A stretch of DNA of 64,000 nt from Crateriforma spongiae (lineage in GTDB: Bacteria; Planctomycetota; Planctomycetia; Pirellulales; Pirellulaceae): NCBI RefSeq assembly GCF_012290005.1, contig NZ_JAAXMS010000003.1:310001-374000 (forward strand). Direction: 5' to 3'. Under the pieces are notes generated by a model. That model was not told the DNA's origin. It was given only the letters and a program-made list of their open reading frames with translations, and did not search any database. Both the position numbers and the translations under genes were made by a program. Numbering within the stretch: position 1 is the first letter of the stretch; the number at the start of each line of letters is the position of its first letter. Below are positions 1 through 64,000 of the stretch, in pieces.

Positions 1-1593
1 CGGAAAATGGTATTCGCCGCGTGTGCTGACACAGCTGCTGGTCTCCGATCCACACATGATCCAATCGGGATGGTTCTCGGTGACTTCCTGGTATCGCATG
101 GGCTTGTAATTCCAGCCCACGACATCGACTTCGGCGGCTAATCCATTCACTTCGGCGCCGGGATAATAGTTGAAGCCGGCTGCGACCGGTCGTGTCGCGT
201 CCTGGTCATGGCAAATCTCAGTCAGGCGTCGGGCCTGTTTCCAGCCGTCTTTTCGCCCTTGCTCTAGGATCTCGTTACCAATGCTCCACATGATCACGCT
301 GGGATGGTTGCGGTCACGAAGGATCATGTCTCGCAAGTCACGCTCGGACCACTCGTCGAAGAATTTGTTGTAACCGTTCTCGACTTTGGCGATTTGCCAC
401 ACGTCAAACGATTCGTCCATCACGACCAACCCCAATTCGTCACAACATTCCAGTTGCTCGGGCGAAGGCGGGTTGTGGCTGGTTCGGATCGCGTTGACCC
501 CCATCGATTGCATGATTTCCAACTGACGCATCGTGGCGCGTCGGTTGACGGCTGCACCGAGTGGACCAAGGTCGTGGTGCAGACAGACGCCTTTGAATTT
601 GACCGATTTGCCGTTCAGGACGAATCCGTTTTCCGCGCTGAAATCGATGGTGCGGATCCCGAATCGCGTTACATAGCGGTCCAGGACTTCCCCGTCGGCC
701 GAAACGATTTTGCTGACCGCGTGATAAAGGTTCGGTTGATTGATGTCCCACAGCTTTGGCTGATCCACGTTCAATTCGGTCGAAACGGTGACCGCCTTCT
801 CTGGTTTCCCTTCGATCGACTGTGTGGACTGGGCGATGGATTGGCCGGTCGCATCCAAGATGGTTGTTTCCAAAGCTCCGGTGCAATTGCCTGCGTCGGT
901 GCATCGTATGCTGGTTTCGATCGCGACAACCGCCTGTTCCGCGACAACCGCCTGTTCCGCGGTGACCGTTGGAGTCGTGATTGATGTGCCCCAGTGATCG
1001 ACGTGCATCGATGACTTGCGATCCAACCAAACGTTCCGATAGATGCCCGCACCGGGGTACCAGCGTGACGACAGGTCTTCCGGGGCAAGGCGAACGGCGA
1101 TGACGTTGGCTTCGTCACCGAAATTCACATGTCCGGTCAAGTCACAGACAAAGCCCATGTAGCCGAACGGTCGTTGACCGACTTTGTGGCCGTTCAACCA
1201 GACTTCCGCGTTGTATATCGCGCCGTCGAATTCGACGCTGATGTGTTTACCGCGGTCGGATTCCGGCAACGTGAACGACTTGCGATACCACCCGATGCCG
1301 TGGAACGGCAGTCCGCCACAGCGGGCGTTGTATTGAATGTCAAACGGGCCTTCGATCGCCCAATCATGTGGAAGGCTTAACTGACGCCATGATGCATCAT
1401 CGTATTGGGCGTTCTGTGCGTTTTCGGCGGCGCCACGATGGAAACGCCAATCGTTGTTGAAACTCTCGCGTCCCATGCGTTGAAGGTTCTCGGCCGAAAC
1501 GATCGACGCCATCAACACCATACATGCGCTCACCAGCAGTGGCAGTCGCCATCGTCGGTAAACACGAAACTGAAATCCGCTCGATTGTCGCAT
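1..1593 (-). CDS. GH2 beta-galactosidase, secreted (3' end outside window)
   Basis: The minus-strand reading starts at ATG 1593, preceded by a GAAGGA ribosome site, and stays open to base 1, so the C-terminus lies beyond the left edge. Residues 1-30 form a signal peptide. A GH2 sugar-binding domain follows (SLPHDWAIEGPF, GWYRKSF), then an immunoglobulin-like domain, then the TIM barrel with GVNAIRTSHNPPS. The expected acid/base is E441 in WSIGNE and the nucleophile is E517 in CGSE. The family hydrolyses terminal beta-galactosides or related beta-glycosides; galactoside as substrate is inferred. Around residues 211-223 an 18-bp tandem duplication (923-958) repeats AEQAVV. With sulfatases and a GH110-like enzyme nearby, a role in galactan breakdown in the periplasm or outside the cell is plausible. 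Confidence 0.9.
   Translation of the reverse strand, partial: MRQSSGFQFRVYRRWRLPLLVSACMVLMASIVSAENLQRMGRESFNNDWRFHRGAAENAQNAQYDDASWRQLSLPHDWAIEGPFDIQYNARCGGLPFHGIGWYRKSFTLPESDRGKHISVEFDGAIYNAEVWLNGHKVGQRPFGYMGFVCDLTGHVNFGDEANVIAVRLAPEDLSSRWYPGAGIYRNVWLDRKSSMHVDHWGTSITTPTVTAEQAVVAEQAVVAIETSIRCTDAGNCTGALETTILDATGQSIAQSTQSIEGKPEKAVTVSTELNVDQPKLWDINQPNLYHAVSKIVSADGEVLDRYVTRFGIRTIDFSAENGFVLNGKSVKFKGVCLHHDLGPLGAAVNRRATMRQLEIMQSMGVNAIRTSHNPPSPEQLECCDELGLVVMDESFDVWQIAKVENGYNKFFDEWSERDLRDMILRDRNHPSVIMWSIGNEILEQGRKDGWKQARRLTEICHDQDATRPVAAGFNYYPGAEVNGLAAEVDVVGWNYKPMRYQEVTENHPDWIMCGSETSSCVSTRGEYHFP
923..958. repeat. 18-bp perfect tandem duplication inside GH2 gene
   Basis: Two identical copies of an 18-bp unit (923-940 and 941-958) lie head to tail and in frame. 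They add six residues (AEQAVV) to what is probably a linker in the beta-sandwich part of the beta-galactosidase. A recent slippage duplication is the simplest reading. Confidence 0.9.
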
Positions 1594-1759
1594 CGTCGGC
1601 AAATCCTTCGGGTGGGGAAAAGATTGGGGCAAGGCCGAGCGATGCGAATCTTCCAGACGTTCGACAACGACGGCGGCGGGGGCCAAGTCCGTATCATCGT
1701 CGAAGTGTTAACAATTTGAAAGCGTCGGAACAGACTGTCGCAGGTCCCCGGACGAAGTC

Positions 1760-2743
1760 TTAGTGATCCGACGGAACGTCACGGAATTGCTGGTGGCAGA
1801 CACGGCAATCGTGTGCGATCTCTTCGATTCTGCGGAGACTCGTCGCGGCGGCGGACCGGTCCAGTGACGCCCGCGTTACCGCTTGCCGGAGCGCTTTCGC
1901 ATTCGCGATGGATCGCTGTAATTGTTCGACAAAGTCATCGCCGAGCGATTCTTGCCGGGCAATGCGGTCGGCTTCGACAAAGGCTTCCATCAACAGCAAT
2001 GCTTGGTGATCTTTGTCGAGGTCAGGATGGTTGGCGGGCGGTTCCCAATCATTCGCGGCGATCCGACGCAGGTGCGACAAGCGTGTTTCCAGGTCGACCA
2101 TCAGTTGGGCCATCGCGGGCACATCAGCAATGCTGGGAAAGGCGACGCCGCTCTGATTCAACACTGCGTCGGACAAGGGATGTGCGTCGGCAACGGATGC
2201 AAACAGTCCGCGATATTGTGGGCCCGTTCCGGCGATGCGAAGTGTCTGGTCGGCCTGGTTTTTGTTGATCAGACCGGCGCCCAAGCAGGCCACTGCGGCG
2301 GCGGCGGGGCTGCGATGTTTGCCGTGATGACAATGAATATAGATGGGGGCCGGCAATTGGTTGACCGCTTGGGCCAATTCCAGCGAACGTTCCGTAGGGA
2401 TGCCGTCATAGCCGTGAGGCAAATGGACGTAACGCAGTCCTTGTCGTTCGGCGGCATCGACGTCGGGCAACGCAGCATCCACGCTGATGACTGTGCGGAT
2501 GCCCAAGGCGGCCAATTCCGCGAACGCTTCGTCGTTTTCGGGCAACCCACCGGAAAACACCCGGTCGTGCAACTGTACTAAGTTGGGAACATAACGCGTG
2601 GGCATCCTCTGTGGACGCGGGACCGACGCGTTTTTCTCAGGCTGGTCGGCAGCACTGTGTGCGATAAGGGTATTGCCGATGAAGATGAACAGCATCACAG
2701 CAGCGATTGCCGCCTTGAATGTTTGCCCCAAAAACATGCCCAT
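1760..2743 (-). CDS. Secreted tyrosine phosphatase-like / cytochrome c'-like fusion
   Basis: Start at ATG 2743; a TTG three bases upstream is less likely. Residues 6-30 are a signal peptide. Residues 48-185 resemble a dual-specificity/tyrosine phosphatase: VFSGGLPENDEAF, then the P-loop HCHHGKHRS with catalytic Cys138 and Arg144 (C-X5-R). The remaining ~140 residues are helical and end with CRVCHQQFRD, a C-x-x-C-H haem site (313-317) close to the C-terminus, as in cytochrome c' (c556) four-helix bundles. The protein is therefore probably exported, carries covalent haem and has a phosphatase-like domain. No signalling partner is visible. It lies 105 bp downstream of the OmpA-like lipoprotein gene on the same strand. 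Both domain calls come from motifs; catalytic activity is not proven. Confidence 0.75.
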   Translation of the reverse strand: MGMFLGQTFKAAIAAVMLFIFIGNTLIAHSAADQPEKNASVPRPQRMPTRYVPNLVQLHDRVFSGGLPENDEAFAELAALGIRTVISVDAALPDVDAAERQGLRYVHLPHGYDGIPTERSLELAQAVNQLPAPIYIHCHHGKHRSPAAAAVACLGAGLINKNQADQTLRIAGTGPQYRGLFASVADAHPLSDAVLNQSGVAFPSIADVPAMAQLMVDLETRLSHLRRIAANDWEPPANHPDLDKDHQALLLMEAFVEADRIARQESLGDDFVEQLQRSIANAKALRQAVTRASLDRSAAATSLRRIEEIAHDCRVCHQQFRDVPSDH

Positions 2744-2848
2744 CAAAGTGTCCCATTGATCCGGTGCCTTACCTAGGTCGCTGGGACTAGCTTAGTCGAT
2801 TTCAGATCGGCGTTCGTGGTTGCGCGAGCGCGAGCGGGTCTGAGATGC

Positions 2849-3733
2849 TTAGAAGGTTTCCGGATAGACGACCAATTCAATCCGACGATTGGCCGCGCGA
2901 CCGGCGGGGGTGTCATTGGATTGCCGTGGATTGTTGGCACCTTGTGCGACGGTGAACAATTGGTGGATCGGCATTCCCGCACGGCGGACCATGAAGTCCA
3001 GTACGGCACCCGACTGTGCGGCGCTTAACTGATGGCTGGTCGCGACATCGCCGCCATAAACTGGCGAATTGTCGGTGTAACCTTCCACGGCGATGCGTTG
3101 TCGTGGGAACACGGTGCGCAGTTGAGCGGCAACGGGATCCAAGATTCCGGCCGCTTGCGGGATCATCTGGCTGGTCCCCGCCCGGAACAACTGATCCGCG
3201 GGCAAGATGATGCGAACCACGTCGCCGTCCGGCTGGACGGCCAAGTTGGGAAGGTTCAGCCGCGATGCTTGCGCGGACAAATTGGTATTCGGCCGAATGG
3301 TCGCGCCGCCACGCATTTGAGTAGACGCTTGAAAACTGCGGACCTGATTTTCCGCCTGGTTCGCAGCCATTCGTGCGGATTCAAACTGGTTGGTGACCTC
3401 GGCAAGCTGCGTGCGTACCAGTCGCAATTCGTCTTTATAGACCTGAGCCTGCTGTTCGCTTTGGGCCAACTGCGTGGTCAGCTGGCGATTGTTATCGTCC
3501 AGCAACTGAACGCGTCGGCTGAGTTCGGCGATCTGGGCCTGCGTGGGATTGTTGGCCACCGCGACGGGTTGCCCCTGCCATGCGGCACCGCCGGGGGTGG
3601 CCAAGTATGGATTTTGTGTACAGCCGGACACGACCGCCGCAATCAGCCAGACGGACAACAGCAGCGCAGCACGCACGCGACCAGGCGAATCCTGGGGGCG
3701 GCGTCGGGCGTTCATGGCAATGGGCGTTGGCAT
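2849..3733 (-). CDS. OmpA-family peptidoglycan-binding lipoprotein
   Basis: 294 residues. A hydrophobic segment ends in the lipobox VVSGC (Cys38), so the mature protein should be lipid-anchored. Residues ~65-135 are a Gln/Glu-rich coiled coil (AELSRRVQLLDDNNRQLTTQLAQSEQQ). The C-terminal ~110 residues match the OmpA/MotB fold, with VEGYTDNSP and NRRIELVVYP, which binds diaminopimelate in peptidoglycan. It probably tethers the outer membrane to the wall. The start could instead be ATG 3715. It is divergent from the gene at 3859, with a shared 125-bp upstream region, and may be co-transcribed with the phosphatase/cytochrome gene downstream. Confidence 0.88.
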   Translation of the reverse strand: MPTPIAMNARRRPQDSPGRVRAALLLSVWLIAAVVSGCTQNPYLATPGGAAWQGQPVAVANNPTQAQIAELSRRVQLLDDNNRQLTTQLAQSEQQAQVYKDELRLVRTQLAEVTNQFESARMAANQAENQVRSFQASTQMRGGATIRPNTNLSAQASRLNLPNLAVQPDGDVVRIILPADQLFRAGTSQMIPQAAGILDPVAAQLRTVFPRQRIAVEGYTDNSPVYGGDVATSHQLSAAQSGAVLDFMVRRAGMPIHQLFTVAQGANNPRQSNDTPAGRAANRRIELVVYPETF

Positions 3734-3858
3734 CGTAAAGGGTCCGTTCGACCGTCAATGCGGTCTGTCGACGGGGCTGATAGCATGGGACTTTAGAAAA
3801 TCTTTGAAAAACGTCGCAAGAGCATTCGTTTCCCACGAATCGCAGGTGGAGACGCACG

Positions 3859-5208
3859 ATGACAACGAATTGGTATCACTGGGCAACCGCAACGGCACTG
3901 GTTTCAAGGCGACTGGTATGCGCCGGGGGCCTCAGCTTGGCGTTTGCTGCGGCGGTTTGCCCGGCGACTGGGGCGCAAGAATCTCGAACCGATCAACGGG
4001 GCATCGAACCTTGGGACGACAACCGTTGGTACTGGTCATACCGTGGCGAGCCCGTGTTGCTGCTGGGCGGAAGCGATGATGACAACCTGTTCCAGTGGCC
4101 CGCCGATGAATTGAAAGCCCAGCTGGACCGCATTCAAGCCGCCGGCGGCAACGTTGTTCGAAACACGATGTCTGATCGGCCCGATCGTGGTACCGAGGTC
4201 TATCCGTTCTTGCGGTTGGACAATGGCAAGTACGACCTGTCGCGGTGGAACCCGGAGTACTGGGAACGCTTTGAAAGATTCCTACGTTGGACCGCCCAGC
4301 GTGACATCTTTGTGCAAATTGAAATCTGGGATCGGTTCGACTATGCGGACTTGGCCGGTCGCGGACCACGACGCTGGATCGACCACCCGTACAACCCGGC
4401 AAACAACGTGAACTACACGTTTGACGAATCCGGATTCGCCAAAACCTATCCCGACCATCCCGGTCAAAACAAACAGCCCTTTTTCTTCACGACGCCGCGG
4501 CAACGTGACAACCAAGTCGTGCTGAAATATCAGCAGCGACAAGTCGCCAAGTTGTTGCAGCATTCCTTGCAATACGACCACGTGCTGTACTGCATCGATA
4601 ACGAAACGAGAGCACAACCACAGTGGGGACAGTACTGGGCGGAGTTCATCAAGCAACACGCCAAAGATGCCGGACGTACGGTCATGGTGACCGAAATGTG
4701 GGACGACTGGAATTTGTCGGCCACGTCACACCGGGAAACCTTCGACCATCCGGAAATCTATGACTACGTCGACGTGTCGCAGAACAATCACAACAGCGGT
4801 GAAAAACACTGGCAGAACTTTTTGTTCGTGCGTGACTATCTGAAAAGTCAGCCGCGCCCGATGAACACCACCAAAACCTATGGGGCCGATGGGAACAAGT
4901 TTGGCCATCGTGACCAAGACGCGATCGAACGGTTTTGGCGTCATCTGTTGGCAGGGGCCGCCTCGATTCGATTCCATCGTCCCGATTCGGGAATCGGAAT
5001 CAACGACAAAGCGGTGACATGCTTGCGGGCGGCTCGTGACGTGGAGCGATTGGTGCCGTTATGGGATGTGAATCCTATGAACGATCTGTTGATCGGGCGT
5101 CAAGCCAACGAAGCCTATGCCGCCGCGGGGATGGACGGCCAAACGCTGGTGATTTTCTTTCCCGCCAATGCCACCACCGCCGAAGTCGCGGTGCGCGACA
5201 CGGGCTAG
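3859..5208 (+). CDS. Secreted glycoside hydrolase-like TIM-barrel protein ended by an in-frame TAG
   Basis: 449 residues with an N-terminal signal peptide ending near ATGAQES. The body reads as a clan GH-A-like barrel: WSYRGEPVLLLGGSDDDNLFQW, GGNVVRNTMSDRP, FVQIEIWDRFDY, then CIDNE with E249 as candidate acid/base and VTEMWDD with E279 also conserved-looking. The frame stops at TAG 5206-5208 but continues for 46 sensible codons to TGA 5347-5349; the extra peptide has the W..I and PPSGGNWALVLRG pattern of the small C-terminal beta domain usual in such proteins. The gene is therefore probably truncated by a nonsense change, though the barrel is complete and may still work. The substrate is unknown. 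It is convergent with the isomerase-like gene. Confidence 0.75.
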   Translation: MTTNWYHWATATALVSRRLVCAGGLSLAFAAAVCPATGAQESRTDQRGIEPWDDNRWYWSYRGEPVLLLGGSDDDNLFQWPADELKAQLDRIQAAGGNVVRNTMSDRPDRGTEVYPFLRLDNGKYDLSRWNPEYWERFERFLRWTAQRDIFVQIEIWDRFDYADLAGRGPRRWIDHPYNPANNVNYTFDESGFAKTYPDHPGQNKQPFFFTTPRQRDNQVVLKYQQRQVAKLLQHSLQYDHVLYCIDNETRAQPQWGQYWAEFIKQHAKDAGRTVMVTEMWDDWNLSATSHRETFDHPEIYDYVDVSQNNHNSGEKHWQNFLFVRDYLKSQPRPMNTTKTYGADGNKFGHRDQDAIERFWRHLLAGAASIRFHRPDSGIGINDKAVTCLRAARDVERLVPLWDVNPMNDLLIGRQANEAYAAAGMDGQTLVIFFPANATTAEVAVRDTG

Positions 5209-5349
5209 CGAACAGCGGACTGGATCTCCATCGACACCGATCAGCGGATTCAAACCCGCATGGGGAACAAGGAACTGATGCGTCTGCGACCACCGAGCGG
5301 CGGAAATTGGGCGTTGGTGCTACGCGGTGAGGTGCACGCCGAACGCTGA
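5206..5349 (+). pseudogene. In-frame 3' remnant after the TAG of the preceding gene
   Basis: After TAG 5206-5208, the same frame reads RTADWISIDTDQRIQT and onward through LRPPSGGNWALVLRGEVHAER to TGA 5347-5349. It looks like the end of the hydrolase, not chance sequence. There is no start codon with a ribosome site of its own. Confidence 0.65.
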
Positions 5350-5362
5350 CACGATGCTCGGG

Positions 5363-6301
5363 TCATGAAAAGTGTTGCCGAAGCATGGCCAGACTTTTCG
5401 GAATGGCCGTCGCATGGTCTTCACTGCCTTCGAATTCCAGGCTGATGTAACCACGGTAGTCCACTTGCCGCAGAATCGATGCGACACGTTCGTAATCAAT
5501 GTCCAATGTGTACCACGTCCCACCGCCAAAGTACGTTTTGGCTTGTACAAAGACGGCTTCGGGGGCCAATTGCTCGTACTGGCGGTACTGATCTTCCAAA
5601 AAGTTTCCCGTGTCCAACGTGGCTTTTAACCACGGCGAATCGACTTCGCCGATGACACGCAGAACACCGTCGGCGGTTCGGCCAAGCCCCCAGTGATTTT
5701 CCAGTCCCATCACGACGCCACATTTCTCTGCGGTCGGCAAACATTTTTCAAAGGCGTCGCGAACCCAAGCGAATCCTTGGTCATCGGTGTAGCCATCCAG
5801 CGTGGGTTCGATTCCACGGTTGGCCATCAATTCGTCAAAGCTGCCAGATGTTCCCCAGCGACCGGTGTTCACGCGGATGGTGGGAATGCCCATCGCATAG
5901 GCCAATTCGATGCACTCGATCGTGTGATCGATTTGTTGCTTCCGTTTGTCGGCATCGGGAGTCACAAAAGACTGGTGCGTGGACAACCCGCACAAATCCA
6001 GTCCTAGGCGAAATGCACGTTGTTTGATCTTTTGCAACATCGCATTGGATTGATCTTCCATCTGCACGTGCAAGATTTCCACGGCATCAAAACCGGCATC
6101 GGCCGCCAGTTCGATACACCGCGTGATGGGCAACTTGGTGTCATCGCGGTACCGCCAATAAGAATAGGTGGATACCGCAATCGGGTTTCCACGTTTGATG
6201 CTGCCGGGATCAGCGGCGACCGCTGGCCCGGTCTGCCCAGCAATGGTGGACGCCGCGGCCAAAGCCGCGGTGGAGTGAAGCAAATGTCGGCGATGGATCA
6301 T
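5363..6301 (-). CDS. Sugar phosphate isomerase/epimerase-like TIM barrel, exported
   Basis: 312 residues from ATG 6301. The N-terminus IHRRHLLHSTAALAAASTIAG has paired arginines before a hydrophobic stretch, a Tat-like export signal ending at AVAADPGS. The rest fits the xylose-isomerase-like (AP endonuclease 2) barrel: CIELAADAGFDAVEILHVQ, GIPTIRVNTGRWG, VVMGLENHWG, LKATLDTGNF and SLEFEGSED, whose Glu/Asp/His residues normally bind a divalent metal. Many such proteins occur in Planctomycetes; substrates are rarely known. It is the last gene of the minus-strand run from the sulfatases, 110 bp after the DUF1501 gene. Confidence 0.85.
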   Translation of the reverse strand: MIHRRHLLHSTAALAAASTIAGQTGPAVAADPGSIKRGNPIAVSTYSYWRYRDDTKLPITRCIELAADAGFDAVEILHVQMEDQSNAMLQKIKQRAFRLGLDLCGLSTHQSFVTPDADKRKQQIDHTIECIELAYAMGIPTIRVNTGRWGTSGSFDELMANRGIEPTLDGYTDDQGFAWVRDAFEKCLPTAEKCGVVMGLENHWGLGRTADGVLRVIGEVDSPWLKATLDTGNFLEDQYRQYEQLAPEAVFVQAKTYFGGGTWYTLDIDYERVASILRQVDYRGYISLEFEGSEDHATAIPKSLAMLRQHFS

Positions 6302-6411
6302 GGCATTGTCGGATTGCGATGAACGGGTATTCCGGGAAGCACGACGTGCGACCGTCGTCCCTGGACGTTATACCTGTCATCGCCAAACGATGGGCGATGA
6401 TCCGTGGCGAA

Positions 6412-7908
6412 TCAGGCCAGAATGTCTTTCACCACGTGGCCGTGGACGTTGGTCAGGCGTCGTTCCAGCCCGTTGTGGTAATACGTCAAACGCTCGTGAT
6501 TCAGGCCCATCAAGTGAAGCAGTGTGGCGTTGAAATCGTACACGGTTGTTTCGTTGCTGGCGGTCTTGAATCCGAATTCATCACTTTCGCCATAGCTGAA
6601 TCCCTTCTTCACCCCGGCCCCGGCCAAGAAGCATGTGAAGGCGTCGGGGTTATGGTCACGCCCGGTCCCATTGGCTTGCAAGAAAGGCATCCGTCCGAAT
6701 TCCGTGCACCAGACCACCAGCGTGTGTTCCAACATGCCCCGCTGTTTCAAGTCGGCAATCAACGCAGCGGTCGGCTGGTCCATGATCTCCGCCTGCATCG
6801 CATGCGTTTTCAAGATGTCCGAATGCGAATCCCAGTTGGTGATGCCGTTGCCGCCGGCCGGGTCGCTGCCGTTGAACAACTGGACCACACGAACGCCACG
6901 TTCCAACAGACGGCGTGCCAGGATGCAGTTGTTGGCATAGGCACGTTTCAGTTCGGTGCCGGTTTCGGTTCCATAGGCATCGTGAACGTGCTTTGGTTCG
7001 CCGGCAATATCCATCACTTCGGGAACGGATGTCTGCATGCGGCCGGCCAATTCATAGCTGGCAATTCGCGCGGCCAAGTCCGCATCGCCCGGAAAGCTTT
7101 CCAGGTGATCGGCATTCAGTTTGCGTAGCAGATCCACGCCCGCCTGATCGGCCCCGGGGGTAAACCGGTCGGGACGGTGCAAGTTGGCCGGCGGGTTGGA
7201 TGCGGTAAAATCGGTGCCTTGGAAAGCCGCCGGCAGAAATCCACTGCCGAAATTATTCTTACCACTTCTCGCAAGCCCACGCGGGTCGTTGATGGCCACG
7301 AACGCCGGCAGTTCTTCCGTTTCACAGCCTAACGCGTAAGTCACCCAAGCGCCGAACGACGGAAAACCCTCCATCGTAAAACCGGTGTTGAAAAAGTTTT
7401 CGCCTTGCGGGTGCGCGCTGGTTTGGGTCGTCAGCGAATGAACGAAACAAAAGTCGTCGACCATTTCGGCCAAGTTTGGCAATAGATCCGAAACCATCTT
7501 TCCGGTTTCACCGCGGGGACGAAAATCCCAGAAAGGTTTGGCGATGTTTCCCGTCGGGCCTTCGAAAGTGACCGCGGGGATCCCCGGTGGTTTTTGACCG
7601 TCCAGATCGTACAAGGCTGGCTTGTAATCGAAGGTGTCGACGTGGCTGACCGCTCCGGGCAAATAAATCACCAGGACTTGTTTGGCCGGCATTTCAAAGT
7701 GCGGTGGCCGCGACGCGTAGGGATTCTTTTCGTCGATCTGGGGCCGGATCGGGCCCAAGCCATCGGCGGCATCGCTGGCCAACAAATTGTCACGGGCCAG
7801 CAATTGTGAAAGAGCCAAACCGCCAAGGGACATGCCGGTCTGGCCCAAAAACGAACGACGGTTCAAAAGCGAACGTCCGATCGGACTGATACGTTCAGGC
7901 AAGTTCAT
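6412..7908 (-). CDS. DUF1501 family protein (Tat-exported, sulfatase-like fold)
   Basis: Start at ATG 7908; an upstream TTG is possible. The N-terminus contains NRRSFLGQTGMSLGGLALSQLL, a Tat signal. DUF1501 proteins belong to the alkaline-phosphatase/sulfatase superfamily; visible pieces are VIYLPGAVSHVDTFDYKP, FCFVHSLTTQTSAHPQG, NGSDPAGGNGITNWDSHSD and VVWCTEFGRMPF. It has no CxPSR motif, so it is not a formylglycine sulfatase. The biochemical role is unknown. In Planctomycetes these genes nearly always follow a DUF1549/DUF1553 gene, and here one lies 96 bp upstream on the same strand, implying a shared transcript and process. Confidence 0.92.
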   Translation of the reverse strand: MNLPERISPIGRSLLNRRSFLGQTGMSLGGLALSQLLARDNLLASDAADGLGPIRPQIDEKNPYASRPPHFEMPAKQVLVIYLPGAVSHVDTFDYKPALYDLDGQKPPGIPAVTFEGPTGNIAKPFWDFRPRGETGKMVSDLLPNLAEMVDDFCFVHSLTTQTSAHPQGENFFNTGFTMEGFPSFGAWVTYALGCETEELPAFVAINDPRGLARSGKNNFGSGFLPAAFQGTDFTASNPPANLHRPDRFTPGADQAGVDLLRKLNADHLESFPGDADLAARIASYELAGRMQTSVPEVMDIAGEPKHVHDAYGTETGTELKRAYANNCILARRLLERGVRVVQLFNGSDPAGGNGITNWDSHSDILKTHAMQAEIMDQPTAALIADLKQRGMLEHTLVVWCTEFGRMPFLQANGTGRDHNPDAFTCFLAGAGVKKGFSYGESDEFGFKTASNETTVYDFNATLLHLMGLNHERLTYYHNGLERRLTNVHGHVVKDILA

Positions 7909-8004
7909 CGATTGCAATCTTTGGTTGAAAATTCAAGGTCATCACGGCCACCCCGGTCGATCTCCCGCCGGGCCGACGGCCACCGTCGCGTGATTCGCGG
8001 GCGG

Positions 8005-10752
8005 TCAAGGCAGGAACGCGAATTCATTGGTGTTGAACAAGACGCGGCAAAGCAGTGCCAAATCATGTTGCCGGACCAGTTCGATCGATGATTGCAATTC
8101 GCTTTCATCGGCGTCCCGGCAAAACAGCAGTTGATAGCAGCGTTGGACTTGCGATTCGGTATCGTTGCCCGCTTCGCGTCGCACCCGTTCGGCCATCGCT
8201 TCGGATTGCGTGACCACGAACGGGCTGTTCATCAAATTCAACGCTTGCAGCGGCGTGGTGCTGACCGGACGCTTGGCCCGAATCTGACCGCAATCAGGAA
8301 AGTCAAACGCCGTAAAGATGCGATCGTCGACACGACGCATACGTTCTTGATACAGCATTCGCCGCCAAGTCGGATCGCTGTAATTGTCGATGACCTCCCA
8401 CTGGGCGTAGCGTGCTTTGACGTTATGAATGCGATAGCTGGGGCCGCCGACGGTGTCATCCAGGTTACCGGCAGCCAACAAGATCGAATCACGAATCACT
8501 TCCGCCTCCACGCGACGGGGCGGAAAACGCCACAGCAGTTGTGCCGATGCATCGACACGCATTCCGTCGTCGTTGGGCAACGATGATTGACGAAAGGCAT
8601 CCGACATCACGATCGAGCGGATCGTTGATTTCATGGACCAACCCGATTCGATGAACTGTTCCGCCATCCAGTCCAGCATTTCCGGATGCGTCGGCGGTGC
8701 GCCGGCTTTGCCAAAATCGCTGGGCGTGGGAACGATCCCGTTGCCGTACAAGTGATGCCACAAACGGTTCACCATCACTCGCGCGGTCAACGGGTTTTCC
8801 GGTTTTGTCAGCCAGTGTGCAAATGCAAGGCGACGCTCGGGGCCCGATGCGTCGGCCGCGACATCCAATTGACCGTTCAGCTTTTCGGGTGCCGCTGGGT
8901 TGACTTTTTTACGAGGATTCTCAGGGCTGCCACGCGAAAACACAAAGGTGTCGACCGGTTCGATCAGCTTGCCCAAAAACGCCATCTGGGGCCCCTGGGT
9001 GGACAACTGTTCGATGGCCTGCTGGATGGTGTCGACCAGTGCACTGCGATTGGAATCGTCTTGGGTGCGTTTGCGCATCATCGACGTCTTGGCAAACGTT
9101 TTCCAATTCCCGTTGGCGTCGCGAAACTGAATCGCAAAGTCGCCGTGCATGTTCTTGTTCAGCTTGTCCAGGTAATCCGTTTCAAAGAAGTCTTCGCGGT
9201 TGGTACTGATTCGAATCTGATCGATGGTCGTGTCTTGGGCGAAGGTGTAGTGCAGCCACGGGCGTTCCTTTTGTCCGCTGGGGTTCTTCGCACGCCAGAC
9301 TTGCGTGCCAAAAACACCATCGGCCAAGGATTCGGGGTTTTTACCTTCGATATGGGTGGCCGGATTGTCCGTGACGACGGTGCCATGGTCTGCTTTGGCG
9401 ACGTTTCGGGACGAATCACCCGCTTCGAAAATTTCCAGTTCGTCGGCTTGGACCCAACCCTTTTCGAATTGGATCCGCATTTCACGCACGGTCTGTGGTG
9501 GGAAATGAACTTCTTCGAATCCGGACCAATCTTCCACCCACGCCCAACCTTGACGCCGCATTTGTGATCGAATCGCATCGATGTCAGCGGTCAATTCTTC
9601 GTGGCGAATGACTCGGGGGTGTTCGGGGGAAAGTTCGGGAAACCGGCTGCCGAATTCGATGTCTTGAAAGACGGCCGACAAGCGATAGTAGTCCTGGATC
9701 GAAATCGGATCGAACTTGTGATTGTGGCACCGTGCACATCCGATGGTCACACCCATCACCGAAGCGCCAACGGTTTGCAGGATTTCGTCCATGCGGTCGG
9801 CACGAGCTTGACGAATCGCCGTGGGTTCCTGGCCAACGGTTGCCGCCGGAACGTGGGGGCCGGCGACCAGATAGCCGGTCGCGTCACCGTGTCCCAAAAC
9901 ATCACCGGCAATTTGTTCGGTGATGAATTGGTCATAGGGTTTGTCTTGGTTGAACGCGTCGACGACATAGTCGCGGTACATCCACGCGTTCTTGCGATAC
10001 AGATTGCTTTCGCTGCCGTTGGTTTCCGCCCAGCGAATCACGTCCAGCCAGTGTTGTGCCCACCGTTCGCCGAAGTGCGGCGAATCCAACAATTGTTCGA
10101 CCAAGTGTTCATAGGCCGCGTCGGCATCCTTGGCGTATGCATCGACGAAGGCTTGTGATTGCTGGGGTGTCGGCGGCAACCCCGTCAACGCGATGCTGAC
10201 GCGACGAATCAATTGTCGCGGCGGAGCTTCGGGGCTGAATGCCAGGCCAGCTTCATCCAATTTGGCCTTCAGAAATCCGTCGATCGAATCGTGGTCGAAC
10301 TCTGTTTTCAAGGGCATGAATGCCCAGTGATCGATCGTTTCATCGACCACGTCGTCCATCTGGCCGGGCCACTGCGCACCCTGTTGGATCCAACGCCGCA
10401 GCAAGTCGATCTTTTCGTCCGACAGTTTGTCATCGTCCGGCGGCATTTCCATGCCAGGTTCCGCGTGCGTGACCACCGTCATCAGATAACTGCCGTCCGG
10501 ATCACCGGGAACGACCGCGGGTTGCCCATAGTCGCCGCCACGCAACATCATCGCCCGACGATCCAGACGCAGTCCGGATTCCTGTTCGTCTTCGCCGTGA
10601 CAATACTGGCAATGGTCTTCGAGGATTGGCAGGATGTCGCGTTCAAAGTCGACACGGTCGTCGCTGTGGGCCGACGGACCGCCGACCCCTGTGGCAATCG
10701 CAAAACCTGCAATGACCAATAGGAGCCGTGTCGTCGGGAATCGGAAAATCAT
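8005..10752 (-). CDS. Planctomycete cytochrome c / DUF1549 / DUF1553 protein
   Basis: Start at ATG 10752, giving about 915 residues with a signal peptide (TRLLLVIAGFAIATG). An N-terminal cytochrome-like domain (PSCyt1) carries the haem motif in HCQYCHGEDEQESGLRLD. DUF1549 follows (DGFLKAKLDEAGLAFSPEAPPRQLIRRVSIALTGLPPT, RWAQHWLDVIRWAETNGSE), then a discoidin-like insert (~430-560), then DUF1553 (RVMVNRLWHHLYGNGIVPTPSDFG, RRMLYQERMRRVDDRIFTAFDFPDCGQI). It is probably periplasmic. The family is typical of Planctomycetes/Verrucomicrobia and often sits in polysaccharide loci; no reaction is established. It is followed by its DUF1501 partner and preceded by a sulfatase 62 bp upstream. Confidence 0.93.
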   Translation of the reverse strand: MIFRFPTTRLLLVIAGFAIATGVGGPSAHSDDRVDFERDILPILEDHCQYCHGEDEQESGLRLDRRAMMLRGGDYGQPAVVPGDPDGSYLMTVVTHAEPGMEMPPDDDKLSDEKIDLLRRWIQQGAQWPGQMDDVVDETIDHWAFMPLKTEFDHDSIDGFLKAKLDEAGLAFSPEAPPRQLIRRVSIALTGLPPTPQQSQAFVDAYAKDADAAYEHLVEQLLDSPHFGERWAQHWLDVIRWAETNGSESNLYRKNAWMYRDYVVDAFNQDKPYDQFITEQIAGDVLGHGDATGYLVAGPHVPAATVGQEPTAIRQARADRMDEILQTVGASVMGVTIGCARCHNHKFDPISIQDYYRLSAVFQDIEFGSRFPELSPEHPRVIRHEELTADIDAIRSQMRRQGWAWVEDWSGFEEVHFPPQTVREMRIQFEKGWVQADELEIFEAGDSSRNVAKADHGTVVTDNPATHIEGKNPESLADGVFGTQVWRAKNPSGQKERPWLHYTFAQDTTIDQIRISTNREDFFETDYLDKLNKNMHGDFAIQFRDANGNWKTFAKTSMMRKRTQDDSNRSALVDTIQQAIEQLSTQGPQMAFLGKLIEPVDTFVFSRGSPENPRKKVNPAAPEKLNGQLDVAADASGPERRLAFAHWLTKPENPLTARVMVNRLWHHLYGNGIVPTPSDFGKAGAPPTHPEMLDWMAEQFIESGWSMKSTIRSIVMSDAFRQSSLPNDDGMRVDASAQLLWRFPPRRVEAEVIRDSILLAAGNLDDTVGGPSYRIHNVKARYAQWEVIDNYSDPTWRRMLYQERMRRVDDRIFTAFDFPDCGQIRAKRPVSTTPLQALNLMNSPFVVTQSEAMAERVRREAGNDTESQVQRCYQLLFCRDADESELQSSIELVRQHDLALLCRVLFNTNEFAFLP

Positions 10753-10814
10753 ACGTCGATCGATCAAGCGTGGGGGAATTGGCAACGGGATGCAATCTTA
10801 GATGGGCCGAAACG

Positions 10815-12440
10815 CTACAGCGCGGCTTTCCAACCGCCGTCCAGTTGCTTCAGCAACTGATCGACCAACTGGGGGTTCTGCGGTGCGATGTTGACGGTTT
10901 CGCTGGGATCGTCTTGGTGGTCATAAAGCTCGACGAAAATCGGTGTTGCTTCCGCATCCCTTCGGTCTTTCCAAGCTACCAAGCGGTACCGGTCGGTTCG
11001 CATCGCGTATCCCATCAGGTTGTTTTCAAACAGGTCGCGATCCCAACGATCCCCCTGTTGTTTTTGAATCCGTTGTTCGACTTCTTCGATCAGCGGTCCG
11101 AAAAACGTCTCACGCATCTCAGGCGACAGCGGGTTGGCGGCCCATTCGCGAAGCGCCGGATTGGGGTACTGGCTGAACGCGGCCTTTTTCCAAGGCTGGT
11201 TCGGCGAATCCATCAACGGGGCAAAACTGTGGCCTTCCAGGTGATCGGGTTTCTCCAGGCCGGCCAAATCGCACAGTGTCGGGTAGATGTCGACCAGTTC
11301 GACCAGGGCATCGGTTTTCACGCCGCGTGCCTTCATCGACGGTGACCAGATCATCAACGGCACACGCGTCGCGATTTCGTAGTTGGTCGCTTTGCCCCAG
11401 ACGCCCATATCGCCCAGGTGCCATCCGTGATCGCCCCACACGACGATGATCGTGTTTTCGCGAACGCCGGCGTCATCCAAGGCTTGAACCATCTTTCCAA
11501 ATTGGGCGTCCACGTAGCTGACGCAAGCCAAGTACGCGTGCATCAGCTTTCGCGCCATGGCATCGTCGATCGGTCCCGACTTGGGGATGCCCGTGCGGGT
11601 GCGTAGTTCGAACGATGCGTGCAGCCCCATTGCCGCACCACCCTCCGGTGCATCTGTTTGACTTGCAAGCTGGATTTGTTCGGGATCGTACATGTCCCAG
11701 TACTTTTTGGGTGCGATCCAATTCAGGTGCGGCTTGTGAAAGCCCAGTGCCAGGAAAAACGGTTTGTCGTCCTGGACCATTTTGTCCAGCATGTCGATCG
11801 CACGCAGCGTGTTGTAACCGTCCAGGTACGCATGGTCGGGAACATCGGCGCCTTCGTAAGTCGGGCCAGAAATCAATCCGCGTCGTGCTGCATCGCCGTA
11901 CTTGGCCAACATCTCTTTGGCGGTTTCGGATTGCGATCGCCGGTTTTCGGCCAAATGGTACTTCTGTGGCTTGTCCAAACCGTCAAGCCACTGGACGGGT
12001 TTTCGATTCCACGAAGTGTCGTCGTCATTGTCCCCGTTGTGAAAAATTTTGCCGGCATAGGCCGCGTCATAGCCGTTGGCAATGAAGTGCTGGGACAACG
12101 TCAGGATGTTGGGCTGGAGTTCACGCAGCGAGACATAGTTGTGGAAAAGACCGGTGGTTTCTGGTCGAGCACCGGTCATCAAGCTGGCACGCGAAGGACG
12201 GCAGATCGCTTGCTGGCAATACGCGCGGTTGAACAACAATCCGTCGGCTGCCAAAGCGTCCAGGTTTGGGGTGACGGCAATCTCCGAACCATAACAACCG
12301 AGTTCTGGACGCAGGTCATCAATCGCCACAAACAGAACGTTCGGACGATCCGCCGCCGAACCCGTGACGGCAGCGCCAATGAAAAGACAAAACCAACTGA
12401 GAAGTGGGATGCGATTGCGAATCAGAGGGTGCGTGTTCAT
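10815..12440 (-). CDS. Secreted sulfatase, iduronate-2-sulfatase-like
   Basis: Start taken at ATG 12440 (GTG at 12458 is an alternative). A signal peptide precedes NVLFVAIDDLRPELGCYG, which provides the paired metal-binding aspartates. The formylglycine site is CRPSR within QQAICRPSRASLMTG (Cys80 from this start). Further family segments are LGFHKPHLNWIAPKKYWDMYDP and VWGDHGWHLGDMGVWGK, similar to iduronate-2-sulfatase (family S1, S1_7-like). Such enzymes remove sulfate esters from polysaccharides outside the cytoplasm after activation by a formylglycine-generating enzyme. The actual sugar is unknown. It sits between another sulfatase (77-bp gap) and the DUF1549/1553 gene in one minus-strand run. 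Confidence 0.93.
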   Translation of the reverse strand: MNTHPLIRNRIPLLSWFCLFIGAAVTGSAADRPNVLFVAIDDLRPELGCYGSEIAVTPNLDALAADGLLFNRAYCQQAICRPSRASLMTGARPETTGLFHNYVSLRELQPNILTLSQHFIANGYDAAYAGKIFHNGDNDDDTSWNRKPVQWLDGLDKPQKYHLAENRRSQSETAKEMLAKYGDAARRGLISGPTYEGADVPDHAYLDGYNTLRAIDMLDKMVQDDKPFFLALGFHKPHLNWIAPKKYWDMYDPEQIQLASQTDAPEGGAAMGLHASFELRTRTGIPKSGPIDDAMARKLMHAYLACVSYVDAQFGKMVQALDDAGVRENTIIVVWGDHGWHLGDMGVWGKATNYEIATRVPLMIWSPSMKARGVKTDALVELVDIYPTLCDLAGLEKPDHLEGHSFAPLMDSPNQPWKKAAFSQYPNPALREWAANPLSPEMRETFFGPLIEEVEQRIQKQQGDRWDRDLFENNLMGYAMRTDRYRLVAWKDRRDAEATPIFVELYDHQDDPSETVNIAPQNPQLVDQLLKQLDGGWKAAL

Positions 12441-12517
12441 GGCGGGTAGGTCTTTCACGTAAGAAGTTTTGGGGGCGATGGGGCACGCGGAAACGCACGC
12501 CGAGTGACGAAGGTGTG

Positions 12518-14032
12518 TCAGGGTTGGCCGGCCGGTTGGCCGGAACGTTCAAAGGCGAACGTTTCATCGTGCCGCGGCATTTCCAGCCTGGTCCATTCGG
12601 CTTCCGCCTTTCGGTTGTCGAACCACAGGGGCCTGGGGTGTGTGCTGCTCCACTGTTTCGTTTGTTCAATCATCGCGGCAGCCACGTCGGGGTACTGTTG
12701 AATCAGATCGCGCGATTCACTGATGTCCTGTTCCAGGTTGAACAGCTTCCAAGGGCTGCGGAAGGTGCGTGTGATTTTCCATGGGCCACGGCGTGCTCCG
12801 ACGTCACTAAAACCTTGTCGGTGCCGCATGGCATAGATCATTTCATCCGGTCGTGGATTGTCGCCATCGATCAGCGAGGACCACACATCTTTGCCGTCCA
12901 AGACTTTGCCTTCGGGGATCGATGCGTCGGCCAGGGCGGCAAAGGTCGGATAGAAGTCCAATGCAGTGATCGGGTGTGGATACGTTTGGCCGGCTTTCAC
13001 AACGCCGGGCCAGTGAAAGAACATCGGGACACGATAGCCGCCCTCGTACGTGCTGCCCTTGCCTTCACGCAGCGGGCCGTTGTCGGCCCCGGCACTGGTT
13101 TTGCCGCCGTTGTCGCTAAGGAAAACGATCAGCGTGTCGTTCAGTTGCGATGTTTCGGCCAACGCATTGGCGATCTGACCGACGCCGCGGTCGACGGCGA
13201 AGACCATGCCGGCGTAGGTGCGTCGATTTTCGTCATCAATGTGTGCGAAGGGGGCCATGTCTTCCGGCTTGGCTTCCAGCGGCGTGTGCGGCGCGTTGTA
13301 GGCCAGGAACATGAAGAATGGTCGATCGTCAGCGGCTGCATCATGGATGATTCGGACGGCTTCGCGCGACAACCCATCGGTGACGTATTCGGTTTCCTTC
13401 ACCGGTCGGCCGTTGTGTTCCAGTGGGCGAACATATTCGTTGATGTGCTGAATGCCGCGCGCCTTTTGGCGTTCATAGACGCCCTGGAACTGTTGGGGGA
13501 AATACTTGTGTCCGCCGCCCAAGAAGCCGTAGTATTCTTCGAAACCACGGTGATTGGGGTGAAACGACGATTGGATCCCCATGTGCCATTTGCCCACCGC
13601 GGCGGTGAAGTAGCCGCTACGCTGCAGCACCGTGCTGATCAAGACTTCGTCGGGATCGATGCCGTGTTCCGCATAGGCATCCGCCCCTTGGCCGCTGTTG
13701 GGCAAGTTGAACGGAGCGCCGAATTGATGCGGGTAACGTCCCGACATCATGCCCATGCGGCTGGGGCCACAAAACGGATGGGCCACATAGCCCGACGTGC
13801 ACACCGTTCCCGCTTTGGCCAATGCGTCCAAGTTGGGGGTTTGGATATCGGTTGATCCGTTGAACCCGACGTCGGCATAACCCAAGTCGTCGCACATGAT
13901 GACCAGGATGTTTGGTCGTGACGTATCATCACCGGCGATCGCATCATTCGCGTTGATTTCATCGGTGGCGAACATCGCCCCAACGCCAACGATCGCAAAC
14001 GCGATGGATGGAATGAATGTTCGTAGGAGCAT
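12518..14032 (-). CDS. Secreted sulfatase (S1 family)
   Basis: ATG 14032 is preferred because it lies one base after the stop of the FecR-LamG gene and begins a signal peptide (MLLRTFIPSIAFAIVGVGAM). RPNILVIMCDDLGYADVGFNG supplies the metal-binding Asp pair, and HPFCGPSRMGMMSGRYPHQFG contains the formylglycine motif CGPSR (Cys88). VGKWHMG, YNAPHTPLEAK, VFLSDNGG and EGGYRVPMFFHWPG complete the arylsulfatase pattern. The tight coupling to the sigma/anti-sigma pair suggests its expression depends on that regulatory unit. Sulfated polysaccharide is the likely target; the linkage is unknown. Confidence 0.94.
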   Translation of the reverse strand: MLLRTFIPSIAFAIVGVGAMFATDEINANDAIAGDDTSRPNILVIMCDDLGYADVGFNGSTDIQTPNLDALAKAGTVCTSGYVAHPFCGPSRMGMMSGRYPHQFGAPFNLPNSGQGADAYAEHGIDPDEVLISTVLQRSGYFTAAVGKWHMGIQSSFHPNHRGFEEYYGFLGGGHKYFPQQFQGVYERQKARGIQHINEYVRPLEHNGRPVKETEYVTDGLSREAVRIIHDAAADDRPFFMFLAYNAPHTPLEAKPEDMAPFAHIDDENRRTYAGMVFAVDRGVGQIANALAETSQLNDTLIVFLSDNGGKTSAGADNGPLREGKGSTYEGGYRVPMFFHWPGVVKAGQTYPHPITALDFYPTFAALADASIPEGKVLDGKDVWSSLIDGDNPRPDEMIYAMRHRQGFSDVGARRGPWKITRTFRSPWKLFNLEQDISESRDLIQQYPDVAAAMIEQTKQWSSTHPRPLWFDNRKAEAEWTRLEMPRHDETFAFERSGQPAGQP

Positions 14033-14033
14033 A

Positions 14034-15791
14034 TCAGTAACCAAGTGGTTTTCCCTGTTGGTAAAGCGACTGGATTTCGTTGGCATCCAAAGCCGCGTCG
14101 TAGATGGCCAATTCATCGATCTGGCCGTTCAGATTACGAACGGCAAACCATGGCGAATTGCGAAGCGGTTGCCCCCAGTTGCCGATCTCGGCGGGGCCGA
14201 TCCGCAGGTCCTGGACATGAAATTTAGGCTGGATGACTTCATCGCCGACAATGTCGCCGTTTACGTACTGGGTGACGCGTCGATTCGGTGGGTCATAGAC
14301 CGCGACCAAGTGGAACCATTGATTACGGTTGCTGTCGTTCCAAAACGGACGCGTCTTGTACAGGTGGTGAAACCGGGCTTGCGGGTGACCGCCCAGTCCC
14401 GTTCCGGGCGTGTCGTCGACCATCACGGAAAACAACAACCGGCCGTCTTGGTCGATTTGCCAGTGGGGTTCGCCGTTTTCATAGCCGTCGGCCAAGAACA
14501 ATGCGTTGTAAACGTGATCCAGTCCGTCGATGCGGGCCCAGCATGCGAACGTAAATGCACCGTACTGGCCATCGGTTCGTGTGCGGACACGGGCGCCGGT
14601 CCGCGAAAAATCCAAGCCTTCCGATTCGTTGCCGAATCGTCCCGACACTCGTTCGACCGGTCCGACCAACACGCCATCACGTTCATCGGGGGCGCCGACC
14701 TGATTGAACATCAGCCGCAGCGAATCGTCCGACGATTCGGCGAAGCGGTCGATGGCGTCGGCTGTGTACAACGCGATCAATCGTTCATCACGACGAAGCT
14801 GGCGAATATGATTTTGCCAATCGGCCAAGCGATCGCTTTGTGCGTTGTGACGGCGTCGCTGGACATCGTCATTGGTCGCCAGGTCGTGAAAGTCAGACGC
14901 CGACGATGCGGACCCCTTCAACCAATGCCGCTGGCCGGTACGTAACTGTCGTGCCGGCGTGTCGGTGCTGCGAATCTCGACTTGCCCACGAAGGACTTCC
15001 ACACAGGCGGCGTCGGGGGTCACTTGCAATGCAAACTCGGTCCCCTGGTCGACGATCTGCGCATCGGCGGCTTTGACCGTGAATCCGCGGGCAACCGGTG
15101 GGACATTCGCACGCAGGCGACCAAGAAACACCTCGGCTGACCAGTCCGATTCCAAGTTCAGCTCAGCCGGGCCTTCGACGATCAGTGTTGCGCCGCAGAA
15201 AAAATCAATCTCGGCGACGCCGGAATCAAATCGCAGTGTTCCGTTGGTTAGCACGTCGCCTTCGTGCAAGCCACTGTTGCCTTTTGGCCAGCGGATGTCG
15301 ATCGCGCGACGAAGCGTTGCATGTCCGGCGATCAGCCGTTCGGTGGTCGTGTCGGTGTCGCCGGCGGCAAAGGATGATGACGCATCCGGTGCCGGCGACG
15401 TGGCCACAGCATCGTCGAGCGAAACACTGCCGCGTTCGGTGCGTGATGGTGCGTCATGTGTTCGCGCGTACCAGGTGATCCCGGCCAATGCGATGATGTT
15501 GGCAACCACGCCGACCAGGACCCAACGCGACACCAGCGTCGATCCGCCCGCGTGGCGACCGATCGCCAGTGGCGTTGACATTACATCGGCGCCCGGTGCA
15601 TCGGATGGCCTGGGCTTTCCCGGGGCATCGACCGCCTGTTGATCCAAGTGTTCGCTGATGTGTACCGCGGTCAGGTAGGTCTGCCGCGCCGCGTCGTCTG
15701 TTTCCAAACGGTCTTGCAACCAGTCGAAATCAGCGCGAGAAACGGTCCGCTGCAGCGTTTGAAAGATCACGTTCTTCAAGCGATCAGCCAT
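14034..15791 (-). CDS. FecR-domain anti-sigma-like protein with C-terminal LamG domain
   Basis: Start at ATG 15791, overlapping the end of the ECF sigma gene by 8 bp; about 585 residues. The N-terminal ~90 residues (MADRLKNVIFQTLQRTVSRADFDWLQDRLETDDAARQTYL) are cytosolic and could hold the sigma factor. One membrane segment follows (WVLVGVVANIIALAGITWYA). Then comes a periplasmic FecR domain (DVLTNGTLRFDSGVAEIDFFCGATLIVEGPAEL, VDQGTEFALQV), and last a LamG/concanavalin-like beta-sandwich (GAFTFACWARIDGLDHVYNALFLADGY, NGQIDELAIYDAALDANEIQSLYQQG). The layout is that of a transmembrane sensor whose lectin-like end may bind polysaccharide and release the sigma factor. Ligand and mechanism are inferred. 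Confidence 0.88.
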   Translation of the reverse strand: MADRLKNVIFQTLQRTVSRADFDWLQDRLETDDAARQTYLTAVHISEHLDQQAVDAPGKPRPSDAPGADVMSTPLAIGRHAGGSTLVSRWVLVGVVANIIALAGITWYARTHDAPSRTERGSVSLDDAVATSPAPDASSSFAAGDTDTTTERLIAGHATLRRAIDIRWPKGNSGLHEGDVLTNGTLRFDSGVAEIDFFCGATLIVEGPAELNLESDWSAEVFLGRLRANVPPVARGFTVKAADAQIVDQGTEFALQVTPDAACVEVLRGQVEIRSTDTPARQLRTGQRHWLKGSASSASDFHDLATNDDVQRRRHNAQSDRLADWQNHIRQLRRDERLIALYTADAIDRFAESSDDSLRLMFNQVGAPDERDGVLVGPVERVSGRFGNESEGLDFSRTGARVRTRTDGQYGAFTFACWARIDGLDHVYNALFLADGYENGEPHWQIDQDGRLLFSVMVDDTPGTGLGGHPQARFHHLYKTRPFWNDSNRNQWFHLVAVYDPPNRRVTQYVNGDIVGDEVIQPKFHVQDLRIGPAEIGNWGQPLRNSPWFAVRNLNGQIDELAIYDAALDANEIQSLYQQGKPLGY

Positions 15792-16374
15792 GCGACGACT
15801 CCGATGCCAAACGGCTTTCGACGCAACGCAGTAGCAGTTTGCGCAGGGACTGCACGACGCTGTACAGCTTGCGTGCTCGCTGGCCGGTTTCGCTGGCGAT
15901 TCGGGCGACCGATTCACCGGGGGAATGCACGCTTAACAGCAGTCGCCGCTGATCGGCGGGCAACTGATCCAGGCAGCGTTCGATCGCTTCGCGTTCTTGA
16001 TCGCCGCGATCCAAACGCAACTCGGCCGATGCCGCCAATTGTTCAATGACGCTTTCGCGAAACACCAGTCGGTCCCGGGCACGGTCGCGTTGCCAGCTGA
16101 GTGTTTTGTAGCGTGCGATCACACAAGCCCAGCGTGTAAATTCGCCGTCGACTTCGGTCGCCGTGTCACAAAACCGGTCGTATTTTCGCCAGCATTCCAG
16201 CGCTGTTTCCTGCATCACGTCGTCCACTCCGTCACCAGTGGGCAACAACGCACGGACGAACCGACGGACCGCCTGATCATGACGCGCAAGCAAGCCGACA
16301 AAATCGGCGTAGCGGTCATCCAGGGGATCGTCGGGTGGGACGTCATCGGGTGGGGCATCAGGGCGGGAATTCAT
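15784..16374 (-). CDS. ECF RNA polymerase sigma factor (Rhodopirellula/Verrucomicrobium type)
   Basis: Start taken at ATG 16374 (MNSRPDAPPDD); ATG 16395 and TTG 16437 in the same frame are alternatives, and no strong ribosome site decides. Region 2 reads YADFVGLLARHDQAVRRFVRALLPTGDGVDDVMQETALECWRKYDRF and TRWACVIARYKTLSWQRDRARDRLVF. Region 4 reads AIERCLDQLPADQRRLLLSVHSPGESVARIASETGQRARKLYSVVQSLRKLLLRCV with its helix-turn-helix. It overlaps the FecR-LamG gene by 8 bp, and both lead into a sulfatase gene, so it probably directs transcription of polysaccharide-use genes. A terminator upstream (16462-16495) separates it from the preceding sulfatase. Confidence 0.92.
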   Translation of the reverse strand: MNSRPDAPPDDVPPDDPLDDRYADFVGLLARHDQAVRRFVRALLPTGDGVDDVMQETALECWRKYDRFCDTATEVDGEFTRWACVIARYKTLSWQRDRARDRLVFRESVIEQLAASAELRLDRGDQEREAIERCLDQLPADQRRLLLSVHSPGESVARIASETGQRARKLYSVVQSLRKLLLRCVESRLASESSHG

Positions 16375-16461
16375 GCGGATCGAGCCAGAAATCATCGGGC
16401 GACACAGAGAGATTCCGGGCACGCCGGAAATTACCAAGCCATTTTGATCATAATAGACAAC

Positions 16462-16495
16462 AAAAAAGCGGCGACCCGAATGATCGAGTCGCCGC
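16462..16495 (-). terminator. Intrinsic terminator after the sulfatase gene
   Basis: Read on the minus strand, GCGGCGAC pairs perfectly with GTCGCCGC across a 12-base loop and is followed by TTTTTT. It lies 34 bases past the stop codon of the 16529-18070 sulfatase and before the ECF sigma gene, so it should end the GH110-sulfatase transcript and leave the sigma operon to its own promoter. Confidence 0.85.
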
Positions 16496-16528
16496 GGCGT
16501 TGTCAGCAGCTAGGGGGGGCCGTCCGAT

Positions 16529-18070
16529 TCACTTGCCCTCGGCCGCCCATTTTTTCATCAATGCGATGTTGGATTCGATGACCCGCATGTGAGCTTTGTC
16601 GCCGTCAGGCTTGCGAAACTTTCGCAAGTATTCCTCCATATCACTGTCGTACATCGCGGCCGATTCCATCTGGCGTCCCTGGTCGCCGGTGTCTTCCATC
16701 CAACGATCCAGACGCGACCGCATTTCGGCCAGCTTGTCCTGATAGCCCGGCACATCGGCCAAGTTGTTGATTTCGTACGGGTCGGCCGCCAAATCGTACA
16801 ACTCCTCCGCCGGTCGGGTCGGGCGAAAAATCAGTTCTTGGATCGCGTCAAGCTTTCCTGCGTCGTGCCATTGCCGCAGTGCAATCAGAATCGCCTTGGC
16901 GTCTTTGTAGGCACAAGGCTGTAGGTGCGGCCGCTGAGGGAGGAAGTTGCGGATGTACTTGAAGTCTGCGGTGCGTACCGACCGGATGTGATCGACCGTT
17001 TCGTCGCAGCGATCACGCGCCGCAAAGACCGCGTCACGCGGTTGATAATCGTCGGCCAAGATGTCCTGGGCTTGCATCCAAGTCGGGACTTCGATCCCCG
17101 CGGCACCCAAGGACAACGCCGCAATGTCGATGTGTTCGACGACGTCATTACGCACGGTTCCCGGTTGGATACCCGGGCCGCTGATCACCAGGGGAACATG
17201 AATCCCTTCGTCGTACAGGAATTGTTTTCCACGTGCATGGCTGATGCCGTGATCGGTCATGAACAAGACCAGAGTGTTTTCGCGGATGCCCTCGTCTTCC
17301 AATCGCTGTAGCACTTCGCCCACCATGTGATCGGTCATGCGGACCGAGTCCAAATAGGCGGCCCAGTCAGTGACCAGGTCAGGATGTTGCGGGTAATAAG
17401 GTGGCAGTTGAACGACATCTTCGCTGGTACGGCTGCCCAGTGTCTTTTCCGCTTGCTCATGAATCCGGCTCCATCCGCTGGCGTCTTTGCCACGCATCTT
17501 TCCGCCCTTCGTTTGGATCTGGGCAAAGAAGGGTTGGCCCGGTTTTCGTTCGGACCAATCCGTGCCGTCATAGACCGATGCGTCCCACTGGAAGTTGTAG
17601 TCCGTTTTGCCCAGACGTTTGCCGCGATTGGGCCAACCGCTGATCGTCGTGTAATAGCCGGCATCCTGGAACATCTTCGGCACCAATTGGATCGAGGCGG
17701 GCAATTCAATTTTGCGTTCGCCGCGTCCGCTGCGATGGTGGTGGGCGCCGATGCTGGTTTGGTACATCCCCGTGATGAACGCCGATCGGCAAGTGCTGCA
17801 GACCGGGGCCGTCACGAAGGCGCGATTGAACTGAACACCGCCAGCGGCCAAGGCGTCCACGTTGGGAGTTTCGATCGCCGTTTCGCCATAGCACGAAAAG
17901 TTGGCTGACATGTCATCGGGAATGATCCACACGATGTTAGGCCGAGTGGGGCTGGGCCTTGTGGGATTGGACTGTGTGGAGGCCGTGGCCTCATTGTCGG
18001 CGATCGCCGGTCCAGCGATCAAACAGCAAGTGATCCAGCCGATTAGGGACAGTGCAGGGTTTCGGGTCAT
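16529..18070 (-). CDS. Secreted sulfatase-like protein with unusual CSTCR site
   Basis: ATG 18070 starts a signal peptide (MTRNPALSLIGWITCCLIAG); ATG 18133 or 18136 in frame would add about 21 residues. NIVWIIPDDMSANFSCYGE gives the Asp pair. The activation site reads VCSTCRSAFITGMYQTSIGAHHH: Cys91 and Arg95 are kept, but the usual Pro and Ser are Thr and Cys. FMTDHGISHARGKQFLYDEGIHVPLVISGPG and YDLAADPYEINNLAD are typical of heparan N-sulfatase-like members (S1_8/S1_16-like). It is probably exported and acts on a sulfated sugar, if Cys91 is converted to formylglycine. It follows the GH110-like gene on the same strand and is closed by a terminator. Confidence 0.88.
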   Translation of the reverse strand: MTRNPALSLIGWITCCLIAGPAIADNEATASTQSNPTRPSPTRPNIVWIIPDDMSANFSCYGETAIETPNVDALAAGGVQFNRAFVTAPVCSTCRSAFITGMYQTSIGAHHHRSGRGERKIELPASIQLVPKMFQDAGYYTTISGWPNRGKRLGKTDYNFQWDASVYDGTDWSERKPGQPFFAQIQTKGGKMRGKDASGWSRIHEQAEKTLGSRTSEDVVQLPPYYPQHPDLVTDWAAYLDSVRMTDHMVGEVLQRLEDEGIRENTLVLFMTDHGISHARGKQFLYDEGIHVPLVISGPGIQPGTVRNDVVEHIDIAALSLGAAGIEVPTWMQAQDILADDYQPRDAVFAARDRCDETVDHIRSVRTADFKYIRNFLPQRPHLQPCAYKDAKAILIALRQWHDAGKLDAIQELIFRPTRPAEELYDLAADPYEINNLADVPGYQDKLAEMRSRLDRWMEDTGDQGRQMESAAMYDSDMEEYLRKFRKPDGDKAHMRVIESNIALMKKWAAEGK

Positions 18071-18170
18071 TTTCGCTAAGGTGGGTATCGTTGTGGGGAA
18101 AGACGAGGCGGGGAATCTGCCAAACGGGTTCATCATGACTTGGTCGATGAAGGTTTGCCGTTGCAACGTG

Positions 18171-19985
18171 TTACGGTCGATCCAGGCCCGAGTTGGGGCC
18201 GACTGATACGGACGAGCAATCGTCGGATGTCTGCACCACCAGCGTACAATCAAATCCAACGGCGTCGTTGTCTCGGATCGTGACATCGTCGCAGTATTCT
18301 AAATCGACCGCCGGGAAATCGGTGACGGCCGGATAGTCTTTGCTGATTTCCAATCGGTTGCCCGAGATGGTCAGGCCGGTGACCGATTGTGCTCGGACCA
18401 GGTGCCCGCTGAAGGACCGGATTGTGTTGTCAGTGAAACGAATGTTTCGGTGGAAATGGCCTTCGCCCATATGCTGGGTTTCATTCAACAGCGGTGATGC
18501 CAGCAACGGATAAACCGCTCCGCCTTCAAAGCCGACATTGTCAAAGGTGTTTCCGGTGATCGTGATGTTTTGCACGCCACCGGATTCATACCACTTGTTG
18601 TTGTCGCCTTCGATCAAGATGCCATGCATCTGGCTGGCAATGACGTTGTCTTGAAGCAACACTTTGCCTTTCGTGGTGATCAAAGCACCGCGTGCGCGGT
18701 TTTCGCGGATGGTGTTGTTCTTCATCACCAGATCGGGATACCAAGTCAGGTTTTCCATCGACAACGGTCCTTCGGGCATCCGGTCGGGAACCTCGGCAAG
18801 GGTGACCAACAAACGCCGCTCGTTCAGAATCCGCGTCTTGGTGACTTCGGTTTCAAAGAACGGCAGGACGGTGGTTCGCGACAACAACGCGATTCGGTCC
18901 CCCGGCTTCGAAAAGACCAGTCCCCATTGCTGGAAGTGGCTGATTTCACACAGGAATTGGCGATCACCCAAGTATTCGACCACTTTGACATAGGCACCGT
19001 GAACGTTGATTCCGTCGTCCAACATGTGTTCGAACAAACAGTTTTGTAAGCGGATCGTTCCGCGACATCCGATGAAGTGCGTTGCGTCGGCGCGGGTGGA
19101 CACGATCCGCTCTTGATTGGATGTCACGACCAACCCGTCCAGTTCCACGTCGTCACATCGTTCGGCGATGACGCCCATGCCACCGGCCGCATGAATGGTC
19201 ACGTTCTGAATACGTGTTTGGTTGGCTTGGTCCAGATGGATGGCCGGGCAGAGACGACTGGTCGGATGGGTGCCGTAGCTGATCAGAACGCTGCCGACCG
19301 GCGGAGGCGATTTGCGAACGCGACCGGAAATCTTCACCGCGTTTTCGCCGGCGTGTGATGCCGTGTAAGGGGCGGAAAAGTTGATCGAATAGTCGCGTGT
19401 GTTGAAGATCGGTGCGTTGGTTTTGGGATCGAAGACGATGTTGGATCCCATCCGGTCTTGCCAGTCATACTTTTCCGACAGCAGATTACCGTTCTTGATG
19501 GTGTGCGGATAACGTTTCGGATCAACTTCGACGACGAAGCTGCCGTCGTCTGGGTTGCTGGCGATGACGGGCAATTCGTCATGAAACGATCGCTGCCAAT
19601 CGATCGTAAAATTCTTCAGCGTGATGTCGGTGCACTGGGCCAACACAAACGGGCTGATTCGACCGTGGAACATGAACACGGACCCGCCCCCATCGATGGT
19701 CACGTTTTGGTGACCGAACAACGGAAATGCGATGCGTTTCAAACTGTTGTCATGATTGGACACCGCGCGATGTCGTTCGACCGCATTTTCCGGATAAAAG
19801 TCATACTGTCCCGCCGCGAAGCGCAGCGTCACGGCATCCCGGTCCGCCAAACTTTCGATCAACCGGTTGACGGCAAATGTGCAATCAGTGCCCGGTCGGA
19901 TTCCGTGGTCGGCGACATCGATCGTCTGATCGGCAAAAACGGTACTGACGGTCAACGCCAGCATTGTGGTCGCGATGCAACGCAT
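18171..19985 (-). CDS. GH110-like alpha-1,3-galactosidase (right-handed beta-helix), secreted
   Basis: ATG 19985 begins a signal peptide (MRCIATTMLALTVSTVFA). The ~604-residue protein is a parallel beta-helix. VERHRAVSNHDNSLKRIAFPLFGHQNVTIDGGGSVFMFHGRISPFVLAQCTDITLKNFTIDWQ strongly recalls GH110 enzymes, which release alpha-1,3-linked galactose from blood-group B antigens and, in marine bacteria, from carrageenan-derived sugars. Later helix turns include NVTIHAAGGMGVIAERCDDVELDG, MLDDGINVHG and NITITGNTFDN. The family call rests on remembered motif similarity; another pectin-lyase-fold enzyme is possible. The sulfatase 100 bp downstream probably shares its transcript. Confidence 0.78.
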   Translation of the reverse strand: MRCIATTMLALTVSTVFADQTIDVADHGIRPGTDCTFAVNRLIESLADRDAVTLRFAAGQYDFYPENAVERHRAVSNHDNSLKRIAFPLFGHQNVTIDGGGSVFMFHGRISPFVLAQCTDITLKNFTIDWQRSFHDELPVIASNPDDGSFVVEVDPKRYPHTIKNGNLLSEKYDWQDRMGSNIVFDPKTNAPIFNTRDYSINFSAPYTASHAGENAVKISGRVRKSPPPVGSVLISYGTHPTSRLCPAIHLDQANQTRIQNVTIHAAGGMGVIAERCDDVELDGLVVTSNQERIVSTRADATHFIGCRGTIRLQNCLFEHMLDDGINVHGAYVKVVEYLGDRQFLCEISHFQQWGLVFSKPGDRIALLSRTTVLPFFETEVTKTRILNERRLLVTLAEVPDRMPEGPLSMENLTWYPDLVMKNNTIRENRARGALITTKGKVLLQDNVIASQMHGILIEGDNNKWYESGGVQNITITGNTFDNVGFEGGAVYPLLASPLLNETQHMGEGHFHRNIRFTDNTIRSFSGHLVRAQSVTGLTISGNRLEISKDYPAVTDFPAVDLEYCDDVTIRDNDAVGFDCTLVVQTSDDCSSVSVGPNSGLDRP

Positions 19986-20215
19986 GAAAGGATCTGTGGG
20001 GAAGTGGCGGGAATCAGTCTGGTCCGGCTGCACCCTATGCCATCAAACGCCATAAGCCTTCAGGAATCGTGTGCTAGCCCAACGTCATTCTAGCCCGCAT
20101 GGCCGGGGGCATCGTCGGCGACCGCACCCCACCCTGACAATCCGGACGGATCCCGAGGTGGCGTCATGTCGCAGCCAATCGCCGGTGATTGGCGTTTTTG
20201 AATGCGACGCGATTG
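19986..20215. other. Gene-free stretch with a hairpin upstream of the GH110-like gene
   Basis: These 230 bp hold the upstream region of the GH110-like gene and the end of the 168-residue gene's transcript. GCCAATC (20174-20180) and GATTGGC (20187-20193) form a 7-bp stem with a six-base loop, followed on the plus strand by GTTTTT (20194-20199). In the minus direction the stem lies 22 bases past the stop codon at 20216 but lacks a T-run, so it could act as a weak or bidirectional terminator. No other structure or small gene was recognised. Confidence 0.5.
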
Positions 20216-20722
20216 TTAGTTCTCGTAACGGACCAGATACCATCCGCGTGTCATCGGCAAAAAACGCTGCAGCAAATGGGAATCGCCCAGGCCACCGGTG
20301 AAGCTGGTGGGATGGCGCTTGTGCGGATGCCATTCGATCCAGTCGCCTTCGTCCGGGCCGGCAAGCCGCAACCGCAGACCGCCGTGACGGTCCCGTTCGA
20401 TCGTGTTGATCGTTACGGCGGGTGATTCAAACTTGACGGGCGTCAGCAAAACTAAGGTGCGGGGACGTCCGATGGGGTAGGCCATGAACGGACCGGTCTG
20501 GTGCAGTTCGCCGTCCATCAGGGGCCAAGCTTGCCGAAGCGGTTGTGCGAGGGTTTCCAGGCGATCAAGAAGACTGATCATCCGAAACCGCTTGCTTTGC
20601 CAAGCGATCGGATCGTGGCCGGTTGCCAGCGAACAAAGGCCGGCCGCCATCATCGTCGTCAACATCAAGCGGCCGATGCCGAGACGGAAACGCCGTTTCT
20701 GTCCGAACACCCGACCTGACAT
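20216..20722 (-). CDS. Hypothetical membrane-anchored or exported protein
   Basis: 168 residues, family not recognised. A basic start (MSGRVFGQKRRFRLGIGR) leads into a hydrophobic segment (LMLTTMMAAGLCSLATG), so it is probably exported or anchored in the membrane. The rest is soluble, rich in His, Arg and Trp (LRLAGPDEGDWIEWHPHKRHPTSFTGGLGDSHLLQRFLPMTRGWYLVRYEN). Its ATG shares one base with the TGA of the upstream toroid protein gene (TGATG), which implies translational coupling and a joint role with that secreted protein. Confidence 0.7.
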   Translation of the reverse strand: MSGRVFGQKRRFRLGIGRLMLTTMMAAGLCSLATGHDPIAWQSKRFRMISLLDRLETLAQPLRQAWPLMDGELHQTGPFMAYPIGRPRTLVLLTPVKFESPAVTINTIERDRHGGLRLRLAGPDEGDWIEWHPHKRHPTSFTGGLGDSHLLQRFLPMTRGWYLVRYEN

Positions 20723-21951
20723 CAGTCTTCGCCCGGAACATCGCAGTAGGACAAGGCCATCAGTGCAAAAGCCGTCGCCAGGTTTTTGTCATTTTCAAAC
20801 CACTGGCCGTTTTCGTTGCTCCAAGATCCGTCGTCGTTTTGGCGTTCGGCCAACTCGGCAATCAGATCGGCTTTCCAGTGATGCGTGTGACCATCGGCAT
20901 CGGTGACGACTTGCAGGCCCGTTGCGTTCAAGGCGGCCGCGAACGTGTGGTAGTAATAAAACAGGCCGGCCGATCCCATGCCGGGATTCCGATCGACGCC
21001 ATAGTTCATTTCGATCCAACGCACGGCGGCTTTGACACGCGGGTCGTTTTTCTGCAAGCCCGCATAGATCATGCTTTTCAAACCCGTGTAGGTCATCGAT
21101 CCATAGCTTCGTAAACCACCATTGGCCGTGGTGCGTTCGTCGGATCGGCCGCTGCGACCCTGAGGTGTGCCTGATTCGGGCGTGGCGTCCGGAATGACAT
21201 AGTAGAAACCGCCGTCGTCCACCTTGTCCGCGTATGCGGTGTCGTTGTGTGGTGAATCTAGGTTTTGGCAGCGGGATATGAATTTCAATGCGGCTTGGAT
21301 GGCGGGGTCACCGGTGGGCGTTTCGACGCTGCGAAGCGCCTCGATCAGGTAACCCGTGTTGGACAGATCGGGCCGTTCATCACCGCTGTAGCTGGCGCCG
21401 CCGAAGGAAGGGTCGGACGGGTCCTTGCGCTCATTACCGTAATGCAAATCGGTGACAAAGCGTTTGGCGTCCTGCAAGATCTGGTCATAGCGTCCGTCGG
21501 CGTTGGCTTGCGCGAAGCAAACCATGGCGACGCAGGTTTCATAGTTCTTCAGCCGACCGCTGCCGTAGATCCCGCCATCCTTTTGAACAAATGATTCCAA
21601 GGCTTTTAAGCCCGACGCGACCATTGGATCATCGATCGGACGTCCGTTACGAAGCGCCGACGTGATCGCCAGCGCGGTGATCCCAGGACCGACGCGATCG
21701 GAAAATGTGCCGGTGTCCGATTGCCCTTTTTCCTCCAGGAAACTCAGCCCCGCTTGAGTGATCTTGTCCCGCTGTGCGGAAACGGATCGCCATTCGACCG
21801 AACCGTTGCCTACTTTGGAGGGCGAATCGGCGAAAGCCGGGACCGCTGTCATCGCGACCAGTCCCAAGGTGACAAAGAACCGCCGGTGGTGGCGAAAATT
21901 CCGCCGGCCCCGAAAGGTGGATGGCGACGTGGCGACTGACGGTGAATCCAT
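20722..21951 (-). CDS. Secreted toroid protein, prenyltransferase/squalene-cyclase-like repeats
   Basis: ATG 21951 has an AGGAA ribosome site and starts about 409 residues with a signal peptide (FVTLGLVAMTAVPAFA). Repeated helical units such as AGLSFLEEKGQSDTGTFSD, GLKALESFVQKDGGIYGSG, YETCVAMVCFAQANAD, TGYLIEALRSV, YGSMTYTGLKSMIYAGL and LAERQNDDGSWSNENGQWFENDKNLATAFALMAL have the alpha-alpha toroid pattern of squalene-hopene cyclases and prenyltransferase beta subunits. The catalytic DXDD signature of cyclases is not seen, and the protein is exported, so hopanoid synthesis is unlikely. Such Planctomycete proteins are usually annotated 'prenyltransferase/squalene oxidase repeat'; their function is unknown. 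It is coupled to the small gene downstream. Confidence 0.82.
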   Translation of the reverse strand: MDSPSVATSPSTFRGRRNFRHHRRFFVTLGLVAMTAVPAFADSPSKVGNGSVEWRSVSAQRDKITQAGLSFLEEKGQSDTGTFSDRVGPGITALAITSALRNGRPIDDPMVASGLKALESFVQKDGGIYGSGRLKNYETCVAMVCFAQANADGRYDQILQDAKRFVTDLHYGNERKDPSDPSFGGASYSGDERPDLSNTGYLIEALRSVETPTGDPAIQAALKFISRCQNLDSPHNDTAYADKVDDGGFYYVIPDATPESGTPQGRSGRSDERTTANGGLRSYGSMTYTGLKSMIYAGLQKNDPRVKAAVRWIEMNYGVDRNPGMGSAGLFYYYHTFAAALNATGLQVVTDADGHTHHWKADLIAELAERQNDDGSWSNENGQWFENDKNLATAFALMALSYCDVPGED

Positions 21952-22128
21952 GGCGGCGATGCTTTCCTGCGATGCGGTAACGGAACGCCGCACAGAAACA
22001 CGGACGGCGAGTGTTCGCACGCGGTTCCGACCAGACGCTCGTGTGATCGTCCCGCGCGTTTCCGAGCCTTTGTGGGCGGCTGTACACCGGATCGGCAAAG
22101 CAAGCAGCGTGCCGGGCAGAGGTCTTGG

Positions 22129-23799
22129 TCAGCGTTGTCGCGGTTGAGCGACCAAGTCCGCCGATCCGCTGGCCCAATCGTCGGTGCCGTCGACTCGGAC
22201 GCGGCAGATCAACATCCCGTCGATGGAATCCGGCAATTCGAACGTGTGCCGATTCACGGCGCCGGCATCGGCATCCGCATCGGCCGATGCGATCGACCAG
22301 TGTCCCGGTTCGACTTCGCGGACCCAGCCGGCATCGATCCACTGATCGTCGGGTTGATAGCCCACGGGAAAACCGACATCGATTTGTGATTGTCCGTCGA
22401 TGGGGCTGGACCATTCGATCTGCAAGGGTTGGCCGTCCAAGTGTCCGCTGACGACACGAATCGGCACCGTCTTGGGCGGATTCAATTTCAGGGTCGGGTC
22501 CCCCAGCAAGTTGTACAAACGCATGTGCTCATGTCGTTCGTCGATCAACTTCGTCCCGCTGGGGCTGACCACCGCGGCCAAGGTATCGATCAGTTTCCGC
22601 GTGGTCGTGCGATCGTCCTGTTCATCGTCGGCATGCATTGCGTTAAGCGTGCCCAACCAGGCGTCGCCCAGACGTGGCACCCGGCGATCATAGATCCCAT
22701 CGATCAACCCGACCGCGGCGGTGCAGTTGCCATAGGGCATTGTGACCCGGCTGCCGGCGATCATCGCGATCGGACCGAACGGTTGCATCATCATCGACTC
22801 AGCCAAACACGGCTGGGATGCATCAAAGGCCCCGGTGTAACACGCCAGCATCAGACCGATGCTGCTGCGTTCTTGGGATCCGGCCAGACGCGACACCGAA
22901 ACGTTGTCCAGCACCGCGATGCCGTCCTCGGTGGCCGGAACGCGGTCCAGTTGGTCGATCCAACCGTGGCCGGCATAGACCCAAAACCGAGAACCACGTT
23001 GGTACCGCCGGATCACCGCGTCGCGAAAGCTGGCGCCTGGCGGATAAAAGCGATGCCCGGGGCTGCCATAAGCGATCGACGTCCGCGTGTCCCCCGGCAG
23101 CACGCCGGTAACGATCGCTCGCGTGACTTGTTCGATCGCGGCGTCGGCGATCATCCCGAATCCGCCAATGCCGGCGGTCAATTCGATGCGTTGTCGCCAA
23201 GGCCCGAAATCGCGACTGCGTTCGTAGGCTTTCAATCGATTGACAAAGGATTGCACCTGAGCCGGGCTGGTGACAGGGATGCGCCCCACTGCCCGCCTTG
23301 GAGTTTGGTCCGGTCCGGCCAGTCCATAGGGCAAGTCCGTGGCGATCGTCGGTGTCGAACCCCAGTTCCGGGTCACCGTGGTTTCGCGGTAATGCGTGGG
23401 GATTTGTCGTGCCGGGTCACAAGCGGTACCGATCACCGGTGCGTCACCCAGCAACACAACGTATCGCGTGTTAGTGTCGCTGGCTTGGTTGATTGTCTGG
23501 GACAATGATTCGGCCGTCCGTTGTGACGGGATCACCGTGATCTGCAGCGATTCGGCCGTGCGGTGTTCGATCCATTTGCGTGCGGCGGTTTGAAAGGCAT
23601 CGGGACACACCAAAACGACATCGCCCGCCGACGCGGTGCCAGCGACTGATATCAGCAAAAAGCCCAGCCAGGACGCGTGCCATCGCCATGGTGATTTCAC
23701 GTTCGCCGGGCGGCCTGACTGCGGCGATGATCCTGGCTGCACCATGGTCGCCCCACGCCGGTCGGTGGTGGATTTGGTCGGTTTGACTGATTCCGTCAT
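22129..23799 (-). CDS. C25 (gingipain-like) cysteine peptidase, secreted
   Basis: Start uncertain: ATG 23799 is used; GTG 23814 and ATG 23745 are alternatives. A hydrophobic export segment (ASWLGFLLISVAGTASAG) precedes a caspase/gingipain-like fold: RYVVLLGDAPVIG, DLPYGLAGPD, AVGRIPVTSPAQVQSFVNRLKAYE. The catalytic pair is likely His in VYAGHGWID and Cys in GLMLACYTGAFD, positioned as in family C25. The C-terminal ~100 residues (PIRVVSGHLDGQPLQIEWSSPIDGQSQIDVG) look like a beta-sandwich. It probably cleaves proteins outside the cytoplasm. The toroid protein gene follows 177 bp downstream on the same strand. It is divergent from pdxA. Confidence 0.82.
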   Translation of the reverse strand: MTESVKPTKSTTDRRGATMVQPGSSPQSGRPANVKSPWRWHASWLGFLLISVAGTASAGDVVLVCPDAFQTAARKWIEHRTAESLQITVIPSQRTAESLSQTINQASDTNTRYVVLLGDAPVIGTACDPARQIPTHYRETTVTRNWGSTPTIATDLPYGLAGPDQTPRRAVGRIPVTSPAQVQSFVNRLKAYERSRDFGPWRQRIELTAGIGGFGMIADAAIEQVTRAIVTGVLPGDTRTSIAYGSPGHRFYPPGASFRDAVIRRYQRGSRFWVYAGHGWIDQLDRVPATEDGIAVLDNVSVSRLAGSQERSSIGLMLACYTGAFDASQPCLAESMMMQPFGPIAMIAGSRVTMPYGNCTAAVGLIDGIYDRRVPRLGDAWLGTLNAMHADDEQDDRTTTRKLIDTLAAVVSPSGTKLIDERHEHMRLYNLLGDPTLKLNPPKTVPIRVVSGHLDGQPLQIEWSSPIDGQSQIDVGFPVGYQPDDQWIDAGWVREVEPGHWSIASADADADAGAVNRHTFELPDSIDGMLICRVRVDGTDDWASGSADLVAQPRQR

Positions 23800-24003
23800 C
23801 GGGGCCTCATGCACTAGGCTTTGAATAGCGTGACGTTGCTGGGTGGCGGACAGGGGGGTTGGCTAACTGACGTTTTACGGAAGGGCGGCCAAACGCGTTC
23901 GCATGGCACGGGGCCATGGCCGGCGAATCGGACACCGTTTTTTCGTTCGGCCGGGTTTCAAAACACTGCGTTCTGCACGGACATTCGTATCCAAAAGGCT
24001 TCC

Positions 24004-25017
24004 ATGAGTACCGCCAGTCCCGCATCCCTAAAGCGAATCCCACGTTTGGCGGTGACCGTCGGCGACGTCGCGGGTGCCGGTCCCGAACTGGCGCTTCGCT
24101 GTACGATGCTGAGCGAAATCACGGATCGGTGTCAACCGATTCTTGTCGGTCCGGCCGACGTGATTCGGCGGATCGGTGGTCTTTTGGATTTGCCTGTCCC
24201 CGAAGTCGCCCATGATTGGGCGGACGTCGAAGCATCCGATCGTCCGATGATTTGGCCCGTCGGTGATCTGGACGCCGTCGCCGTTGTGCCGGGACGCCCT
24301 GACGCGGCGACGGGCGCGGCGTCGTTGGCATCGGTCCAGTGGGCGATTGATGCCGCGATCGATCACAGGGTTGCCGGTGTCGTGACCGGCCCCATTCAAA
24401 AGGAAGCGTGGCATCAAGCTGGTTGTCCGTTTCCCGGTCACACCGAACTGCTGGCCGATCGGACCGGTGTGACCGACTTTCGAATGATGTTGACCAGCCC
24501 CCAAATTTCTTGCGTGCTGGTGACGATTCACGAAGCCATCGCGGATGTACCGAAGCTGATCCGCACATCGTCGATCATTGAAGCGGCCCGGTTGGGGCAT
24601 GCCGCGGTGTCACGCCGTCTGGGGCGTCCCGCTCGCGTGACCGTTCTGGGATTGAATCCACACGCGGGCGAAGGCGGCTTGTTCAGCCACGGTGAAGAGG
24701 AACGTTTGATTCAGCCCGCCGTTGCCCAGCTTTCACGCGAAGGCATTCCTGTGACCGGCCCGTTGCCGCCGGACACGGCTTTCACACCGCGGCAGCGTGA
24801 CCAGACCGACGTGTATGTTTGCATGTACCACGATCAGGGTTTGATCCCCTTGAAGGCGCTCGCGTTTGACGAAGCCGTCAACGTCACTCTGGGATTGCCG
24901 ATCGTAAGAACCAGCGTGGATCACGGCACGGCGTTGGACTTGGCTTGGACCGGCCGAGCCAGCCATCACAGCATGCAGGCCGCGATCGAAATGGCGATCG
25001 ACTTGGCCGCCGACTAG
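24004..25017 (+). CDS. pdxA: 4-hydroxythreonine-4-phosphate dehydrogenase
   Basis: ATG 24004 (MSTASPASLKRIPRLAVTVGD) gives 337 residues, the usual PdxA length; the frame is open further upstream but that part is not PdxA-like. It oxidises 4-phosphohydroxy-L-threonine in the deoxyxylulose-5-phosphate-dependent route to pyridoxal phosphate, with NAD and a metal ion. Signatures are VTGPIQKEAWHQAGCPFPGHTELLADRTG (metal-binding His), LGLNPHAGEGGLFSHGEE, MYHDQGLIPLKALAFDEAVNVTLGLPIVRTSVDHGTALDLAWTG. The N-terminal loop reads GDVAGAGPE where most PdxA have GDPAGIGPE. It is a single gene, convergent with the degenerate HtrA-like gene. Confidence 0.95.
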   Translation: MSTASPASLKRIPRLAVTVGDVAGAGPELALRCTMLSEITDRCQPILVGPADVIRRIGGLLDLPVPEVAHDWADVEASDRPMIWPVGDLDAVAVVPGRPDAATGAASLASVQWAIDAAIDHRVAGVVTGPIQKEAWHQAGCPFPGHTELLADRTGVTDFRMMLTSPQISCVLVTIHEAIADVPKLIRTSSIIEAARLGHAAVSRRLGRPARVTVLGLNPHAGEGGLFSHGEEERLIQPAVAQLSREGIPVTGPLPPDTAFTPRQRDQTDVYVCMYHDQGLIPLKALAFDEAVNVTLGLPIVRTSVDHGTALDLAWTGRASHHSMQAAIEMAIDLAAD

Positions 25018-25064
25018 TTCCACCCGTCGACTGGACGTCCGGCATTCAGTGTACGACGCCCAGC

Positions 25065-26132
25065 CTAACGTTGTCCGGCCACCGTGTTTTGATCCAGGAC
25101 GCTTCCGCGTGCCTCGTTCAGCATGCCGGCCAAGTCTTCCATAATCACACTGGCCGGCAACGCGTAGCTGACGACGCGGCCGGCGCGAGCGATGTTCATC
25201 CCGATCACGCGACCGTCGCTGTCCAAAATCGGACCGCCACATTCATCGGGATTCAGCACGGTGTCGTGTTGAAATACGTCATCGAAGCCGGACAGGCGTG
25301 CGCTGCGGGGGCCGTTGACGCGTGCGTCGTTTTCCGTTTCCTGCAGCACGCTAAGATCACGAAGTCGCGCGTCCATCTCCAATCGGTCTTCACCGCGGAC
25401 GATGGTCAATGCCACGACTTCGCCCGGGTACATTTTGCTCAGCGTGTTGACCACGGCAAAGCGATCGGGTTGCTGGCGGCCATTGATCGCCACGATGCGA
25501 TCCCCCTGTTCGATGCCCGCTTGATCGGCGCCGCTGCCGGGTTGGACACCACGAACGGTTGCACCGGAGCGTTCGGCGCTGACCAGTTGAACGCCAAGGC
25601 GGCCTTTGTGTTCGACACGGACTCGTCGTGAACCGATCGCCCCGATCCCGATCGTGCGTCCGGTGCGTCCGGGGCTGATCAGAAAACTGCCGGCCGTCGG
25701 CGTCTGGTCCACCCAAGTCACCGGAGTGAACGTTTCATCAGATTCGATTTTGATCAGACCCAAATCGGACGATCGGCGGACCGCGGCGATGCGTCCGGGC
25801 AACAGACGGTTATCCGACATGCGGACGCGGATCGGATCGCCCGTCAATTCACTGCGTTTGGTCAGGACATATCCTTCGGCGGCCACGATCGTGCCCAAGG
25901 CCACCGGACGATCACCGCTGTAGACCTTCACGACGCTGTCGATGGTCGACTGTGACAGCGGCGAAACCAAACGCTTCATTTCCGCGTTGTCGCGTCGCTG
26001 GGATGTCCGCAGACCCAACTGGTGCCGCAACCAAGCTTCGGTGTCGTCGTAGTCTTGAGCCCGTGCGACATCGACATCGATCGTCATGATCGACAACGCG
26101 GCAAGGCAAAGGATCCACCAATTCTTATTCAT
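25065..26132 (-). CDS. Degenerate HtrA-like protein with PDZ inserted in the protease fold
   Basis: ATG 26132 starts a signal peptide (NKNWWILCLAALSIMTIDVDVARAQ); 355 residues. The trypsin-like first barrel is recognisable (VALGTIVAAEGYVLTKRSELTG, SSDLGLIKIE with Asp123), but the position of catalytic His holds Ser94. A PDZ domain follows directly (~178-258: RLGVQLVSAERSGATVRGVQPGSGADQAGIEQGDRIVAING). Only then comes the piece that normally carries the active serine, DTVLNPDECGGPILDSDGRVIGMN, with Cys298 in place of Ser. The protein is therefore very likely not a normal serine protease and may be a binding or scaffold protein. It lies 270 bp downstream of an intact HtrA-like gene on the same strand. 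Confidence 0.85.
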   Translation of the reverse strand: MNKNWWILCLAALSIMTIDVDVARAQDYDDTEAWLRHQLGLRTSQRRDNAEMKRLVSPLSQSTIDSVVKVYSGDRPVALGTIVAAEGYVLTKRSELTGDPIRVRMSDNRLLPGRIAAVRRSSDLGLIKIESDETFTPVTWVDQTPTAGSFLISPGRTGRTIGIGAIGSRRVRVEHKGRLGVQLVSAERSGATVRGVQPGSGADQAGIEQGDRIVAINGRQQPDRFAVVNTLSKMYPGEVVALTIVRGEDRLEMDARLRDLSVLQETENDARVNGPRSARLSGFDDVFQHDTVLNPDECGGPILDSDGRVIGMNIARAGRVVSYALPASVIMEDLAGMLNEARGSVLDQNTVAGQR

Positions 26133-26251
26133 GACGAAGGGATGCGGTTTCCGGTGTCGGGGACTGGCAGGGTCGTGAAAAGAACAAATCGAAATGGCCG
26201 GTAGCGTTTTAACTGCAAAGAAACACATGGCGTCGCTGGCCCCTGTTTCCA

Positions 26252-27403
26252 TCAGTCGTCGTCTTCACCTCGTCCGATTTCCAACAGGACTTTGAACTGG
26301 GTGCCGCCGCGGGTCAGCCAAACCACGACGCGTTCACCGGGCATCGTGTTGGAGACCGCGCGGGTCAGCGATTCAAAATTCGAAACGCTGACTTCGCCAA
26401 ATTGTGTGATCACATCGCCTGGTTCGATTCCTGCGTCTTGGGCAGGCGAACCGTCATGCACGTCCAGGATTCGGGCGTCGGGATAAGAATTGTTGCCGGT
26501 CACACCGATGACGGGGCGAAAGCCGGGCAGACTGCCCCACGCTTCGCCGGCCATCAAACGGTCCCAGCTGTCTTTGTAGTAGTCGACCGGAACGTGCAAG
26601 TTGTCCGCCACGTCGTTGCCGATCCGGCTGTGGATGGCGATCAAGCGGCCTTCGATGTCGAACAATGGACCGCCACTGTCGCCGCCGATCAGAGCGCAAT
26701 CGGTCAACAGGGATCCCGACTGGATGGCCAAGATTCGGCCGACGCGGGTCACCGTGCCGCGCGACGTGTCGTAGCCGCCGGGATGCCCGGTCGCCACGCA
26801 CCACATTCCCGGACGCAGACGATCGCTGGTACCCGGTGACGCACAGGGCCACGGCCGGCCGTTGTTCTGGCCGCCATGAATCCGCAGCAATCCGGCGTCG
26901 ACGTGCCGATTCATTCCCAGGGTCGTGGCCAACACCGTGCGGCCGTCGTCCAACATGATTTCCGCCGTCTTACCCGGCCGCATTGCGACGTGAGCGGCGG
27001 TCAGGACCAGACCGCTTTGCGTGATGATCACGCCACAGCCTTGTGCCGGTCCGATTTTCACACCGACGGTGCAGCGGGCACCACGTCGGGCGACCTGTTG
27101 GACCTGGTCTTCCAGTTGGCGGAATTCGTCGATCGAATCGGGAACGCCACCGTAACGCAATTCGTCGCGAAGCGGATCCGGGATGGTGACTTTGGTGTCA
27201 CCGTCATAGTCGTTTTCGATGCGGGCGCTGACCGCCGTGGTCGACGTGGCCAGCGGATTCGCCACGATCGTCTGTCCGGACGCCGCGGATGACGACAGCC
27301 AAGTGATGCCCAGTGTCAGCACCAGTGCCAGCCCGGCGGTTCGCTGCCCCGATGGGCGTTCGACTGATCGCGAAGTCCAATTCATTGGTGGATACGATTC
27401 CAT
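26252..27403 (-). CDS. Trypsin-like serine protease with C-terminal PDZ (HtrA/DegP-like)
   Basis: Start at ATG 27403 or 27385 (GTG 27433 less likely); a signal peptide (AGLALVLTLGITWLSSSAASG) follows. The triad is intact: His138 in VLTAAHVA, Asp169 in HVDAGLLRI and Ser243 in LIGGDSGGPLFD (numbered from 27403). A PDZ domain forms the C-terminus (RPVIGVTGNNSYPDARILDVHDGSPAQDAGIEPGDVITQFGEV). It is expected in the periplasm as a protease for damaged or regulatory proteins. It is the upstream member of a tandem pair with a degenerate paralogue, which may bind or regulate it. The stretch before it holds a 16-bp tandem repeat. Confidence 0.92.
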   Translation of the reverse strand: MESYPPMNWTSRSVERPSGQRTAGLALVLTLGITWLSSSAASGQTIVANPLATSTTAVSARIENDYDGDTKVTIPDPLRDELRYGGVPDSIDEFRQLEDQVQQVARRGARCTVGVKIGPAQGCGVIITQSGLVLTAAHVAMRPGKTAEIMLDDGRTVLATTLGMNRHVDAGLLRIHGGQNNGRPWPCASPGTSDRLRPGMWCVATGHPGGYDTSRGTVTRVGRILAIQSGSLLTDCALIGGDSGGPLFDIEGRLIAIHSRIGNDVADNLHVPVDYYKDSWDRLMAGEAWGSLPGFRPVIGVTGNNSYPDARILDVHDGSPAQDAGIEPGDVITQFGEVSVSNFESLTRAVSNTMPGERVVVWLTRGGTQFKVLLEIGRGEDDD

Positions 27404-27820
27404 AATGCCATCGAAGGTCCACTGCGGGACCACGCCAAACCATTCGCCTGAGTGAATCGAAACGTGTAAATCGAAAACAGGGTGGATCGAAAACAGGGTG
27501 GATCGAAGTAGGAAGCTCGAAAGCCAAACTGCCGTGCCAAACGGCCCCAGTTTGATCCGCCTTCGGCTGCGGCCTATTGTAGCCGGGCCGACACCGGTGA
27601 AACCCCGAAAAACGGCTCGGGGTGTCGCGGCCTGAGCGAATCATGCCTTTTCAGCCCGTCAAACCGCACGGTTTTTCATCAGCCGCGGCGACGGTTTGGA
27701 ACCCACGGGGCCTGCAGCGACCCGGTTGGGGCGGAAAACGCGACTTCGGGCCGCCCGTCCGGTTTGGGGGCATTTTTTGGCCGATTTCACGACTTTTGTG
27801 ACCACTGTTTGACGACTTTG
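27404..27820. other. Divergent intergenic region, no gene recognised
   Basis: About 417 bp lie between the HtrA-like gene (minus) and the SDR epimerase (plus), so both promoters should be here. A 16-bp tandem repeat sits at 27470-27501. A short open frame on the plus strand near 27643 has no family resemblance or clear ribosome site and was not called. No tRNA or riboswitch was recognised. Confidence 0.5.
27470..27510. repeat. 16-bp tandem repeat, about 2.4 copies
   Basis: The unit ATCGAAAACAGGGTGG occurs at 27470-27485 and 27486-27501 without change, and a partial third copy (ATCGAAG...) follows. It lies upstream of the HtrA-like gene and may be simple slippage. Confidence 0.9.
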
Positions 27821-28816
27821 ATGCCACCCAGTGACCTCGATTCTTGCCGGAACCGGCCGCCTGGTGCCCAGGGAAGCCCTGAAAACCAGCGGACGCTAAA
27901 TCAACGGACATTGATATTCGGTTGCGGCTATGTCGGACGGCGGGTTGCCCGACTGGCCCAGGCACGTGGCGACCAAGTTTGGGCCACGACGCGGGATCGG
28001 CGGAAAGCCGAAGCGATCAAAGAAGCCGGCTGGCGACCACTGATTGCCGATTGGAATCGGTCACCGACGCTACGTGATCTGCCGCCGGTGGACCGGTTGT
28101 TGGTCGCGGTCAGCCACGATTCGGCATCCCGGGTCGGACGTTACGAATCGCAGGTTTTGGGGCTGCAGCGTCTGTTGGACGCGATCGCGCCGACCACGCG
28201 AGTCGTCTACATCAGCACGACCGGCGTCTATCACCAGCGTGACGGTCGCTGGGTCGACGAAACGTCACCGACGCGGCCGACACGCCCCGGCGGCCAGGCA
28301 CACTTGATGGCCGAAGAACGGGTTCGCCGCTGGGCAATGCATCGCCGGGCGACAACGCTGCGGCTGGGTGGGATCTATGGTCCCGAACGTGTGCCACGGA
28401 TCGCCGATGTCCGCGACGGTCGGGTCTTGGCATCGCCGGGCGGCGGGTATCTGAATTTGATCCATGTTGCCGATGCGGCCGCAGCGGTGATGGCGGCTTG
28501 GCAGGCGATGGATACGAATGACCCAGAATCGTCCCGCGTCCACTCACATCGGTTGTTCGCCGTTGCCGATGATCGGCCCGTGGTCCGCCGCGAGTTTTAT
28601 CAGTACATCGCCGATCGTTTGGCCGCGCCGACGCCGCGGTTTGCCGACGGTCAATCCAAAATGTCGGTCCGCAGCAACAGCAACAAACGCGTGTGGAACC
28701 GAAGAATGAAACGATGTCTTTTACCTCGACTGGCTTTCCCGACCTATCGCCAGGGGCTGGACGATGTGCTGGATCGTGATCGTCGTGGCGGTTCCCATCG
28801 CGGCGCGAATCCTTAG
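27821..28816 (+). CDS. NAD(P)-dependent epimerase/dehydratase-like SDR protein
   Basis: Start likely at ATG 27821; the nucleotide-binding fold begins only at RTLIFGCGYVGRRVARLAQARGDQVWATTRD, so the start is approximate, and the sequence before it holds a small duplication (NQRTLNQRTL). The glycine motif is GxGYVG as in atypical extended SDRs of the YeeZ/SDR_a5 type. RVVYISTTGVYHQRDGRWVDETSPTRPTRPGG is the catalytic region, with a conserved-looking Tyr, and LRLGGIYGPERVP and YLNLIHVADAAAAVMAAWQ complete the fold. Substrate unknown. It is followed by the MBL hydrolase 125 bp downstream on the same strand. Confidence 0.83.
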   Translation: MPPSDLDSCRNRPPGAQGSPENQRTLNQRTLIFGCGYVGRRVARLAQARGDQVWATTRDRRKAEAIKEAGWRPLIADWNRSPTLRDLPPVDRLLVAVSHDSASRVGRYESQVLGLQRLLDAIAPTTRVVYISTTGVYHQRDGRWVDETSPTRPTRPGGQAHLMAEERVRRWAMHRRATTLRLGGIYGPERVPRIADVRDGRVLASPGGGYLNLIHVADAAAAVMAAWQAMDTNDPESSRVHSHRLFAVADDRPVVRREFYQYIADRLAAPTPRFADGQSKMSVRSNSNKRVWNRRMKRCLLPRLAFPTYRQGLDDVLDRDRRGGSHRGANP

Positions 28817-28941
28817 ACTCTGCCGACGGTCGATCGTGTGGCAAAGCCGCTCGTTAATCCACGTCGGCGGATCGGGCGTTGCCGGTCCATCGACGCTTAT
28901 CCTTTTCCCATTACGTTTGCACCTATTCGCCAGGCCGAAAC

Positions 28942-29745
28942 ATGCTGCCCCGAAAGCCCCTTTTCCCAGGCATCATTGAACTGAACTTTCAAGCCGGCGA
29001 AGTTCTCGGGTGCAACGTGTTCTTGGTCTATGACGCCGACCAGTGGCTGTTGGTCGATATTGGATACGAAGAAACGGTCGACGATTATGTCGAGCTGATT
29101 CGTCAGTTGGATTTTCCATTCAGCCAGTGCAAAACGCTGGTGGCCACCCACGCCGATGTGGATCACGTTCAGGGATTGGCCAAAGCCAAGCAGATGTTGC
29201 GGACCAGCGTGACCGCGCACCCGGCGGCCGTGGCAACGTTGGAAGCCGGCGATCGGTTGAAGACGATGGCGGAAATCGAAGCCCAAGAATTGCACTTGGA
29301 CATGCCCAAGGTCACCATCGAACATCAGGTCAATGATGGTGACATCATCACCGTTGGGGATTTGGAGATCGAGGTCTGGCATACGCCCGGACACACCGAC
29401 AGCCAGTTGTCGTTTCGCGTCGGCGACGTCCTGCTAAGCGGCGACAACATCTATCGCGACGGATGCATCGGCGCGATCGACGCACACCACGGCAGCGACA
29501 TCGGCGCATTCGTCCGGTCGCTGGAACGCATCCGCAACAGTGACGTCAAATGGCTGGCCCCCAGCCATGGACCGATCTTTCGCAACGATCCCGATTTGTT
29601 GGACCGGACGATCCAGCGGGTGCGGGGTTATCTGCAGATGGCCGACTTCGGCACGCTGGCCGAATCATGGCCGTTGATGGACCAGTGGCACGACGAGGTG
29701 GCCGCCGGGACGATGCCCGAGGGCCTGCAGCCGCCATCGGCCTAG
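28942..29745 (+). CDS. MBL-fold metallo-hydrolase with altered first metal motif
   Basis: 267 residues from ATG 28942. The metallo-beta-lactamase fold is clear: NVFLVYDADQWLLVDIGYEE, THADVDHVQGL, WHTPGHTDSQLSF (His151), LLSGDNIYRDG (Asp168) and PSHGPIF (His209). The usual HxHxDH motif reads H70-A-D72-V-D74-H75, so the second histidine is Asp, which should change the metal site. Similar proteins are annotated glyoxalase II-like; the substrate is unknown. No signal peptide is visible, so it should be cytosolic. It ends 52 bp from the convergent hisG gene. Confidence 0.88.
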   Translation: MLPRKPLFPGIIELNFQAGEVLGCNVFLVYDADQWLLVDIGYEETVDDYVELIRQLDFPFSQCKTLVATHADVDHVQGLAKAKQMLRTSVTAHPAAVATLEAGDRLKTMAEIEAQELHLDMPKVTIEHQVNDGDIITVGDLEIEVWHTPGHTDSQLSFRVGDVLLSGDNIYRDGCIGAIDAHHGSDIGAFVRSLERIRNSDVKWLAPSHGPIFRNDPDLLDRTIQRVRGYLQMADFGTLAESWPLMDQWHDEVAAGTMPEGLQPPSA

Positions 29746-29797
29746 GTGAATCGCCCAGGGCTTAACCAGGACCGTTGTGGATCATGGTCGCTGTGGA

Positions 29798-30667
29798 CTA
29801 CAGGCGGCAATTGTGGATCAGCATCTCAAAGATGGCGGACGCACCGATGGACTTCAGCCGGTCCATGACTTCGGCGACTTCGCCGCGACGCACCATGACC
29901 TGGACGCTGCACCAGTCGGAATCTTCCAATGAATTGACAGTCGGCGAGTTATAGCCGGGGGTAATCTTTTCGGCTTCGGGCAACTTGGACCGCGGGATGT
30001 TGTATTCGACCATCGAATAGTCGCGAGCCAGCACGACGCCTTCCAGTCGCGCGACCAGCCGGTCGGCAGTGTCGGTGTCGCGGCAACGCGGGCCTTGGAT
30101 CAGCACCGTTTCGTAGGCACCGATTTCTTCCAAGATCCTCAGCCGGTTGGCCGCCAGCGTGCTGCCGGTTTCCACCAGGTCGACGATCGCATCGGCGACG
30201 CCCAGTTGGATCATCACTTCCACGCTGCCGGCCAGCGAAACCAGATGCGCTTTGGCGTCGTGTTTGGCCAGATAACGTGCGGTCACCGCCGGAAAGCTGG
30301 TGGCGATCCGTTTGCCGTCCAGTTCGGCCGCCGATCGGATCGGCGAATCATCGGGCACACAGAATGCCAGGCGGCAACGCCCGACACCAAAGTTCATTCG
30401 CGTCGTCACGTCGGCGTCGGCTTCTTCCACCAAATCGCTGCCGGTCACGCCCATGTCGATTGCGCCTTCGGCACACAGCGTGGGGATGTCATCGGTCCGC
30501 AAGAAGATCAGATCGATCGGCAACCCCGCCACGCGTGCGAACAGCCCGCGGTTTTGACGGCGGAATCGCAGCCCGGCTTGGGTCAGCAGGTCTTCGGCCA
30601 GTTCACTCAAGCGGCCTTTACTGGGAATGCCGATGCGAAGGGTGTCGGTGGACAGGGACGCGGACAC
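29798..30667 (-). CDS. hisG: ATP phosphoribosyltransferase
   Basis: 289 residues from GTG 30667, the length of the long (hexameric) HisG form with a C-terminal regulatory domain that usually binds histidine. It joins ATP and PRPP, the first step of histidine synthesis. Visible parts are LRIGIPSKGRLSELAEDLLTQAGL, DIPTLCAEGAIDMGVTGSDLVEE, RCRLAFCVPDD, RIATSFPAVTARYLAKH, VMIQLGVADAIVDLVETGSTLAANRLRILEEI and a C-terminal regulatory segment ending in IFEMLIHNCRL. It lies 99 bp after hisE on the same strand, so the two probably share a transcript. Confidence 0.96.
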   Translation of the reverse strand: MSASLSTDTLRIGIPSKGRLSELAEDLLTQAGLRFRRQNRGLFARVAGLPIDLIFLRTDDIPTLCAEGAIDMGVTGSDLVEEADADVTTRMNFGVGRCRLAFCVPDDSPIRSAAELDGKRIATSFPAVTARYLAKHDAKAHLVSLAGSVEVMIQLGVADAIVDLVETGSTLAANRLRILEEIGAYETVLIQGPRCRDTDTADRLVARLEGVVLARDYSMVEYNIPRSKLPEAEKITPGYNSPTVNSLEDSDWCSVQVMVRRGEVAEVMDRLKSIGASAIFEMLIHNCRL

Positions 30668-30766
30668 GATGCGGGGTTCTCCGTGATGGGTCGGGTGAGT
30701 TGCGTTCGCCGAGGTGAAATGCGTGTTTTGGGTATCGTGGTTGGACCGTCAGCCCGTCGGCGACGG

Positions 30767-31108
30767 TCATTCTTTGGGCGGGCGACTGGCCTTTTCGACC
30801 AGCCCCGATGTGCCTTCGCGACGGGCCAATTCAGCCGCGACTTCGGCGATGTCGACGCGTTTGTGGGCCAGCAAAACCAGGGTGTGGTAGATCAAATCGC
30901 CGGCTTCGTAGATGAAGTGATTGCGTCCTTCGTCGCCGGGTTCGTCTGCGGCTTCGACCAATTCACCGGCTTCCTCCAGAATCTTCTTGCCGATCTTTTC
31001 GGTCCCACCCCGCATCAGCTTGGTGGTGTACGAACCTTCGGGCATGGTTTCAGCCCGCTCGGCCAAAGTGGCCATCAGTCGAGCGATCGGATCCAGCGAT
31101 TCCGGCAT
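30767..31108 (-). CDS. hisE: Phosphoribosyl-ATP diphosphatase
   Basis: ATG 31108 follows a GGGACCC-type ribosome site; a TTG one codon earlier is possible. 113 residues with the MazG-like all-alpha fold: LMATLAERAETMPEGSYTTKLMRGGTEKIGKKILEEAGELVEAA and IYEAGDLIYHTLVLLAHKRVDIAEVAAELARR. The EExxE...ExxD residues bind magnesium. It hydrolyses phosphoribosyl-ATP to phosphoribosyl-AMP, the second step of histidine synthesis. It is stand-alone (no HisI fusion) and upstream of hisG, an order that pairs the first two steps. Confidence 0.95.
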   Translation of the reverse strand: MPESLDPIARLMATLAERAETMPEGSYTTKLMRGGTEKIGKKILEEAGELVEAADEPGDEGRNHFIYEAGDLIYHTLVLLAHKRVDIAEVAAELARREGTSGLVEKASRPPKE

Positions 31109-31328
31109 CAAAAGGGTCCCGCGGCGTGGGGAAAATCATGAAAATGGACCGTTGTGGCCCGTGAATCCTAGACACCACATTCCGGATTGCCAACGAGCGG
31201 GGAAATGGCCGTTGCCGCCGCGCGGAGTGTTTCGCTAATGTCGGCCTGAAAATCCTGTCGATCCGTCACGGCCGATCCGGCCCGACCCGGTCGACCGGCC
31301 CCCCACCGTTGACGCAAGGAAGCGCCAC

Positions 31329-32486
31329 GTGAACGCCATGCCGGCCCCCAAGCCTCGCCCGTCAGGTCTGGACGACACGTCCGCCAGCGCCCCCGTCGCG
31401 CCCGCGGCGGATCCACGTTCGATTGACCCGCGTTTGGGCGACACGATCGATGTCCCACCGGAAACCCCGTTGGAACGTTTGCGTTGTCTTCGCGATACGG
31501 TTCTGGCCGAATCTGAGGCACTGCGGCAGACCGCCCAAACGTTGTCGGCCGACGCCGTCCGCGCGGCCGAACTGACCGCCGATTGCCGGGGCAGCGTGAT
31601 CGTCACGGGCATCGGCAAAGCCGGCTGGATCGGTCAAAAGATCGCCGCCACCCTGGCCAGCGTCGGCACCCCCGCCCACTTTCTGCATCCGAGCGAAGCC
31701 GTCCACGGCGACCTGGGCCGCGTCCGAAAAGACGACCTGGTTTGGGCGTTTTCCAATTCCGGTCGCAGCGAAGAAGTCCTTGCGATCGCCGCACATTTGC
31801 GACAGTACAGCCACGGGCTGGTCGCCATCACCGCCGACGCGGACAACCCTCTGGCCGCCGCTGCCGATTTGGTCGTGACCATCGGCAAACACCGCGAAGC
31901 CTGTCACAACGGCTTGGCACCGACCTGTAGCACCACCGCCATGTTGGCCGTCGGCGATGCGATCGCGTTGCTGTCCAGCCGCATCCGCCGGTTCACACCC
32001 CAGGATTTCGCTCGTTTCCATCCCGGTGGCGCGCTCGGCCGGAAACTGACCGTCGTCGACGACATCATGCGGGACGTCGCCCATTGTCGCATCGCGCCGC
32101 ACAACGTGCCGGTGCGTCAGGCAATGGTCGTCGCGGGGCTGCACGGGCGACGCAGCGGCGCGGTGATGCTGGTCGATCCCGCCGATCAAACGTTGTCCGG
32201 GATTTTTACCGACAGCGATCTGGCACGGTTGTTGGAATCACGACGCGAAAGCGAACTGGATCGTCCCGTTTCGGAATTGATGACGCGCTGTCCGACGACG
32301 ATCCGGTCCGGATCCCAACTGCGCGACGCGATCGCGATCTTGTCCCAACGCCGGATCAGTGAATTGCCCGTCGTTGACACCACAGGACGCCCCATCGGAT
32401 TGATCGACATCACGGATGTGGTGTCGTTGGAAGGCTCCGGTGCAACTGATGGTCCGTCTTCGGTGAAGTTGACCGCCCATGTCTGA
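31329..32486 (+). CDS. kdsD: Arabinose-5-phosphate isomerase (SIS + two CBS domains)
   Basis: GTG 31329 is preceded by AAGGAA at good spacing (ATG 31338 is an alternative). The SIS domain reads SVIVTGIGKAGWIGQKIAATLASVGTPAHFLHPSEAVHGDLGRV and FSNSGRSEEVLAIAAHLR, with PTCSTTAMLAVGDAIA. Two CBS domains follow from about residue 255 (ISELPVVDTTGRPIGLIDITDVV in the second). It converts ribulose-5-phosphate to arabinose-5-phosphate for KDO, a lipopolysaccharide core sugar. It overlaps kdsC by 8 bp. The first ~35 residues are Pro/Ala-rich and not part of the fold. Confidence 0.95.
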   Translation: MNAMPAPKPRPSGLDDTSASAPVAPAADPRSIDPRLGDTIDVPPETPLERLRCLRDTVLAESEALRQTAQTLSADAVRAAELTADCRGSVIVTGIGKAGWIGQKIAATLASVGTPAHFLHPSEAVHGDLGRVRKDDLVWAFSNSGRSEEVLAIAAHLRQYSHGLVAITADADNPLAAAADLVVTIGKHREACHNGLAPTCSTTAMLAVGDAIALLSSRIRRFTPQDFARFHPGGALGRKLTVVDDIMRDVAHCRIAPHNVPVRQAMVVAGLHGRRSGAVMLVDPADQTLSGIFTDSDLARLLESRRESELDRPVSELMTRCPTTIRSGSQLRDAIAILSQRRISELPVVDTTGRPIGLIDITDVVSLEGSGATDGPSSVKLTAHV

Positions 32487-33015
32487 TGTAACCGACTTTC
32501 AGCCGCGTCCGAATGAAATCGCCGACCAGATCCGCTGTTTGATCAGCGATGTCGATGGCGTGATGACCGATGGACGAATCACCTATGACGACCAACTGGT
32601 GGAATCCAAAAGCTTCCACGCTCGTGACGGCTTGGCGATCAAGTTGTGGATGCGCAGCGGTTTCGGCTTTGGCATTCTGACCGCCCGCAAAAGCACGATC
32701 GTGCCCCATCGCGCCAGCGAACTGGGCATCGATCAGTGTGTCCAAGGCTTCGAAGACAAGTGGCCGGCCGCCGAACAAATCATGCGCCACATCGGATGCA
32801 CGCCGGAGCAAACCTGTTACATCGGCGACGATCTGCCCGACATTGCGGTGATGCGGCGTGTGGGGCTAAGCGTCGCCCCGGCGGATGCATCAGCCGACGC
32901 CCGCGACATCGCCGATTGGGTGCTGCGCACCGGCGGCGGCCAAGGTGCACTGCGTGAACTGGTGGAGTGTTTGTTGAAAGCCAAAGGTCGATGGGAGGAG
33001 CACGTGCCGACGTGA
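32479..33015 (+). CDS. kdsC: KDO-8-phosphate phosphatase
   Basis: 178 residues from ATG 32479. HAD-superfamily type C0 features: CLISDVDGVMTDGRITY (nucleophile Asp and second Asp), FGILTARKS and ICYIGDD-like TCYIGDDLPDIAVMRRVGLSVAPADA. It removes phosphate from KDO-8-phosphate just before CMP activation. Its start overlaps the end of kdsD, so translation is probably coupled. The same order occurs in Gram-negative bacteria, where lptC usually follows. Confidence 0.95.
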   Translation: MSDVTDFQPRPNEIADQIRCLISDVDGVMTDGRITYDDQLVESKSFHARDGLAIKLWMRSGFGFGILTARKSTIVPHRASELGIDQCVQGFEDKWPAAEQIMRHIGCTPEQTCYIGDDLPDIAVMRRVGLSVAPADASADARDIADWVLRTGGGQGALRELVECLLKAKGRWEEHVPT

Positions 33016-33101
33016 TCGCCCGATGACGGTCGGGCCGATGTCTGCCGAAATGCCAAACCGGGCCACGCCCCGGGATCGCATCGGCAACGGGGCCGCAACC
33101 C

Positions 33102-36100
33102 ATGATGCAACACAGCAAAGACTACTTCTTGGCGCTGGGTGTGCTGATTGCCGCCGCGCTGACCTACCAGACCGCGACCGATTGGTTATTGCGGCCGCCC
33201 CAGATTGAATCGGTCCCGATGGCCGAACAGGCGTCGCTGCGCCCCCGCGAATCCCTGGCCTACTTGTTTCCCGAAGACGCTTGGCAGCGCGGCACCTGCC
33301 AGCAACTACAGATGCGGGACGCCGTGCTGTTGTTCGGCGAACTGATTCGCGACGAAGGCAATCGGATGACGGCCAAGCCGGTCACCGTGGTGTACGGACG
33401 CGATTTGGCGATTGATCGCGCTAAGCGACCGTTGATCTTGGAAGCGGAGACGGCGGAAATTGAATTCGACGGTTCGTTGAACCTGGATTCGATGGGCGAC
33501 GACGCTCCACCGATCAAGACCGCCAACCTGATCGGGAACGTCCACGTGCACGGTGGAGCCCCTTCGTTATCGAGAGCAACGGCTGGACCGGCGACCGATG
33601 CATCCGCCATCGACATTCGTACCAGCTACATCAGCGTGGATCGGCAGAAGATCTGGACGACTCAGCAAATCGACATGTCGTTCGGCGACGTCAAATTGGT
33701 CGGGCGTGACCTGACGTTGCACCTGATGGAAGCCGCCGGCCCGGCCGCCGACAACTTGCAATCCATCGTCGATCGAATGGAACTGATCTATCTGGACCAG
33801 TTGACCGTTCCGATGCGAGACATGCCGGGATCGGTGCTGAGCATGGAATCCGGTGGCGGGATTGAATTCGACTTTGGCGTCAACGAATTGACCCTGCATG
33901 ATTCCGTCGCCTTTGTCTTGCAAACCCCCGGCCAAGACGATGACCGATTTGATTGCGCGGAACTGACCCTGACCCTGCGTGATCCGCTGAACCGCAAACT
34001 TCGCCGCGAAGGCCCCCTGGACTGGATTTCTCAGGTGCAAGCGGTAGGTGCGTCGGATGCGCCGGCATCGTTGTACATGCCAAGCCGTGGTTTCGGGCTG
34101 GTCGCCGACGACATCTTTTTCGATGCACAGCGGGGCGTGCTGCGAGTTTCCAATCCCGGCGAAACTTCCAGCGACGCTTCGGCGAACTCACAACAGACCA
34201 AACTGGTCACGATGCGGTACAACGGGATCGTCGCGGGCTTACAGCAGATGGTCTATGAATTTGACCCGCGACAACCACGCGTGCTGGGACGGTTGTTGGC
34301 CGCCGGTGCGGGCCGCATTCGAATCGAGATGGAAGATTCGCCCGTGCGGCATCTGGCGTGGTCGGAGGGCTTGGAGATCAAGCCGACCGAGACTCGGCAC
34401 CACGCCGCGACACCGCTGGACGCACCCGCTGCGACGTCGATCACAAGGGGATCCGTCGGCGGGGCATCGATCGATGAAGAATCGGGCCCGCCGATCACGC
34501 TTGCCGCCACGCAAGTCAACGTCGACGGTAACGTCCAAGCGATTCTGTCAGCCGGCGGTGCTTTTTCGGCCGCGCACGTCCGCTGCGACCTGCAACCGTC
34601 ACGGTTTTCGGATGAGAAGACATCGCTGGTGCCGTCTGGTTTTGTCGCGAAGGAAGCCGTGTTGTTGGACACGCCCACCATTCGCGCGATGACGGATAGC
34701 TTGACGCTGGTGTTCCAGGAAGTGGATCCCTCCGCTGCGAAAACGGATTCGATGCTTTCGACCACCGGACGTGATGCCGACGGCTCCGGTGCAACAGATG
34801 GTGGTGCCAATGGGGTGCGGCGCTGGGTCGTCCAGCCGGGGCCCGCTGACGGACCGGCCGAACCGGTGGCCCGTCCGCGTCCGGAGATCGCCGGACGCCA
34901 AATTGCCGCCAAACTGCGGATTGCCGATCGTGATCTGACTGCCGAAGACTTGTCCGTACGCGGCGATGTCCGTCTGACTCATGTGGTCAATGTCGGACAG
35001 CAAGCATTGAACGCCGTGCTGCAAGGGGATCAACTGCGACTGACCGGTGGCGGCGGATCGGAACGGATCAGCCTGTTCAGCAGCCCGAATCGTCCGGCCC
35101 GATTGGACTTGGGCGACGGCTTTTTTGCCGGCCCCGCGCTGCACATTCGTCCGATGGACAACGTGGTGGAGATCAACGAGGCTGGTCAGTTCCAAATGCC
35201 GACGGCGATTCTGCCCAGCGGACTGGCCGGTGAAACGGCAGATGCAAGTGATGATGGACAACCTCCGTCGCTGAAGTGGACCACCGCACCCAGGTGTCAC
35301 TTTGCCGGTGGCATGATCTTTGACGGACGCCAAATCCGATTGCGTGGTGGCGTGACCATCGACGCGGCAATGACGCATCGGGATCAACCCTGGCAATTCC
35401 AGTTGCGGGGCGATTCATTGGTCGCCGATCTGACCGATGGTGTCCAGCTCCGCGACATGAAAACCTTGCGGCAGGCAACGCTGGCACGCGTCTCACTGTT
35501 GCGTGAAGGCGATTTGCCGGTGTCGATCGAAGCGGTTTCCAATAATGTGAACGGGCAAACACAGTCACGCCACCTGTTGCGTGCACCGTCGTTGGTCTAT
35601 CTGCCCGACAGCGGTGGCCAACTATTGGCCGAAGGTCCCGGTGCCTACTGGGCTTGGCTGTTGCAAGAAAAGGCGAACTCGATCTCCGGTGCAAGCGGCG
35701 GTGATGATTCGCAACCCCGGCCGCGAACCACTCTGGAAGCCGCTCAATTGGCAAGTCGCCAACAAAACGAAGCGGCCCGTTCCAGCCCGATCGCGGACGT
35801 GGACACGCCGACCCTGCAAGGCGTGCACCTGACTTACTATGACCGCATGGTGGGCAGTTTACAGAACCAAAGTCTGACGTTTCATCGTGACGTGCAAATC
35901 GGAAGTCGAGCGGTTCCGGATTGGGAAACGCCCGTCGACGTGACTCGAATGCAGCACTTGGCCAGCGGTGATGCGACGATCCGATGCCAGCGTTTGCAGT
36001 TGGGGGTCGATCCGGCCAGCCTGTCACCGTCGCTTGCCGGTCCGACCGCGCGTTCCTTTGAACTGTTGGCCGACGGTGGTGTGTTGTTCCGCAGTCTGCA

Positions 36101-36365
36101 GGACAAAGTGACTCGCGAGATTGCCGCAAGTCGTGCGGCCTATCAATCCGGCAAAAGTCTGTTCACCCTGCAAGGCGCCCCCGGCAATGCGTTGCAGATG
36201 CGACAGAGCCGTCCAGGCGCCGAGCCGATGTTCTTGACCGGGGAAAACATGAGCATCCAAGATCCCATGTCACCCAACATGAAGGTTCAGATGAACGTGA
36301 CGGGGTTTCACTATGGTCCCAGTGGCGGCAACCAGGCGGCACAAAACCAGGGGAATCTGCGGTGA
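33102..36365 (+). CDS. Large LptC/OstA-like envelope protein, 1087 residues (hypothetical)
   Basis: The start MMQHSKDYFLALGVLIAAALTYQTATDWLL gives a short cytoplasmic tail and one membrane segment, as in LptC. Repeated beta-rich units follow, of the kind NRMTAKPVTVVYGRDLAIDRAKRPLILEAETAEIEFDGS, SYISVDRQKIWTTQQIDMSFGDVKLVGRDLTLHLM and IAAKLRIADRDLTAEDLSVRGDVRLTHVV, which resemble LptC/LptA beta-jellyroll repeats. The position 86 bp after kdsC is where lptC lies in other genomes. LptC is about 190 residues, so this protein would be several times longer and could span the periplasm. No catalytic motif is visible. The LPS-transport role is inferred from position and pattern. It overlaps the next gene as GTGA. 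Confidence 0.6.
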   Translation: MMQHSKDYFLALGVLIAAALTYQTATDWLLRPPQIESVPMAEQASLRPRESLAYLFPEDAWQRGTCQQLQMRDAVLLFGELIRDEGNRMTAKPVTVVYGRDLAIDRAKRPLILEAETAEIEFDGSLNLDSMGDDAPPIKTANLIGNVHVHGGAPSLSRATAGPATDASAIDIRTSYISVDRQKIWTTQQIDMSFGDVKLVGRDLTLHLMEAAGPAADNLQSIVDRMELIYLDQLTVPMRDMPGSVLSMESGGGIEFDFGVNELTLHDSVAFVLQTPGQDDDRFDCAELTLTLRDPLNRKLRREGPLDWISQVQAVGASDAPASLYMPSRGFGLVADDIFFDAQRGVLRVSNPGETSSDASANSQQTKLVTMRYNGIVAGLQQMVYEFDPRQPRVLGRLLAAGAGRIRIEMEDSPVRHLAWSEGLEIKPTETRHHAATPLDAPAATSITRGSVGGASIDEESGPPITLAATQVNVDGNVQAILSAGGAFSAAHVRCDLQPSRFSDEKTSLVPSGFVAKEAVLLDTPTIRAMTDSLTLVFQEVDPSAAKTDSMLSTTGRDADGSGATDGGANGVRRWVVQPGPADGPAEPVARPRPEIAGRQIAAKLRIADRDLTAEDLSVRGDVRLTHVVNVGQQALNAVLQGDQLRLTGGGGSERISLFSSPNRPARLDLGDGFFAGPALHIRPMDNVVEINEAGQFQMPTAILPSGLAGETADASDDGQPPSLKWTTAPRCHFAGGMIFDGRQIRLRGGVTIDAAMTHRDQPWQFQLRGDSLVADLTDGVQLRDMKTLRQATLARVSLLREGDLPVSIEAVSNNVNGQTQSRHLLRAPSLVYLPDSGGQLLAEGPGAYWAWLLQEKANSISGASGGDDSQPRPRTTLEAAQLASRQQNEAARSSPIADVDTPTLQGVHLTYYDRMVGSLQNQSLTFHRDVQIGSRAVPDWETPVDVTRMQHLASGDATIRCQRLQLGVDPASLSPSLAGPTARSFELLADGGVLFRSLQDKVTREIAASRAAYQSGKSLFTLQGAPGNALQMRQSRPGAEPMFLTGENMSIQDPMSPNMKVQMNVTGFHYGPSGGNQAAQNQGNLR

Positions 36366-37051
36366 ACGTTCGGCCGGATCTGCCCCGCATCGCTCCGCAA
36401 TGCCAAGCCGACGTCCAACGGACATCGGTCATCTTGGTCCATGGCATGTTGGCCAGTCATCGCAGCATGCGACCGATCGCCGATTCGCTGTCGGACCTCG
36501 GCATGCACGTGACCAGTTGGCGGTATTCCACGCTGATTCATTCGATCCGTGATCACGCCGATCGTTTGGCACGTGTTGTCTTGCGTCATTTGGCCGATCG
36601 TGACGTCGAAACGTTGCACTTTGTCGGTCACAGCATGGGGTGCATCATTCTGCGTCAAACGCTGCTGCGATTTCGCTTGTCCGGTGCCCGATTTGTGATG
36701 CTGGCACCGCCCAACGGTGGTTCGCGTTTGACACGCTTGCCCTCTGGTCCGCTTGCCCGTTGGTTTCCACCGTTTGCCGAATTGGCTGAACACCGTGACA
36801 GCTTGGTCAATCGTCTGCCCTCACCAACGGGGCTGGATGTCGGGGTGGTCGCGGCACGTTGGGACCGGGTCGTGGAATTGGAAGCGACCCGGCTACGATG
36901 CTCTCATGAACATCTGGTCGTCTCTGCAACACACCAGCGATTACCGCGGCATGAGGAAGCGGTTCGACAAGTCCAACACTTCCTGCTGCACGGTTGTTTT
37001 GATCGTCCCGCGGTGACGCGGCGTAGTGATCCTCGTCGTCGGGCGGCGTAG
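36362..37051 (+). CDS. Alpha/beta hydrolase (lipase/esterase-like)
   Basis: 229 residues from GTG 36362, overlapping the previous stop by three bases. VILVHGMLASHRSMRPIADSLSDLG is the oxyanion-hole region, and LHFVGHSMGCIILRQTLLRF carries the nucleophile Ser in GHSMG. VMLAPPNGGSRL follows, and a C-terminal His lies in VVSATHQRLPRHEEA. The fold matches triacylglycerol lipase/PGAP1-like members. No signal peptide is seen. Coupling to the LptC-like gene suggests an envelope or lipid role (inferred). A 25-bp tandem duplication at the end (37020-37069) shifts the frame so that a different copy supplies the stop codon. Confidence 0.85.
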   Translation: MNVRPDLPRIAPQCQADVQRTSVILVHGMLASHRSMRPIADSLSDLGMHVTSWRYSTLIHSIRDHADRLARVVLRHLADRDVETLHFVGHSMGCIILRQTLLRFRLSGARFVMLAPPNGGSRLTRLPSGPLARWFPPFAELAEHRDSLVNRLPSPTGLDVGVVAARWDRVVELEATRLRCSHEHLVVSATHQRLPRHEEAVRQVQHFLLHGCFDRPAVTRRSDPRRRAA

Positions 37052-37069
37052 TGATCCTCGCCGTCGGGC
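37020..37069. repeat. 25-bp tandem duplication across the hydrolase stop codon
   Basis: Units 37020-37044 and 37045-37069 match at 24 of 25 positions (T/C change). Since 25 is not a multiple of three, TAG in the first copy is out of frame and TAG in the second copy ends the hydrolase, lengthening its tail by a few residues. Confidence 0.88.
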
Positions 37070-37090
37070 GTTCGCGACCGCGAGTGCCCG

Positions 37091-37840
37091 TTACATCAGC
37101 CCGGCAAAGATCCGTGAACCGATCCGGACCATGGTCGCACCGGCGGCGATGGCCGCGGGGAAATCACCGCTCATGCCCATCGAAAGGGTTGGCAGCGGTC
37201 GCGAATATTCGTCTTGGAATTCGTCACGCAGCTTTCGCAGCCGATCGAACTGTGTCGCGGCGTCGTCTTGGCCGCCATGCAAGGATGCCATCGCCATTAG
37301 ACCGTCGACCTGGACGCCGGCGGGAATACCCGCGTCGAAGCATCGCCGGGTATCGTCGATTGCCATTCCCGTTTTGGCCTGTTCGCCGCTGATGTTGACT
37401 TCCAAAAGGCAGGAGGTCGTGATCCCGGCGTCGACCGATTGTTGGGCGACAACGTCCAGCAATTTTTGACTGTCGATCGAATGGATCATCGGGCGGTGCC
37501 GCAGCAACCGACGGACTTTGTTGGTTTGCAGGTGACCGATTTGATGCCATCGCGGTGCAGCATTGGCGTACCCCGCCGCGGCCAAAGCCTCGGGATCCAT
37601 CTGCTCGGCCTTTTTCCACAACACTTGGGGGCGGTTTTCACCCAAGTCTCGGCAACCAATTTCGCACAACGCCGCGGTCAGGCTGGCATCGACGTACTTG
37701 GTCACGCCAATGATTTGAACTGTGTTTGGTTCCCTGCCGGCCTGCAGGGTTGCTTCGGCAACGTCGTCGACGACCGATTGCCAGTTGTCACGCAGACGTT
37801 GAAAGGACGCATCATCCAGTCGTTGCAAAGTCTCAGTCAT
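37091..37840 (-). CDS. yggS: YggS/PROSC-type PLP homeostasis protein
   Basis: ATG 37840 (MTETLQRLDDASFQRL) overlaps the end of the 641-residue gene by 8 bp; 249 residues. The alanine-racemase-like barrel shows IIGVTKYVDASLTAAL with the PLP-binding Lys, LGENRPQVLWKKAE, RWHQIGHLQTNKVRRL, SIDSQKLLDVV, LLEVNISGEQAKTGM, GLMAMASL and LSMGMSGDFPAAIAAGATMVRIGSRIFAG. Family members bind pyridoxal phosphate without known catalysis and balance free PLP and amino-acid pools. Confidence 0.95.
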   Translation of the reverse strand: MTETLQRLDDASFQRLRDNWQSVVDDVAEATLQAGREPNTVQIIGVTKYVDASLTAALCEIGCRDLGENRPQVLWKKAEQMDPEALAAAGYANAAPRWHQIGHLQTNKVRRLLRHRPMIHSIDSQKLLDVVAQQSVDAGITTSCLLEVNISGEQAKTGMAIDDTRRCFDAGIPAGVQVDGLMAMASLHGGQDDAATQFDRLRKLRDEFQDEYSRPLPTLSMGMSGDFPAAIAAGATMVRIGSRIFAGLM

Positions 37841-39758
37841 CCTGGCTGCCTTCCACCGTGACCAGTTCTTCGAAATCGCCTTCGTCCATGTGGAATCGCG
37901 CCGCAAAGAAGTCGGCGATCAGGTGTTTTCCCATCACACTGCGGACGCGTTGCCCACGCAGCGAGCGATAGACGATCCATTGGTCGCTGCCCATTTGGAC
38001 GCGGTAGCCGACCGCCTGATCGCTTGGCACCCGTTTCAGTTCATCGGCGATCGTCAGCGTCCGCCATGTGCGTTTGCGTTTGAAACGCTTGGGCATCAAG
38101 TCCAACCACAGCGGGGCGAACAACGCCGTTCGGGCTTCGGCGGTCAAGACCAGCACGCCGTCGTCGGTTGCGTCAAGCTGGGCCGCACTGGGGCCGACGC
38201 GCCATTCACCCGCCGACAACGGGATCGCCAAAGCGTCGGCCAAAGAGCTTGCTTTCTTTTTGCGTGTCTTTGCACCGGAGGAATTTGCCGGCTTTGCATG
38301 CAAGTAAACTTCGCGGGTTTCCAATTCGTCGCGTGCTTGTACGGATCGGGCCAGCGGCAGACGGCTGACATACTGGATCAACCGATCGTCATCCGGGTCC
38401 GCTTCGGGGGACGGCAAGACGCTGTCGGCCAACATCGCACAGCGATCATCACGAAGAAGCATGACGTGACGCTGCAGCATCAGCCCGCCGGACCAAGGTT
38501 GTTCGAATTCCAGATAGTGGACGTCGTCGTCACTGTATTCACACGTCGATTCCCACTCGCCTTCGCTGTTTTGTTCGATACCGCCGAAGCGAATCATCGT
38601 TTGCCACTGGCCGGCAAGAAGCTGTTTCCGGCCACAGCACATTTCGATACGACAATCCGGCTGGGAATAGTCGATCACGGTCCGGCCGCGACGGACGTCC
38701 CACTCGGGAAGCATCACGCCCAACTTGGCGTCGTCACAGTGGATCAAGGATTCGGGTAACGAAACGGACCAAGCCAAACGCCCGCCACTTTGCGAGACTC
38801 CGAGGGCGGCTTCGACGGCCGGACGAAGCGTCTCCGGGTCCCAGCGGCACATCCTTTCCAACAGCCCCGTGGTTTGCTTGATAGGACGTTTCGGCTGTGC
38901 CGACACGGCGCCGCCGACGTCATCGCGAAAATACTTGTCCGGTACCGCTTCGTCGACGCGGGCGTCATCGATCAACAGCGAAGGTTGACCACCAGGACTG
39001 GTCAGCCCGGCCACCCAAGTGGCGACGTCCGATGCGATGGCACGTTGTCGTTTGGTAAAACTGGATTTTGTCGTCGCGGCGAACAGGTCTTCGCACCGGA
39101 GCAGGGACGCAGCAACTAGTCGGGCGTTTCGGCCACCCCGCATGGCGTCGGCGATCGCGTCACCTTCCGCATTCAACCATTCCTTGACGACCTTCACCGA
39201 TGCTTCCCGCATGCGGTGGCATGATGGCAAGTCTTTCAATCGCCATGCCATCGTCAGCCCCAGTTCGCCGCCCAGGATCAATCGCGCCGTCGCATCAGCC
39301 TGGTCACATTCCCGCTGTTGTTCGGCCGAATGCTGTAGCTTTCCAAGCAGGTCCCACCACAATCGCGTGGGCAATCGGTCGGTCAGCCACGGCATGGCCG
39401 CGGCCCATAACACCGCTTGCGTCGATTCCAACGCGTCGGCACGTGGCCCCGGGACGTCATCGCAAAAGTCTTCGGCCAGCCGGACCAAGTCGATCGATTT
39501 GCTGTATCGCGGCGACAGCTTGCCGGTCGCCGCCAGCCGACTCAGCAGTTGCCAATTCGCGGGGCAGGCCGATCGCAGGGCCGCGGCGACGCCCCATCGG
39601 TAAACCACGCCGCTGTCGGCCGCATCACCAAAGATTCGTTGGGCGGACAGCTTTTCGGCATGCTTGCGGACCTTTTTCTGCAACTTGGCCCACTGGTCCT
39701 TTTCGGCATCGGACAGTCGGTCGTGCTCAAAGGCTTCGTCAATCGTAAGGGTCGACAT
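37833..39758 (-). CDS. Hypothetical cytosolic protein, 641 residues
   Basis: Family not recognised. Start ATG 39758 (MSTLTIDEAFEHDRLSDAEKDQWAKLQKKVRKHAEKL). No signal peptide or membrane segment. The N-terminal half is helical and rich in Trp, Arg and Ala (LWAAAMPWLTDRLPTRLWWDLLGKL, MAWRLKDLPSCHRMREASVKVVKEWL), loosely like the helical barrel of heparinase-type or alpha/alpha-toroid proteins. The C-terminal half is beta-rich (VIDYSQPDCRIEMCCGRKQLLAGQWQTMIRFGG, HYLEFEQPWSGGLMLQRHVMLLRDDRCAMLADS). A Lys-rich linker (AKTRKKKASS) lies near residue 500. Two-part architecture resembling polysaccharide lyases is a guess only. It is translationally coupled to yggS and divergent from the YdjY-like gene. 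Confidence 0.72.
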   Translation of the reverse strand: MSTLTIDEAFEHDRLSDAEKDQWAKLQKKVRKHAEKLSAQRIFGDAADSGVVYRWGVAAALRSACPANWQLLSRLAATGKLSPRYSKSIDLVRLAEDFCDDVPGPRADALESTQAVLWAAAMPWLTDRLPTRLWWDLLGKLQHSAEQQRECDQADATARLILGGELGLTMAWRLKDLPSCHRMREASVKVVKEWLNAEGDAIADAMRGGRNARLVAASLLRCEDLFAATTKSSFTKRQRAIASDVATWVAGLTSPGGQPSLLIDDARVDEAVPDKYFRDDVGGAVSAQPKRPIKQTTGLLERMCRWDPETLRPAVEAALGVSQSGGRLAWSVSLPESLIHCDDAKLGVMLPEWDVRRGRTVIDYSQPDCRIEMCCGRKQLLAGQWQTMIRFGGIEQNSEGEWESTCEYSDDDVHYLEFEQPWSGGLMLQRHVMLLRDDRCAMLADSVLPSPEADPDDDRLIQYVSRLPLARSVQARDELETREVYLHAKPANSSGAKTRKKKASSLADALAIPLSAGEWRVGPSAAQLDATDDGVLVLTAEARTALFAPLWLDLMPKRFKRKRTWRTLTIADELKRVPSDQAVGYRVQMGSDQWIVYRSLRGQRVRSVMGKHLIADFFAARFHMDEGDFEELVTVEGSQDD

Positions 39759-39870
39759 GGACGTGGCTGTGGTTGAAACTGATAATCACAAGAGGCAAAC
39801 CTGGCGTCCTGCCGAACGGTGCGACCGCGGTTCCCAGCATACCCGGCACCGCCTTGCATGCCGCGGCCCA

Positions 39871-39905
39871 CCGTACGGTCATCGGGCAACGCCGTACGGT
39901 AATCG
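39871..39905. promoter_or_regulatory. Paired CCGTACGG palindromes in a divergent promoter region
   Basis: CCGTACGGTCATCG (39871-39884) and CCGTACGGTAATCG (39892-39905) match at 13 of 14 positions and start 21 bp apart, two turns of the helix. Each contains the self-complementary CCGTACGG. They lie between the divergent genes at 39758 (minus) and 39996 (plus), a plausible operator pair for a dimeric regulator. The regulator is unknown. Confidence 0.4.
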
Positions 39906-39995
39906 TGATGAACGAAAACGTACATGACCCGCGAAATGCCGAGGTCGCCGGTCCGCCAGCATCCGTTTGGAAATCGCGTTAGGAATCAAACCAAG

Positions 39996-41006
39996 ATGGA
40001 ATTTTCGCTGCGAAAACCGATGCCCACCCGCCGCCAACGATGGCGGGGCTTCGTCGCAAACGTCGCCGCTGCGGCAATCATTTTGACCGGTGGGACGGTC
40101 ACCGGGCAGGGGTTGCCGCCGCTGGATGAAATCCAAGCCCAAGCGGATGATTCGCCAATGCCCGGCCAGGACGACACGCCGCAGTACGTCGACCAGGTCG
40201 CCGCCAAGGCTTTCGCACCGCCGCCCGAAGCGAAACGACTTTCAAAGAGTTCCAACCTTTGGATCGACCGTCAACGCAAACGCGTTTATGTCGACGGTTA
40301 CGTGACACTGGATCGCGGCATGTTGGAAATGTTCGCCTGTCCGTCGGGTACCAAAGAACACGAATCGGTTGTCGCCCTGCTGGCCAAGAGTCGCGAAGTC
40401 CATACGGCGTTGTTGGCCGTGGGAGCCAAATCGGGGACGGTGGTGCGGTACGAACCGCGTTTCGTTCCGCCCACCGGTCAAGCGATTCGCATTTGGGTGT
40501 GCTTTCGCGACAAGAACCAGCAGTTCCAAGTGGTCGATGGACGGAAACTGGTTCGCAACATCAAGACAAAGAAACCACTGAGCGAGAATTGGGTGTTTGC
40601 GGGCAGCGAGTTTTGGACCGACCCGATCGACGGCAAACGGTATTACCAGGCGGATGGCGGCGACATGATCTGTGTGTCCAATTTCGGCACCGCGATGCTG
40701 GACGTTCCCTTCGAAAGCAGTGCCCAGTCGGCCGACTTGTTGTTTGAACCGTTCACCGAAAACTTGCCGCCGCGCGATACGCCGGTTCGCGTGGTGATGG
40801 TGCCGATCCCGTTCCCGACCGACGACGATCCCGTTGACGACGGTTCCAGTGACAACGATCCCGATGAAGATGCCAAACCCACTGGTCGTGATGACGGCGA
40901 ATCGTCGGCGGTCCCGCCGCTGTTGAGAAAGCCGACCGAACGTATCTTGCTGCCTCCGGCCAAGCCAGCGACCAGCAGCGATTCGTCGGCGACCTCCACG
41001 CCATGA
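39996..41006 (+). CDS. Exported YdjY-domain-like protein
   Basis: ATG 39996 with AGGAA upstream is preferred; ATG 40020 is possible. A signal peptide or anchor (GFVANVAAAAIILTGGTVTG) is followed by a low-complexity linker, then a domain matching the YdjY pattern: NLWIDRQRKRVYVDGYVTLDRGMLEMFACPSGTKEHESVVALLAKSREVHTALLAVGAKSGTVV. The C-terminus is Asp/Pro-rich and disordered. YdjY domains are linked with iron-sulfur/ferredoxin contexts in some bacteria, but no role is established here. It overlaps the next gene by four bases (ATGA), so the two are probably co-translated. Confidence 0.75.
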   Translation: MEFSLRKPMPTRRQRWRGFVANVAAAAIILTGGTVTGQGLPPLDEIQAQADDSPMPGQDDTPQYVDQVAAKAFAPPPEAKRLSKSSNLWIDRQRKRVYVDGYVTLDRGMLEMFACPSGTKEHESVVALLAKSREVHTALLAVGAKSGTVVRYEPRFVPPTGQAIRIWVCFRDKNQQFQVVDGRKLVRNIKTKKPLSENWVFAGSEFWTDPIDGKRYYQADGGDMICVSNFGTAMLDVPFESSAQSADLLFEPFTENLPPRDTPVRVVMVPIPFPTDDDPVDDGSSDNDPDEDAKPTGRDDGESSAVPPLLRKPTERILLPPAKPATSSDSSATSTP

Positions 41007-42331
41007 TGCGAACCGTATTGGTCGGGTTCGGTGTCGTCGGTCGCGCCGTGTGTGCCGAACACTTGCGCCGGGGCATCGCCGTTGATGTGGTCGATCAAGA
41101 CGCGTCGGCCCTGCAGTCGGCATCCGAGTGGCTGCAACACACGTTTCCAGGCGATGATCCATCCGGCAACGCCTGGAACATTCGGTCGATTCCATCGGTC
41201 ATCGGTAGCTTAACGTCAATCCGTATCGAACCAAGCGATCCTCGTGACGCCGGCGGTGCAGATGATTGGGCAGGCGACGGTCGTCCGACGCTTTTGATTG
41301 AATCCGTCGCTGAGAACTTGGAAGTCAAGCAGGCGTTGTTTCGACAGGCACAAGCCGATCTGCCCGGCGGTTCGATCTATTGCTCGAATACGTCCACGCT
41401 GCCAATTCGTAATATCTCCAGTTCGCTGGACCAGGTTGAACGTGTGGTCGGCATGCACTTTTTTATGCCGGTCGCTCAACGGCCTGCGGTGGAGATCATC
41501 GCTTCGCCAAAAACCGATCCGGCGATCGTCGATGTTTGTGCGGATCATGTTCGACGATTGGGCAAAGTTCCTTTGCGGGTTGGCGACCACGTCGGGTTTG
41601 TCGTCAACCGCATGCTGGCCCCTTACATCAACGAATCAATCACGATGTTGTGTCGCGGTGCAACGGCATCGCAAATCGCGGATGCTGCCATGCAATTCGG
41701 GATGCCGATCAGCCCGCTGGCGTTGGTGGACGTGATCGGAACCCGTACCGCATTCGATGGCGGACGCAGTTACTGGCGGGCATTCCCCGATCGGTTCGTC
41801 TCGGCGCCGCTGTTACCGGCATTGGTGAAACGCAAGCGTCGCGGCCGCCATGACGGCGGTGGTTTTTTCGACAACCAAAATGATGCGGATCAACATCTGC
41901 TTGCACCGGAGGTCGGCGGGTTGGTCACCCGGTACACTCGCCAGGGTCGGGATTGGACGGTCGATCAGATTCATCACCGGTTGGCAGCCACGCTTTGGGC
42001 CGAAGCCGCGTGTCTGATTCGTGACGGCGTTATCAAGGACGTCAATGTGGTTGACGATGCCATGTGGGGCGGGCTGGGCTATCGAATGAGTCTTGATGAT
42101 GACGCGAAACCCGTCGTCGACATGCCCACCGTCAACGGATCCGACCGCCAGTCATTCACGCGGCACTGCGATTCATTGGGGTGGGACATCCTGCGAACGC
42201 AGTGGTCCGGTGAAGATCCGATTCATGTGCCGGCATGGCTGGAACATCAATGCGAATCCGCTGTTGCCAACGGTCAAAGCCCACGTGACGTCTTGGTCAC
42301 CAATCTGACGGCCAGCGATCACGTGCGGTGA
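41003..42331 (+). CDS. 3-hydroxyacyl-CoA dehydrogenase-like protein
   Basis: 442 residues. The N-terminal Rossmann fold reads TVLVGFGVVGRAVCAEHLRRGIAVDVVDQD, then LLIESVAENLEVKQALFRQ, YCSNTSTLPIRNIS and VVGMHFFMPVAQRPAVEII, with the catalytic His in the GMHFFMP motif. Two C-terminal helical domains follow (GDHVGFVVNRMLAPYINESITMLCRGATASQIADAAMQFGMPISPLALVDVIG). It lacks an enoyl-CoA hydratase part, so it would only oxidise 3-hydroxyacyl-CoA with NAD in beta-oxidation or a related route. Its 3' end overlaps the convergent gene at 42297 by 35 bp. Confidence 0.88.
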   Translation: MMRTVLVGFGVVGRAVCAEHLRRGIAVDVVDQDASALQSASEWLQHTFPGDDPSGNAWNIRSIPSVIGSLTSIRIEPSDPRDAGGADDWAGDGRPTLLIESVAENLEVKQALFRQAQADLPGGSIYCSNTSTLPIRNISSSLDQVERVVGMHFFMPVAQRPAVEIIASPKTDPAIVDVCADHVRRLGKVPLRVGDHVGFVVNRMLAPYINESITMLCRGATASQIADAAMQFGMPISPLALVDVIGTRTAFDGGRSYWRAFPDRFVSAPLLPALVKRKRRGRHDGGGFFDNQNDADQHLLAPEVGGLVTRYTRQGRDWTVDQIHHRLAATLWAEAACLIRDGVIKDVNVVDDAMWGGLGYRMSLDDDAKPVVDMPTVNGSDRQSFTRHCDSLGWDILRTQWSGEDPIHVPAWLEHQCESAVANGQSPRDVLVTNLTASDHVR

Positions 42332-43478
42332 TCGTCCATCGGTCATGGGTGATGCGACCGTCGCGAATCAGATGAGCGTTGGGATAGCGACAAACGCTGG
42401 GACAAATGTGCCTGGGCAAAGCAACCAAGGGTTGGCCGATTGCAAAATCGGATCGGCGGTCGGTCCGAATCACCGCGTGTTCTTCGTTGTGTGCGACGAT
42501 GGTTGCGTCGGCAATTGCGGGCAAGACGAAGCGGTCGGCGATCGCCATTTCCGATGCGACGGCTTTGGTGCCGATGTCCAAACAAAGCAGATCCGATCCT
42601 GGACGACTGACCACTCGCGTCAGCAATGCCGCGGCGATTTGGAAGTCCGCTTCGCTGTACTGTTCGGCATAGCCGATGTCCCACAGCACTGTCGTTCCAG
42701 GACTCAATCGCCAGCGCGTGTTGGTTCCGGTGTCTGCACCGCAGGTTGAACTGGTTTGAGCCGCCCAGAATTCAAAGTTGGGTGAACCGCCGACGATGAT
42801 TGTTTCGGTGGGATGTCGATCCAGGTCGGACCGGATTTGATCCAGGATCACGCGAGCGGAATCATTTCGCTGTCGGCGACTGGCTTGGTGCAAATGGCCG
42901 TCATAGACGTGCAGTCCGGCGTAATGCAGTGATTTCGATGCGATGATGCGCGACCGTAATTGGTCCAATTCGTCTCCAAGGGGCACTCCGGTTCGGTGCA
43001 TGCCAACGTCGACATCGATGTGGACATCCAGAACCATCTCGTTCGACTGAATCGTTGGTACCAACCGATCGATGCTTTCCAAGTTGTCGATGATCCCCGC
43101 AAAACGCGTTGCGGGATACTGTCGGGCCAGTCGAACCACCGCCTCGGCCTTGGGGCCAACCAGTGGATGCGCCAACAACACATCGGCCGCACGAGCCTCG
43201 GCGGCCATGGCGGCTTCGGCAACGGTGGACGCTTTGAAAGACCGGATGCCTCGGTCCACTTGCATTGCCGTGACATCACGCGACTTATGGGTTTTCACGT
43301 GAGGGCACAGGCGATCCACCTGGTCCGGTCCGCCCGCAACGTCGATCATGCGTTCCAGGTTCGCAGCAATCGCCTCGACATCCCACAACAATGCCGGCGT
43401 CGGCAAGTCGGACACCACCGATAGGTCTAGGCTTGACCAGCGGTCGCCACGCCACGATCGTTGCGGTTGGTAATTCAT
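42297..43478 (-). CDS. D-threonine aldolase/alanine racemase-like PLP enzyme
   Basis: ATG 43478 (MNYQPQRSWRG); 393 residues. DLPTPALLWDVEAIAANLERMIDVAG begins the racemase-type barrel, and CPHVKTHKSRDVT carries the PLP lysine. LDVHIDVDVGMHRTGVPLG, HYAGLHVYDGHLHQ, IIVGGSPNFEFWA and the C-terminal VAHNEEHAVI (likely metal ligands) match D-threonine aldolase/D-serine dehydratase-like proteins, which split beta-hydroxy-D-amino acids or eliminate water from them. Substrate not determined. It starts only a few bases from the divergent DUF3524 gene and overlaps the end of the dehydrogenase gene. Confidence 0.88.
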   Translation of the reverse strand: MNYQPQRSWRGDRWSSLDLSVVSDLPTPALLWDVEAIAANLERMIDVAGGPDQVDRLCPHVKTHKSRDVTAMQVDRGIRSFKASTVAEAAMAAEARAADVLLAHPLVGPKAEAVVRLARQYPATRFAGIIDNLESIDRLVPTIQSNEMVLDVHIDVDVGMHRTGVPLGDELDQLRSRIIASKSLHYAGLHVYDGHLHQASRRQRNDSARVILDQIRSDLDRHPTETIIVGGSPNFEFWAAQTSSTCGADTGTNTRWRLSPGTTVLWDIGYAEQYSEADFQIAAALLTRVVSRPGSDLLCLDIGTKAVASEMAIADRFVLPAIADATIVAHNEEHAVIRTDRRSDFAIGQPLVALPRHICPSVCRYPNAHLIRDGRITHDRWTITARDRWPSDW

Positions 43479-43507
43479 CGTGATTGACAAAGACTGAAAG
43501 AAGCGAC

Positions 43508-44644
43508 GTGGCCGTGCCAAGTTCCGCACCGACCATTTTGGCGATCGACCCGTTTCATGGCGGCAGTCATCGCGTTTTCATACAGCAGGTACGCAAGCAT
43601 AGCCGCTTCGACTGGCATGTGATGACCGACAAGCCCGTGCACTGGAAATGGCGAACCAGTCATTCACCGGTTTCTATGTCGAATTCGGCACGAGCATGGA
43701 TCGATCAACATGGCCAACCCGACCTGGTGTTTTGCACCGACATGTTGGATTTGGCCGCGTGGGCCGGACTGATGCGGCATTCGTTATCCGCCGTCGTTCC
43801 GATCGTCGCCTACTTTCATGAAAGTCAGTTCACGTATCCGACGTCGCCCGATGCTAGGGTGGACCTGCACTACGCCTATCGCAACTTGTTGACCGCGCTG
43901 GCAGCGGATCAGTGCTGGTTCAATTCCGCCTTTCACCGCGACACATTCCTGCGAGAATCAGGCCGGTTGTTGGCTCAAATGCCCGACGGTCGCGGCGACT
44001 ATGATTTGCAGGCGGTGGCGTCAAAGTGCCAAGTCATCTATCCGGGATTTGAGCCTCCCAATGGTGATGACTTGCCGCCCCGCCGAACATCCGATGATGG
44101 TCCGATAAGCATCGGGTGGGTGTCACGATGGGAACACGACAAACGTCCGGATCGGTTGTTGTCGCTGTGCCAGGAGCTGCAGTCGCGTGGGATTCCGTTT
44201 CGCTTGGTCTTGTTGGGCAGTCGGCCGGCCAGGGAACCGGAGTCGCTCCGGTGCATCCGTGTGTCGTATGGCCATTGCATCGAACACGACGGCTTTGCCG
44301 AATCATCGCAGGCGTATTGGTCGATGCTCGCAAAGATGGACGTCGTAGTGTCGACGGCGGACCATGAGTTTTTCGGCATCGCGATTTGCGAAGCGGTTTG
44401 GTCCGGTGCCGTACCCGTGCTGCCCGATCGTTTGAGCTATCCGGAACTTTTTCCGGACGCTTGTCTGTATTCGACCGTGGATCAGGCGGCGGACTTGATC
44501 AGTCGCTTGACCAACGTCGGGTTTCGCCAAAGCAAACAAACGGCTTTGCGGCGGCAAGTCGAACGTTTGCAGGCACGTCATACCGTGGCGGAACTGGACA
44601 AAGCGATCGGTCGCGTGATCCGATCCGCCATCGACGATGCCTAG
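43508..44644 (+). CDS. DUF3524 glycosyltransferase, tRNA-queuosine mannosyltransferase family
   Basis: GTG 43508 has GAAAGAAG upstream; TTG 43484 is an alternative. The N-terminal domain has the family pattern: ILAIDPFHGGSHRVFIQQV, PDLVFCTDMLDLAAWAGLM, PIVAYFHESQFTYP and DLHYAYRNLLTALAADQCWFNSAFHRDTF. A GT4-like GT-B second domain follows (IGWVSRWEHDKRPDRLLSLC, DVVVSTADHEFFGIAICEAVWSGAVPVLPDRLSYPELFP). Animal members (GTDC1/QTMAN) put mannose on queuosine in tRNA-Asp; bacterial members are assigned by similarity. No membrane segment, fitting a cytosolic tRNA enzyme. Queuosine genes are not seen in this window. Confidence 0.85.
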   Translation: MAVPSSAPTILAIDPFHGGSHRVFIQQVRKHSRFDWHVMTDKPVHWKWRTSHSPVSMSNSARAWIDQHGQPDLVFCTDMLDLAAWAGLMRHSLSAVVPIVAYFHESQFTYPTSPDARVDLHYAYRNLLTALAADQCWFNSAFHRDTFLRESGRLLAQMPDGRGDYDLQAVASKCQVIYPGFEPPNGDDLPPRRTSDDGPISIGWVSRWEHDKRPDRLLSLCQELQSRGIPFRLVLLGSRPAREPESLRCIRVSYGHCIEHDGFAESSQAYWSMLAKMDVVVSTADHEFFGIAICEAVWSGAVPVLPDRLSYPELFPDACLYSTVDQAADLISRLTNVGFRQSKQTALRRQVERLQARHTVAELDKAIGRVIRSAIDDA

Positions 44645-44665
44645 CTGCCGATGCGTTTTGCCGGA

Positions 44666-45646
44666 TCAGTTGCCCAGCATTTGCCGCGACATGTTGATCG
44701 CTGCGGGACCGACCAGGATCACGAAGATGCCGGGGAAGATGAATAGCACCAGCGGGAAAATCATCTTCACCGCCGTCTTGGCCGCCTTTTCTTCGGCGAT
44801 CTGCCGCCGTTTGGTCCGCATCGAATCACTCTGCACCCGCAGGGCTTGCGAGACGCTGGATCCAAATTTGTCGGCTTGGATCAGGATGTTGGCCAACTGT
44901 TTTAGGTCGTCCACACCACTGCGGTAACCCAACGCCGCCAGCACTTCATTTCGTGGGCGACCGAATTGCAGTTGCTGGTTGGCAATCGCGAATTCTTCGC
45001 CGATGTTCTTGTGCGACTTCTTCATCTCTTCGGCCACTTTTCGCAGTGTCTGGTCCATCCCCAAGCCGGCTTCCACACAGACGACCATCAAGTCCAATGC
45101 GTCGGGAAGGCCCAGGAAGATCGATTGCTTGCGTCGATTGGCCAAGAAATTCAGGATGAAGTTGGGCAATCCGAAGCCGATGATCACACCGATCGCCAGC
45201 TTCATGATCATGTCTGAATTCACGCCGTTCATGACCAGCCCGGTCACACCGCCGACCAACAAGCCGGACGCGGAAAAGACCAATTGGATGAACTTGAAGA
45301 TCAGCGGGGCCGATTCGTGGCGGAAACCCGCGTTGACCATCTTTTCGCGAAGCTTGCCCATTTCCGCTTCGTTGCCGGCGATCTTGTCGCCGATCGGCGA
45401 CGACGCTTTTTCCAACGCCGCGGTCAACGCTTCGTTCTTCTTTTTGCGTTTGTCGTCGCCTTCGGATTGCGAACGTGTTTTGCGCGGATCCTTCAGGATG
45501 TCCAAACGGCTTTCGGCGGTCGGGCGATCATCACCGCTGACACGACCGAGAACCAGCCAAGCCACCGCGGTCACACCGACAAACGCGGCAACGCAGGTCA
45601 GGATGATGGGCATCGTTGAACTGGCGAGCATCATGGGCGTCAACAT
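44666..45646 (-). CDS. tadC: Tad secretion inner-membrane protein TadC
   Basis: ATG 45646 is chosen for the GGA-containing site upstream; ATG 45655 and GTG 45670 are alternatives. About 326 residues of type II secretion F domain: an N-terminal membrane segment (SSTMPIILTCVAAFVGVTAVAWLVLG), a charged cytoplasmic loop, paired segments (IFKFIQLVFSASGLLVGGVTGLVM, MKLAIGVIIGFGLPNFILNFLA), the core LPDALDLMVVCVEAGLGMDQTLRKVAEEM and a last segment (MIFPLVLFIFPGIFVILVGPAAI). With TadB it should form the platform for a Flp-type pilus. Third in cpaF-tadB-tadC. Confidence 0.93.
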   Translation of the reverse strand: MLTPMMLASSTMPIILTCVAAFVGVTAVAWLVLGRVSGDDRPTAESRLDILKDPRKTRSQSEGDDKRKKKNEALTAALEKASSPIGDKIAGNEAEMGKLREKMVNAGFRHESAPLIFKFIQLVFSASGLLVGGVTGLVMNGVNSDMIMKLAIGVIIGFGLPNFILNFLANRRKQSIFLGLPDALDLMVVCVEAGLGMDQTLRKVAEEMKKSHKNIGEEFAIANQQLQFGRPRNEVLAALGYRSGVDDLKQLANILIQADKFGSSVSQALRVQSDSMRTKRRQIAEEKAAKTAVKMIFPLVLFIFPGIFVILVGPAAINMSRQMLGN

Positions 45647-45740
45647 GACAGACATTCCAATCAAAAACACAAAAGCGAGACGTCAAGACGGCAACAGACG
45701 GACAAAACAAATGTCACCCACGTGGGCGACCGTGCAGGGC

Positions 45741-46709
45741 TTAGACTTTGATCGTGATGATCTTCTTGATGGCCAAAGCACCCAGCAGCTGCGAGAACAA
45801 CGCGGCCCCCAGCATGTAGCGACCGGCGGGGTCGGTGAACAGCATCATCACGTAGTCGTAGTTCAGCTTCAGCATGACAAGGAAAAGCACCGGAGGCAGT
45901 GCCAGCAGTACCGCACCGCTCATGCGGCCTTCCCCGGTCAACGCTTGGATTTGACCTTGGATCTGCAAACGTTCACGCACCAAGCGTCCGATCTTGTCCA
46001 AGATCTCGCTCAGGTCGCCCCCGGTTTGACGCTGCAGGATGATCGCCGTTGCAAAGAATCGCAGGTCCATGTTGGGGACCCGAGCGGCCATGTCTTCGAT
46101 CGCTTCATCCAACGGGATGCCGAACTTTTGTTCTTCAAAGCAACGTGCAAATTCCACCGACAACGGGGCTTCCATTTCCTGACCGACCAAACCGAATCCC
46201 GCGTTCAGCGAGTGTCCGGCGCGAAGCGAACGGCTGAGCAGTTCCAAAGCCTCGGGCATCTGCTTGCCGAACTTTGCCAAGCGTCGTTTGCGTTTCATCA
46301 ACAGCCATCCGATCGGGATCGCGGCGATCAACAGACCCGCCACCGGTGCCAATAAGACGGGTAAGGGTGAAACGACCGTGACGAACACGCCACCGGCAAA
46401 ACAGCCACCGCAGATTCCAGCAAACAGGGCCGGCGACATTTCGATGTCGGCCTGTTCCAGGTACTGTCGCAATTGCGGCATGCTGTCGAAGATCGCTTTG
46501 AAGCCGACCTTTTGGTCGTCCAGCGATCCGGCCACCAATAACGACGGCTGGTCCTTGGAATCCGGGCCGCCGGGACGACGCGACGCCAGGGTGGCCAATC
46601 GGTCTTCGGTAGCCGAGCTTTCTTCGTTGGGCATGACCGCCGAAGCGACCAGGGCGACCAACGCGGCGACGAACATGCCCGCGGCAATGATGACGAACGT
46701 TCCAGGCAT
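45741..46709 (-). CDS. tadB: Tad secretion inner-membrane protein TadB
   Basis: ATG 46709 (MPGTFVIIAAGMFVAALVALVASAV) starts with a membrane segment; GTG or ATG codons upstream would only add a charged tail. MPQLRQYLEQADIEMSPALFAG, a double membrane segment (GGCFAGGVFVTVVSPLPVLLAPVAGLLIAAIPIGWLLM), MPEALELLSRSLRAGHSLNAGFGLVGQEMEAPLSVEFARC (F-domain core) and a C-terminal segment (VLLALPPVLFLVMLKLN) fit TadB. It works with TadC below the ATPase. Gaps to neighbours are about 70 bp on both sides. Confidence 0.93.
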   Translation of the reverse strand: MPGTFVIIAAGMFVAALVALVASAVMPNEESSATEDRLATLASRRPGGPDSKDQPSLLVAGSLDDQKVGFKAIFDSMPQLRQYLEQADIEMSPALFAGICGGCFAGGVFVTVVSPLPVLLAPVAGLLIAAIPIGWLLMKRKRRLAKFGKQMPEALELLSRSLRAGHSLNAGFGLVGQEMEAPLSVEFARCFEEQKFGIPLDEAIEDMAARVPNMDLRFFATAIILQRQTGGDLSEILDKIGRLVRERLQIQGQIQALTGEGRMSGAVLLALPPVLFLVMLKLNYDYVMMLFTDPAGRYMLGAALFSQLLGALAIKKIITIKV

Positions 46710-46778
46710 TGCTTTGTATCGGGTTGGGAAAGGTGACGTGAAAGTGACAAACAAGCGGCGTGGTGATGAACCCACGAA

Positions 46779-48098
46779 TCAGGCGGGCATGATGACCCGT
46801 TCGCGGAATGCGCTGGCGGGCAAGCGAACGCCGCTGGATTCCAGACGGTCCATGAAGCTGGGCCGGACGCCGGTGCATTCGAAGTGACCGAACGCTTTGC
46901 CGTCTTCGTCGACGCCCTTTTGCACGTATCGATAGATGTCTTGCAGGATGATCGTGTCGCCTTCCATCCCGACCACTTCGGTGATCGCGGTGACGCGACG
47001 TGGACCGCCCTGCAAGCGGTTGGCTTGGATCAGCACATCGACCGCACCGGAGATTTGTTGGCGGATGGCTTTGACGGGCAATTCAAATCCCGACATCATC
47101 ACCAGTGTTTCCAAACGTGCGATCGCATCACGCGGCGTGTTGGCGTGAATCGTCGTCAGTGATCCGTCGTGACCGGTGTTCATGGCCTGCAACATGTCCA
47201 ACGTTTCACCACCACGACATTCCCCGATGATGATCCGTTCGGGACGCATCCGCAGGGCGTTTTTCACCAGGTCCGTCGCCGTGACCGCACCGTTGCCTTC
47301 GATGTTGGGCGGGCGTGTTTCCAGGCGAACGACGTGGTCTTGTTGCAGTTGCAATTCGGCCGCGTCCTCGATCGTCACGATCCGGTCGGCACTGCCGATG
47401 AAAGAGGACAGCGTGTTCAGCAGCGTCGTTTTACCCGAACCGGTACCACCGGCGATGATCATGTTCAGCCGTGACTTGATGCAGCCTTCCAGCAGCATGA
47501 CCATTTCAGGCGTGAACGCGCGATAGTTCAGCAAGTCTTCCAGTTTCAGCGGGTTGCTGCCGAAACGGCGAATCGAAACGGCGGCACCGTCCAGTGCCAA
47601 AGGCGGGATGATCGCGTTGAAACGACTGCCGTCTTCCATCCGGGCGTCAACCATCGGACAGGTTTCGTCGACCCGCCGGCCGACTTTACTGACGATTCGG
47701 TCGACGATCTGCAGCAGGTGTTTGTTGTCGCGAAATTCCACTTCGGTCTTCTGCATCTGTCCGCCCTTTTCGACGTAGATGCTTTTCGGACCGTTGATCA
47801 TGATGTCGCTGACCTTCGGGTCCTTCAGGATCAGTTCCAATGGTCCCAGGCCAAAGGTTTCATCCAAGACCTCGTCGACGATCCGCTCGCGTTCTTGGCG
47901 GTTCAGCAACGTGTCTTCGGCGTCGCACAAGTGTTCGACGACCATGCGGATTTCACGTTTCAGCGTGTCGCCTTGGAGGTCACCGACACGTGACAAGTCC
48001 AACTTGTCGACCAATTTGCCGTGAATCCGGCGTTTGATTTCTTCGAACTGTTCTTGGCGGTTCGGTTCCGGTCGTGCAGCCTGATTGAGGGTTGCCAT
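46779..48098 (-). CDS. cpaF: Tad/Flp pilus assembly ATPase CpaF (TadA)
   Basis: ATG 48098 ([25 protein letters not shown]); 439 residues. Hexameric secretion ATPase: N-terminal [27 protein letters not shown], Walker [10 protein letters not shown] (217-225), [90 protein letters not shown] (Asp box, Walker B, His box). It powers assembly of Flp-type pili. It is the first of three genes; no pilin, secretin or prepilin peptidase gene lies nearby, so those must be elsewhere. Confidence 0.96.
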
Positions 48099-48397
48099 GC
48101 TGATGTTCTTCCCGTGCGTCGTGGATTTGCAAAGCCTTTGCAAACGAATTCGTGCGGGTCGTAACGGTGGCACCGGTCACAGCGGTCAATCGCTGATGAT
48201 CGATCGCCGCGCATTGCAACGACCCATCGAAACATAGATCGCAAAAGTTGACGCAGTCGAAAGCGTTCAACGAATCGACACAAATTGACACGCGCTGACG
48301 TGGGGGATGCGGGGCAACAACGACGCCGTCAACGGATACACTGATCCGCCGAACTTTGATTCACCGAACTGACCCCGCACCTGCAGAAAGGGAAACC
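48099..48397. other. Divergent intergenic region between cpaF and the oxidoreductase
   Basis: About 300 bp that must hold the promoters of the tad genes (minus) and the Gfo/Idh/MocA gene (plus). The central part is less GC-rich than the flanks. No tRNA, hairpin with T-run, or small gene was recognised. Confidence 0.45.
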
Positions 48398-49399
48398 ATG
48401 CGTACCGCCATCGTCGGCGTTGGATTCATGGGATGGATCCACTACCTGGCCTATCAACGCAGTCCCCACGCCGAACTGGTCGGGTTTTGTTCACGCAGCG
48501 AAGCCAAGCGGTCCGGGGACTGGACGTCGATCCAGGGAAACTTTGGCCCGCCCGGACGCCAGATCGATGTCAGCGGATTGACGGTCGCCGAGCACTGGCA
48601 AGCGTTGCTGGAGGATCCGGGCGTTGATGTGATCGACGTCTGTTTGCCGCCAAGCATGCACGAAGAAGTCGTTGTGGCGGCGCTGGATGCCGGGAAGCAT
48701 GTTCTGTGTGAAAAACCATTGGCCCTTCAAGCGGACACCGCACGGCGATTGGCCGATCGTGGCGACGGTCGATTGATGGTGGCCCACATCTTGCCGTTCC
48801 ATCCGGAATTTCAATTGTTGGTCGATGCCGCCGGGGATCAACGTTGGGGCAAACCGATTGCCGGGCGGTTCAAACGGACGATCGGACCGCCGGATTGGAT
48901 CCCCGATTTTTATGACGCCACCAGCGTCGGCGGGCCTTTGTTGGACTTGCACGTCCATGACGCGCACCTGATCCGGTTGCTGTTCGGAATGCCCGACCGC
49001 GTCGACACCGCATCGCGGAAACACCAGGGCGTGCCCAAGCTGTACGAAACCGTGTTCCACTTCAACGATTCGCCTGTCGTCGTTTCGTGCGGCGGGGGAG
49101 TCATCGACAGCCCGGCGCGTCCGTTCACCCACGGTTTCGAAGTCAGTTTTGAAAAGGCGACCGTGCGATTCGAATTCGCCGCCTACGCCGACGGCCAAAC
49201 GTCGGTTGTCCCACTGACCATCATGCACGCCGACGGTACGGTGGAAATGCCGACGCTGGGCGATGGTGATCCGATCACGGCATTCGCCGCGGAAATCAAT
49301 GCCGCCGCCGAATCGGTTCGCACCGGCAAAATCCATCCGGTCTTGGATGCTAGCATCGCCGCCGACGCGATCGAAATCTGCCAGATGCAGGCGGGATGA
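48398..49399 (+). CDS. Gfo/Idh/MocA family oxidoreductase
   Basis: ATG 48398 with AGAAAGGGA upstream; 333 residues. The Rossmann start MRTAIVGVGFMGWIHYLAYQRSPHAELVGFCSRS, VDVIDVCLPPSMHEEVVVAALDAGKHVLCEKPLALQADTA (the EKP motif), DGRLMVAHILPFHPEF and GGPLLDLHVHDAHLIRLLFG (LDLHVHDAH active-site helix) define the family. Members oxidise or reduce sugars and cyclitols with NAD(P). No signal peptide, unlike many Planctomycete members. Substrate unknown. Confidence 0.92.
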   Translation: MRTAIVGVGFMGWIHYLAYQRSPHAELVGFCSRSEAKRSGDWTSIQGNFGPPGRQIDVSGLTVAEHWQALLEDPGVDVIDVCLPPSMHEEVVVAALDAGKHVLCEKPLALQADTARRLADRGDGRLMVAHILPFHPEFQLLVDAAGDQRWGKPIAGRFKRTIGPPDWIPDFYDATSVGGPLLDLHVHDAHLIRLLFGMPDRVDTASRKHQGVPKLYETVFHFNDSPVVVSCGGGVIDSPARPFTHGFEVSFEKATVRFEFAAYADGQTSVVPLTIMHADGTVEMPTLGDGDPITAFAAEINAAAESVRTGKIHPVLDASIAADAIEICQMQAG

Positions 49400-49514
49400 T
49401 CCGCATCGGAAAATTCGGATTTGCCGACGCTGATGGATCTGGCGCATAATCTTTGGCTCGACACGTTCTGCGGGTGGAACGTGTCGATGACGGATCGATC
49501 AGGGAGGGAACCGA

Positions 49515-50714
49515 GTGGACAAGGACGTATTGCTGGGGCATTCGCCGGTCACTGATTTCGGCATCGATCCGCTGAACCCGCACCCGCGACGTCGAATCGA
49601 GATCGTCGGCGGTCAGCGGGCCGACGAATTGCGGAGCCAGATTCTGCGGAACTGCCCCCGCGTTCCCGGCGTGTACGGCATGCTTTGCCGACGCGGCGAA
49701 TTGATTTACGTCGGCAAAAGTAAGTCCCTTCGTTCGCGTCTGCTTAGCTACTTCGCCGACAGCAATTCAGAGAGCAAAGGCGGCCGGATCATTGAATCCA
49801 CGCGTGCGATCCAGTGGGAAACCCAGCCCAGTGATTTTGCCGCTCTGTTGCGTGAACAGCAATTGATCCGACGCTACAGTCCGCGTTGGAACGTCCAGGG
49901 TGTCCCCCAACGTCAGCGTCCGGTCTATCTGTGTTTGGGGCGCCAACCGGCGGCGACGTTTTTTTTGACCGCCGTCCCGCCGAAAGACTGTGTGGCCGTC
50001 GAGGGGCCGTTCCACGGTACCAAGCGAATGAACATAGCAGTCGACGCGCTGAACAAAGTCTTTCGTTTGCGCGACTGTAGCCAACAACAAGTGTTCCATT
50101 TCGCCGAACAAATGCAGCTGTTCGACCTGGATCATCGCGCCGGATGTCTGCGTTTGGAACTGGATACCTGCATGGGGCCTTGTGCCGCGGCATGCACGCG
50201 AGAGGCCTACGACGTTCAAGTCAACGCGGCCCAAAGTTTTCTGGACGGCTTCAATGACGAACCGCTGGTGAAGATCCGCGACCAGATGGAACGAGCCGCC
50301 GAAAACCGGCAATACGAACTGGCGTCACGCAGCCGAGACACGTTGAAGTCCTTGGAATACGTCAATCGAAAATTGAACTACCTGGCCAAGGCACGCCGTG
50401 ATTACTCATTCGTTTACGCGGCATCCAGTTTTGACGGCTGCAGCACGTGGTACCTAATCCGCGGCGGTGAAGTCGCCGATGTGCTGCCCGCGCCACGCAA
50501 CCCGGTCGAATATGCGGAACTGAAACCGAAGCTGAAGGTTTGGCAAGCAGCACTGGCCAGCGGTTCGGATCGCGGGCACGGCCGCTTCAGCGAAACACTG
50601 TCCGTGGTCGCGTCGTGGTTCAAAAAGAATCGCGGTGAATTGAAACGAACGTTTGCACCGGAGCAAAGTGGCCGCAAGTACTTTCGTCGCAGCCTGAGTG
50701 CGATCGCGTCCTAG
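49515..50714 (+). CDS. Short UvrC homologue: GIY-YIG, Fe-S cysteines and UVR motif only
   Basis: GTG 49515 follows a strong AGGGAGGGA site; 399 residues against about 600 in UvrC. GIY-YIG nuclease: PRVPGVYGMLCRRGELIYVGKSKSLRSRLLSYF and LLREQQLIRRYSPRWN (metal Glu). A UvrC-like cysteine cluster follows (C211, C219, C223, C227 in GCLRLELDTCMGPCAAACTREAY), probably with an iron-sulfur site. Then the UvrB-binding UVR motif (IRDQMERAAENRQYELASRSRDTLK). The RNase H-like nuclease and helix-hairpin-helix domains of UvrC are absent. It could make only the 3' incision or serve another DNA role; Cho-like function is an inference. Confidence 0.88.
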   Translation: MDKDVLLGHSPVTDFGIDPLNPHPRRRIEIVGGQRADELRSQILRNCPRVPGVYGMLCRRGELIYVGKSKSLRSRLLSYFADSNSESKGGRIIESTRAIQWETQPSDFAALLREQQLIRRYSPRWNVQGVPQRQRPVYLCLGRQPAATFFLTAVPPKDCVAVEGPFHGTKRMNIAVDALNKVFRLRDCSQQQVFHFAEQMQLFDLDHRAGCLRLELDTCMGPCAAACTREAYDVQVNAAQSFLDGFNDEPLVKIRDQMERAAENRQYELASRSRDTLKSLEYVNRKLNYLAKARRDYSFVYAASSFDGCSTWYLIRGGEVADVLPAPRNPVEYAELKPKLKVWQAALASGSDRGHGRFSETLSVVASWFKKNRGELKRTFAPEQSGRKYFRRSLSAIAS

Positions 50715-50716
50715 GT

Positions 50717-50746
50717 AGTCGCGTCGTAGAAACCTGCGACGCGATT
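50717..50746. terminator. Strong hairpin between convergent genes
   Basis: TCGCGTCG (50719-50726) pairs exactly with CGACGCGA (50737-50744); G-U and A-U pairs extend the stem to 12 bp with a GAAACC loop. It starts 3 bases past the UvrC-like stop codon and lies before the convergent transaldolase stop. No T-run follows on either strand, so a termination role in both directions is probable but unproven. Confidence 0.55.
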
Positions 50747-50767
50747 CGGCCGGTGCCGGTTCGACTG

Positions 50768-51823
50768 TCAGCTGGCCGATGCCAATTCGCTGCGTTTCTT
50801 GGCGATCAGATCCAGCAGGGCACGTTGAGGTTTGACGAACTTTTCGATCCCCTCGGCCATCAGCACGTCGTGCATGGCGTTCATGTCCACTGCCGAATCG
50901 ATCTCCGACAGGACGTCGGCATCGGGCATGTCATCGACGGTCCGGTGGAACGTCAGATCGCTTTCGGCCACCGCGGCGTTGGTTTCCGGCGGATTGGTTT
51001 GGATGTCGCTGCCGGCGAGAGCTTGGACGTACTTCCAAGGCGGATCGTTGGGATCTTTGGTGCCGGTGCTGGCGAAGATCAATTCTTGTTGCAGCGGCAA
51101 ATTCTTGTCAGCCCAGAATTGTTGGTTTTCCTGCCAGATGCGATTCGCGTTGACGATTCCCACCATGCCTTGGGCTCGGTCGGAAAGCTGCAGGTGTTTT
51201 TGGGTGTAAACATCGATCCGGGAAATGAAGATGCTGTACACCGATTTGATTTTGGCGGGATCGACTTTGCCATCGACGCCACGCCAGATTGCTTCGCGAG
51301 CACTGCGGTATTGCTGGTCGGTGAAGATCAGAGTCACGTTCAACGTCACGCCGGCGGCGGCCAGCGGTTCCAACGCCCGCAATCCGGCCTCGGTCGCGGG
51401 GACTTTGATCATCCGATTGACGTGGCCATCGGACCAGCGTTTGCCCAGGTCGATGTAGGTTTGGACGCGTTGATCGATGTCCATATTCAGCGACGGATCT
51501 TCGATCAGCGGGTCCAGTTCAAAACTGACCCAGCCCGCGTTGCCATTGGTCGACGCATGGATGTCGGCAAACTTGGTTTCCGCGTCGGTGACCAAACGGT
51601 CGGTCAACGCCCAGGCGATATCGGAATCGTCTTTGCCGTCGGCCAGCATCTGTTCGATTTGGTCATCCAAGTTCCCGCTGGCCACGATCGACGAGATGAT
51701 GGCCGGGTTGCTGGTCGCCCCGACAGCGCCGTATCGCAGATTGATGTCGACTTCGGAGGGGTCGACTGAATCCAAATAGAGCTTGGTGCCCGTGTCGATC
51801 AGTGATTTCAGTGGTGCAGCCAT
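50768..51823 (-). CDS. tal: Transaldolase
   Basis: ATG 51823 (MAAPLKSLIDTGTKLYLDSVDPSEVDINLRYGAVGATSNPAIISSI) is the real start; the frame stays open upstream but without family features. 351 residues. GATSNPAII, SFELDPLIEDPSLNMDIDQRVQTYIDLGKRW, RMIKVPATEAGLRALEPLAAAGVTLNVTLIFT (Schiff-base Lys in KVPAT) and the C-terminal DDMPDADVLSEI fit the family. It exchanges a dihydroxyacetone unit between sugar phosphates in the pentose phosphate pathway. It is convergent with the UvrC-like gene. Confidence 0.93.
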   Translation of the reverse strand: MAAPLKSLIDTGTKLYLDSVDPSEVDINLRYGAVGATSNPAIISSIVASGNLDDQIEQMLADGKDDSDIAWALTDRLVTDAETKFADIHASTNGNAGWVSFELDPLIEDPSLNMDIDQRVQTYIDLGKRWSDGHVNRMIKVPATEAGLRALEPLAAAGVTLNVTLIFTDQQYRSAREAIWRGVDGKVDPAKIKSVYSIFISRIDVYTQKHLQLSDRAQGMVGIVNANRIWQENQQFWADKNLPLQQELIFASTGTKDPNDPPWKYVQALAGSDIQTNPPETNAAVAESDLTFHRTVDDMPDADVLSEIDSAVDMNAMHDVLMAEGIEKFVKPQRALLDLIAKKRSELASAS

Positions 51824-52423
51824 GTCGGAATCCGTCTGGCGGTGAAGATTGAAAGTGACTTGCGATGGCAACGCGTTGGAGGTTAGCCGGGCGTCCAGTG
51901 TTGGCCCGACGTCCACACGAAAGGCCCTTGCCGGCAACCCAAACGCGGTGGGACCGAAACGGCCAGTCCCGCCGCCGCGGCCGCAACGCCCTGCGGTGGG
52001 AATCGCACGCGTTTGCAAGCACCTGTGGTGCGTGCACGTCGTCGGCATGGTTGTTTTCGCATCCGTCGCATGCCGTCGGTTTGGCGTGCAGCTGAGATGC
52101 CAAAAGCCCCTGCGACCAGCCTTTGCCCGTGTTCGCCCGACGATCGTTTCGGGCCGCCGAAGACGTTCCGAACCGCGCCGCCGCGTTCATGATACCGAAT
52201 GTGGGGCTCGAAACACGGGCATGCGGCGTCGTCGGTTCCCCAATTCGGGGGCTGGTGGCTGCCCCCGCAAAGATTCGCCCACCCGCAGGACCCGACACCC
52301 GAATTGGTGGCGGCCAAGGCCGGGCCGGACAGTGAAGTAGACCGTTTGCCGCTTGGTCGATAGCCTAAGCGCACGGGATTCAGGGAAAGATCCCCCTATT
52401 TCGCCCTCGTTTTTGCTCACCCC
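51824..52423. other. 600-bp gene-free region with competing stem structures
   Basis: This is the upstream region of both transaldolase (minus) and the RND exporter (plus). Open frames here on both strands are Arg/Pro-rich, overlap each other and resemble nothing known, so none was called. At 52240-52249 CCAATTCGGG pairs exactly with CCCGAATTGG at 52298-52307. A second stem, CGGGGGC (52246-52252) with GCCCCCG (52261-52267), shares bases with the first, so the two exclude each other. This could be a regulatory leader for the plus-strand genes, which begin at 52424, or chance in GC-rich DNA. Confidence 0.4.
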
Positions 52424-55400
52424 ATGCGTCCATCGTTGCTCGACCGTCGCGGCCCCTTGAACGGATCGTACGCGCTCTGGGTGTTGATGATTTTCTTCTT
52501 TCTGTTGCCCTTCGGGTTCCAGGCGGCTCGGCTGAGCCTGCAGAAACGAGAAAACGATGTGAAGGATTGGTTGCCCAGCGACTTTTCCGAAACGACCGAA
52601 CTGGAATGGTTTGCGAGTCATTTTGCGGGTGAGAGTTTTGTCTTGGCGACTTGGCCGGGGTGTACCGCCGACGACCAGCGGCTGAAGCTGCTGGAACAGA
52701 AAATCCGCCACGAATCCTTGCAGGTCGACTGGGCCGCCCAGGAAGCCGGGCATCCGGAATGGTCGGACGAAGAAACTCAGGACCGAATTCGGGCCCGCCA
52801 ATTGGGCCAGGAAATGGGGTTGCTGTATCCCGGCGAAGGGCTGAACGATTGGGGCGGGCTGGACGAAAAATGGCTGCAGTCGGCCGACGGCGGTTGGTAT
52901 TACCTGACACCCGACGGCAAGCTTTATCGTTGGGAAGGATCGATGACCGGGCCGGCCGGATTGGTCCGCGCGGTCCAGCGAGCCATCGGAAGGTTCGAAC
53001 TGAAAGGTCAGTTCATCACCGCGCTTGGTCCGCCCGGTGACCAGGACACGATCAATCCGTTTCATAACGATCCGACGTTGTTGTGCGCACCGTTGTTTGC
53101 CGGCGTCCAAACCGGTGCGACGATCGTCGACGATTTGGCCAGCGAAGGTGGTTCGCTGTGGCCGATCGACCTGACCGCCGCCGACCGTCGCGAAACGGTG
53201 GCCCGTCGACGTGCGATGGAACGCTTGAGTGGATCGTTGTTCGCGCCGGCGGTGCCGCACGGATTTGACTGGACAGTCGAAGCGTTCGCTCGCGTCGTTC
53301 GCGAGGATCCCGAAAACGGGATCGGTCCTGAGGATCCGCTGCCGGAAGACTTTGCCCAAACCATCGGCGACGCCATGCAGCGTTTTGCCGACGAGAATAC
53401 CGACGGCGACGTCGCCCAGATCGCGGAGGCCCCGACCGAGGTTCAAGCCGATGCCTGGTATGCGGTCTTCGATGCATTGCAGGTCGATGCACCGGAGCGT
53501 ATGACGGCGATCGTCGTGACGTTGACCGATCTGGCCAAAGACCACTTGGCGTTTGCCCTGGGCCGCGGCGTGCTGGGCGGTCCACGCGGCCGGTTATTGC
53601 AACTGGCCGAGGAATGTGGATTGTCCGCCGCCCCGCCACCGTCGATGGCACCACCGCCGTTCAACCGGCCGCGGCCCGAATCGGTCGGCGGTCTGCCGCC
53701 GCTGCGGATGGGTGGCCCGCCGGTGGACAACGTGGCGATCGACGAAGAAGGCAGCGTGACCCTGGTCCGCTTGGTCGGCTACAGCGTCTTGGTCGGCGTC
53801 GTGTTGTCCTATCTTTGCTTTGCCAGCGTCAAAGTCACACTGATGGTGTTCGTCGTGGGCGGAACCGCGGCGATGCTTAGCATGGCGTTTGTCGGCTGGA
53901 CCAACGGACGTGTCGACGCGATTTTGATGAGCATGCCGTCATTGGTGTACGTCCTGGGATTGTCCGGGGCGATTCACGTCATCAATTACTATCGCGATGA
54001 AGTGCGCAGCGGTGGGCGTACCGGTGCGGCCGGACGTGCGCTGCGTCACGCGATCGGTCCGTGTTCGTTGGCGGCTGCGACGACCGCCATCGGCTTGGCA
54101 TCTCTGTCGACCAGCAACTTGGTCCCGATCAGCAACTTTGGTTTGTATTCGGCGATCGGTGTGGTCGCGACGTTGGCGATTCTGTTCACCTACTTGCCCG
54201 CCGCTCTGAACGTATTCACCCCGGTGATCGGAGCCACCGAACCGAATCAATCCGGCCCGAACGAGAGCAGTTCAAACCAATCCGGCCCGAAGGACGGGGG
54301 CACCGAGGTCACGGTGGGAACCAATCCCATGGCGGCTTGGTGGGCAGGCGTGGGACGCTGGATCACGCGATACCACGCGCCGGTCGCCATCGTTTGTGCA
54401 CTGGTCATGGCGGTCGTCTCGGTCGGCGTTTTCAAGATCAATACGTCCGTCCAATTGCTGAAACTGTTCGACCAAGACGCTCGGATCATCCGCGACTATG
54501 CATGGATCGAAAAGGAATTCGGCAAACTGGTGCCGATGGAATTGGTGGTCCGCATGCCGCCGTCGATTCAAAAGGAATCTTCGTTGGCGTTGTCGATCAC
54601 CGGCGATGGCGATGTATCCGAATCGTTGGATACCAACGACGACGCGTTGGCGTCGAACGAAATCGTCGACGTGACCACACTGCCGCTGTTGGAACGAATC
54701 GAAGCGGTGTCGCGGATTCGTCGCGTGGTGCACAAGACGTTGGGTGAAGCCGGCGCGGACGTCGTCGGCCAGGCGATGAGCGTGGATACGTTCTTGCCGC
54801 CGTTACCCGGTCCGGCGTCCAGCAATCTGTCGGCCACGGGGATGACTCGGCGTCGGATGCAGAATGAGTTGGCCGAACAGTACCAACAGCTTGCCGACAG
54901 CGATTATTTCCGTGTCGAAGAAGACGGTCCATTTGCCGGCAGCGAACTGTGGCGAATCAGTTTACGTGTCGGTGCGTTGACCGACGTCGATTACGGTCAA
55001 TTCATCTCGTCGTTGCGATTGGCGACCGAACCGGTGTTGCGAGCCTATGACACGCGCGATGCGTTACTGCGTGGTTTGGCCGATGCGGGAATCAAGACAA
55101 CGGCCAAAGATCGTCCGCTGGTATGGATGGTCGGCAACGAACATCCCGCGACCATCGACGACAGCGTGTTGACCGTTCGATCGACCGACGACGAACAGCT
55201 GCCCGGTCAGGTTCGGGTCGATACCGAGGCGATTTTCTTGTCAGTGCTGGGCGAACTGTTGGCTTACGAAAACGTCCGTGCGGGATGGTTCGATCCTGAT
55301 CAAGACGATCGCTTTGAAGACGTTGATTCGCAGCAGTGGCAACGAACGGTCGAAAAAGCCGATGCGGTGGTCTACTTGGGCGCCGAATCGGTCGGATTGG

Positions 55401-56365
55401 ACAAGCTGGCCGATGCCAAAGTGCTGGTCGATGCCCAACGGATCCGGCTCAGCCAGCCCCAACCGATTTTGACCGATGGCTATCCGGATGTTTCAGGTGA
55501 CGGTGCCGTACAAGTCGTCTACACCGGCGTCGTGCCGGTCGTTTACAAGGCACAGCGGACGTTGCTTGGCAGCCTTGCCGAATCCATCGGATTGGCGTTC
55601 GTCTTGATCGCCGCAGTGATGATGGTGTTGTTGAATCCGGGCCGAGGCATCGCCCAGCGTTGGCATCCCAGTCGACTGTTCTCGGGTGCGGCCGCCGGGT
55701 GCGTATCGATGATCCCCAACATGTTCCCCGTGTTGTTGGTTTTCGGCGCGATGGGGCATTTGAACCAATGGATGCCGGGCCAGTTCTTGGTGGACATCGG
55801 AACGATGATGACCGCATCGGTGGCGATGGGCGTCGCGGTGGACGACACGATTCACTTTCTGTCGTGGTTCCGCTCGTATTTGGACGAAGGCATGTCACGT
55901 CGCGATGCGGTGATCGAGACCTATCGACGCGTGGGCCCCGCGATGACGCAGACGACGATCGTCGGTGGCTTGGGGCTGTTCGTGTTCGCGTTGTCGACGT
56001 TCACGCCCACACAGCGGTTTGGTTCGCTGATGCTGATCCTGTTGGGGGCGGCGTTGATCGGTGATTTGGTGTTCTTGCCCGCTTTGTTGGTCGGTCCGTT
56101 GGGACGCTGTTTCCGTCCCCGCGACCCGAAACCGGCCACCCCCGATCCGATGCCCACCTATGATGGCACCGACGACGATTCGTCCGGCAGCGACAGCGAC
56201 ACGCCGACGGCACAGCCCGGGCAACCATCCAAGGCTGATGACGCGATGGAGGTCACCGCCCAGGACCAAACCGTTGCCATCATTGACCGTGATGAGTTAC
56301 CAAGGTTGAAGCTGCATCGGCCGCCTGCGAGCGAACCGTCCGATTCGCTGCCCAAGCGTCGTTGA
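52424..56365 (+). CDS. RND/MMPL-family exporter, 1313 residues
   Basis: ATG 52424. First membrane segment near residues 18-38 (YALWVLMIFFFLLPFGFQAARL), a large periplasmic loop to ~450, five segments to ~610 (LVRLVGYSVLVGVVLSYLCFASVKVTLMVFVVGGTAAMLSMAF, SMPSLVYVLGLSGAIHVINYYRDE), then a second half with the same plan: a segment near 650-670, a loop, and final segments including MGVAVDDTIHFLSWFRSYLDEGMSRRDAVIETYRRVGPAMTQTTIVGGLGLFVFALSTFTPTQRFG. This is the MMPL/sterol-sensing type. The C-terminal tail is Asp/Ser-rich and cytoplasmic. Proton-driven export of a lipid or hydrophobic molecule is expected; the substrate is unknown. The fhc genes follow after 46 bp. Confidence 0.9.
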   Translation: MRPSLLDRRGPLNGSYALWVLMIFFFLLPFGFQAARLSLQKRENDVKDWLPSDFSETTELEWFASHFAGESFVLATWPGCTADDQRLKLLEQKIRHESLQVDWAAQEAGHPEWSDEETQDRIRARQLGQEMGLLYPGEGLNDWGGLDEKWLQSADGGWYYLTPDGKLYRWEGSMTGPAGLVRAVQRAIGRFELKGQFITALGPPGDQDTINPFHNDPTLLCAPLFAGVQTGATIVDDLASEGGSLWPIDLTAADRRETVARRRAMERLSGSLFAPAVPHGFDWTVEAFARVVREDPENGIGPEDPLPEDFAQTIGDAMQRFADENTDGDVAQIAEAPTEVQADAWYAVFDALQVDAPERMTAIVVTLTDLAKDHLAFALGRGVLGGPRGRLLQLAEECGLSAAPPPSMAPPPFNRPRPESVGGLPPLRMGGPPVDNVAIDEEGSVTLVRLVGYSVLVGVVLSYLCFASVKVTLMVFVVGGTAAMLSMAFVGWTNGRVDAILMSMPSLVYVLGLSGAIHVINYYRDEVRSGGRTGAAGRALRHAIGPCSLAAATTAIGLASLSTSNLVPISNFGLYSAIGVVATLAILFTYLPAALNVFTPVIGATEPNQSGPNESSSNQSGPKDGGTEVTVGTNPMAAWWAGVGRWITRYHAPVAIVCALVMAVVSVGVFKINTSVQLLKLFDQDARIIRDYAWIEKEFGKLVPMELVVRMPPSIQKESSLALSITGDGDVSESLDTNDDALASNEIVDVTTLPLLERIEAVSRIRRVVHKTLGEAGADVVGQAMSVDTFLPPLPGPASSNLSATGMTRRRMQNELAEQYQQLADSDYFRVEEDGPFAGSELWRISLRVGALTDVDYGQFISSLRLATEPVLRAYDTRDALLRGLADAGIKTTAKDRPLVWMVGNEHPATIDDSVLTVRSTDDEQLPGQVRVDTEAIFLSVLGELLAYENVRAGWFDPDQDDRFEDVDSQQWQRTVEKADAVVYLGAESVGLDKLADAKVLVDAQRIRLSQPQPILTDGYPDVSGDGAVQVVYTGVVPVVYKAQRTLLGSLAESIGLAFVLIAAVMMVLLNPGRGIAQRWHPSRLFSGAAAGCVSMIPNMFPVLLVFGAMGHLNQWMPGQFLVDIGTMMTASVAMGVAVDDTIHFLSWFRSYLDEGMSRRDAVIETYRRVGPAMTQTTIVGGLGLFVFALSTFTPTQRFGSLMLILLGAALIGDLVFLPALLVGPLGRCFRPRDPKPATPDPMPTYDGTDDDSSGSDSDTPTAQPGQPSKADDAMEVTAQDQTVAIIDRDELPRLKLHRPPASEPSDSLPKRR

Positions 56366-56411
56366 ACGCTCGGCCGTTTCGTTGACATCGTTTTTCGTTT
56401 AGGCCCCATCG

Positions 56412-58100
56412 ATGCGCACCTTCATTCGCGGCGGACGCTTGATCGATCCCAGCCAAGGTCTGGATCGCGTTGCCGACCTGGTGATCGTCGATGGGCGAAT
56501 CGATGCGGTCCAATCGCCCGATGCAACCGGCGCGGCGGCAGTGGATGTTTCGTCGGACCATGCGATCGATGCTAGGGATTGTCTGGTCATGGCCGGTGGC
56601 ATCGATGTGCACACGCACATCGGCGGCGGTAAAGTGGCTTTGGCGCGTTTGCTGTTGCAAGACCTGACCGATGGACCGGAAAGTGAATTCCTGCCATCGC
56701 CCACGGTGGCCGCACAGCGTTACCTGCAGATGGGATACACGTCTTGCTTTGAACCGGCCGTGTTGCCGTGCAACGCGCGAGCCGCGCATGCGGAAATGGC
56801 ATTGGCCCATGGTTTGGACACCGGCGGATATTGCTTGTTGGGCAATGATGATCTGTTGCTGCAGATGATCGGCGATGATGTCCCCCAAGCGATGGTCAAC
56901 GATTATGTCGCCGCGATGGTGGCTGCCACGCAGTGCATTGCGGTCAAAGTGGTCAATCCGGGCGGCATCAATGCGTTCAAGTACAACGTTCGCGATTTGG
57001 ATGTGGATACACCGCATCCACGTTATGGCGTCACCCCGTCAAAGATCATTCGCACCCTTTGTCGTGCCGTTTACGAAATCGGATTGCCGCATCCGCTGCA
57101 TGTTCATTGCAGCAACCTGGGTGTGCCCGGCAACATCGCTTCGACCATCAAAACGATCGAAGCCGCCGATGGTTTGCCGATCCATCTGACGCACGTTCAA
57201 TTTCATTGCTACGGCGACGATGGCCCCTACGGCATGTCGTCGGCCGCCCAACAGTTGGTCCGGGCGATGCAAAAGCATCCCAACGTCACCGTTGATGTCG
57301 GCCAAATCATGTTCGGCCAAACCGTTACGATCAGTGGGGACACGGCCCATCAGTGTGCCAATCACCGTCATGCCAAGCCCCGGAAATCCGCCTTGGTGGA
57401 CATCGAATGCGAAGCCGGTTGTGGTGTGGTGCCGTTTCGGTATCGACGCCGGCAGTTTGTGCACAGTTTGCAGTGGGCCATTGGGCTGGAACTGTTCTTG
57501 ATGATCGACGATCCGGAACGCGTGTTCTTGACGACCGATCATCCCAACGGTGCACCGTTCACCAGTTATCCGCACCTGATTCGGTTGTTGGCCGACCACA
57601 GCTTTCGCGAAACCGCATTGGCCGAAATTCACACCGATGCCGCGGCCGCCAGCGACCTGTCCGGTTTGGATCGTCAGTACACGATCAACGAACTGGTGGC
57701 GATGACGCGTGTCGGACCGTCGAAGATTTTGGGCCTGGGCGATACCGGGACCCTGCGGCCAGGGGCACCGGCCGACGTCGTCGTGTATCCCCAGCGGTCG
57801 ACTTGGGACCTGACGTTTGCCCACGCAAAATATGTGCTGAAGTCGGGGCGATGTATCGCCGGCACCGATGCGTCATCAACGGCGAATGGGCGACCGCAGG
57901 TTTCCACCGCGGCGGAATCGCTGCACCGCACGCACCGTGTGGATCTGTCTTTGGATACGGCTGCGTGGAAATCGATCGTTCGCCGGTATCCCCAGGCCGG
58001 TGCAGCGGCCTTTGATCGACTTGCCATCAGCGATGATGAAATGCGGACTCAATTGGGGTCGGCATTGGTGAACCATGCGCCCCGGCCACGGCAACGCTGA
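56412..58100 (+). CDS. fhcA: Formylmethanofuran dehydrogenase/hydrolase subunit A
   Basis: 562 residues from ATG 56412. Amidohydrolase-fold subunit: IRGGRLIDPSQGLDRVADLVIVDGRID, CLVMAGGIDVHTHIGGGK (metal His67, His69), AVKVVNPGGINAFKYN (candidate carbamylated Lys), PHPLHVHCSNLGVPGNIASTIKTIEAADGLPIHLTHVQFH and TTDHPNGAPFTSYPHLIRLLAD. In the bacterial formyltransferase/hydrolase complex, FhcA hydrolyses the formyl group carried by methanofuran to formate, part of tetrahydromethanopterin-linked formaldehyde oxidation. It is the first of fhcA-fhcD-fhcC, 46 bp after the RND gene. Confidence 0.93.
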   Translation: MRTFIRGGRLIDPSQGLDRVADLVIVDGRIDAVQSPDATGAAAVDVSSDHAIDARDCLVMAGGIDVHTHIGGGKVALARLLLQDLTDGPESEFLPSPTVAAQRYLQMGYTSCFEPAVLPCNARAAHAEMALAHGLDTGGYCLLGNDDLLLQMIGDDVPQAMVNDYVAAMVAATQCIAVKVVNPGGINAFKYNVRDLDVDTPHPRYGVTPSKIIRTLCRAVYEIGLPHPLHVHCSNLGVPGNIASTIKTIEAADGLPIHLTHVQFHCYGDDGPYGMSSAAQQLVRAMQKHPNVTVDVGQIMFGQTVTISGDTAHQCANHRHAKPRKSALVDIECEAGCGVVPFRYRRRQFVHSLQWAIGLELFLMIDDPERVFLTTDHPNGAPFTSYPHLIRLLADHSFRETALAEIHTDAAAASDLSGLDRQYTINELVAMTRVGPSKILGLGDTGTLRPGAPADVVVYPQRSTWDLTFAHAKYVLKSGRCIAGTDASSTANGRPQVSTAAESLHRTHRVDLSLDTAAWKSIVRRYPQAGAAAFDRLAISDDEMRTQLGSALVNHAPRPRQR

Positions 58101-58144
58101 CGTCATAGACTGTTTGTAACACACCGAAGGGATCGAACACGGCG

Positions 58145-59107
58145 ATGCAGATCAACGGCGTCACCATCGACGACACGTTTGCCGAAGCTTTCGATATGAA
58201 AGCGACACGGCTTGTGGTGACAGGACAAGATCCCTGGTGGGTGTCGCGTGCCTGTGACGCATTGACCGGTTTCGGCACCAGTGTGATCGCTTGTGGTGTT
58301 GAAATCGACGTCGAACAAACGCTTGCACCGGATCAAACACCTGATGGTCGTCCCGGTGCGATGGTGTTGGCGTTCGCCGCGTCGGGGACGGAATTGCGGA
58401 AACAAATCCCGACCCGTTGCGGCCAGTGCGTCCTGACCTGCCCGACCACTGCGGTGTTTGACGGAACTGGCGACCTGAGCGTTCCCGTGCACCGCGATGA
58501 TCCGGTTCCGCTGGGCAAATCGTTGCGATTCTTTGGCGACGGTCATCAGATCAGTAAATCGATCGATGCCGTTCGGTACTGGCGAATCCCCGTGATGGAT
58601 GGTGAATTTGTTTGCCAGCACGACCTTGGGTGGTTTTCGGGCATTGGCGGCGGCAACTTTCTGTTGTGCGGTGATTCGGTTGCGGTGGTGGCCGATGCCT
58701 GTCGTGCGGCAACCGAGGCGATCGCATCGCTGCCCGGCGTGATCACGCCATTTCCCGGCGGGGCGACTCGCAGTGGTTCCAAGGTGGGTTCAAAGTACGA
58801 TGCCTTGTTCGCATCGACCAACGAAGCGTTCTGTCCAACGCTGCGGCATTTGCCCCAATCCCAGATCGATGCCCAGACGCACGCCGTGTTGGAAGTGGTG
58901 ATCGATGGTGTCAATCACGCCAGCATCGCCAACGCCACCCGGGTCGGCATCTTGGCAGCCGCAAAGAAGTGCGGTTCCCAGGGGTTGCACCGGATCACCG
59001 CGGGAAACTATGGCGGAAAGCTGGGTAAACACCACTTTCATTTGCATGCTTTGTTGTCCGAACCCGCCGTAAGTTCCGACTCATCGGCCGAGGACGCATC
59101 GTCATGA
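58145..59107 (+). CDS. fhcD: Formylmethanofuran:tetrahydromethanopterin formyltransferase
   Basis: 320 residues from ATG 58145. MQINGVTIDDTFAEAFDMKATRLVVTG is the classic Ftr start; TGFGTSVIACGVEIDVEQTL, TRCGQCVLTCPTTAVFDG, GKSLRFFGDGHQISK, RYWRIPVMDGEFVCQ, GGGNFLLCGDSVAVVADACRAATEAI, PFPGGATRSGSKVGSKYDAL and GVNHASIANATRVGILAAAKKCGSQGLHRITAGNYGGKLGKHHFHLHAL fill the whole family length. It moves the formyl group between tetrahydromethanopterin and methanofuran. It overlaps fhcC by four bases (ATGA). Confidence 0.96.
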   Translation: MQINGVTIDDTFAEAFDMKATRLVVTGQDPWWVSRACDALTGFGTSVIACGVEIDVEQTLAPDQTPDGRPGAMVLAFAASGTELRKQIPTRCGQCVLTCPTTAVFDGTGDLSVPVHRDDPVPLGKSLRFFGDGHQISKSIDAVRYWRIPVMDGEFVCQHDLGWFSGIGGGNFLLCGDSVAVVADACRAATEAIASLPGVITPFPGGATRSGSKVGSKYDALFASTNEAFCPTLRHLPQSQIDAQTHAVLEVVIDGVNHASIANATRVGILAAAKKCGSQGLHRITAGNYGGKLGKHHFHLHALLSEPAVSSDSSAEDASS

Positions 59108-59904
59108 AGTCATGGAAGCTTTCGCTGCGGCAGAAACCACGTCAACGCATCGACGCTCGCGTGATCGGTTTGCAGGCTTTCGCCACGATGACCATCGACC
59201 AAGTCCGTCGCACTCGCCTGTCGGTCGGGCACGAATCGGTCGAATTGGCGGAGTATTTCAAGGTCGAAGATCGGACGTCGGAACGACCATGCATCATTGT
59301 CGAAGGTGATTTGAGCCAGTTTGATCACTTGGCATCCGGGCATCATGGCGGGCGGTTTGAAATCCAAGGCAATGTCGGGCATGACTTGGCGTCCGGCATG
59401 TCGGGCGGCGAAGTCATCGTGCACGGTGATGCGGGTGATCGTGTCGGTGGCCCGGTCGACCACGGGCGTGTCGGCATGTCGGGCGGCAAAGTCGTGATCG
59501 CCGGCGATGCCGGACGTCGCGCCGGAATTCGCATGCGTCGTGGAGATCTGTGGATCAACGGTGATGTGATGCCGGGCGTCGGGGCCTGGATGATCGCGGG
59601 CACGATCGTCATCGGTGGTCGAATCGTTGCCTCCGGCGATGACGGCGGCCGGGTCGGTTATGGCATGCGACGCGGGACAATCGTTTGCGGCGAATTGTCG
59701 GCCACCGATCGCCAGCGATTCACCCCGCCGGTTCCGATGTGGACCGCCGTGATCGGCCCGATGCTGCGATCGGTCGAGTCTTGGAAGCCGCATTGTCCGA
59801 GGGTGGCCGAACGCTTTGCCCGCTTATCCGAATCTCTGGACTGTCTGCGTGGTGATTTGGCTGACGGCGGGATGGGAGAAATCTGGTTGCCGCCAAAGGA
59901 CTGA
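59104..59904 (+). CDS. fhcC: Formylmethanofuran dehydrogenase/hydrolase subunit C
   Basis: 266 residues from ATG 59104. A glutamate-synthase-C-like beta-helix with Gly-rich repeats: GGRFEIQGNVGHDLASGMSGGEVIVHGDAGDRVGGPVDHGRVGMSGGKVVIAGDAGRRAGIRMRRGDLWINGDVMPGVGAWMIAGTIVIGGRI. FhcC forms the structural part of the formyltransferase/hydrolase complex with FhcA and FhcD. The fourth subunit gene, fhcB, does not follow; the next gene is a cyclophilin. Translation is coupled to fhcD. Confidence 0.94.
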   Translation: MKSWKLSLRQKPRQRIDARVIGLQAFATMTIDQVRRTRLSVGHESVELAEYFKVEDRTSERPCIIVEGDLSQFDHLASGHHGGRFEIQGNVGHDLASGMSGGEVIVHGDAGDRVGGPVDHGRVGMSGGKVVIAGDAGRRAGIRMRRGDLWINGDVMPGVGAWMIAGTIVIGGRIVASGDDGGRVGYGMRRGTIVCGELSATDRQRFTPPVPMWTAVIGPMLRSVESWKPHCPRVAERFARLSESLDCLRGDLADGGMGEIWLPPKD

Positions 59905-60071
59905 TCTGGGCGGATGATTCCGGTTTTCTTCCTGCCGGTCGATTGCGTAGACTTGGGGCGACGCGAAAATTGAACCCGCCGTCAACGATGGCCAGACAAT
60001 TTTCGTGTGACGGTATGAAGCCCCGTTCCTTCCAAAATCCTGCCCCCAATTTCCAACGATTTGGACCCACG

Positions 60072-60695
60072 ATGTATCAACGATTCGTTTGCCTAGGTTT
60101 GGCGTTTGCGTCTCTGGTCGGATGTGCATTGGCCCCCAATGCGTCGGCCCAAGACGAAACCGTCAACGTGCTGTTGCAGACTTCCGAAGGCGACATCCTG
60201 TTGGAACTGAACAAGACCAAAGCCCCCAAGACGGTCGACAACTTCCTGAAGTACGTCGAAGACGACTTTTACAAAGGCACCGTTTTTCACCGCGTGATCA
60301 AGAACTTCATGATCCAAGGTGGTGGATTGGGCCCCGATTTGAAGAAGAAGCTGACTCGCAGCCCGATCCGCAATGAAGCCAGCAACGGTCTGTCCAACAA
60401 GACCTACACCGTCGCGATGGCGCGAACCGGCGATCCCCACAGCGCGACCGCGCAGTTCTTTATCAACGTGTCAGACCGTAACCCTAGTTTCCTGGACCGT
60501 GCCAATGCGGCCGACGGTTGGGGGTACGCGGTGTTTGGCAAAGTCATCGACGGGTTTGAAACCGTCGACAAGATCAAGTCAGTTCCCACCCAAGTGGCGC
60601 GGACCCCCGAAGGATTCCCGATGGAAGACGTGCCGGTCGAACCGGTGACCATTCTGGGCACCAAAGTGGTCAAGCAAGACAAACTGACCAAGTGA
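60072..60695 (+). CDS. Secreted peptidyl-prolyl cis-trans isomerase, cyclophilin type
   Basis: ATG 60072 starts a signal peptide (MYQRFVCLGLAFASLVGCALAPNASAQ); a lipoprotein is possible because LVGC could serve as a lipobox. 207 residues. VNVLLQTSEGDILLELNKTKAPKTVDNFLKYVEDDFYKGTVFHRVIKNFMIQGGGLGPDLKKK carries the FHRV..FM.QGG catalytic pattern, and SATAQFFINVSDRNPSFLD is the second signature. It speeds proline isomerisation of envelope proteins. The frame runs upstream to 59943, but that part has no signal or homology. Confidence 0.94.
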   Translation: MYQRFVCLGLAFASLVGCALAPNASAQDETVNVLLQTSEGDILLELNKTKAPKTVDNFLKYVEDDFYKGTVFHRVIKNFMIQGGGLGPDLKKKLTRSPIRNEASNGLSNKTYTVAMARTGDPHSATAQFFINVSDRNPSFLDRANAADGWGYAVFGKVIDGFETVDKIKSVPTQVARTPEGFPMEDVPVEPVTILGTKVVKQDKLTK

Positions 60696-60808
60696 TCCGC
60701 GTCGGATCGCCATGCTTCTGGGGGTGATGTCCGATCGGACTGGGCATCGCCCTTGCTGTGGCGGCACGGATTCTGCGATCATGCCGCCGAAATCAAGACA
60801 GTCTTTCC

Positions 60809-61732
60809 ATGCGTACGGAGACGCTTCTCGTGAAGACGATCATTGCTGCTTTGGGTCGAAATCTATTGGTCGCCGCCGTGGCTGCTGGGCTGGGAACGGC
60901 CGCTTTGGGAACCACCGGAATGGCGGTTGCCGACGACGATTCCACCACCTATCTGCTGCGGTATGACCTGAACGAAGGCGACGTGTTGCCCTATGAGGTG
61001 ACGCACGTGGCCAAGACCAAGACGTCGGTTCGCGGCAAGTCGCAGACCAGCCAAGTTCACACGACCAGCCGTCGACACTGGAAAGTCGTTCGCCGGAACG
61101 AAGACGGCACGATGGTGTTCGACCACGTCATCGATTCGGTCAGCATGACGCAGCAAAACGGCGATGCCGAAGAATTGCGTTGGGACAGCGAAAGCGGCGA
61201 AGAAGCACCGCCGGCGTTCCAGTTGGTCGCCAGCCGTATCGGCCAAACGTTGGCCACGATCACCGTGAACGAGCGTGGCGAAGAAATCAGCCGCGAAAAT
61301 CACGGCGGGACCGAGGCATCCCTGGGCATGGGATCGCTGACCCTGACCATGCCCGAACAACCGATCGCGGTCGGGGAATCTTGGTCGGTGCCTCGCGAGT
61401 TCAAAGCGCGAACCAAGGACGGATTGGTCAAGACGATCAAAATCCGGGAAAAATACACGTTGGACAAAGTTCAAACCGGCGTCGCGACGCTGAAAGTGAC
61501 CAGTCAGCCGCTGACGCCGATTCGCGAAGAATCGGTTCGCGCCCAAGTCGTCCAACAACTCAGCAACGGCAGCCTGCGTTTCGACGTCGACAATGGCCGA
61601 ATGCTTCAAAAGCAGCTGGATTGGGATGAAAACGTGGTCGGGTTCCAAGGGCCGACCAGCGCGATGGAATACCGGGCTCGGATGACCGAAAATCTGCTGG
61701 ATTCCCCCACGCACACCGCCGCCCGCCCCTGA
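60809..61732 (+). CDS. Exported hypothetical protein (DUF6263-like)
   Basis: ATG 60809 (MRTETLLVKTIIAALGRNLLVAAVAAGLGTAALGTTGMAVA) gives a signal peptide and 307 residues. The mature part is beta-rich: TTYLLRYDLNEGDVLPYEVTHVAKTKTSVRGKSQTSQVHTTSRRHWKVVRRNEDGTMVFDHVIDSVSM, TLTMPEQPIAVGESWSVPREFKARTKDG and SLRFDVDNGRMLQKQLDWDENVVGF. This resembles Planctomycete exported proteins of the DUF6263 type; function unknown. The family name is a weak recollection. Stem-loops lie downstream before the DUF58 gene. Confidence 0.75.
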   Translation: MRTETLLVKTIIAALGRNLLVAAVAAGLGTAALGTTGMAVADDDSTTYLLRYDLNEGDVLPYEVTHVAKTKTSVRGKSQTSQVHTTSRRHWKVVRRNEDGTMVFDHVIDSVSMTQQNGDAEELRWDSESGEEAPPAFQLVASRIGQTLATITVNERGEEISRENHGGTEASLGMGSLTLTMPEQPIAVGESWSVPREFKARTKDGLVKTIKIREKYTLDKVQTGVATLKVTSQPLTPIREESVRAQVVQQLSNGSLRFDVDNGRMLQKQLDWDENVVGFQGPTSAMEYRARMTENLLDSPTHTAARP

Positions 61733-62026
61733 TCGGTCTGGCCCTAATCGGCCGGCCCCGCACAGGATACAGCGGGGGGCACGGCTGCTGGGCTGATTCA
61801 CCGGGCCGGACTGCCCGTGCGTGACACGACTGAATTCCGACAACGCCGCGTGCAATGGATTTGCACGCGGCGTTGTTCGTTGCCCTATCATGAACCATCG
61901 TCATGGGGACGCCGCGACCGGGAAAACCGCCGGTCGACCACGGTGCCGGCTATCCACCGCCGCGTCGACGCGGGGGCGTCCACCATTGGGTTCACTCCGG
62001 CTCGTTACGGAATCGTCTGTCTGTTG
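61733..62026 (+). other. Gene-free stretch with two stem-loops
   Basis: 294 bp between the exported protein and the DUF58 gene. A 6-bp stem CCCCGC/GCGGGG lies at 61756-61777 with a 10-base loop. A much stronger hairpin lies at 61840-61876. No other gene was recognised. Confidence 0.5.
61840..61876. terminator. Perfect 16-bp hairpin, probable terminator
   Basis: ACAACGCCGCGTGCAA (61840-61855) pairs with no mismatch to TTGCACGCGGCGTTGT (61861-61876) across the loop TGGAT. On the plus strand it is followed by TCGTTG, not a pure T-run. The position 108 bp past the stop of the exported protein gene and before DUF58 suits a terminator, though a structured leader for DUF58 is possible. Confidence 0.65.
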
Positions 62027-63013
62027 ATGTCCGACGCCCACCAGAATCGTTCGCTATCGCCCACCGCTGCGGTGGACCCCGCCGCCGTGATGCGGATCAA
62101 GAATCTGCAGCTTCGTGCCAAAGCAGTGGTCGAAGGATTTTACAACGGTCTGCACCGGAGCCCCTACCATGGGTTCTCCGTTGAATTCAGCGAATACCGG
62201 CCGTACACCGTCGGCGACGATACCCGCGGGTTGGACTGGAAACTATTCGCCCGGACCGATCGCTATTTCATCAAAAAGTTCGAAGACGAAACGAACCGGC
62301 GATGCTATCTGGTGGTCGATCAAAGCCGATCGATGGGATACGGATCGCTGGAATACAGCAAGATGGAGTACGCGCGGACGATCGCGGCGTCCCTGGCGTA
62401 CTTTTTGACGCTGCAACGTGACAGCGTCGGGCTGCTAACCTTCGATGAAACCATCGGCGAATTCCTCAGTGCTCGTCACCGCCCCGGCCACCTGCATCAG
62501 TTGATGCAGTGTCTGTCGCGCGACGTGACCGGCAAGGGAACGGACATCGCCGCCCCGCTGGAACAGATGGCGACGCTGATCCGCAAACGGGGACTGATCG
62601 TTCTGTTAAGCGATTTGTTGACGCCGCCGGAAACGATGCGGACGAATTTGGCGTACCTGCGCAGCCGCGGACACGAAGTGATCGTGTTGCGAATCCTGGA
62701 CCCACGCGAATTGCGTTTCGATTTGGATCAAGCGGGCATGGTCCGGGATCCGGAAACCGACCAAGCGATCTACTTGGACCCCGAAGAAGTCCGCCAGCAT
62801 TATCAGCAACACTTCGACCAGCATCGGACGCAGCTTCAGGCGGTGTGCGATTCACTGGGCGTCCCACTGCACCAATGGTCCACCGACACGCCACCCGATG
62901 AAGCCTTGTTCAGTGTCATCACGGATCAACAGCGGCGTCGTTCGCCGGCTTCCCGAAATAATGCGATTCGATCGGCCGCCCGCGGGGTTGGATTGGGCGG
63001 AGGGAATGCTTGA
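62027..63013 (+). CDS. DUF58 domain protein (MoxR-associated)
   Basis: ATG 62027 (MSDAHQNRSLSPTAAVDPAAVMRIKNLQLRAKAVVEGFYNGLHRSPYHGFSVEFSEYRPYTVGDDTRGLDWKLFARTDRYFIKKFEDE) is the typical DUF58 start; 328 residues. The domain contains RRCYLVVDQSRSMGYGS, a VWA-like metal site (DxSxS), TLQRDSVGLLTFDETI and GLIVLLSDLLTPPETM. DUF58 proteins accompany MoxR ATPases and VWA membrane proteins. The stop overlaps the start of the next gene (TGATG). A moxR gene is not in the window and could lie to the right. Confidence 0.94.
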   Translation: MSDAHQNRSLSPTAAVDPAAVMRIKNLQLRAKAVVEGFYNGLHRSPYHGFSVEFSEYRPYTVGDDTRGLDWKLFARTDRYFIKKFEDETNRRCYLVVDQSRSMGYGSLEYSKMEYARTIAASLAYFLTLQRDSVGLLTFDETIGEFLSARHRPGHLHQLMQCLSRDVTGKGTDIAAPLEQMATLIRKRGLIVLLSDLLTPPETMRTNLAYLRSRGHEVIVLRILDPRELRFDLDQAGMVRDPETDQAIYLDPEEVRQHYQQHFDQHRTQLQAVCDSLGVPLHQWSTDTPPDEALFSVITDQQRRRSPASRNNAIRSAARGVGLGGGNA

Positions 63014-64000
63014 TGAGTCTGTTGGCACCGCTGTATTTGATCGGCGCGACCGCGATCGCGTTGCCCATCATCTTGCATTTGATTCGACGTAAACCCAAGT
63101 CGCAGATGACTTTCAGTTCGCTGATGTTCTTGCGGCCGTCGCCGCCCAAGCTGACCAAACGCAGCCGACTGGACGACTGGCCGTTGCTGTTGATTCGGGC
63201 GTTGGCGTTGCTGTTGATCGCGATCGCATTCGCCAGGCCCTTCTTGCGATCATCCCAGACCACCGGGTTGCGGGATGTCGGCCGAAACGTCGTTTTGATG
63301 ATCGATACCAGTGCAAGCATGCGTCGAGCGGGAATCCCCGATGCGGTCCGGCGACATGCCCAAACGTTGGCGGATCAGCTGGGGGCCGACGATAGGATCA
63401 GCATCATCGCCTTTGATTCACAGCCACGGACCGTGGTCGATTTCCAACAGGCCACGGCGATCGAATTGGCGGCACGTCGTCAATTGATTTTGGATGCCGT
63501 GGACCAGTCCCCACCATCGTGGCGCCACACCGATATGGCCGCCGCGTTGATGGAAGCCGCCGATTTGGTCACCGTTGGTTTGGGCGACGACGACCGTCCC
63601 GATCAAACGCAAACGCTGGATGAGCTGGACGACGGCATCGCCGTTCCCACGCAAGTGGTGTTGATCAGCGATCTGCAGGCCGGGGCGGACTTGGAAGCAT
63701 TGCAGGCGTTCGCTTGGCCGGACAACGTTCGGTTGGATGTTCGTTTGGTCAAGCCGTCTGGATCCACCAACGCATCCCCGCGACTTTTGAACCGAACCGA
63801 CGCGACGTCGGATCTTGTGGCCGCGGCCGACGATGCGTGGCGGATACGCATCACGAATTCGGAAAACGCCGACCACGGAAACTTTCGTTTGGCGTGGGGC
63901 GATTCTAACGCATTCCAGCGTTCCGAATCCGAATTGGACATCCAGGTGCCACCGGGACAGACACGTGTCGTGTCGATGACGCCGCCCAAGCCAGGTGACG
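63013..64000 (+). CDS. BatA/VWA membrane protein (3' end outside window)
   Basis: ATG 63013 shares a base with the DUF58 stop. MSLLAPLYLIGATAIALPIILHLIRRKPKSQMTFSSLMFLRPSPPKLTKRSRLDDWPLLLIRALALLLIAIAFARPFL is the BatA N-terminal domain with two membrane segments. A von Willebrand A domain follows: VVLMIDTSASMRRAGIPDAVRRHAQTLADQL (MIDAS DTSAS), DDRISIIAFDSQPRTVVDF, SWRHTDMAAALMEAADLV and QVVLISDLQAGADL. 329 codons are visible with no stop. With DUF58 it should belong to a MoxR-VWA module for protein assembly or stress at the inner membrane. Confidence 0.93.
   Translation, partial: MSLLAPLYLIGATAIALPIILHLIRRKPKSQMTFSSLMFLRPSPPKLTKRSRLDDWPLLLIRALALLLIAIAFARPFLRSSQTTGLRDVGRNVVLMIDTSASMRRAGIPDAVRRHAQTLADQLGADDRISIIAFDSQPRTVVDFQQATAIELAARRQLILDAVDQSPPSWRHTDMAAALMEAADLVTVGLGDDDRPDQTQTLDELDDGIAVPTQVVLISDLQAGADLEALQAFAWPDNVRLDVRLVKPSGSTNASPRLLNRTDATSDLVAAADDAWRIRITNSENADHGNFRLAWGDSNAFQRSESELDIQVPPGQTRVVSMTPPKPGD

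Follow-up and report, generated by a model that had tools for sequence, protein, structure and literature searches.

A conserved pairing of a phosphatase-type domain with a class II cytochrome c-type domain in a predicted exported protein of Planctomycetota

The active-site cysteines of PTPs are known redox targets, and the class II c-type cytochromes (c556 and c') and cytochrome b562 are free-standing proteins. Among described systems, two of the closest to the halves of the protein considered here can be named first. One is TpbA (PA3885), a periplasmic dual-specificity phosphatase of Pseudomonas aeruginosa, for which PMC4409338 gives the P-loop HCKHGNNR and an Asp105 in the general-acid loop. 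The other is NaxLS of the anammox planctomycete Kuenenia, which corresponds to Kusta0087/0088 in the account of PMC11897245. In Crateriforma spongiae, a single gene in the window (the whole stretch of 64,000 nucleotides that was analysed) joins a domain of each kind, and computation establishes a two-domain anatomy, conservation of the catalytic and haem-motif residues, and one clade of fused proteins.

The PTP/DSP and class II cytochrome c-type fusion gene is complete, is supported by homologues, and occupies 1760..2746 on the minus strand. A TTG at 2746 yields 328 residues; an ATG at 2743 (327 residues), taken as the gene's end in a first-pass annotation of the same DNA, and an ATG at 2737 are further start options. 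Residues 1-33 (2648..2746, minus strand) resemble a signal peptide by eye and by hydrophobicity, in keeping with that annotation, which called the protein exported, with one lysine followed by AAIAAVMLFIFIG and then LIAHSAAD; the best 12-residue stretch scores 3.02, against 2.25 in the remainder of the window protein. N-terminal hydrophobicity separates exported proteins poorly here, because of 78 rows that could be tested (three of the 81 aligned rows were too short) 68 exceed the threshold, but so do the mature parts of 44. Lipobox-like motifs are found in 20 of the 78. Judged from its sequence, the window protein is probably exported and extracytoplasmic. It has four cysteines, at 139, 154, 314 and 317, and the interval between C139-x5-R145 (within HCHHGKHRS, 138-146) and C314-R-V-C317-H318 is 175 residues, so that both motifs and their spacing are as first reported. 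Shuffling the letters of the protein produced a CxxCH in 41 of 20,000 trials and both motifs in none of the 20,000. The AlphaFold2 model, built from the window sequence and 65 homologues, is a confident two-domain one (pLDDT 96.2, pTM 0.91), in which four helices come after an alpha/beta PTP domain. Both halves of the window protein match Pfam below the curated cut-offs, and because neither half passes a Pfam cut-off in this protein or in 10 further members scanned, the fusion protein is easily overlooked by Pfam.

The PTP or dual-specificity-phosphatase fold spans residues 53-200, with boundaries set by judgement (2147..2590, minus strand), and is supported by the model, by Foldseek and by VIA alignment, in keeping with the PTP-type domain proposed at the outset. 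Its P-loop, H138-C139-H-H-G-K-H-R145-S146 (2309..2335, minus strand), is of the CX5R form, with Cys139 as the predicted catalytic residue, and C139 and R145 are present in all 81 aligned rows. D114, in GYDGI (2405..2407, minus strand), aligns with TpbA Asp105 and is the candidate general acid; its column holds D in 79 of the 81 rows and N in the other two. C154 is kept in 70 of 81 rows, yet its place in the helix that follows the P-loop, some nine residues from the start, makes a disulfide between Cys139 and Cys154 unlikely. With the whole model as query, Foldseek ranks TpbA first (4r0s_A, E 8.9e-7). VIA alignment of the PTP part places DUSP23 (Z 16.2), TpbA (Z 15.8, a tie) and DUF442 (3gxh, Z 15.3) close together with archaeal PTPs and PFA-DSPs, all at Z 14 to 16. 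The best PTP match of the window protein in Pfam is PF22785, at 20.8 bits against a cut-off of 27 (E 5.7e-4); this family matches 59 of 66 members at E <= 0.01, and none of the 10 further members scanned passes a PTP cut-off. One relative, fused to a transporter (L107, below), does pass that of PF22784, with 28.5 bits against 27. The PTP domain is a divergent branch outside the named Pfam subfamilies.

The class II cytochrome c-type four-helix bundle covers residues 210-328 (1763..2119, minus strand), as drawn from profiles, the model and VIA alignment. Its modelled helices run over residues 211-231, 245-265, 270-291 and 297-321, and the last of these carries, near the C-terminus, the haem-attachment motif C314-R-V-C317-H318 (1793..1807, minus strand), which is present in 81 of 81 rows, is recovered by the profile, and includes the predicted proximal ligand H318. 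PF01322 (Cytochrom_C_2) matches residues 270-322 of the window protein at 15.6 bits against a cut-off of 26.5 (E 0.033), and matches 45 of 66 family members at E <= 0.01, the best at 2.2e-8. Against the PDB, a profile from the 24-row alignment A3 ranks cytochrome c' 3vrc first (E 1.3e-5) and also finds c556 1s05 (E 0.0046) and cb562 chains (from E 9e-4); among the matches too is 6egc, a designed helical bundle (E 0.0021). When the C-terminal model was searched by itself, Foldseek matched it to no PDB entry at E <= 0.001, the top rows being generic helical bundles, and membership of the class II cytochromes consequently rests on sequence profiles. The initial proposal of a cytochrome c'-like domain thus stands as to a class II, four-helix C-terminal domain, with profile searches placing this half in the c'/c556/b562 group and the predicted fold being a four-helix bundle; it finds no support as to a strict c' with an open NO/CO site.

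The reason lies in M216 of helix A (2099..2101, minus strand), which is invariant in 81 of 81 rows and is the predicted distal axial haem ligand by its register with b562 and NaxLS. VIA alignment of the isolated C-terminal domain, used for ligand register only, pairs model positions 10..122 with cb562 1..106 (2bc5, Z 12.6, rmsd 2.7, 98 aligned) and 10..126 with NaxLS chain A 26..132 (6r6m, Z 13.0, rmsd 2.8, 105 aligned); a de novo bundle heads the ranking, and for helical bundles Z values around 13 would not by themselves establish homology. M216 (model 16) then falls on residue 7 of b562 and residue 32 of NaxLS, and H318 (model 118) on residue 102 of b562, a register read from the ends of the aligned ranges and assuming gap-free terminal helices. 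We take Met7 and His102 to be the iron ligands of b562, and Cys32 of NaxLS is presumably an iron ligand as well. Residue numbers suggest that chain A is the NaxLS chain with Cys32, a residue that the titles of PDB entries 6r6n and 6r6o give as mutated, to Gly and to Met. Because the b562 and NaxLS ligand positions both fall on the invariant M216, a six-coordinate, low-spin Met/His haem of the redox-active c556/b562 type is more likely, on this modelled register, than an open, gas-binding c' site.

The alignment on which these counts are based comprises the window protein and 80 GTDB loci, drawn from at least 499 GTDB genomes encoding a relative. Peptide patterns from the PTP half served to find the loci, and those matching the full-length query best were kept, so that CxxCH was no search pattern, yet full-length members were favoured. 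Invariant in all 81 rows are H138, C139, G142, H144, R145, M216, C314, C317, H318 and R322; one row (L055) has the P-loop HCHLGKHR. For structure prediction, alignment A2 retained 66 of the 81 rows, with 15 fragments or similar rows omitted. When 40 genomes were searched, 19 had a match, 17 of them full-length, and both motifs are present in all 17 (the window gene included), with C139, R145, M216 and CxxCH read from the alignment in 17 of 17; D114 is kept in 14 and replaced by N, S and A in L006, L014 and L017, respectively. Twelve members picked from other families of the phylum all have CxxCH and, by eye, the helix-A Met, and among them are the drifted P-loops HCFHGQHR, HCFRGQHR and TCETGRDR. 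Since neither motif is lost among the 81 rows, favoured as these were for full length, the sequences argue that the two functions work together.

The fusion protein is common in Planctomycetota. A full-length profile matches 204 of 392 genomes of the phylum at E <= 1e-5, and among 150 matches listed, 131 (in 130 genomes) reach profile position 318 or beyond. The other 19 listed matches include two with CxxCH (G234 and G413), two cut by contig ends, one that leaves the family near a contig end, and 14 haem-less PTPs, of which 11 are distant (L130-L140) and three are close sisters (L127-L129). In at least 132 of the 392 genomes, accordingly, the homologue is long enough to take in the haem motif, the motif itself having been read in the fetched subset. 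The fusion occurs in records that bear strain names of Rhodopirellula, Stieleria and Botrimarina. Verrucomicrobiota bins account for five of the 80 named loci (L081, L083, L085, L096 and L097), and in a sample of 194 Verrucomicrobiota genomes the sole match at E <= 1e-20 was the centre genome itself; three Verrucomicrobiota sequences in the tree described below adjoin an Isosphaeraceae sequence (96/92). This rarity, together with the place beside Isosphaeraceae, suggests that the Verrucomicrobiota copies came from transfer. A further locus, L079, belongs to a bin that bears the name Abditibacteriales, and may reflect a binning error. Three plasmid records have a match, two of them planctomycete and near full-length, with the annotations "dual specificity protein phosphatase" and "hypothetical protein"; in the third, a Synechocystis plasmid gene with a sulfur transferase annotation matches at 28.8% identity over 36% of the query (E 7e-4).

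A tree of the PTP domain was built from 33 fused and 19 unfused rows chosen by hand, with 200 bootstrap trees, and rooted on the 100/99 branch to the paralogue L021 and its kin. All 33 fused rows form one clade (99/94; 99% of the 200 bootstrap trees), the three haem-less sisters, which have long branches, adjoin it, and the HCxxGxDR forms are more distant. The tree program flags seven long branches (L105, L108, L115, L109, L127, L128 and L129) and warns that L105 and L108 may be joined falsely. Within this chosen sample, the haem domain looks to have been gained once, and not lost. One of the sisters, L129 (G181), is a 318-residue open frame with HCHHGKHR and without a haem motif, which the family profile matches twice.

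Clustering of the ORFs around the 81 loci revealed no conserved operon: the largest neighbour family covers 11 loci but at no set distance, and each neighbour at a near-fixed distance is common to three to five loci. With neighbour families so sparse or scattered, no partner gene can be named, and the neighbourhoods of the 81 loci gave no support to phosphate scavenging, a role entertained in the first-pass annotation. The ORF caller was crude, grouping the target itself in one cluster for 72 of 81 loci, with antisense ORFs winning in at least six others, and weak synteny may therefore be missed. Directly upstream in the window and on the same strand (2849-3733, minus strand) lies, by eye, the gene for an OmpA-like protein whose N-terminus is signal-like. 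Elsewhere in the same genome are two PF01578 cytochrome-assembly matches, and a stand-alone class II cytochrome-like protein of 317 residues (L119 697-1650, plus strand), over the PF01322 cut-off, with CANCHEQYR and an N-terminus that is signal-like by eye.

N-terminal fusions of the whole module are rare. In G402, a NupC-type nucleoside transporter (PF07662, E 9.4e-69) is in frame with the PTP-cytochrome module (L107 915-3272, plus strand), and the same fusion recurs in G676 (71% identity over 14-783 of 786), giving two genomes of one genus. In G308, an exchanger-like membrane protein, of sodium/calcium antiporter type by eye, precedes a module with a divergent PTP (TCETGRDR) and a CTRCH haem domain (L105 2479-4386, minus strand); among 61 genomes of that family searched, G308 included, only G308 has it. 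Pfam further identifies a 3-keto-disaccharide hydrolase, an SGNH/GDSL hydrolase and the PTP-cytochrome in one open frame (L014 1504-3834, minus strand), and an NPCBM domain upstream of the module in L009. Long upstream open frames at L108-L113 look, by eye, like GC-rich read-through and were not accepted as fusions. Transporter fusions in two lineages fit an extracytoplasmic place for the module, given the topology of such transporters, and because the module is fused behind the NupC-type transporter in two genomes and the exchanger-like protein in one, it may also regulate transporters in cis.

The reading that we consider probable, at somewhat better than even, is an extracytoplasmic, TpbA-like dual-specificity cysteine phosphatase whose C-terminal class II cytochrome domain carries a covalent, six-coordinate Met/His haem. 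The two PF01578 matches in the genome speak for this reading; the replacement of D114 in some rows and the lack of a conserved neighbouring gene speak against it. After export, a c-type maturation system would attach haem to C314 and C317, with H318 and M216 ligating the iron; D114 would serve as general acid while Cys139 attacks a phosphomonoester carried by a substrate in the periplasm or at the surface, and the low-spin haem would exchange electrons with periplasmic carriers. In the least certain step, the redox state of the haem would gate the phosphatase, or else the haem would keep Cys139 active in an oxidising compartment. The two domains would then be coupled, as we infer, and it is possible, as a tentative proposal, that electron flow between the Met/His haem and the PTP makes a haem-switched phosphatase, coupling periplasmic redox, and hence respiration, to extracytoplasmic dephosphorylation.

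Other accounts of the same haem-type domain assign the iron differently or dispense with it. A gas sensor would have a five-coordinate c' haem whose distal face is open to NO or CO, with the phosphatase switched when either gas binds. This account draws on the fact that 3vrc, a cytochrome c', is the domain's best PDB sequence match; moreover, a helix-A Met close to the haem does not ligate the iron in some c' proteins, and in certain cytochromes the Met ligand of a ferrous haem can give way to NO. A five-coordinate c' is defined by the lack of a sixth protein ligand, however, and an open pocket needs no invariant Met, so that a Met retained in every row, at the position of the distal ligand in b562 and a NaxLS chain, argues against an open NO/CO site, and we regard such a sensor as unlikely. 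That the CxxCH arose by chance on an unrelated four-helix bundle without haem, for instance one with a metal site, might be argued from the sub-threshold Pfam score of the window protein and from the commonness of the bundle fold, but the motif persists in all 81 rows and in the 12 members from other families, and the family profile matches known class II cytochromes by sequence, which makes this account exceedingly improbable.

The phosphatase half likewise admits other activities on the same fold. If it were a sulfurtransferase- or thiol-type PTP domain of the DUF442/Blh branch, Cys139 would be persulfidated or oxidised and pass electrons to the haem, an arrangement that a haem beside a reactive cysteine would suit as an oxidoreductase, and with which the unusually His-rich P-loop, the tie between DUF442 3gxh and TpbA in structural alignment, the sulfur transferase annotation of the Synechocystis plasmid match, and the weak similarity to TIGR01244 (17.8 bits) and Blh (15.1 bits) are in line. 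The TIGR01244 score is nonetheless far from the cut-off of 85.85, the A2 profile prefers TpbA 2m3v (38.8 bits) over DUF442 3gxg (21.8 bits), and the PTP-like paralogue of the same genome, L021, which we take to be DUF442-like by motif, has the CX4R loop HCKSGKR in place of CX5R and lies with its kin across the branch used as root; this reading is rather unlikely. A pseudophosphatase head, which would bind a phosphorylated or anionic partner and dock an electron-transfer cytochrome, gains from the replacement of D114 in a few members and from the divergent loop TCETGRDR of one fused member, but that loop itself retains the C and R, Cys139 and Arg145 are found in 81 of 81 rows, and we think this very unlikely.

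For the preferred reading, a phosphatase with its own Met/His haem, the wider meaning is that the fusion could make dephosphorylation responsive to redox conditions beyond the cell membrane, and redox control of extracytoplasmic phosphorylation in bacteria becomes testable with one soluble protein. The first-pass annotation knew of no described system with this pairing, and in searches of the open PMC library, judged by title, with subscription papers and preprints outside its scope, we likewise found neither a description of a PTP-haem pairing nor a PTP to which a redox cofactor of its own is covalently bound.

Set beside the known systems, the window protein has the PTP fold in common with TpbA, along with an HC-x-H-G-x-x-R loop, an Asp in the general-acid loop and, probably, an extracytoplasmic location, whereas the TpbA structures are without a haem domain and identity is about 20-22%. 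The P-loop ends in KHR rather than the NNR of TpbA, and GKHR is common to plant PFA-DSP1 (1xri, by alignment). DUF442 and Blh sulfurtransferase-like PTP domains have the fold as well, but the window protein falls far below the TIGR01244 cut-off and the CX4R paralogues differ in loop length. With c556, c' and b562 (engineered as cb562) it shares a four-helix bundle and a near-C-terminal CxxCH followed by Arg, and with b562 the helix-A Met at what we take to be a ligand position; it differs from class II cytochromes in that its haem domain sits behind a phosphatase domain, and from a true cytochrome c' in its predicted sixth ligand. NaxLS is of the same fold class (6r6m) and comes from the same phylum, and, provided that Cys32 belongs to chain A, its distal ligand would occupy the same place on helix A, although that ligand is a Cys and the chain has no phosphatase domain. 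The conserved pairing of the two domains is real, and it amounts to a new variation on kinds already known, not to a kind of its own.
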